DNA of 28,579 nt, from contig CALAZQ010000257.1 of NCBI GenBank assembly GCA_937926325.1, forward strand, positions 1 through 28,579. Reading direction: 5' to 3'. The translations under genes and the position numbers were made by a program. Source of the DNA: an uncultured Planctomycetaceae bacterium (GTDB lineage Bacteria > Planctomycetota > Planctomycetia > Pirellulales > UBA1268). The notes beneath the pieces were generated by a model. The model was not told the DNA's origin. It searched no databases and saw only the letters and a program-made list of their open reading frames with translations. Below are positions 1-28,579 of the stretch, piece after piece; positions within the stretch are counted from its first letter, which is position 1, and every line of letters starts with the position of its first letter.

Positions 1-83
1 AGGCCGACTGGTTTGATATCGACAGCGATGTCACACCCGAGGGCGTGAAGCCCGATCTGAGCCGCGATCAGTACAAGATCTGA
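1..83 (+). CDS. C-terminal fragment of an unidentified protein
   Basis: An open frame enters from the left edge (in frame from base 3) and ends at a TGA at 81-83. It gives 26 residues, beginning ADWFDIDSDV and ending SRDQYKI. The fragment is acidic and hydrophilic, with no recognisable motif, so no function can be assigned. It reads toward the convergent caspase-like gene, whose stop codon lies 56 bases further on. The 56-base gap (84-139) shows no clear terminator. The call rests on an uninterrupted frame with compatible codon use; the true gene start lies outside the window. Confidence 0.5.
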   Translation, partial: ADWFDIDSDVTPEGVKPDLSRDQYKI

Positions 84-139
84 CCTGGGCGGTGCGGGGC
101 TGCCGACTCCCACCGTGAATCGATGCCTTCGACGGGCTT

Positions 140-1243
140 TCAGCCGATGTCGAGGAAGGGGTCGCAGGTGACGCCGTCCGCGAGGCCGAGCAGGCTTCGC
201 AGCTGCGTCTGATCGTTCTCGTCGAGGGACACGAAGACGACGGGATCCTGCACCATCTTCGGGTCGAGCAGCCGGTAGCCGACCACCTTTGAGCCCTGGA
301 TGATCGGCCGGCGGCCGTATCCATACATCATGTTGTCAACCTTTTCGAAGAAGTCGCCCAGCGTGATGGCTGCCGGCCGGGGCCTCCGGATGTAAAACAG
401 TTCGATGACGTTCCGCCAGAAGTGCGGCACGAATTTGAGGCCGACGTCGGCGTGGCCGACGCAGTCGCGGTTGGTGCCGGCGATCAGGGTCGGCAGTCTC
501 GTCAATGAAAGCGTTCGCTCCCGGCAGAGCCGGGTCAGCTGTCGGCCCAGGTTGATCATGAAGTCGGCGCTGTAGCAGTCGTCACAGATGATGGTCAGCT
601 GGCCGAGATCGACGGCCGAGTGGTCGGCGGCGGCCTCGACGAGCGTCACCGCCAGCCGCTTGACGGGAATGTGGTAGCTCTGGATTTCCTCGGGCAGGCC
701 GTGACCCAGCACGATGACCGTGGTGGGGCCGCTGCCAGGGCGAGCCGCGGCCGCCACGGCCTCCAGGAAGGCGTCGCCCACATCGGCGAGGGTCTGCGTC
801 GGCTCGGTCTTTTTGAAAATTGTCGCCGTGCAGCGATAGGCCTGGGCGAGGGCGGAGATTTCGCGGGGGTCGAGGCCGTGATCGGGGTCGAGCAGGCCAA
901 TCAGGCTCTGGCCTGGTCCGATCACCTGGGTGGCGGCGACCGCCTTCCGCTTGGCCTCGATAAATGCGGCGAGCTTGACCAGACGATCCTGCCGCTGGTC
1001 GGCGGGCAGGCCAGCGAGCGCCTGGGCATGCTGCTCGGCCAGATGGTAGAGCGAGGGTTCGATCTGTCGGTACTGCTTGGCGGTCAGGGGCAGCGCCTTG
1101 GCTACGGCGGGGGAATCCTGCTGCTGGAAGCTGGCAAAGTCGGCGGCCGCTGCCGGCCGGGGAATGACCAGGACGGCTGCGGCTGCGAGGCCACGGAACA
1201 ACGGGGCCGCGGTGGCAAATGCGGCGGTGATGTTTGGGGGCAT
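140..1243 (-). CDS. Exported caspase-like (clan CD-type) cysteine peptidase candidate
   Basis: This encodes a 367-residue protein starting at the ATG at 1243. The frame stays open about 48 codons further upstream, but that part would run through the divergent promoter region. The N-terminus looks like a signal peptide: Arg17, a hydrophobic run at about 18-28, and an Ala-rich cleavage region ending near AAAAD. Residues about 174-225 carry the caspase-fold layout: a hydrophobic strand VIVLGHG with His181-Gly182, then 42 residues on a second strand LTIICDDCYSADF with Cys223 preceded by two Asp. That His-Gly/Asp-x-Cys spacing is typical of caspase, legumain and clostripain-like peptidases; proteolytic activity is inferred. 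No partner domain (TPR, WD40, FGE-sulfatase) is fused. It is divergently transcribed from imuA with 137 bases between the starts. Substrate and role are unknown. It could also be an inactive caspase-fold protein. Confidence 0.72.
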   Translation of the reverse strand: MPPNITAAFATAAPLFRGLAAAAVLVIPRPAAAADFASFQQQDSPAVAKALPLTAKQYRQIEPSLYHLAEQHAQALAGLPADQRQDRLVKLAAFIEAKRKAVAATQVIGPGQSLIGLLDPDHGLDPREISALAQAYRCTATIFKKTEPTQTLADVGDAFLEAVAAAARPGSGPTTVIVLGHGLPEEIQSYHIPVKRLAVTLVEAAADHSAVDLGQLTIICDDCYSADFMINLGRQLTRLCRERTLSLTRLPTLIAGTNRDCVGHADVGLKFVPHFWRNVIELFYIRRPRPAAITLGDFFEKVDNMMYGYGRRPIIQGSKVVGYRLLDPKMVQDPVVFVSLDENDQTQLRSLLGLADGVTCDPFLDIG

Positions 1244-1315
1244 GGGCTCTGCTCGCTGGTGATGGGGAGAAGCATGCAAACGAGCATAGCAGCCTCCCCT
1301 GAAATAGCTGGCGAC

Positions 1316-1344
1316 TTGACAGGTGATATTCCGAACACTACTGT
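1316..1344 (+). promoter_or_regulatory. Sigma70-type promoter of the imuA-imuB-dnaE2 cassette
   Basis: A perfect TTGACA at 1316-1321 is followed after 17 bases by TACTGT (1339-1344), which keeps the T, A and final T of a -10 box. Transcription would begin near 1351, about 30 bases before the imuA ATG at 1381. Cassettes of this kind are normally LexA-controlled. CGAAC and GTACG flank the -10 box (1332-1347) as an imperfect inverted pair spaced by 6 bases. This is only loosely like the Gram-positive-type CGAAC-N4-GTTCG box, so I do not call it an SOS box. The same 137-base gap must hold the promoter for the divergent caspase-like gene. Confidence 0.55.
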
Positions 1345-1380
1345 ACGCATAAACACACTCTTGCAGGCGTTGCGATTGCC

Positions 1381-2403
1381 ATGGCATCCGTTGTCACCCC
1401 TTCCTGTTTTCGGGCCGATCCTGGGCGGCTGCATGACCGTGTCCGGTCGCTCGAGCAGCTCTGCCGCCGGGCGATTGGCCGGCCGGTTGCCCCGGGGCGT
1501 GGCGTAACGCTGGAGCGGAGGGTTGTCAGCAGTGGACTGCCGTCACTTGACCGGCTGCTGCCCGGTGGGGGCATTCGGCAGGGCAGCCTGATTGAGTGGC
1601 TGGAGCCGGCTGCCGAATCAGGCCTGGAAACGGCTGCTGGTGCGGCTGCCTTTGCCTTGGCGGTCGCTGTCAGGCTCCAGTCCGCTGCGGGCCTGCCGGC
1701 GGGCGGGCCCATCCTGGTGATCGATCGGGGCGGACGGTTTTACCCGCCGGCAGTGCTGCCCTGGCTGGCAACGGCTGAGCCGCCAGCCGTCCCCGACAGG
1801 GCGGTCACCGGCCGGTGGCAACGGCGGGGGAAGGGGCCTGCGGCGTCACCGCGAAACGACCGACGGAAGCATGGTGACGCCAAGCATGGTGACGCCAAAG
1901 CAGATCGCCGGCTCTATGTCATTCGTCCCGACAGTGAGGCCGACGAGATCTGGGCGATCGACCAGGCGCTGCGATGCCCCGGGGTGGCGGCGGTGGTTGG
2001 CTGGCCACGGCGGGTCGCACCAACCCCGCTGCGACGCTGGCAGTTGGCTGCGAAGGCCAGTGGTGTGGTGGGTCTGTTCGTGCGGCCGGCCGCGGCCCGC
2101 CAGCAGCCTACCTGGGCTGAGGTAAGGGTGCAGGTGCAGCCTGCCAGCCATGGCCAGACTGCTGGCGGGCGATCGGTTGCCGGCTGGCCGGCTGGTCGTG
2201 CCAGCTGGATCGACGCGCGAGCCTATCGGCTTGTGCGGGTCGGTGGTGGCTGGGAGGCGGCAACGGCGGTGGCAGAGCCAACAGTTGACTGTCTGCTCGA
2301 CCTGAACAGTGGCCGGGAATGTCGCCGGCCTGCCGGTGCCTCCTTGCAGCCCGACTGGAGCAGCAGCACCAACTGGAAGGAGCTGGCATGCCGCGCATCA
2401 TGA
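1381..2403 (+). CDS. imuA: ImuA-type RecA-fold accessory protein of the SOS mutasome
   Basis: This 340-residue protein belongs to the ImuA/SulA-like family, which works with ImuB and DnaE2 in damage-induced translesion synthesis in the cytoplasm. Residues 51-75 read SGLPSLDRLLPGGGIRQGSL, the typical start of the RecA-like core. The usual Walker A Gly-Lys-Thr is absent (AESGLETA at about 78-85), as expected for ImuA, so ATP hydrolysis is not implied. Residues 109-125 (PILVIDRGGRFYPPAV) form the next core strand. A basic low-complexity insert at about 136-177 contains an exact tandem repeat encoding KHGDA twice. The ATG at 1381 lies just after the promoter, with only a weak GCAGGCG-like ribosome site. 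Its last 16 bases overlap imuB, pointing to translational coupling. The call relies mainly on the gene order imuA-imuB-dnaE2 plus the N-terminal motif. Confidence 0.85.
   Translation: MASVVTPSCFRADPGRLHDRVRSLEQLCRRAIGRPVAPGRGVTLERRVVSSGLPSLDRLLPGGGIRQGSLIEWLEPAAESGLETAAGAAAFALAVAVRLQSAAGLPAGGPILVIDRGGRFYPPAVLPWLATAEPPAVPDRAVTGRWQRRGKGPAASPRNDRRKHGDAKHGDAKADRRLYVIRPDSEADEIWAIDQALRCPGVAAVVGWPRRVAPTPLRRWQLAAKASGVVGLFVRPAAARQQPTWAEVRVQVQPASHGQTAGGRSVAGWPAGRASWIDARAYRLVRVGGGWEAATAVAEPTVDCLLDLNSGRECRRPAGASLQPDWSSSTNWKELACRAS
1867..1896 (+). repeat. Perfect 15-base tandem duplication inside imuA
   Basis: AAGCATGGTGACGCC occurs twice head to tail (1867-1881 and 1882-1896) and encodes KHGDAKHGDA at residues 163-172. 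The duplication is in frame and sits in a charged linker between two predicted core strands. It looks like a recent replication-slippage event tolerated by a flexible loop. Confidence 0.95.
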
Positions 2404-4121
2404 CCATCTGGCTGCCGCGTTGGCCGGTGCAGCGGCTGCTGGTGGAGCAGCCGAATCTCAGGCCGCAGCCAATCTTTGTCTGTCGGCAGAATCATCGCGG
2501 TCTGCTGACGGTTGCTGCGTGGGCCTGGGCCATGCCGCCGGCAAGGCCTTCCGGTCGGCGGCCGGCAGTCGAGCCGGGCATGTCACTGGCCGAGGCGATG
2601 GCGGTGCTGGCGCCGGCCTATGGATCGTGGGCCTGCCGGATGGCCCATATCGTTGACGAAGATGCCGTTGGTGATCGGCAGGCCCTCGAAACATTGGCCC
2701 GCTGGGCCCGCCGGTTCGCCCCCGTGGTGGCGGTCGGGCCGGCCCCGGTTACCGGTGCCGCAGGCAGACCGTCGGTGGCTCAGCGGCAGGCTGCCGCCAG
2801 TGACTGCCTGCAGCTCGACGTGACGGGCACGGCCCATTTCTTCGGTGGTGAATCGGGGCTGGCCCGGACCGCCGCCTGGACCCTGGCCGCCCGCGGGCTG
2901 CATGCTCGGGTGGCCATTGCCGACACGCCGGCCGCCTCATGGGCGGCGTCCAGGCATACCGCGACAGTGGCCGCCGCTGCTCCCCAGCAGCCGCGGCGGC
3001 AGGGGCGGTGGCTGGACCGTCAGCAGCGGTGGGTGGTGGTGCCACCGGGCCGGCAGCGGCAGCTGCTGGCCGGCCTGCCGCTGCCGGCATTGCGGCTGCC
3101 TGCCAGGGTGATTGATGCCCTGCTCGAAGTGGGCGTTGAATCGATCGGCCACCTGCTACAGCTGTCGCGGGCCAGCCTGCGGCAGCGGTTCGACCAGCTG
3201 GTGACGTTGCGGCTGGCAGCATTTCTGGGTGAGGCGGCTGAGCCGTTGCAGCCGCCTGATGGTGATCCACTGCCGACCGCCAGCCATGCCTTCGACCTGC
3301 CGGTGCTCAGCCGCGATCTCACCGATGATGATCTGCCGTCATTGTGCGACCGGCTGGTCAAGGACTGCCTGCAGCCACTGGCAGCGGTGGGCAAAGGGAT
3401 CGCTGGCCTGCAGCTGCGGCTGGATGGCGGGGGTGGCCGGCCCCCGACGGTGATCGACGTCGGCCTCTTTCGGCCGGCAACGTCAGCGGCACATCTGGTT
3501 GAGCTGATCATGCTGCGGCTGAGTCGCACCCGGCTGCCACGCGAACTTGCCGGCCTGACGGTCGAGGTGGTTTCAGTCGCCCCCCTGCCCTGCCGGCAGC
3601 AGCTGCTGTTTGATGCACCCGGCTCAGTGGCAGCACTGCAGACAGGGCCGCAGGTTGCTGGCCTGCTCGATCGGCTGGCCAGCCGGCTCGGCCGGGCGGC
3701 GGTGGTCGAGCCCCGGCTGCTGGCCGATGCCCAGCCTGAGGCTGCCTGGGCGGCGGTGCCGGTCGCCGGCGTTGCCGGCCTCCCCTCGCGCCGCGTGGCC
3801 AGTGGCCGGGCCGGCAAGGAGGGGGCACGAGCCGCCGCGCCGGCCGGTGGCTCGTGCCGGCCAACCTTCATTCTGCCACGGCCGCAGCCGCTGGAGGTGC
3901 TGGCGGTCGCTCCCGAGGGGCCGCCGGTACGGTTCCGCTGGCAGGGACGGCTGCATGACGTGGCCCGGGTCCGGGGGCCTGAACGAATCGAAACAGCCTG
4001 GTGGCGGGGGCCAACGGTGCGGCGGGACTATTACATCGTCGAGACCGGTGGCGGTGGTCGCTTCTGGCTGTTCCGTGGCCTGCGACGGCAGAGCTGGTTT
4101 TTGCACGGCACATTCGGCTGA
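2388..4121 (+). CDS. imuB: ImuB, Y-family polymerase-like mutasome adaptor
   Basis: This 577-residue protein resembles Y-family DNA polymerases but is of the ImuB type, which bridges DnaE2 and the sliding clamp. The start at 2388 has an excellent AAGGAG ribosome site at 2377-2382, giving MPRIMTIWLPRWPVQRL. In real Y polymerases this region holds the first metal-binding Asp (DMDAFF-like); here it is replaced by IWLPRWP. The later SIDE/DE pair is replaced by LDVTGTAHFFGGE (143-155), the ImuB hallmark, so it is expected to be catalytically inactive. EPGMSLAEAMAV (62-73) is the conserved helix of the finger region, and helix-hairpin-helix-like sequence lies near 225-260. QQLLF at 404-408 fits a QxxLF clamp-binding peptide. 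The C-terminal end, with GRFWLFRG, is typical of the family. It overlaps imuA by 16 bases and ends 20 bases before dnaE2. Confidence 0.92.
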   Translation: MPRIMTIWLPRWPVQRLLVEQPNLRPQPIFVCRQNHRGLLTVAAWAWAMPPARPSGRRPAVEPGMSLAEAMAVLAPAYGSWACRMAHIVDEDAVGDRQALETLARWARRFAPVVAVGPAPVTGAAGRPSVAQRQAAASDCLQLDVTGTAHFFGGESGLARTAAWTLAARGLHARVAIADTPAASWAASRHTATVAAAAPQQPRRQGRWLDRQQRWVVVPPGRQRQLLAGLPLPALRLPARVIDALLEVGVESIGHLLQLSRASLRQRFDQLVTLRLAAFLGEAAEPLQPPDGDPLPTASHAFDLPVLSRDLTDDDLPSLCDRLVKDCLQPLAAVGKGIAGLQLRLDGGGGRPPTVIDVGLFRPATSAAHLVELIMLRLSRTRLPRELAGLTVEVVSVAPLPCRQQLLFDAPGSVAALQTGPQVAGLLDRLASRLGRAAVVEPRLLADAQPEAAWAAVPVAGVAGLPSRRVASGRAGKEGARAAAPAGGSCRPTFILPRPQPLEVLAVAPEGPPVRFRWQGRLHDVARVRGPERIETAWWRGPTVRRDYYIVETGGGGRFWLFRGLRRQSWFLHGTFG

Positions 4122-4141
4122 GAGCCGGGGAGGCGATCGAG

Positions 4142-7100
4142 ATGGTTCAGCCAGTGAATTGCCGCGTCGGCTATGCCGAACTGCACTGCACCAGCAACTT
4201 TTCGTTTCTGCAGGGCGGGTCGCATCCGGAGGAGTTGGTGGCCCAGGCGGCGGCACTCGGCTATGCCGCGGTGGCCATCACCGACCGGGCCAGCCTGTCG
4301 GGGATTGTGCGGGCTCATGCTGCTGCCAAGGAGGCGGGCATCAAGCTGATTGTCGGCGGAGTGGTCGAGCCGATCGATGCGGCCCCGCTGGTGCTGTGGG
4401 TTGCAACCGGTATCGGCTACGCCAACCTCTGCCGGCTGCTGACAGCCGGGCTGATGAAACCCGAGCCGCCACAGCAGTGGTATGAGGACCAGCCGGCGAC
4501 CTGGCCTGGCGGTGACGATACCGGCTGCCGGCTGACCGCCGACGAGGTTGCCGCTCATGCTGAAGGGCTCCTGGCCGGGCTGCCACTGGCCCGGCTGCCC
4601 GCCACGGAAGAGGCGGCAGTTGCAGCCATTCAGACCTGGCAGGATCGGCTGGGCGACAGGCTCTATGGCCTGGCCGAGGTGGCCCGTGAAGGGGACGACA
4701 ATGAGCGGTTGGAAACCTTTGCCAGGCTCAGCCGCCGCACCCGTCTACCGCTGGTGGCAGCCGGTGATGTCCGCTATCACGACCGCAGCCGACAGCCTCT
4801 GCATGATGCCCTGGCTGCGGTCCGTCACGGTGGCACGGTCGAGGCGGTGCGGGACCGGCTGCTGGCCAACGGCGAGCGGCATCTGCAGCCGCTCGACCAG
4901 ATCGACGACCGCTTTGCCAGTCTGCCAGGGGCAGTGGCCCGCACGCTTGAGATCGCTGACCGCTGCCAATTTTCGCTCGCGGAACTCCGCTATGAATATC
5001 CCGATGCCAGCGTCCCGGCCGGCCGGACGCCCGGGAAGTATCTGGCCGAACTGAGTTGGAAGGGCGCCCGGAAGCGGTATCCCGACGGCGTGCCGCAGAA
5101 GGTGGCCGACCTGCTTGAGCATGAGCTGGCGCTCGTCACCGAGCTGGGCTACGAGGCCTACTTCCTCACGGTCTTTGACCTGGTGCGGTTCGCCCGCCGG
5201 CGGGGCATTCTCTGCCAGGGACGTGGGTCGGCGGCCAACTCGGCCATCTGTTACTGCCTGGGCATCACTTCGGTCGATCCCGCCCGGATGAGCGTGCTGT
5301 TTGAGCGGTTTGTCAGCCGGGAGCGGCAGGAGGCTCCCGACATCGATATCGACTTTGAGCATCACCGGCGTGAGGAGGTGCTGCAGTATCTCTATGACAC
5401 CTATGGCCGCATGCGGGCGGCGATGACCGCTGAGGTGATCTGCTATCGGCTGCGATCGGCCGTTCGGGATCTGGCCAAGGTGCTCGGCTTTTCCCTCGAC
5501 CGGGTTGAGCGGCTGGCCCGGGTGCTCGACGTGGGAGACACGCTTGAGCAACTGCCCGGCCGGCTGGCCGAGGCGGGGCTTGACCCTGCCAGCGAGGCCG
5601 GCAGCCGGCTGCTGACCCTGGCCGGACAGCTGGTCGGCTTCCCCCGGCATCTGGGCCAGCATGTCGGGGGCATGGTGATGACCCGGGGCGACCTTTGCGA
5701 ACTGGTGCCGATTCAGCCGGCCAGCATGACGGGCCGAACCGTCATCCAGTGGGACAAGAACGACCTCGATGAACTCGGCATGCTGAAGGTGGACTGCCTG
5801 GCGCTCGGCATGCTGACGGCGATCCGGCGGGCCTTCGACCTGGTGGAACAGGCCGGTGGCCCCCGGCTGACACTGGCCACGGTGCCGGCTGAAGACCCGG
5901 CCGTCTATGAGATGGTGTCGCGGGCCGACACCGTCGGCGTGTTCCAGATCGAAAGCCGGGCCCAGCGGACCATGCTGCCCCGGCTGAAGCCGGCCTGTTT
6001 TTATGACCTGGTGATCGAGGTGGCGATTGTGCGGCCGGGGCCGATCCAGGGGGACATGGTTCACCCCTACCTGCGGCGGCGGCAGGGGGATGAGCCGGTG
6101 CACTATCCCAATCGGGCGATTCGTGAGGTGCTGGAGAAGACGCTCGGGGTGCCGCTGTTTCAGGAGCAGGCGATGCGGCTGGCAGTGGTGGCGGCTGGCT
6201 TCACTCCGGGTGAGGCCGATCAACTGCGGCGGGCGATGGGAGCCTGGCGACGACCCGGTGTGATTGACGAGTTTCACCGTCGGCTGGTCGAGGGGATGCT
6301 GGCCCGGGGGCTTTCGCGGACCTTCGCCGAGCAGGTCTTCCAGCAGCTGCGAGGCTTTGGCGAATATGGCTTTCCGGAGTCGCATGCCGCCAGCTTCGCC
6401 CTGCTGGTCTATGTTTCAGCCTGGCTGAAGCGGCACCATCCAGCCGCCTTCACGGCGGCGCTGCTCGGGAGCCAGCCGATGGGCTTCTATGCCCCGGCGC
6501 AGCTGGTGCGGGACGCACGGGACCATGGGGTGACCGTTCTACCGGTCTGCGTGCAGGCCAGTGACTGGCAGGCCACGCTGGAGGTCTGCCCGGAGGATGA
6601 CGCGGCCGGTCCCCCCCAGCCGGCGATTCGACTGGGGCTTGAGCAGGTGCATGGGCTGGGCGAAGCGTCCGGCCGGCGGATAGTGCAGGTGCGGCGGGCC
6701 GGGCCGTTTGCCAGCGTCGATGATCTCTCGCGGCGGTGCCGGCTTGATCGCGACGAGCTGTTGCATCTGGCCCGTGCCGGAGCCCTGCAGAGCCTGGCCG
6801 CCGACCGGCGGCAGGCGGTCTGGCAGGCGCTGCAGCGGCAGCCTGAGCCGGGCAGCATGCCGCTGTTTGAAGCAACGGACGGTGGCCTGTTGGCAGCTGA
6901 ACCCGATGCAGCAGCCGAGACCGGCCTGCCCGCCGCCACACCGCTGGAAGAGGTGATTGCCGACTATCGCACGGCAGGGCTGTCGCTGACGGCCCATCCG
7001 TTGCAGTTTGCCCGTCGCCAGCTGGCTCGAGGGGGCGTGGTGACAGCGGCTGTTGCTGCCGCCCTGCCTGAAGGCCGGCGGGTCAAAGTAGCCGGTGTGG

Positions 7101-7396
7101 TGCTTTCGCGGCAGCGGCCGGCCACCGCCAAGGGGACGATCTTCTTGTCGATCGAGGATGAGAGCGGAGTGGCCAACGTCGTGGTGCGGACGGCGGTCTG
7201 GCAGCGGTGTGGCCCGCAGGATCGGCGGGCGGCGGTACTGCTGGTGGAGGGCCGGGTGCAGCGGCGCGGGACAGTGGTGCATCTGCTGGCAACACGGCTG
7301 GCCGGCTGTCAGCCCCCGGCCGAGTCGTCTCTCGGCGCGGCCGGCCCCGAGCAATTGGTCGCCGGCCTGCCCCGGATGTCCCGTGATTTCTGCTGA
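4142..7396 (+). CDS. dnaE2: Error-prone DNA polymerase DnaE2 (C-family alpha subunit)
   Basis: This 1084-residue C-family polymerase carries out damage-tolerant, mutagenic DNA synthesis with ImuA and ImuB. The ATG at 4142 follows a GGGGAGG ribosome site at about 4126-4132. The N-terminal PHP domain begins YAELHCTSNFSFLQGGSHPEELV, the DnaE2 version in which canonical metal-binding residues of the PHP site are altered. The palm contains CQGRGSAANS (about 359-368) and PDIDIDFEHHRREE, giving catalytic Asp402 and Asp404; the third is Asp551 in MLKVDCLALGML, so all three match replicative alpha subunits. Fingers and helix-hairpin-helix regions follow (GEYGFPESHAASFALLVYVSAWLK at about 740-763, with a short DDLSRRCRLDRDELLHL stretch). 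A C-terminal OB-fold begins near residue 979 (VKVAGVVLSRQRPA). Length is typical. It is probably co-transcribed with imuB. Confidence 0.96.
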   Translation: MVQPVNCRVGYAELHCTSNFSFLQGGSHPEELVAQAAALGYAAVAITDRASLSGIVRAHAAAKEAGIKLIVGGVVEPIDAAPLVLWVATGIGYANLCRLLTAGLMKPEPPQQWYEDQPATWPGGDDTGCRLTADEVAAHAEGLLAGLPLARLPATEEAAVAAIQTWQDRLGDRLYGLAEVAREGDDNERLETFARLSRRTRLPLVAAGDVRYHDRSRQPLHDALAAVRHGGTVEAVRDRLLANGERHLQPLDQIDDRFASLPGAVARTLEIADRCQFSLAELRYEYPDASVPAGRTPGKYLAELSWKGARKRYPDGVPQKVADLLEHELALVTELGYEAYFLTVFDLVRFARRRGILCQGRGSAANSAICYCLGITSVDPARMSVLFERFVSRERQEAPDIDIDFEHHRREEVLQYLYDTYGRMRAAMTAEVICYRLRSAVRDLAKVLGFSLDRVERLARVLDVGDTLEQLPGRLAEAGLDPASEAGSRLLTLAGQLVGFPRHLGQHVGGMVMTRGDLCELVPIQPASMTGRTVIQWDKNDLDELGMLKVDCLALGMLTAIRRAFDLVEQAGGPRLTLATVPAEDPAVYEMVSRADTVGVFQIESRAQRTMLPRLKPACFYDLVIEVAIVRPGPIQGDMVHPYLRRRQGDEPVHYPNRAIREVLEKTLGVPLFQEQAMRLAVVAAGFTPGEADQLRRAMGAWRRPGVIDEFHRRLVEGMLARGLSRTFAEQVFQQLRGFGEYGFPESHAASFALLVYVSAWLKRHHPAAFTAALLGSQPMGFYAPAQLVRDARDHGVTVLPVCVQASDWQATLEVCPEDDAAGPPQPAIRLGLEQVHGLGEASGRRIVQVRRAGPFASVDDLSRRCRLDRDELLHLARAGALQSLAADRRQAVWQALQRQPEPGSMPLFEATDGGLLAAEPDAAAETGLPAATPLEEVIADYRTAGLSLTAHPLQFARRQLARGGVVTAAVAAALPEGRRVKVAGVVLSRQRPATAKGTIFLSIEDESGVANVVVRTAVWQRCGPQDRRAAVLLVEGRVQRRGTVVHLLATRLAGCQPPAESSLGAAGPEQLVAGLPRMSRDFC

Positions 7397-7506
7397 GCAG
7401 CCGGTTTCAGCTGCCCGGGACTGTCACGCATTTCCCCCTGCGTGTTCTGTGATACGTTTGCAGCGACCTGCCACAGCACCTGACTCTGGATGCACTCTCG
7501 ATCAGC

Positions 7507-8439
7507 ATGCCACCAGCCACCAGCACACCCGTTGTCAGCACCGACCTGCCGCTTGGACCGGTCATCCGGGGCAAGGTACGTGACTGCTATCGGCTGGAAA
7601 CCGCCGCTGGCCCGCGGCTGCTGATTATCAGCACCGACCGCATCAGCGCCTTCGACTGGGTGCTGCCGACCCCGATTCCCGACAAGGGCAAGGTGCTGAC
7701 GGCGGTGTCGGCCTTCTGGTTCGACTGGCTTTCCCGACGTCCGGAGCCGGTGCCCCACCATCTGCTGACCACCGACGTCGATGCGATGGGCCTGCCCCCC
7801 GAAATCGACCGCGAGCCGTTACGGGGCCGGTCGATGCTGGTGACCGCCGCCGACGTGGTGCCGTTTGAATGCGTGGTGCGGGGCTGGCTGGCTGGCTCAG
7901 GCTTGAGTGAATACCAGCAGCAGGGCACCGTCTGCGGCCAACCGTTGCCGCCGGGAATTCCGCCGGGGGGGCGACTGGCCGAACCGATCTTCACCCCGGC
8001 CACCAAGGCGACCGAAGGACATGATGAGAATGTGCCGTTTGCCGCCCTGGAGGCCGCCCTCGGCCCCGCGGCAGAACTGCTCCGCAGCAGCAGTCTGGCG
8101 GTCTACACCGCTGCCGCTGCCTTTGCGGCTGAACGGGGGATTGTGCTGGCTGACACGAAATTTGAATGGGGGTATGACGCGGCGGGCCGGCTGCTGCTGG
8201 TCGACGAGGTGCTGACCCCCGACAGTTCCCGCTTCTGGCCGGCCGCAGCGACCGGTCAGGGCCGGGTTCCCGATTCGTTCGACAAGCAGTTCGTCCGCGA
8301 CTGGCTGGCCGGCTGCCAGTGGGATCGGACCAGCCCGCCCCCCGCCCTGCCCCCCGAGATCGTGGCCCGTACCCGCGAGAAATACCTGGAGGTCTGCCTG
8401 CAGCTCACCGGTGGCCTGCCGGAAGGGGTTTCGGGCTGA
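7507..8439 (+). CDS. purC: Phosphoribosylaminoimidazole-succinocarboxamide (SAICAR) synthase
   Basis: This 310-residue enzyme of de novo purine synthesis joins aspartate to CAIR using ATP. The conserved start IRGKVRDCY (20-28) binds nucleotide, followed by LLIISTDRISAFDWVLPTPIPDKG (38-61) and the signature AEPIFTPATKA. The length and that signature match the about 300-residue SAICAR synthase group rather than the shorter E. coli-like form. LADTKFEWG and LLLVDEVLTPDSSRFW near the C-terminal half are also typical. The ATG at 7507 has no clear Shine-Dalgarno sequence. The 110-base gap after dnaE2 suggests its own promoter, but I see no confident -35/-10 pair. No other pur gene is adjacent, so it stands alone here. 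It is followed by a strong hairpin cluster. Confidence 0.95.
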   Translation: MPPATSTPVVSTDLPLGPVIRGKVRDCYRLETAAGPRLLIISTDRISAFDWVLPTPIPDKGKVLTAVSAFWFDWLSRRPEPVPHHLLTTDVDAMGLPPEIDREPLRGRSMLVTAADVVPFECVVRGWLAGSGLSEYQQQGTVCGQPLPPGIPPGGRLAEPIFTPATKATEGHDENVPFAALEAALGPAAELLRSSSLAVYTAAAAFAAERGIVLADTKFEWGYDAAGRLLLVDEVLTPDSSRFWPAAATGQGRVPDSFDKQFVRDWLAGCQWDRTSPPPALPPEIVARTREKYLEVCLQLTGGLPEGVSG

Positions 8440-8500
8440 CCGGTCTGAACCGGCGGCCTGGCTGCCGGTGATTTGCGGCAGCCAGGCTCCGGTGATCCGG
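8440..8500 (+). terminator. Cluster of three hairpins after purC, likely terminator or processing site
   Basis: Directly after the purC stop are three inverted repeats. CCGGT/ACCGG with a 4-base loop is at 8440-8453. A perfect 12-bp stem, GCCTGGCTGCCG with CGGCAGCCAGGC and an 8-base loop, is at 8456-8487. CCGG/CCGG with a 4-base loop is at 8489-8500. The 12-bp stem is as stable as a factor-independent terminator, but no T-run follows, so it may act through pausing, Rho, or by protecting the purC mRNA 3' end. Confidence 0.6.
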
Positions 8501-8525
8501 CCTATGGAGTGGTCGGCCAGCCGAC

Positions 8526-8531
8526 TAGACT
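8526..8531 (+). promoter_or_regulatory. Candidate -10 element upstream of aroC
   Basis: TAGACT at 8526-8531 lies within the 10-mer TAGACTCCGG, which also occurs immediately before hisH. It is a plausible -10 box (TAnnnT) located after the purC hairpins and about 90 bases before the aroC ATG. No convincing -35 sits 16-18 bases upstream, so confidence is limited. Confidence 0.3.
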
Positions 8532-8618
8532 CCGGAGAGTGCTGCCGGCCGCTTGATCGGCTGGCTGCGCTGTGTCCCCCGCTTCTCCTCGAAACCTTTT
8601 TGTGAGCCTGTCCTGCCG

Positions 8619-9758
8619 ATGTTGCGTTACTGGACTGCTGGTGAATCTCATGGCCCCGCACTCACGGCTCTGGTCGATGGCTTTCCGGCCGGGCTCACTG
8701 TCGATACCGACCTGATCGATGCCGAACTGCGGCGGCGGCAAGGGGGCTATGGCCGGGGGGGGCGGCAGCGGATCGAAACCGACACGGTGACGTTTCTGTC
8801 GGGGCTGTGGCAGGGGAAGACCCTGGGCAGTCCGCTGACCCTGCAGGTGATCAACCGTGACGCCAAACTCGAGCGAATGGAAGACATTGAGCGGCCGCGG
8901 CCTGGTCATGCCGACCTGCCGGGAGCGGTCAAGCACCTGGGCAGTGTGCGAGCCGTGCTTGAACGGGCGAGCGCCCGCGAGACGGCCGCCCGGGTGGCCG
9001 CCGGTGGCCTCGCCCGCCAGCTGCTTGCCGCCTTTGGTATCGAGGTGGCCGGTTGGGTGACCGAGCTGGGGGGCGTCGTTCTGGGGGATCGTGCCGGCAG
9101 TCTGCCTGAACTGCGACAGCAGCGAGATGAGAGCGCGATCTATTCGCTGCATCCCGAGCGGGACAGCGAGGTGACCGAGTTGATCGATCGCGTCGGCAAA
9201 GAGGGTGACACCCTCGGCGGCATCGTCGAGGTTCGAGTGGAGGGGCTGCCGATCGGCCTCGGCACCCACACCCAGTGGGACCGCAAGCTCGATGGCCAGC
9301 TGGCCCAGGCGGTGATGGCGGTTCAGGCGATCAAGGGGGTTGAGATTGGCATGGGCTTCGAGACGGCCCGCCGTCGCGGGTCAGAGGTGCATGACCCGAT
9401 TCATTATGAGGCCGACAAACGGTCGGGGCCGACGCTCGGCTTTGCCCGCCCCACCAATAATGCCGGTGGTCTCGAGGCTGGGATCACCAACGGGCAGCCG
9501 CTGGTCGTCCGGGCGGCCATGAAGCCGATCAGTACCCTGAGAAAGCCACTGGCCTCGATCAACCTGGCGACCAAGCAGCCGGAGGATGCCGCCTATGAAC
9601 GCAGCGATGTCTGTGCTGTCAGTGCCTGCAGCGTGATCATCGAAAATGTGGTGGCTTTCACCGTGGCGGCGGCTTTGGTCGATAAGTTCGGGGGCGACAG
9701 CGTGGAAGAGATGCAGGCCCGCTGGAATCTTTTCGGAGAACTGGCGGCGGCCCGCTGA
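8619..9758 (+). CDS. aroC: Chorismate synthase
   Basis: This 379-residue enzyme catalyses the last shikimate-pathway step, converting EPSP to chorismate with reduced FMN as cofactor. The family signature GESHGPALTALVDGFPAG lies at residues 6-23. Further conserved blocks are RRRQGGYGRGGRQRIETD, RPGHADLPGAVKH, RASARETAARVAAG and, near the C-terminus, a FARPTNNAGGLEAGITNGQP-like block and KPISTLRKP. I chose the ATG at 8619 because it gives the usual N-terminus MLRYWTAGESHGP; a longer in-frame extension starts only at a TTG at 8553 and is unlike the family. The ribosome site is weak. It is separated from the aroDE-aroK cluster about 10 kb away, but all three belong to the same pathway. Confidence 0.97.
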   Translation: MLRYWTAGESHGPALTALVDGFPAGLTVDTDLIDAELRRRQGGYGRGGRQRIETDTVTFLSGLWQGKTLGSPLTLQVINRDAKLERMEDIERPRPGHADLPGAVKHLGSVRAVLERASARETAARVAAGGLARQLLAAFGIEVAGWVTELGGVVLGDRAGSLPELRQQRDESAIYSLHPERDSEVTELIDRVGKEGDTLGGIVEVRVEGLPIGLGTHTQWDRKLDGQLAQAVMAVQAIKGVEIGMGFETARRRGSEVHDPIHYEADKRSGPTLGFARPTNNAGGLEAGITNGQPLVVRAAMKPISTLRKPLASINLATKQPEDAAYERSDVCAVSACSVIIENVVAFTVAAALVDKFGGDSVEEMQARWNLFGELAAAR

Positions 9759-9800
9759 TTGCGGCCCGGGCACAGACCGGGTCGGAGGGAGTGAACAGGG

Positions 9801-11021
9801 ATGTTCGTCGAACAGTCAGCAGCGCGGCTCTGGCGGGTCCGGCTTGGCTTTTTGCTGCTCTGTCTTGTTCCGGTGGCCGGGCTTGCAGCCTGGGCCCTCC
9901 ACTGGCATTCGGTTGCCCACCGGCAGGAAACGGCCGCTGTCGCGACGCGACTCCTCGGCACCGAGGTGTCGTTTGAAAGCCTCAGCCATCCCCAACCCGG
10001 CACACTCCGGCTGGAGGGAGTCAGGCTGGCCGGCACATCGCTGGGGACGGTTGAGGTTGAAGCCATTCCCACAGAGGTGCGGCTGCGGCTCGATCGGTGT
10101 GACATCCAGCCCGGCTTCGTTCGCCAGCTTGCGACGCTGGCCAACCGCTGGCTGACCGAACCGGCACTGTTTCCCCGAAACAGTGTCATCGATATCACGG
10201 GCCTGTCGTGGACGACGGCGGCCGGTGAAGGGGAAGCGGTCTGGCCGTTGCGGGTGGAATGTGTCACGGCGGGCGGAGTTCGGGCGGTGCGAATTGTTTC
10301 GCCCACTCGGGCGGCCAATGAAATTCGGATTGTCCGAACGGTCGAGCCTACTGCGACGAGGAGCCAGAACCGCTGGGAGGTTCACGCGACTTTGACCGAC
10401 CCATTGCCGGCGGCCGCCATCATCGCAGGCCTCGGGAAGTCGCCGTTGGCAGGCTGGCAGTTGGGGCCAGAGGCGGCTGTCACCGGAACGCTGCAGGCGG
10501 CGGCAACCAGTGATGGCTGGGCCGGGCAGGCGAGTGGTCGGGTGGCCGGTGTCGAGCTTGGTGCGGTGACTGCCAAGCTGCCGTATCAGGCCCGGGGGGC
10601 CGCGTCCATCGACGTCGCCAGTCTGATCTGGGCGGAGAGCCGGGTGTCAGCCGCGGATCTGCTGCTGGTCTCCCCGCGAGGAACGCTTGCCCACGATTGG
10701 CTGGACGGACTGATCAGCATCGTCGGCTGCCGGGCTGCCCCGGCGGCGGTTGAGCAGGGGGCCGCTGACACACGTGAATTTGAGCAACTTGCCCTGCGGC
10801 TCGAGGTCGATGGGAGTGGAGCCCGCCTGCGGGCCGAGCCTCAGCGGGCCGGCTGCCTGGTCGAATCGCAGGGGCTGCCGCTGGTCTTTGAGCCCCCGGC
10901 CGCGGTGACGCTCGACCGGCTGGCCTGGCTGCTTTCGGGGACCCGGGCCGCCGCGGTGCCCGGCACCCCGGTCTCGGCCTGGCTGCTTTCGGTGTTGCCG
11001 TTGCCGCAGCGGAGTCGCTGA
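9801..11021 (+). CDS. Membrane-anchored protein of unknown function, AsmA-like layout
   Basis: This encodes a 406-residue protein with a short cytoplasmic N-terminus, one transmembrane segment at about 15-33 (LGFLLLCLVPVAGLAAWAL) and a long extracytoplasmic part. The stretch after the membrane segment (ATRLLGTEVSFESLSHPQPG followed by TLRLEGVRLA) has the strand-rich pattern seen at the start of AsmA/TamB-like proteins. The remainder is rich in alternating hydrophobic residues and suggests beta structure. I do not recognise a defined family with certainty, and no catalytic motif is visible. Start support is a GGAGGG ribosome site at 9784-9789. It follows aroC by 42 bases and may be co-transcribed. 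A role in envelope biogenesis is only an inference from the topology. Confidence 0.7.
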   Translation: MFVEQSAARLWRVRLGFLLLCLVPVAGLAAWALHWHSVAHRQETAAVATRLLGTEVSFESLSHPQPGTLRLEGVRLAGTSLGTVEVEAIPTEVRLRLDRCDIQPGFVRQLATLANRWLTEPALFPRNSVIDITGLSWTTAAGEGEAVWPLRVECVTAGGVRAVRIVSPTRAANEIRIVRTVEPTATRSQNRWEVHATLTDPLPAAAIIAGLGKSPLAGWQLGPEAAVTGTLQAAATSDGWAGQASGRVAGVELGAVTAKLPYQARGAASIDVASLIWAESRVSAADLLLVSPRGTLAHDWLDGLISIVGCRAAPAAVEQGAADTREFEQLALRLEVDGSGARLRAEPQRAGCLVESQGLPLVFEPPAAVTLDRLAWLLSGTRAAAVPGTPVSAWLLSVLPLPQRSR

Positions 11022-11127
11022 CAGACAGAGGTCCAGAGGTCGATGGCACCGGGGAGTTCCCCCAAACGAGTTGGCGACGGCCCTCCCGGCGTGGCCACGC
11101 TCGTTTCTTGACGCAGTTTTGACATTG

Positions 11128-11143
11128 TGGCGACCTGTCGCCA
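11128..11143. promoter_or_regulatory. Operator-like palindrome upstream of the desaturase
   Basis: TGGCGAC-CT-GTCGCCA is a perfect 7+7 inverted repeat about 100 bases before the desaturase ATG. Another TGGCGAC lies at 11072-11078, and the longer arms GTTGGCGAC (11070-11078) and GTCGCCAAC (11137-11145) are also complementary. TTGACG (11108-11113) and TTGACA (11119-11124) just upstream could be -35 boxes, but no good -10 is spaced correctly. The symmetry suggests binding of a dimeric regulator; a mRNA hairpin is the alternative. Confidence 0.4.
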
Positions 11144-11242
11144 ACGTCGCTGGCTGGGCAGCCTGGGTCGGAGAGCGACAATCAAAGTGTTCCGAATTCC
11201 AGCCCGGTTCCCGTCCGTCAGCCATCCGATGAGGTGACATAG

Positions 11243-12265
11243 ATGACACCCAGCACGCTTGCTCCGCCGCCCGCGCCATCCCGTGGTGGCATCGATCTGG
11301 AAGCCGAGGACTGCCAGTTCGGCCGCTCTTCGGTGCATGAACCAGAGACCGGACAAGCCGCCGTCGGCGATGCAGGCGGTTCGGTCTCCGCCCACGAGCC
11401 TCGGGCTGACGGCATCGGTAAGGGGACAGAAGGAATCGACTGGCCCACCCTGATCTGGATCGGTGGCATTCACATTGCGGCACTGTTTGCGCCGCTCTAT
11501 TTCAGTTGGTCCGGTCTGGCAATCTGCCTTGCCCTTTATTGGGTGACTGGCTGTCTCGGGGTCACGCTGGGCTACCACCGCCTGCTCACCCACGGCAGCT
11601 TCGTCACCTCGACCCCGATGCGATGGTTTTTCGCCTTCGTGGGCGGCATCTCCGGCGAAGGGTCGGCTGTTGTCTGGGTGGCCAACCACCGGAAGCATCA
11701 TGCCTTCAGTGACCAGGAGGGAGACCCGCACAGCCCCCGTGACGGCGGGCTTTGGAGCCACATGCTCTGGCTCTTCCCGAAGCATTCGGCCGAGGAAGTG
11801 GCCGCCCATGTCAAACGGTGGGCGCCAGATCTTGCCCGGGATGCTGGCGTGATGTTCTTCCACCGCACCTTTCTGCTCTGGCACTTCCTGATCGGTGGTG
11901 GGCTGCTGGCGGCTGGCTGGGCTGCCTACGGCCGCGATGTCGGCATCTCCTGGCTGCTCTGGGGCCTGGCGGTGCGAATGGTGATCGTGTTCCACGTGAC
12001 CTGGTTCGTGAACTCGGCGACACACATCTGGGGCTACAGGAACTACGAAACGACTGACGACTCCCGGAACCTCTGGTGGGTCGGCCTGCTGGCCTTCGGC
12101 GAAGGGTGGCACAACAATCACCATGCCTTCCAGCGGATGGCGGCCCACGGGCACAAATGGTGGGAGTTTGACATGACGTACTGGGTTATTTTGCTGCTGG
12201 AGCGGTTGGGGCTGGCCTGGAACGTCGTTCACACCCCGCACGGCGTCGGCCGTCGCGAGCGGTGA
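11243..12265 (+). CDS. Membrane fatty acid desaturase (acyl-CoA delta-9 type)
   Basis: This 340-residue integral membrane di-iron enzyme introduces a double bond into fatty acyl chains. All three histidine boxes of the stearoyl-CoA/delta-9 family are present: HRLLTH (112-117), HRKHH (149-153) and HNNHH (290-294). The extra HVTWFVNSATHIWG block (251-264) also contributes ligands in this family. Hydrophobic segments at about 70-104, 126-146 and 205-255 fit four membrane helices. The first about 65 residues form a polar, low-complexity tail absent from most homologues. The ATG at 11243 is supported by GAGGTGA at 11231-11237. Upstream is an operator-like palindrome. The expected role is membrane fluidity control. 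Position of the double bond and substrate carrier (CoA, ACP or lipid) cannot be told from sequence alone. Confidence 0.93.
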   Translation: MTPSTLAPPPAPSRGGIDLEAEDCQFGRSSVHEPETGQAAVGDAGGSVSAHEPRADGIGKGTEGIDWPTLIWIGGIHIAALFAPLYFSWSGLAICLALYWVTGCLGVTLGYHRLLTHGSFVTSTPMRWFFAFVGGISGEGSAVVWVANHRKHHAFSDQEGDPHSPRDGGLWSHMLWLFPKHSAEEVAAHVKRWAPDLARDAGVMFFHRTFLLWHFLIGGGLLAAGWAAYGRDVGISWLLWGLAVRMVIVFHVTWFVNSATHIWGYRNYETTDDSRNLWWVGLLAFGEGWHNNHHAFQRMAAHGHKWWEFDMTYWVILLLERLGLAWNVVHTPHGVGRRER

Positions 12266-12278
12266 AACTGGTTGCCGG

Positions 12279-12317
12279 TTGCAAAAGACCCGCTGACCGG
12301 TAAGCTACCGGGTTCAG
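12279..12317 (+). promoter_or_regulatory. Candidate rpsO promoter with palindrome over the -10 region
   Basis: TTGCAA (12279-12284) and TAAGCT (12301-12306) are spaced by 16 bases and could drive rpsO. The -10 box is embedded in a perfect inverted repeat, CCGGTA-AGC-TACCGG (12297-12311), which extends outward with CTGA (12293-12296) and TCAG (12314-12317). On DNA this may be an operator; in a read-through transcript it would be a stable hairpin. Confidence 0.4.
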
Positions 12318-12341
12318 ATTGAAAGATTGGATACCCACTGG

Positions 12342-12358
12342 TCGCCCGCGGAGGGCGA
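12342..12358 (+). promoter_or_regulatory. rpsO leader hairpin that occludes the ribosome binding site
   Basis: TCGCCC (12342-12347) pairs with GGGCGA (12353-12358) around the loop GCGGA. The Shine-Dalgarno GGAGGG (12350-12355) lies half in the loop and half in the stem, 11 bases before the rpsO ATG. Ribosomal protein S15 represses its own translation through leader structures in several bacteria, so an autoregulatory role is plausible but unproven here. Confidence 0.45.
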
Positions 12359-12366
12359 ACGCACTG

Positions 12367-12636
12367 ATGTCTTTGACCAAGGAACGCAAACAAGAGTTGA
12401 TCGGCGCCCATCGGCGGGGGCAGGAAGACACGGGCTCTGCTGAAGTGCAGATTGCCCTGCTCACTGCCCGGATCACTCACCTGACTGAACACTTCAAGAA
12501 GCACGCCAAAGACTTTGCGAGCCGTCGCGGTTTGCTCATGATGGTGAGTCGGCGTCGGCGGCTGCTTGATTATCTGAAGCGGGTCGCGCCCCAGCGGTAT
12601 CTCGACATCATCCGCAGCCTCGGGATTCGTAAGTGA
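12367..12636 (+). CDS. rpsO: 30S ribosomal protein S15
   Basis: This 89-residue protein has the exact family length. It binds the 16S rRNA three-way junction in the central domain and helps form bridge B4 with the large subunit. Conserved features are the start [12 protein letters not shown], the [19 protein letters not shown] block (24-42), [19 protein letters not shown] (47-65) and the [11 protein letters not shown] helix (70-80). A longer in-frame start at 12319 would add 16 residues not found in the family, so the ATG at 12367 is preferred. A GGAGGG ribosome site lies 11 bases upstream within a small hairpin. rpsO is followed by pnp, the classical arrangement in many bacteria. Confidence 0.98.
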
Positions 12637-13001
12637 TCGGTGGTCGGCGGTGCTGTCCTCGTTCAGCAGGATATGCCACGGCGGCTTTCCATCACGCAGG
12701 TTTGCATCGGTTGCGAACCTGAGGGTGGGGGCGAGCCGCCAACGGCGAGCCTTCGCCCTGAAGACCCGGTCGGGTTCTGTCTTTCAATGTGGCGGCTGCC
12801 GCCACAAGCAGCCTTGCCCCGAGGGGCCGGGATTGCCAACCGGCGGGCCGATGGCTGATGATGCCACGAATCGGCGAGCCGGCGGAAGGAAGCATCACTG
12901 GAACTGAACAGGGCCGACCGGCCCGGAACATGCCGTGCCTGCGGGCACTGGAACAAAAAACTGTTGTTTTGAAGAAGGTTTGAAGGAAGGAAGCAAAGAC
13001 T
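12637..13001 (+). promoter_or_regulatory. Highly structured rpsO-pnp intergenic leader
   Basis: This 365-base gap has no convincing gene. It holds a chain of inverted repeats. TGCTG/CAGCA is at 12651-12668. A 9-bp stem CAGGTTTGC/GCGAACCTG (one G-U) is at 12697-12721. GGCGA/TCGCC is at 12744-12757, and GACCC/GGGTT at 12763-12776. A perfect 8-bp stem TGTGGCGG/CCGCCACA is at 12788-12806. A bulged stem CCGATGGC/GCC..ATCGG is at 12848-12874. GGGCC/GGCCC is at 12911-12924 and GTGCC/GGCAC at 12935-12948. No T-run follows any of them, so they are unlikely to be simple terminators. In E. coli the equivalent leader is an RNase III and PNPase autoregulation site; a similar role is inferred. A purine-rich GAAGGAAGG at 12982-12990 is the pnp ribosome site. 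Confidence 0.55.
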
Positions 13002-15119
13002 GTGAAGCATCGCGTTGAACGAAAAATTGGCCAGGAAACCCTCAGCATCGAGACCGGCCTGCTGGCCAAGCAGGCTGCCGGCAGTGTGCTGGTGTCCTAT
13101 GGCGAGACAACCGTCCTGGTGGCCACTGCCACCGGCGCCCCCCGCGCCGGCATCGACTTTTTCCCGCTGACCTGTGACTACCGCGAGCGAACAGCAGCCG
13201 CTGGCAAGTTTCCGGGCGGATTCCTCAAGCGGGAGGGACGGCCGACCATGAAGGAAACCCTCACCAGCCGGCTGATCGACCGCCCGATCCGGCCGCTGTT
13301 TCCCGAGGGGTTCCACGATGAGGTGCAGGTCCAGGCCCAGACGCTCTCGAGCGATCGCCAAAACGATGCCGACGTGCTCGCCATGATCGGCGCCTCGGCC
13401 GCCCTGTCGGTCTCTCCCCTGCCCTTCGAGGGGCCGCTGGGCAGCGTTCGGTTGGGCCAGATCGACGGGCAGTTCGTCCCTTTCCCAACGCAGGATCAGC
13501 TCGAGGAGAGCGATCTCGATCTGGTTGTCTCAGGGAGCAAGACGGCGATCCTGATGATCGAGGGCTTCGCCCGCGAGATGCCCGAAGACAGGATGCTCGA
13601 AGCCCTGGAAGAGGCCCATCGCATCATCGTCACCATCTGCGAGATGCAGGACGAACTGGTGGCCAAGGCCGGCAAGCCCAAGAAGCAGTATGACCTGCCC
13701 GACTATGGCCCGCTCCGCGAGCGGCTCACCGCCGCCTATTACGCCGACCTCAAGGCGGCCAAGGCGACGCCGGGCAAGCTTGAGCGGGCCGAGGCGGTCA
13801 AGGCGGTCAAGGATCGGGCCAAGGCCGAGGTGCTGTCGGCCGATCCGGCTGCGGACGATGCGGTCAGTGAGGCAGACTTCTCGCACGTTTGGCACGCTCT
13901 GGAAGAGCAGGCTGTCCGCGAGCTGATTCTGGCCGGCACCCGGCCTGACGGCCGCGACGCCAAGTCGCTGCGGCCGATCGAATGTGCCGTCGATATCCTG
14001 CCGCGGGTGCATGGCTCGGCCCTGTTCCAGCGTGGCGAGACCCAGGCCCTGGTCACCATCACGCTCGGCACCGGCAAGGACGAGCAGCGGGTGGACGGCC
14101 TGATTGACGAGTACTCCAAGAAGTTCATGCTCGACTACTACTTTCCCTCGTACTCGGTGGGTGAAGTGCGGCCGATCCGTGGGCCGGGCCGGCGGGAAAT
14201 CGGCCATGGGGCGCTCGCTGAGCGGAGCGTGAAGCCGGTGCTGCCCGACCCGGATGAGTTCCCCTACACCATCCGGGTTATCTCTGACATTCTGGAATCG
14301 AACGGCTCGAGTTCGATGGCGTCGGTCTGCGGGGCCACCCTGGGCCTGATGGCGGCCGGTGTGCCAATCACCAATCCGGTGGCGGGTATTTCGGTCGGCC
14401 TGGTGAAGCAGTCGGACGATGAGTGGACCCTGTTGACTGACATCATCGGCGACGAAGACCATTTCGGCGACATGGATTTCAAGATTTCCGGATCGCAAAA
14501 CGGGATCACCGGCATCCAACTCGACCTGAAGATCAATGGCATCTCGCCGGCGATCATCAAGGCGACGCTCGCCCAGTCGCGGGAAGCCCGGCTGGAGATC
14601 TTGCGGACCATGCTGTCGGCCATCCGGCGGCCCCGCGAGGAGCCCTCGGCCTGGGCGCCACGGTTGATCCGGACCCACATCAACCCCGAGAAGATCGGCC
14701 TGCTGATCGGTCCCGGTGGGAAGACGATCCGGGCCATTCAGGAGTCGACCGGAGCCACCATCGAGGTGGAGGACGACGGCACCGTCACGGTTGCCAGCCA
14801 CGACGCCGAGGGGGCTGCGGCCGCCCTGGCGAAGGTGGAGGCTTTGACTGCGTCGATTCAGATCGGCCGGATCTACGAAGGCCGCGTCACGAGCGTGAAG
14901 GACTTCGGCGCGTTTGTCGAACTGGTACCGGGCAAGGACGGCCTCTGCCATATCAGCGAGCTTTCCAACGAGTATGTCGGCAACGTCGGCGATGTCTGCC
15001 GGGTCGGCGACATGATGCGGGTGAAGGTCATCGCGGTCGATGAGCAGGACCGGGTGAAGCTGAGCCGGCGGGCCGCCATGGAGGAGGTTGCCGCCGAGCC
15101 GGAACCGGCCGCCGAATAG
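13002..15119 (+). CDS. pnp: Polyribonucleotide nucleotidyltransferase (PNPase)
   Basis: This 705-residue trimeric 3'-5' phosphorolytic exoribonuclease is central to mRNA decay. It starts at a GTG (13002) preceded by GAAGGAAGG. The order is typical: a first RNase PH-like core (VLVATATGAPRAGIDFFPLT, then FLKREGRPTMKETLTSRLIDRPIRPLFPEGF), a helical linker, and a second core with the active-site region. That second core includes SSSMASVCGATLGLMAAGVP and then GDEDHFGDMDFKISGS, whose acidic residues bind metal. A KH domain follows with the loop LIGPGGKTIRAIQ near residue 567. An S1 domain starts near residue 622 (RIYEGRVTSVKDFGAFVELV). The short tail is acidic and Ala-rich. The histidine kinase gene starts 6 bases after its stop, which implies co-transcription. 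Confidence 0.97.
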   Translation: MKHRVERKIGQETLSIETGLLAKQAAGSVLVSYGETTVLVATATGAPRAGIDFFPLTCDYRERTAAAGKFPGGFLKREGRPTMKETLTSRLIDRPIRPLFPEGFHDEVQVQAQTLSSDRQNDADVLAMIGASAALSVSPLPFEGPLGSVRLGQIDGQFVPFPTQDQLEESDLDLVVSGSKTAILMIEGFAREMPEDRMLEALEEAHRIIVTICEMQDELVAKAGKPKKQYDLPDYGPLRERLTAAYYADLKAAKATPGKLERAEAVKAVKDRAKAEVLSADPAADDAVSEADFSHVWHALEEQAVRELILAGTRPDGRDAKSLRPIECAVDILPRVHGSALFQRGETQALVTITLGTGKDEQRVDGLIDEYSKKFMLDYYFPSYSVGEVRPIRGPGRREIGHGALAERSVKPVLPDPDEFPYTIRVISDILESNGSSSMASVCGATLGLMAAGVPITNPVAGISVGLVKQSDDEWTLLTDIIGDEDHFGDMDFKISGSQNGITGIQLDLKINGISPAIIKATLAQSREARLEILRTMLSAIRRPREEPSAWAPRLIRTHINPEKIGLLIGPGGKTIRAIQESTGATIEVEDDGTVTVASHDAEGAAAALAKVEALTASIQIGRIYEGRVTSVKDFGAFVELVPGKDGLCHISELSNEYVGNVGDVCRVGDMMRVKVIAVDEQDRVKLSRRAAMEEVAAEPEPAAE

Positions 15120-15125
15120 CCGAGC

Positions 15126-15896
15126 ATGCCGAACATGGCTGACCCAGCGGTGCTCACCGATCGATCATCGACCGACAGCGACACCTACGCGGAACTTGTG
15201 AAGCTCGTCAGCGAGCTTGCCCACGAGATTCGTAACCCTCTGTCGAGCATCAGGCTCAACATGGAACTGCTGGCGGAAGACGTCGAGGCGATCACCGAGT
15301 CGGGATCGGCGAATCAGATGACCCGCCGGGCCAGGGCGAAAATCGACCTGGTCCGGCAGGAATGTGATCGGCTGCAGAAACTCCTCGACGATTTCCTCGA
15401 CTTTTCCCGTCAGGAGGGGATCGACCCCGAGCCAGGCAATCTCAACACCGAGATCGACCAGCTGCTCGATTTTTTTCAGCCCCGTGCCGATGACGCCGGC
15501 GTCGAGCTGGTGCGGTACCTTGACCCGGAACTGCCGGCGGTGCGGATCGATCGGGAAACCTTCCGGTCGGCGATTCTCAACCTGTTGATCAATGCCACGC
15601 AGGCGATGGATGCCGGGGGCCAGCTGATGGTCCGCACCCGTTCGTCCGGTCTGGGCGTGATGATCGAGCTGATCGATACGGGGCCGGGCATGGAGCCGGC
15701 GACGCTCGCCCGGGTGTTTGAGGCCTTCTATTCAACCAAGCAGGGCGGCTCGGGGCTGGGACTGCCGACTGCCCGCAAGATCGTCGAGGCCCACGGAGGC
15801 ACCATCGACGTGGACAGTGCCCCCGGCCGTGGCACCAAGGTGGCCATCTGGCTTCCGGCGCCCCCCCGACTTCCAACCGGTTCGGAGACCGGCTGA
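15126..15896 (+). CDS. Soluble minimal histidine kinase (NtrB-like)
   Basis: This 256-residue cytoplasmic sensor kinase has no transmembrane segment and only about 25 residues before the H-box. The phospho-acceptor is His33 in [21 protein letters not shown]. The ATPase domain shows the N-box [10 protein letters not shown] (about 156-165), G1 DTGPGM, an F-box-like [12 protein letters not shown], and G2 [18 protein letters not shown]. With no PAS, GAF or HAMP domain, its input must come through a partner protein or direct contact. The ATG at 15126 is chosen; a second ATG at 15135 is possible. It lies 6 bases after pnp and 46 bases before the cognate response regulator, so the three probably form one transcript. 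HEIRNPLSS places it with the NtrB/ZraS-type kinases that pair with sigma54 activators. Confidence 0.93.
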
Positions 15897-15942
15897 TCAG
15901 CCCGGGCCGAGCCGAGCTGTTTCTTCCCGTGCAGGAGCAACA

Positions 15943-17376
15943 ATGCCGTCATCCTCACCCGCAGCCGCCGCCACGAAGACGCCCCTCGAGGGGATGCCCC
16001 GGCCGGTCCGGGTGCTGGTTGTCGATAACGACATCGTCCATGCCCGGACCATGGGCGAGGGGCTCGACCGGCTCGGCTATGAAGTAGCCGTGGCCGGCGG
16101 GGGTAACGAGGGGGCGAAGCGACTGGCCGCCGAGCCGTTCGATGTCGTTGTCACCGACCTGATGATGAACGACATCGGGGGGCTTGAGATTCTGAAGGCG
16201 GCCAAGGAGGCCGCGGCGGAAACTGAGGTGATCGTGGTCACCGGTCACGGCACCATTCCGTCGGCAGTCGAGGCGATGCAGCAGGGCGCCTTCACCTACC
16301 TGCAGAAGCCGCTTGACCTGTCCCATCTGCGGACGGCGGTTGAGAAGGCTTCTGCCGGGATCCGGCTGCGGCTGCAGAACCTTGAGCTGAATCGGCGGCT
16401 GGATGAGCGGTTTGGGTTTGAGGGGGTGATCGGCTCAAGCCCGCAGATGCTCGGGGTCATCGAGCGGCTCAAGCGGATTGCCCCGACCGATGCGACCGTT
16501 TTGATCCAAGGGGCGACCGGCACAGGCAAGGAACTGGTTGCCCAGGCGATTCACCAGAACAGTCCCCGTAAGAAAAAACCGTTCGTCGCCCTCAACTGTG
16601 CCGCCCTCAGTGAGAACATTCTCGAGAGCGAACTCTTCGGCCATGTCAGAGGTGCCTTCACCGATGCCTCCTCGGACCGGGTCGGCAAGTTTGAGTATGC
16701 CGACGGCGGCACGCTGTTCCTCGACGAGGTCGGCGACATGCCGATGGCGACCCAGATCAAACTCCTGCGGGTGCTGGAGTCGAGTGAGATCACCCGGGTC
16801 GGGTCGAACCAGCCGGTGCGGGTGAATGTCCGAATTCTGTCGGCGACCAATCGCGATCTCGAAGAGGCCATCGCCGCCGGCAGCTTTCGGAGTGATCTCT
16901 ACCATCGGCTCAAGGTGGTCACGATCCAGATTCCCAGCCTCCGGGAACGGGCTGCCGACATTCCGCTGCTGATTGAACATTTCGTCAAACAGTTCGCCAA
17001 GCGGCATCACAAGACGATCAAGGGGATGACCCGGGCAGCCCGCCTCAAGCTGGCCGGTTTTGCCTGGCCCGGCAACGTCCGGCAGCTGCGGAACGTCATC
17101 GAGAGCATGGTGGTGGTCGACTGCGACGAGACGCTCGACGCCGACGACCTGCCGCTGGAACTCGAGCCCGAGGTGGCCGCCACCGCAACGGCTGCCCCGC
17201 CGGCTGGCGGTGACGCCGGAATCGCCTCGTTGGTCGGCCGGCCACTCGAGGAGATCGAGCGGATCTTCATTGCCGAAACCCTCAAGCTGACCGGCGGCAA
17301 CCGGGAACAGACCGCCGAGATGCTGGGCATCGGCGAGCGGACGCTTTATCGGAAGATCAAGGAATATCAGTTGTAG
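15943..17376 (+). CDS. Sigma54-type response regulator (NtrC family) with GAFTDA loop
   Basis: This 477-residue transcription activator starts at an ATG preceded by AGGAG (15933-15937). The receiver domain (about 21-135) has the acidic pocket VVDND (Asp28, Asp30), phospho-acceptor Asp72 in VVTDLMM, Thr100 and Lys122. The AAA+ domain (about 160-395) has Walker A GATGTGKE (190-197), [13 protein letters not shown] with the sigma54-contact loop reading GAFTDA (237-242) instead of GAFTGA, and Walker B TLFLDE (257-262). A Fis-type helix-turn-helix ends the protein ([25 protein letters not shown]). Its partner is the adjacent kinase. The altered loop leaves open whether it still works with sigma54. 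The stop codon lies in the first copy of a 17-base direct repeat. Target genes are unknown, and I found no sigma54 promoter in the window. Confidence 0.94.
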
Positions 17377-17548
17377 CGTGGACAAGGCTGCTGGTTGTAG
17401 CGTGGACAAGCCCTCCATGGCCTTGTCCACTTGACGTGACTGCGGGAAAGCCAGAGGTTTCCAGCAGTCACGGCATCGCCTCCTGCGATGCTGGTTTGAC
17501 CGTGGACAAGCCTTCCATGGCCTTGTCCACTTGACGTGACTGCGGGAA
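17370..17548. repeat. Intergenic hairpin repeat array (REP/BIME-like) before mutL
   Basis: A 17-mer, GTTGTAGCGTGGACAAG, occurs at 17370-17386 (covering the response-regulator stop codon) and 17394-17410. A 48-base unit occurs at 17401-17448 and 17501-17548, exactly 100 bases apart with one mismatch. Each unit has the hairpin GTGGACAAG/CTTGTCCAC (17402-17430 and 17502-17530) with CCATGG in its loop region. Between the units lie a long hairpin, CGTGACTGC-g-GGAAA with TTTCC-a-GCAGTCACG (17435-17472), and a perfect GCATCGC-CTCCT-GCGATGC (17473-17491). Thus the whole gap is inverted repeats. The layout suggests a palindromic, possibly transposase-mobilised, genomic repeat family, but copies elsewhere cannot be seen from here. 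Confidence 0.85.
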
Positions 17549-17565
17549 GGGATGGGCAAATCGGC

Positions 17566-19401
17566 GTGGGAAGGATTCAGACACTACCGACTTCTGTCAT
17601 CAACCGGATTGCCGCCGGCGAGGTGGTTGAACGGCCGGCGAGTGTCGTGAAAGAGCTGTTGGAGAATGCCCTCGATGCTGATCCTGGCCAGATCGACGTC
17701 ACGATTGAACAGGGCGGAATTGCCCTCGTGCGGGTTGTCGATGACGGCTGCGGAATCGAGCCCGATGACCTGCCCCTGGCGGTCCAGCCGCACGCCACGA
17801 GCAAGCTTCGGGTGGCCGAAGACCTCGATCAGATTGCCACGCTCGGGTTCCGTGGTGAAGCCCTCGCCTCAATCGCCGAAGTCTCACGGCTGGTGATTCG
17901 CAGTCGGACAGCGACGGGAAGTGGAATTCGGCTGGAGGTGGACGGTGGTGTCAGCAGCGGGGTCGCCCCGGAGGGGTGCGGCCGCGGCACCAGCGTCGAG
18001 GTCCACCAGCTGTTCAGCAGGATTCCGGCTCGCCGGGCCTTCCTTCGGACACCGGCCACCGAATGGTCGCATGCGTCCGAGGCCTTCGTGCGGACGGCAC
18101 TAACGCATCCCGGTATCGGCTTTTCGCTGACCCACAACCGCCGCGCGGTGCACCGGCTGATTGCCACCGATAGCTGGCGGCAACGGATCGCCGACCTATT
18201 CGGCCGGCAGCTTGCCGACCGGCTTCTGGAGGCGACCGAGACCGACGGGGATGTGACAGTGACCGCCCTCGTCGGCCGGCCGGAGGACGACCTGCCCAGC
18301 GGGCGGCTGCAGCACTTCTTCGTCGGTTGCCGACCGTTTCGGGATCGATCGATCCTGCATGCGGTGCAGGAGGGCTATCGTGGCCGGTTGCTGGCCGGCC
18401 GTCAGCCGATCGTCTTTCTGCGGCTCGACGTGCCACCCCTCGGCGTCGATGTCAATGTGCACCCCGCCAAAATGGAGGTGCGGTTCCGGGATCCCGGTCG
18501 GCTGCACCGGCTGGTGCTCGCGGTCATTCGCCGGGCTCTGCTGGGACTCGATGCGCCGACCGCCCTGAAACCCCCCGGGGCTCTGGCGGGCGAATCTGTT
18601 CCCTCCGAGGAGCCTGCTGCCACCGGCTTGGCAGCGGCTGAGGCGATCTGGCAGCGGCAACTGGCTGCCGATCGCGGACCGCCAGCGGCCGCTGGCGATG
18701 GTGCCCCGGAGCCCACGAATACCACAGCATCGGCAGTGGTTCCCACCCCGGCCTGGGAGCGGGATGAGGCCAGCCGACAGGGGCAGCTGCCGCTGACCGA
18801 CGAACAGGGTGAAGCCACGGCGGGACCGGCCGAACGAGCCTTCCAGCTTCACGACCGGTACCTTGTCGTCGAGACTGCCGCGGGCATCGAGGTGATCGAC
18901 CAACATGCCCTCCATGAACGGGTGCTGTACGAGCAGCTGCGGGACCGACTGGCCAGCGGCTCACTTGAGGTGCAGCCGCTCCTGATTCCTGAACGAGTCG
19001 ACTTGTCGCCCGCGGCCTATGAACTCGTCGAGCGACATGCCGGGGTTCTGGCTGAGGCCGGGGTGCGGGTCGAGGCCTTCGGCGGCAGCACGGTGGTGGT
19101 CCAGTCAAAGCCGGCGTTGGTTGGCCGCACCCCGGCGGCGGCAATCATTGCAGAGCTGGTCGACCGGCTGGTGACGCTCGAGGCGGCCGGCGGAGACCAC
19201 CAGGCGGTGGTCGAGGAGGTGCTTCACAGTCTCTCGTGCCGGGCCGCCGTCAAGGCGGGCGACCCCCTGGCGCAGCCGGAAGTCGATAGACTCGTGGCAG
19301 ACCGGCACCGTTACCCGGGAGCCCGGCACTGCCCCCACGGACGGCCGACCTCCCTGCTGCTCTCACGGCGGGAACTCGACCGGCAGTTCCGCCGCACCTG
19401 A
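17566..19401 (+). CDS. mutL: DNA mismatch repair endonuclease MutL
   Basis: This 611-residue MutL couples mismatch recognition by MutS to strand incision. The N-terminal GHKL ATPase has INRIAAGEVVERPASVVKELLENALDA (Asn and Glu of the Bergerat fold), VDDGCGI and TLGFRGEALASIAEVS. The linker at about 335-425 is Ala/Pro-rich. The C-terminal domain has the nuclease motif DQHA-LH-E-RVLY-E (445-456), plus SCRAAVKAGD and HCPHGRP near the end. This matches the endonuclease-active class used where MutH is absent. The preferred start is the GTG at 17566, giving MGRIQTLPTSVINRIAAGE and matching homologue N-termini. The GTG at 17536 is also in frame but lies inside a repeat unit and has no ribosome site. 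GGAAGG at 17545-17550 is the likely, rather distant, ribosome site and is itself partly repeat-derived. Confidence 0.95.
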   Translation: MGRIQTLPTSVINRIAAGEVVERPASVVKELLENALDADPGQIDVTIEQGGIALVRVVDDGCGIEPDDLPLAVQPHATSKLRVAEDLDQIATLGFRGEALASIAEVSRLVIRSRTATGSGIRLEVDGGVSSGVAPEGCGRGTSVEVHQLFSRIPARRAFLRTPATEWSHASEAFVRTALTHPGIGFSLTHNRRAVHRLIATDSWRQRIADLFGRQLADRLLEATETDGDVTVTALVGRPEDDLPSGRLQHFFVGCRPFRDRSILHAVQEGYRGRLLAGRQPIVFLRLDVPPLGVDVNVHPAKMEVRFRDPGRLHRLVLAVIRRALLGLDAPTALKPPGALAGESVPSEEPAATGLAAAEAIWQRQLAADRGPPAAAGDGAPEPTNTTASAVVPTPAWERDEASRQGQLPLTDEQGEATAGPAERAFQLHDRYLVVETAAGIEVIDQHALHERVLYEQLRDRLASGSLEVQPLLIPERVDLSPAAYELVERHAGVLAEAGVRVEAFGGSTVVVQSKPALVGRTPAAAIIAELVDRLVTLEAAGGDHQAVVEEVLHSLSCRAAVKAGDPLAQPEVDRLVADRHRYPGARHCPHGRPTSLLLSRRELDRQFRRT

Positions 19402-19437
19402 CGCCGCCCGTCACGGACCGATTATGGAACCCTTTCG

Positions 19438-20937
19438 ATGATTTGTGTCAGCATTGCCCGTGGCCGCCACCGATTTCTGCTGGCCGAGCTTCGTCATCTC
19501 GGTGCCCAGGGGGTCGGACTGGTCGAGTTACGGCTCGACTGCATCCAGAGCAACATTCAGCTCAAGCGGCTGCTGGCCGACCGGCCCTGTCCGGTGATTG
19601 CCACCTGCCGCCGCCGGTCGGACGGCGGGCACTGGGATCATTCCGAGGAAGAGCGGCTGACGATGCTGCGGACAGCAATCGCCGAGGGGGTGGACTATGT
19701 CGATCTCGAGGACGACATTGCCGCCACGGTTCCCCGCTTTGGGGCCACCCGGCGAATCATCAGTCACCACGACTTTCGGCGAACCCCCGACGATCTGGCC
19801 GGCCTGCACCGGTCGCTTGCCGCCCTCGATGCCGATGTCGTCAAGATTGCGACTCTGGCCACCCATCCCAACGACAACCTGCGGATGCTTGAACTGGTGC
19901 AGTCGAGCACCGTTCCAACCGTAGGCCTTTGCATGGGCGAGATCGGCACGCCGAGCCGGATCCTCGCCGGTCGGTTCGGGGCGGCCTTCACCTTTGCCCC
20001 GCTCAATCCTGAGAAGATTCTTGCCCCTGGCCAGATCGCCTGGGGAGAATTGAAGGATAGCTACCGCTATGAAGCCATCACGCCGGCGACAAAAATCTTC
20101 GGTGTGATCGCCGATCCGGTCGGCCACAGCCTGAGTCCGGCGATTCACAATGCCGCCTGCGCGGCAGCTGGAATCGATGCGGTCTACCTGCCTTTTCTGG
20201 TGCCAGCCGGGCATCTCCGGGATTTTCTCGCCGCCGCCGGCCGTTGGCCGCTGGCTGGCCTGAGTGTGACGATTCCCCATAAAGAGGCGGTACTCGGCCT
20301 GGTCTCTCACCGTGACACTCTGGTCGATGAAATTGGAGCCGCCAACACGCTCCGCTTCAAAGCAGGCGGAGGCGTCGAGTCGTTCAACACCGATGCGACC
20401 GCCGCCATTGAAGCCCTCCGGGATACGCTGGAGGAACAGGAAGGGAGCTTTGGGGGGCGGCTTGGGCTCAAAACGGCGCTGATTCTTGGGGCCGGAGGAG
20501 CGGCGCGGGCAATCGCCTGTGGTCTGCGGCGACAGGGGGTGGAGGTGACACTGGCGTCTCGCACGGCCGAACGGGCCCAGAAGCTGGCCAGTGCCGTCGG
20601 TGGCAAGGCGGTCGACTGGCCGGCCCGGCATCGCCTGCCCTACGACTGTATCATCAACGCCACGCCCGTGGGCATGCACCCGCATGTCAATGAAAGTCCG
20701 TTCGATGCCTCACAGCTGCGGCCGTACATGGTCGTCTTCGACACCGTGTACAACCCTGAGAACACGCTCCTGGTGAAAGAAGCGCGGGCGGCCGGCTGCC
20801 GCGTCATCACCGGTGTCGAGATGTTTGTCAGGCAGGCGGCTGAGCAGTTCAAGCTCTGGCATGGCCAGGAGCCCCCTGAGGGGGTCATGCGGGCAGCCCT
20901 CAAGCAGGCCACCTCCTCGGTCAGGATGGTCGAGTGA
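19438..20937 (+). CDS. aroDE: Bifunctional 3-dehydroquinate dehydratase / shikimate dehydrogenase
   Basis: This 499-residue fusion carries out two consecutive shikimate-pathway steps, dehydroquinate to dehydroshikimate to shikimate (NADPH). Residues 1-210 are a type I dehydratase, with catalytic His111 in IISHHDF, Schiff-base Lys136 in VVKIATLA, and LVELRLDC near the start. Residues 219-499 are shikimate dehydrogenase, with FGVIADPVGHSLSPAIHN (221-238), the catalytic lysine at 282 in VTIPHKEA, ANTL, the nucleotide-binding GAGGAARAIA (351-360) and NATPVGM. The AroD-AroE fusion is known from plants, chlamydiae and planctomycetes. The ATG at 19438 lies 36 bases after mutL without a clear ribosome site. 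The gene ends in a 4-base GTGA overlap with aroK, implying translational coupling. Confidence 0.96.
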   Translation: MICVSIARGRHRFLLAELRHLGAQGVGLVELRLDCIQSNIQLKRLLADRPCPVIATCRRRSDGGHWDHSEEERLTMLRTAIAEGVDYVDLEDDIAATVPRFGATRRIISHHDFRRTPDDLAGLHRSLAALDADVVKIATLATHPNDNLRMLELVQSSTVPTVGLCMGEIGTPSRILAGRFGAAFTFAPLNPEKILAPGQIAWGELKDSYRYEAITPATKIFGVIADPVGHSLSPAIHNAACAAAGIDAVYLPFLVPAGHLRDFLAAAGRWPLAGLSVTIPHKEAVLGLVSHRDTLVDEIGAANTLRFKAGGGVESFNTDATAAIEALRDTLEEQEGSFGGRLGLKTALILGAGGAARAIACGLRRQGVEVTLASRTAERAQKLASAVGGKAVDWPARHRLPYDCIINATPVGMHPHVNESPFDASQLRPYMVVFDTVYNPENTLLVKEARAAGCRVITGVEMFVRQAAEQFKLWHGQEPPEGVMRAALKQATSSVRMVE

Positions 20938-21527
20938 ACACGCACGCCGTCGCGACTGCCGAGAGCGGCCAGGCCCTCCCGATCCTGGTCGGTTATCGCG
21001 CCACCGGGAAATCGACCCTGGCAGCCGATCTCGCCCGGCAGCTCGACTGCCGGTGGCTTGACGCCGACGATGCCTTTGAAGCCGCTTTTCGCTCAAGCAT
21101 TGCCCGCTTCATTACTGACCGCGGCGAGCCTGCCTTCCGGGATGCCGAAACCGCCCTGCTTGGCGACCTGCTCGAGCAGCCCGATGCGGTGCTCTCGACG
21201 GGCGGCGGTGTTGTCCTCCGGCCGGAGAACCGTCGGCTGCTGAAACGGTCTGGCCGCCCGGTCGTTTGGCTGACCGCGCCGGCCGCAGCGATTCGCCGTC
21301 GGCTGGCTGCCGATCCGAGCACCAGCGGCCGCCGGCCGGCACTTGCCGGTGGTGACGTACTCGGTGAAGTTGAGCAGGCCCTTGCCCACCGCGAGCGGTT
21401 CTACCGTGAGGTGGCGAATGGCATCTTTGACACTGCGGCGGTGCAACGGGATGCCCTGGTGACGGCGGTCTGCCGCTGGCTTGCCGAATGGCGGCCGCTA
21501 TCAGCCGGCGGGGAGGCAGAGCAATGA
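20934..21527 (+). CDS. aroK: Shikimate kinase
   Basis: This 197-residue P-loop kinase phosphorylates shikimate at the 3-hydroxyl using ATP. Walker A is GYRATGKST (20-28), where most homologues have GxxGxGKS/T. LDADDAFE (44-51) supplies the shikimate and metal contacts, ITDRGEPAFRDAE matches the conserved block after it, and STGGGVVLRPENR is the substrate-binding glycine motif. The lid and adenine-binding region RRPALAGGD is typical. The start is a GTG whose last bases form the aroDE stop, and the end overlaps the next gene by ATGA. Both overlaps indicate a coupled aroDE-aroK-peptidase operon. The N-terminus is about 14 residues longer than usual, with no alternative start that fits better. 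Confidence 0.95.
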   Translation: MNTHAVATAESGQALPILVGYRATGKSTLAADLARQLDCRWLDADDAFEAAFRSSIARFITDRGEPAFRDAETALLGDLLEQPDAVLSTGGGVVLRPENRRLLKRSGRPVVWLTAPAAAIRRRLAADPSTSGRRPALAGGDVLGEVEQALAHRERFYREVANGIFDTAAVQRDALVTAVCRWLAEWRPLSAGGEAEQ

Positions 21528-22663
21528 GTGGTGGCGCCGGCCCGATCGGTTTTGCGGTCGCCGCGGCTGCAGGCGGTGTCAGTGGGTTTCTGCTGAAGCG
21601 ATTCGTCGGCTGGATGCTCGCAGAGCTCGATGCTGCAGTGGCTGCCGAGGAGGGCCAGCCTGTGCCTGTCGCTCAGCCGACCGGGCGGCTCTCGAACTGG
21701 CCGGTTGCGGTAGCCGTCCCGTTGGCCATCGGCCTCTGGTGGTGGGAGGTGACCAGTGCCGGCCTGTTGCCGGCCGCCCCGTCGGTCGAGGCGATGCAGC
21801 GGGTGGCCGGCCATCTGGTCTTTTTCTGGTTGCTCGCTGCGGCGGCCTGGGTCGATATTCGGCACCGGGTGATTCCCGACATCATTACCACTCCGGGGGT
21901 GGTCGCCGGACTCGTGGGCACCTGGCTGCTGCCATCCCTCCTGCTGCCAGTCCTGACGCTGATGCCACGAAGCTTCGCCGCCGCTGAAGCCTCAGCCGAC
22001 CTGCTCACTGCCTGGGGCGGTCTGCGGGCGGGTGGTCCGCCGCTGTCTCCACTGGGGCCGGTGGTCGCCGTCGTGCTCTTCACGCTCTGGTGGGCAGTCT
22101 GCACGGCACCGTTTTTTCTCGCCGCAGAGCGGTCTGCTGCCGGCGGCATGGCGTGGCTGGGGAACTGGTTGCGGGAGCCACGCTCACTGCTGCTCGTGAC
22201 CGGATTGCCGCTGCTGCTGCTGGCGGCCCGGGGCGGCGGGCTGCGGTTTGTGGCGGTCGAGAGCAGCCTGATCGGACTCGCGGTTTCAGCCGGGCTGGTC
22301 TGGCTGACCCGATCGGGGGCGTCACTTGCGCTTGGGAAAGAGGCGATGGGAATGGGGGACGTCACCCTGATGGCGATGGTGGGAGCCTGGCTCGGCTGGC
22401 AGCCGGCGGTGCTGACGTTTTTTCTGGCAACCTTCATCGGGCTCGGCCATGGCCTCTTTCAACTGCTGCGACACCGGGAGAATGAACTCCCCTACGGCCC
22501 CAGCCTCTGTCTGGCCGCCGTCATCGTCACGATCGCCTGGCGGCCGATCTGGCAGTTGACGGGGCCCTTCTTCGCCGATCCGCTCCAACTCGGGCTGGTG
22601 CTGGGGCTGGTCGTCGTGCTGACGGCGGTGACCCTGTTCATCTGGCAGCGGCTCCGCGGCTGA
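21524..22663 (+). CDS. Prepilin peptidase (A24 family), enlarged and lacking the zinc domain
   Basis: This 379-residue polytopic membrane protein should be an aspartic peptidase that processes type IV pilin-like or type II secretion pseudopilin precursors at the inner membrane. The two family motifs are present: WVDIRHRVIPD (catalytic Asp111) and the GxGD motif GMGDVTLMAMVGAWLGW (Asp279). ELPYGPSLCLAAV matches the conserved stretch in the next helices. Only two Cys are present, so the N-terminal methyltransferase/zinc domain of PilD-type enzymes is absent. The aspartates are 168 residues apart instead of about 65, with an inserted region (about 140-245) that adds hydrophobic segments. About ten membrane helices are predicted by eye. 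GGGAGG at 21511-21516 and the ATGA overlap with aroK support the start. Confidence 0.85.
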   Translation: MSGGAGPIGFAVAAAAGGVSGFLLKRFVGWMLAELDAAVAAEEGQPVPVAQPTGRLSNWPVAVAVPLAIGLWWWEVTSAGLLPAAPSVEAMQRVAGHLVFFWLLAAAAWVDIRHRVIPDIITTPGVVAGLVGTWLLPSLLLPVLTLMPRSFAAAEASADLLTAWGGLRAGGPPLSPLGPVVAVVLFTLWWAVCTAPFFLAAERSAAGGMAWLGNWLREPRSLLLVTGLPLLLLAARGGGLRFVAVESSLIGLAVSAGLVWLTRSGASLALGKEAMGMGDVTLMAMVGAWLGWQPAVLTFFLATFIGLGHGLFQLLRHRENELPYGPSLCLAAVIVTIAWRPIWQLTGPFFADPLQLGLVLGLVVVLTAVTLFIWQRLRG

Positions 22664-22781
22664 CAACGCCGTGACGTCAGCGGGAATGCCCGGCTGCGGA
22701 TCGGTGCCCGAGCTACGCCGGCTCTCAGGGCACGGGCACCCCTCCCGGAATATCGAGTCGGATTTAGATCCAGAACGGGTA
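22664..22781 (+). other. Inverted-repeat region with alternative pairings after the prepilin peptidase
   Basis: No gene is visible here. A bulged hairpin CAGCGGG-AATG-CCC(G)GCTG spans 22678-22696. GTGCCC (22704-22709) can pair with GGGCAC (22728-22733), enclosing GAGC/GCTC (22710-22724). Alternatively GGTGCCC (22703-22709) can pair with GGGCACC (22734-22740). The two pairings exclude each other. TTAGAT or TAGATC at 22764-22770 could be a -10 box for the RNA that follows, but no -35 is evident. Confidence 0.4.
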
Positions 22782-22935
22782 GGCTCGGGGGTCGGCGAAC
22801 GCTCGAGGAGCGTTGGGCGTATCTTCGCCCCGCGACGAGACTTTTGCCGCCCCCGAGCCGGTGGTACACGCAGGCCGAGCGCGGTCTAACCCGCATAAGT
22901 CGTGCCGAACAGGATTACTTTCCTGTTCATTTTGA
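22782..22935 (+). ncRNA. Predicted three-way-junction RNA with downstream terminator, unidentified
   Basis: A closing stem pairs GGCTCGGGGG (22782-22791) with CCCCCGAGCC (22850-22859). It continues after one bulged T as CGGC (22793-22796) with GCCG (22846-22849), making 14 bp. Inside are AACGCTC-GAG-GAGCGTT (22798-22814) and, with no base between, GGGCG-TATCTT-CGCCC (22815-22830), then a single-stranded joiner CGCGACGAGACTTTT. Downstream are GCGG/CCGC (22880-22893) within CACG/CGTG, and a perfect 8-bp hairpin GAACAGGA/TCCTGTTC (22907-22928) followed by ATTTT. The layout suits a small RNA of about 150 bases or a cis-regulatory leader of the OmpA-family gene. I do not recognise the family. Orientation is inferred from the flanking genes and the terminator. 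Confidence 0.5.
22907..22933 (+). terminator. Terminator-like hairpin after the structured RNA
   Basis: GAACAGGA (22907-22914) and TCCTGTTC (22921-22928) form a perfect 8-bp stem with a TTACTT loop, followed by ATTTTG. The T-run is short, so termination may be partial. On the minus strand the flanking bases do not give a T-run, which supports plus-strand use. Confidence 0.5.
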
Positions 22936-22970
22936 GCAGAGTCGCCTGACGAGAGGCCGCCTCACCGGTC

Positions 22971-22999
22971 TTGCCCGGTTTCAACGCCCCCCCTATCCT
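22971..22999 (+). promoter_or_regulatory. Candidate promoter of the OmpA-family lipoprotein gene
   Basis: TTGCCC (22971-22976) and TATCCT (22994-22999) are separated by exactly 17 bases, four of six matches each to the sigma70 consensus. The start point would fall near 23006, giving a leader of about 38 bases with no Shine-Dalgarno sequence. Its position after the terminator-like hairpin suggests that the upstream RNA is a separate transcript. Confidence 0.45.
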
Positions 23000-23043
23000 C
23001 CTCGGGTCGTTCTGCACCGTTCCCAAGCCTCCTGCCAACTCGC

Positions 23044-23871
23044 ATGAGCCGACTTCGGCTGCACACCGTGTCCGCGCTGTTCGCCGTGGCGTTCTTCGCC
23101 GGCTGTTCGCAGAACCTGCTGCGGCGGGAGACGCCACCCGCGGTGATCAGCCTCGAGCCACCACCGGGCGTGGCGGCTCCGGCCCATACCCTGCCGCAGC
23201 CACTGGCGAGCCTGCCCGAGCAGCCGTCCTATGCCAACCTCGATGGCCGCCAGTTGGAGGCGGCCCTGGCCCGCAGCCAGACAGAGAATCAGCTGATGCA
23301 AGAAGAGTTGGCCGCCGTTCGCGAACAACTGGCCAGCACGACCGCGCAGCTGGCGGCCAGCCGAACCGTGGCCCGTCCACCGGCGGCAACTGGTGGTGGT
23401 TCCGGGCCCGGCCCCGCGGCTGCCGGTGCGGCGGCGATGCGGTCGGCCATCAGCCAGCTCGCTGTCGGTGATCTGGCGGTTCGGCTCGACGGCTCGGTGG
23501 TCAGGATCGAAATTCCGGCCGATCGGCTCTTCGAGGACACGACAGCCAACCTGCTGCCGGCCGGTGTCGCCCTGTTGACCCAGCTGGCAACAGAGCTTGA
23601 GCGAGTCTTTCCCCGTCACTTTCTGGGGATCGAGGGGCACTTCGACTCCGAGCCGATTCGGGGGGAAGCCTGGGAGTCGGCCCACCAGCTCACCGCCGCT
23701 CAGGCTGCGGCAGTGTTTGATTTTCTGGCCTCCCGCACTCCGTTGGAAGAGGGCCAGATGTTTCTGGTTGCCCATGGTGCGAACCATCCCGTGGTGTCCA
23801 ATGCCACCGCCGCCGGCCGCCAACGGAATCGCCGGGTCGAGTGCGTCGTCTATCCGGAGCAGGCTCCCTGA
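23044..23871 (+). CDS. OmpA-family peptidoglycan-associated lipoprotein
   Basis: This 275-residue protein begins with a lipoprotein signal (hydrophobic VSALFAVAFFAG, then lipidated Cys21 in the lipobox FAGCS). A Pro-rich linker follows, then a short coiled coil at about 70-107 (QLEAALARSQTENQLMQEEL and onward) and a Gly/Pro spacer. The C-terminal OmpA/MotB-like domain spans about 130-272. It shows a GHFDSEP block in place of GHTD, the helix SAHQLTAAQAAAVFDFL in the position of the usual LSxxRA helix, and the final GRQRNRRVECVVYPE matching the GRxxNRRVE signature. The role is inferred: anchoring to peptidoglycan from an envelope membrane. The gene has no Shine-Dalgarno site and sits after a 380-base non-coding region with its own promoter. 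It could equally belong to a MotB-like or Pal-like subgroup. Confidence 0.88.
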   Translation: MSRLRLHTVSALFAVAFFAGCSQNLLRRETPPAVISLEPPPGVAAPAHTLPQPLASLPEQPSYANLDGRQLEAALARSQTENQLMQEELAAVREQLASTTAQLAASRTVARPPAATGGGSGPGPAAAGAAAMRSAISQLAVGDLAVRLDGSVVRIEIPADRLFEDTTANLLPAGVALLTQLATELERVFPRHFLGIEGHFDSEPIRGEAWESAHQLTAAQAAAVFDFLASRTPLEEGQMFLVAHGANHPVVSNATAAGRQRNRRVECVVYPEQAP

Positions 23872-23881
23872 GCCAGGGGGC
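23863..23881 (+). terminator. Hairpin spanning the lipoprotein gene stop codon
   Basis: GCTCCCTG (23863-23870) pairs with CAGGGGGC (23874-23881) over 8 bp with one G-U and a 3-base loop, and includes the TGA stop (23869-23871). A CTTTTT run occurs only 18 bases further on, so this is at best a weak terminator or an mRNA 3'-end stabiliser. Confidence 0.35.
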
Positions 23882-23922
23882 CGCTCTATTCGCCCGCCCC
23901 TTTTTCCAGCCGCCAGGCCCCG

Positions 23923-23928
23923 TAGACT
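23923..23928 (+). promoter_or_regulatory. Candidate -10 element giving a leaderless hisH transcript
   Basis: TAGACT (23923-23928), inside the 10-mer TAGACTCCGG shared with the aroC upstream region, ends 6 bases before the hisH ATG. A start point 7 bases after the box would coincide with the A of the ATG. No ribosome site precedes the gene, in line with leaderless initiation. A T-rich TTTTTC at 23901-23906 is a poor -35. Confidence 0.35.
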
Positions 23929-23934
23929 CCGGGC

Positions 23935-24549
23935 ATGCTCAGGATCATCGACTACGGCAGCGGGAACCTGCGAAGCGTCCAGAAAGCGGTCGAGCAGCAG
24001 GGCGTGGCGGCGGAGATCACGGCCGACCCCAACCTGGTGGCGGCGTCGAAACGGCTGGTGCTGCCGGGGGTGGGTGCCTTTGCCGATGCGATGCGGGCCC
24101 TCAGCGAGCGAGGCCTGGTCGAGCCGATCAGGCAGCACCTGGCCGCCGACCGGCCCTTTCTGGGCATCTGCATGGGGCTGCAACTGCTCTTTGAGACCGG
24201 CTGGGAGGGCGGCCGTCATGACGGGCTGGCGGTTCTCGCCGGCGACGTGGCCCGGTTTGAGCTGCCCGTTGACTACAAGGTGCCCCACATGGGCTGGAAT
24301 GAGGTCCGCTGGCGTGCGGACACTCGTCTTGCTGCGGCTTTCCCGGGTGAGCGGCCCCCCTTCTTTTACTTTGTGCATTCGTACCACGTCCGTCCGGCAG
24401 ACTCCGATGTGGTCGTTGCCGAAACCGATTACGGCCAGCCCTTCTGCTCGGCCGTGCAGCGGGGCCGCCTGCTGGCGACCCAGTTCCATCCTGAAAAAAG
24501 TCAGGCCTGCGGCATGCGGCTGCTGCGGTACTTTCTCAACGAGGTCTGA
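23935..24549 (+). CDS. hisH: Imidazole glycerol phosphate synthase, glutaminase subunit
   Basis: This 204-residue class I glutamine amidotransferase supplies ammonia to HisF in histidine synthesis. The triad is intact: nucleophile Cys79 in FLGICMGLQLL, His185 and Glu187 in QFHPEKS. The N-terminal IIDYGSGNLRSV and LPGVGAFADAM (oxyanion-hole region) are diagnostic of HisH over other glutaminases, as is PHMGWNEV (117-124). The ATG at 23935 lies almost directly after a -10-like sequence and lacks a Shine-Dalgarno site. It is followed 23 bases later by hisA, as in many his clusters. hisF itself is not in the window. Confidence 0.97.
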   Translation: MLRIIDYGSGNLRSVQKAVEQQGVAAEITADPNLVAASKRLVLPGVGAFADAMRALSERGLVEPIRQHLAADRPFLGICMGLQLLFETGWEGGRHDGLAVLAGDVARFELPVDYKVPHMGWNEVRWRADTRLAAAFPGERPPFFYFVHSYHVRPADSDVVVAETDYGQPFCSAVQRGRLLATQFHPEKSQACGMRLLRYFLNEV

Positions 24550-24572
24550 GCCGCAGCCAAGGAACCTTCACC

Positions 24573-25295
24573 ATGGAACTCTGGCCGGCAATCGATCTCC
24601 GCGGGGGCTGCTGCGTCCGGCTGCAGCAGGGCGACTATGGTCGCGAAACGGTCTTTGGGGAAGATCCGGTCGAGACGGTCGGCCAGTTCACTGCCGCCGG
24701 CTGTCGGCGGCTGCACATCGTCGACCTCGAAGGGGCCAAGGACGGAGCTGCCATCCAACGCGACCTGATCGCCCGGATGGTGGCCGCCGCCGGGGTGCCC
24801 TGCCAGGTTGGCGGTGGAATTCGCTCGCCGGAAACGATTGCCGCCTATCTCGAGGCCGGGGTGACGCGACTGGTGATCGGCAGCGTGGCCATCGAGCAGC
24901 CTGAGCAATTCGCCGACTGGGCGCGGGCATTCCCGGGTCGGCTGGTGCTGGGGCTCGATGCCCGGGACGGGCGGGTCGCCTCGCGGGGCTGGCTGGAGAC
25001 CAGTTCGCTCGAGGCGGTCGACCTGGCGCGGCGATCGGCCGACCTGCCGCTGGCGGCAATCGTCTACACCGACATCGCCCGGGACGGCATGCTGCAGGGA
25101 CCGAACCTGCCCGCCCTTACCGCGATGATCGAGGCCTCCCCCCACCCTGTGGTCGCCTCCGGTGGTATCGCCGGAGCAGACGACCTGCGGGCCGTGGCCG
25201 CTACTGGCGCAGCTGGCTGCATCGTGGGCAGGGCCCTCTATGATGGGGGGCTGACGCTGGCGGCGGCCATCTCAGCTGCGGGCGAGTCACGCTGA
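24573..25295 (+). CDS. hisA: ProFAR isomerase (phosphoribosylformimino-AICAR-P isomerase)
   Basis: This 240-residue TIM-barrel enzyme catalyses the Amadori rearrangement in histidine synthesis, on the step before HisF-HisH. Asp8 in WPAIDLRGG and Asp129 in GLDARDG are the catalytic acids. The phosphate-binding loops are GGGIRS (80-85 region) and [10 protein letters not shown] near the C-terminus, and [14 protein letters not shown] is the HisA-specific block. The ATG at 24573 has an AAGGAA ribosome site about 9 bases upstream. It is probably co-transcribed with hisH. Confidence 0.97.
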
Positions 25296-25467
25296 CCAGC
25301 CCGCCTGCATGCGGCCGCAGAGCTTGCCTCAGTTTCCAAGAGTTACGCAGCGGGTAGAACCCTGCTCGAAATTCGCGACAGCCCTCAACTTTGGCGACTG
25401 CAGGGGTCGAATGGAACCTCATCCGTCGCTCCGTGACCGGGGCATTCAGCCGGCAGGAACCCGCATC

Positions 25468-26469
<1,002 letters not shown>

Positions 26470-26470
26470 A

Positions 26471-26905
26471 TCAGCCGCGTCGCTCGGCGGCCCGGAGTTT
26501 CGCCCGGGCGACGGTCTCAGCTGCCATCCGGGTCGCGATTGCTTCGTCACCGGTGGCGGTCTCTGATCGGAGCGTCTCCAAATCAGCCCGGGCCGCCGCC
26601 GGATCGAGCGAGGAGGAGTCGACCGCCTGCTGGGTGATCACCGTGACGGCGTCACCTGAGACCTCGGCAAAGCCGCCCTCCACGAAGGTTCGGACCGTCG
26701 TGTCAGCACCCGAACGGCCTTCCACGCCCGCCATCCGCACCACTCCTGAACCGAGCCGGCCGATGAAGGGCGTGTGGCCCACCGCCACCCCGCGGCTGCC
26801 GTCATCAAGCGGCAGCGACACACTGGCGGCGTGGACGTCGAGAACGGTCTTTTCGGGCGTGACAATCACACACCGCAACAGGCGTTTGGAGGTCTGGTCG
26901 GCCAT
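26471..26905 (-). CDS. atpC: F1 ATP synthase epsilon subunit
   Basis: This 144-residue epsilon subunit connects the central stalk to the c-ring and can inhibit ATP hydrolysis. The N-terminal beta-sandwich begins RCVIVTPEKTVLDVHAASVS, followed by LPLDDGSRGVAVGHTPFIGRLGSG, a typical epsilon pattern (P.DG.GV..GH.P). EGGFAEVSGDAVTVITQQA ends the barrel. The helical C-terminal part is short and Ala/Arg-rich (RADLETLRSETATGDEAIAT and onward). It lies 45 bases after atpD on the same strand, matching the usual atpG-atpD-atpC order. Confidence 0.94.
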   Translation of the reverse strand: MADQTSKRLLRCVIVTPEKTVLDVHAASVSLPLDDGSRGVAVGHTPFIGRLGSGVVRMAGVEGRSGADTTVRTFVEGGFAEVSGDAVTVITQQAVDSSSLDPAAARADLETLRSETATGDEAIATRMAAETVARAKLRAAERRG

Positions 26906-26921
26906 GGCTTTTGCTCAACGT

Positions 26922-26939
26922 TTGGGATGCTTGGGATGC
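26922..26939. repeat. 9-base tandem duplication in the atpD-atpC spacer
   Basis: TTGGGATGC occurs twice in direct succession (26922-26930 and 26931-26939) in the 45-base spacer. It lies upstream of the atpC start and has no evident function; it is consistent with replication slippage. Confidence 0.9.
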
Positions 26940-26950
26940 CGCGGGATCTT

Positions 26951-28447
<1,497 letters not shown>

Positions 28448-28579
28448 TTACTTCTTCAGGGCCTCGACGCCGCCGAGAATTTCCATGATCTCGCCGGTGA
28501 TCTGGGTCTGTCGGGCCCGGTTGAACTGGCTGGAAAGGTGGCGGATCAGTCCGGTGGCGTTTTCGGTCGCCCCCTTCAT
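28448..28579 (-). CDS. atpG: F1 ATP synthase gamma subunit, C-terminal part
   Basis: Only the last 43 residues and the TAA stop (28448-28450) are inside the window; the gene continues past the right edge. The sequence [20 protein letters not shown] followed by [21 protein letters not shown] is the conserved C-terminal helix of gamma, which turns inside the alpha/beta ring. Its position upstream of atpD fits the standard operon order. Confidence 0.95.

Follow-up and report, generated by a model that had tools for sequence, protein, structure and literature searches.

The window analysed here, the whole stretch of 28,579 nucleotides at positions 1 to 28,579 of contig CALAZQ010000257.1 from an uncultured Planctomycetaceae bacterium, holds a spacer of 380 bp between a gene of the type IV leader peptidase family and a gene for an OmpA-family protein. 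In this spacer lie a hairpin whose core recurs in related genomes (family A) and part of a second dispersed palindrome (family B); G and L numbers are our handles for genomes and loci. The features are the following:

21488..22663, + strand: upstream gene, type IV leader peptidase family (Peptidase_A24; Pfam PF01478, E 2.4e-14)
22664..22963, + strand: stretch with no blastn counterpart in the closest relative, G001 (orthologous locus L320; alignments stop at 22663 and resume at 22964)
22711..22751, + strand: right half of family B, in the place of the family A left arm
22777..22863, + strand: family A core, one long irregular hairpin (covariance-model match, RNAalifold, pair counts, mutual information)
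22782-22799/22843-22859, + strand: outer stem of the core (pair counts and RNAalifold on 49 copies)
22801-22811/22832-22841, + strand: middle helix of the core (Watson-Crick and tandem G.A pairs)
22805..22809 (5' half) and 22834-22838 (3' half), + strand: tandem-GA block, with the pairs G.A, A.G, G-C (22807-22836), G.A, A.G
22815-22819/22826-22830, + strand: apical hairpin of the core, shared by the hairpin and junction models
22860..22889, + strand: right arm and right end of family A, ending ...GGTCTAA, which corresponds to ...GCGCTCTAG (by eye)
22907..22928, + strand: separate 8-bp hairpin outside family A (read from the sequence)
23044..23871, + strand: downstream gene, OmpA-family protein (Pfam PF00691, E 2.5e-10)

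An earlier note on this DNA had taken positions 22782-22935 as one unit, a three-way-junction RNA followed by a terminator-like hairpin. Its building blocks are there to be read: the closing stem 22782-22796/22846-22859 with a bulged T at 22792 can be drawn, and the inner hairpins 22798-22804/22808-22814 (7 bp) and 22815-22819/22826-22830 (5 bp) as well as the 8-bp hairpin 22907-22914/22921-22928 are present. The element is also truly structured, with compensatory changes across its copies and with positions 22765-22940 folding more stably on either strand than any of 200 shuffles (z -4.71 on one, -4.11 on the other). A chance GC-rich palindrome devoid of biological meaning would find favourable ground in this high-GC genome, where hairpins are common; with 0/200 shuffles folding equally well and the core matched in 36/40 genomes of the family, such an accident is improbable in the extreme. 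The proposed unit, on the other hand, falls apart, the repeat having its right end at about 22889 and the second hairpin lying beyond it. Nor is the picture of a discrete ncRNA gene of about 150 bases with its own promoter and terminator supported: a scan of 22640-23080, with a reach confined to sigma-70-type promoters, gave 0 promoter-like and 0 terminator-like sites, and a single genome may contain at least 110 copies of the core. The closest copy, L081, has TTTGAT in place of the -10-like TTTAGAT (22763-22769). The earlier note had matched the element to no known family, and none covers the core: Rfam 15 yielded 0 gathering-level matches in the whole window and, at E values up to 5, four sub-threshold matches in the spacer, all outside the core. 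Family A is like the riboswitch and ncRNA classes of Rfam 15 in being structured and in its compensatory changes, and unlike them in this want of any match over the core.

Fold of the core hairpin

Two models compete for the core, the three-way junction and a single long, irregular hairpin that contains tandem G.A pairs. For the window copy the junction as given has an energy of -49.9 kcal/mol, against -55.2 for the minimum-free-energy fold and -52.2 for the long hairpin drawn with its lone pairs, so that the junction is not the best fold of this copy. Across 49 copies the long hairpin has 9 pairs changed on both sides (32 cells), a count reached by 0/500 shuffles, and versions of it slid along the alignment have 0-4 such pairs; the count of further pair types is weaker, being reached by 28/500 shuffles. 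RNAalifold predicts the long hairpin from the same copies unprompted. The junction model has 7 doubly changed pairs (20 cells), all of them in the outer stem and apical hairpin common to both models; the 7-bp hairpin peculiar to the junction contributes none, and its pair 24-36 is disrupted in 26/49 copies. We therefore rejected the three-way junction: pair counts, RNAalifold and fold energies all favour the long hairpin, and the relatives give the first inner hairpin no covariation support. Covariation maintains the long hairpin, although many copies are sister copies, so the cells do not count as independent events.

By mutual information over 85 distinct cores one pair stands out, 22807-22836, which lies far inside the supposed junction (G,C in 69 cores, C,G in 15 and A,C in 1). 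In 140 copies matched by motif, taken from 21 genomes plus the window, this pair is G-C in 121 and C-G in 19, with 0 mismatches; this count requires the surrounding motif, so that odd copies escape it, such as the A,C copy in L129, which is the single exception in both the 85-copy and the 49-copy alignments. The C-G form occurs in 6 genomes, in 5 of them alongside G-C copies. Read antiparallel, 22804-22811 against 22832-22839 gives C-G, G.A, A.G, G-C, G.A, A.G, G-C, C-G; that is, two tandem G.A blocks surround one Watson-Crick pair. The outer block is GA/GA in 110 of the 140 copies, GC/GC in 14, GA/GC or GC/GA in 6 and otherwise composed in 10. In the 14 copies, which come from 2 genomes, both A residues have become C, turning the tandem G.A into two Watson-Crick pairs. 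In place of the Watson-Crick pairs T-A and C-G of the window's outer stem, most copies have an extra tandem G.A. Of the two strands, the + strand gives the better fold in 47/49 copies. Because G.A pairs are favourable and the complementary T.C pairs are not, the + strand is the likely folded strand, and by this modelling RNA and single-stranded DNA would fit alike. The tandem-GA hairpin of family A is unusual and well supported.

Copies, ends and placement among relatives

When the window spacer was compared by blastn with the loci of relatives, the core was matched at unrelated places, for instance twice in tandem after hisA in L011, and the same core adjoins many different genes. The structured stretch is one copy of a dispersed repeat and not a single RNA gene. 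A DNA search found the core in 13/22 genomes with up to 43 matches each. The covariance model R1 was built from 49 copies, the window copy included, which itself scores 108.4 bits (E 1.6e-20) and is the only family A copy in the window; the next matches there reach 22.6 bits (same place, other strand) and 17.3 bits. Searches with this model found the core in 21/146 genomes of a sample of the order and in 36/40 genomes of the family of G001, with 1 to at least 110 copies each (at least 110 in each of G068, G092 and G108); within the family the search found no core in G002, G015, G126 and G553. A phylum-wide search, thin owing to strict filters and to scoring 11 candidates per genome, and hence with weaker negatives than the 40-genome search, found the core in just 1/392 genomes, the reference genome G010. 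Viral contigs gave 0 matches to one exact core pattern, and plasmids and phages gave no blastn match. On this evidence, family A is restricted to one planctomycete family and nearly universal there. The HisA encoded in the window is 94% identical (residues 1-229) to that of the Planctomycetia bacterium WB5_5_029 MAG (L001). Three loci (L010, L012, L013) are titled Candidatus Kuenenia stuttgartiensis; their genes and repeats match this planctomycete family, and they probably stem from mislabelled MAGs. Our search of open-licence papers found none on the family A repeat, and in PMC6461901, which names the ZH-3NOV15 sample series (the MAG of L011 is, by its title, from that series), the string 'palindrom' occurs 0 times.

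The fuller copies end in 12-bp inverted repeats (CTAGAGCGCATC/GATGCGCTCTAG) and comprise, from left to right, a 12-bp end, a left arm of about 52 bp, the strongly conserved hairpin core (roughly 85 nt), some 30 nt of right arm and the mirrored end. Matches to the 12-bp end pattern exceed those to a reversed control in G068 (153 vs 33), G011 (42 vs 15) and G010 (25 vs 14). Paired ends (at most 3 mismatches) 120-230 bp apart were present in 16 of the 20 regions fetched at end-pattern matches, spanning 161-163 bp in 10, 182-183 bp in 5 and 129 bp in 1. Among the 115 copies, which like all those analysed are the best search matches and no random sample, 37 have both 9-bp end motifs (GAGCGCATC/GATGCGCTC, at most 2 mismatches); the left motif sits at its usual 52-54 bp in 32 of these 37, and a few of the remaining ones are probably due to chance. 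One or both ends are lost in many copies. The window copy has a right arm of the canonical 30 nt that agrees in 22/30 letters with the G010 right-arm consensus, beyond the limit of 2 mismatches for ends; it has no left arm, and the right half of a family B copy stands in its place. Positions 22777-22889 are thus in all probability a left-truncated family A copy. No consistent set of target-site duplications was found: the CTAG at both ends may be part of the ends or a target duplication, the two being inseparable, and by eye a G011 copy in L153 has GATA on both sides while most copies are without matched flanks.

Conservation is stronger in the internal hairpin than in the arms. Some copies lack the arms, and the core by itself also forms tandem arrays, with a 99-bp period in G108 and others. 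Regular core arrays were seen in L194, L195, L196, L197 and L198, with 99-bp units in G108, a spacing of 261 bp in G045 and one of 178 bp in G068. In a longer subclass (182-183 bp in L260-L264; also L294) the 3' strand of the tandem-GA block seems, by eye, to be replaced by an extra hairpin-like segment; this subclass occurs in G010, G011, G068 and G108.

Family A is biased to gene tails. Gene context came from our own codon-usage gene caller run on 212 loci; 120 copies were considered and 94 scored, with 2 lying inside ORF calls, 6 without a neighbour and 18 at most 400 bp from a locus end. Of the 89 copy-bearing spacers, 40 are convergent and 5 divergent; the others are co-directional, with the core sense in 32 and antisense in 12. 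The 112 copy-free spacers (at least 100 bp) comprise 20 convergent, 77 co-directional (both senses) and 15 divergent ones. The convergent excess (p 4.5e-5) and the preponderance of sense over antisense (p 0.0037) are significant; the depletion of divergent spacers is not (p 0.096). Altogether 72/89 copies lie downstream of, and sense to, a gene. With duplicates removed, TAG is the stop codon of 59/145 genes pointing at a copy vs 64/287 other called genes (p 1.1e-4), and a C-TAG ending occurs in 23/145 vs 16/287. Several stop codons fall at the expected CTAG ends, 50-52 bp before or 28-30 bp after the core (60 copies inspected).

Nature of family A and rival readings

The earlier note had offered a regulator of the OmpA-family lipoprotein. 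In favour of a riboswitch or other cis-regulator of this kind, the core of the window is highly structured and lies co-directional with ompA, stopping about 180 bp short of the start of that gene. OmpA relatives occur in 39/40 genomes of the family (the match in G542 is weak); ompA loci were inspected in 31 of these 39, and 2/31 gave no gene pair, leaving 29 spacers. No family A copy is present in 27 of the 29 (60-262 bp), among them that of G001, which was checked by blastn and by reading; 4 of the 27 come from genomes in which no copy at all was found. The other two spacers (L294 and L296, measuring 276 and 291 bp) hold one, in L296 in the opposite orientation. Since 27/29 orthologous spacers are without a copy, family A is no conserved ompA regulator. 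A conserved position upstream of one gene class, as expected of an ompA riboswitch, was not found, and the core stands beside many other genes; control of ompA by this element is very improbable. Family A rather appears, from these comparisons, as a sporadic guest of the peptidase-ompA spacer, outside conserved ompA control. The spacer of G001, a genome with 83% identity to the window in the peptidase and 91% in OmpA (over 109 residues on that contig), measures 122 bp. An insertion in the lineage of the window would best fit the copy-bearing spacer, although the extra block (about 250-300 bp) exceeds one element. The comparison being one between species, a deletion in G001 is a possibility, but it seems unlikely, because other orthologous spacers are also without a copy.

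A MITE (miniature inverted-repeat transposable element) is a short, non-coding, high-copy element with defined ends and terminal inverted repeats, and MITEs such as Correia, ERIC and RUP are 100-200 bp long, non-coding, with inverted ends and a long hairpin, and dispersed between genes. Family A is likewise short, non-coding and bounded by terminal inverted repeats, occurs in high copy, is dispersed, and is present or absent at orthologous sites. Compared by description and not by alignment, it is like Correia, ERIC and RUP in size, inverted ends, long hairpin and intergenic spread, and unlike them in that its internal hairpin has diverged less than the arms and also occurs by itself in tandem arrays, and in that no parent transposase was found among the Y1_Tnp and DDE_Tnp_1 loci searched. 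REPINs are, by the title of PMC3116915, a miniature mobile DNA family in bacteria, and in this family A would resemble them. They are paired REPs mobilised by RAYTs, and no such partner was seen for family A. Family A is a new family of an ordinary kind, the miniature palindromic repeat.

The transposase families searched for a mobiliser were Y1_Tnp and DDE_Tnp_1. Y1_Tnp genes occur in 8/16 genomes, and the core is absent from 13/13 of their loci (12 above the family cut-off; 9 in element-bearing genomes and 4 in the copy-free G015). These loci have no family A arms beyond 12-15-bp matches (E 0.05-0.2), and where they carry long flanking inverted repeats these are unrelated ones, e.g. GGTGCCAGCCACC in L113 and L116. 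A RAYT partner was therefore dropped as a candidate, as was a DDE_Tnp_1 partner, the 4 loci of that type (in 4/7 genomes) having no family A ends within 2 mismatches. On contig 5 of G068 (L258) two ends lie 1.5 kb apart, the left one belonging to an ordinary core. As the sources are mostly fragmented draft MAGs, the missing mobiliser weighs little.

Di Nocera et al. (2013, PMC3733652) report both GTAG and CGTC REPs from deep phyla including the Planctomycetes, and describe GTAG REPs as palindromic, clustered and placed at gene tails, where the end of the element often supplies the stop codon. Like these REPs and their RAYT REPtrons, family A is high-copy, intergenic and mostly downstream of genes. 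Its palindromic form, gene-tail position, arrays and occasional supply of the stop codon from an element end, together with the Y1_Tnp genes in half of the genomes searched, would suit a GTAG-type REP moved by a RAYT/TIRYT Y1 transposase. Against this, REPs are single simple stem-loops of 20-40 bp, whereas the core hairpin of family A measures about 78-85 nt, contains an internal tandem-GA helix and is part of a unit with inverted ends, mostly of 161-163 bp. A GTAG does stand at the foot of the window copy; across the 49 copies A5 and G6 are nearly invariant, and T4 is neither invariant nor nearly so, which leaves the family without a strict GTAG. With no core at any of the 13 Y1_Tnp loci and their long inverted repeats unrelated, we regard this assignment as unlikely.

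Our preferred reading, which we hold with considerable confidence, is that positions 22777-22889 are a copy of a dispersed, non-coding hairpin element of the MITE/REP-like kind, a new family within one planctomycete family. Mobility we infer from copy number, ends, arrays and presence or absence at one locus. Family A would spread in the manner of miniature non-autonomous transposable elements, moved by a trans-acting transposase that recognises the ends, the folded strand or both, the tandem G.A being favourable on the + strand only. It would settle where it does least harm, sometimes giving the gene that it abuts its TAG stop, and an inserted copy would probably be transcribed along with the upstream gene, forming a hairpin in its 3'-UTR. 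In the window, a copy may have inserted, or been rearranged, beside a broken family B copy between the peptidase gene and ompA. Counting against mobility are the fruitless search at 13 Y1_Tnp and 4 DDE_Tnp_1 loci, the interspecies nature of the empty spacer with its extra block larger than one element, and the presence of copies in 36/40 genomes, which could also mean a useful function.

Such a function is the substance of a different reading, a possible but on balance doubtful one: that family A is kept for its transcribed + strand, as a genome-wide RNA signal, a 3'-UTR hairpin with a tandem-GA stem that would shield mRNA ends, make transcription pause or terminate, or serve as a binding site for a protein, with movement secondary. 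The near-universal presence in the family speaks for it, as do the better fold of the + strand in nearly all copies, the retention of the tandem G.A (110/140) and of the pair 22807-22836, and the excess of co-directional copies sense to the upstream gene (32 vs 12) along with the 72/89 downstream and sense. An RNA role is possible, its support being the strand and orientation bias. Recognition of single-stranded DNA by a transposase would, however, impose the same constraints on the fold; 12 co-directional antisense and 5 divergent copies sit ill with a 3'-UTR signal, and orthologous spacers variably have and lack a copy. The window core is not followed by a T-run and is therefore not an ordinary intrinsic terminator. 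A bolder and more tentative idea, which we consider rather improbable, joins transposition to signalling: a mobile RNA signal, in which the 85-nt tandem-GA hairpin would have spread and been tandem-amplified family-wide into the 3' ends of tens to more than 100 transcripts per genome, its + strand bound by a dedicated protein or by its mobilising enzyme and setting mRNA ends. If true, this would define a new class of structured mobile elements, recognised by a non-Watson-Crick stem and not by a plain palindrome.

The 'candidate ncRNA' of this window belongs to a repeat family, so that scans of these genomes for structured RNA need prior repeat masking. With copies in 36/40 genomes, family A offers a species-rich system in which to ask what moves hairpin repeats with no evident RAYT partner, and also whether such repeats become tuned as mRNA 3' ends.

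The neighbouring family B is a palindrome of about 150 bp, GGGGCTGCCCATGCCCC...GGGGCATGGGCAGCCCC (19 copies inspected). A DNA search with 22690-22781 gave matches in 5/7 genomes, with 40 in G012 and 27 each in G004 and G016. Families A and B lie close together also in L081, L182, L216, L217 and L224. Further examples of family B are L236 and L240; G004 has three copies at a 95-bp period on contig 113 and one in its peptidase-ompA spacer (L004:4217). For the 16-mer CGTGCCGAACAGGATT (22901-22916), taken from the base of the second hairpin, the matches listed include 8 exact ones in G012 and 2 in G016; in two G012 contigs the 16-mer lies 63-67 bp from family B copies, and it may be a third repeat or a shared site. 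Elsewhere in the window, positions 1381-7396 hold an ImuA-like gene (84 bits, under the cut-off of 150) and an error-prone DNA polymerase gene with a 600-aa ORF between them, an arrangement that we take to resemble mutasome cassettes.
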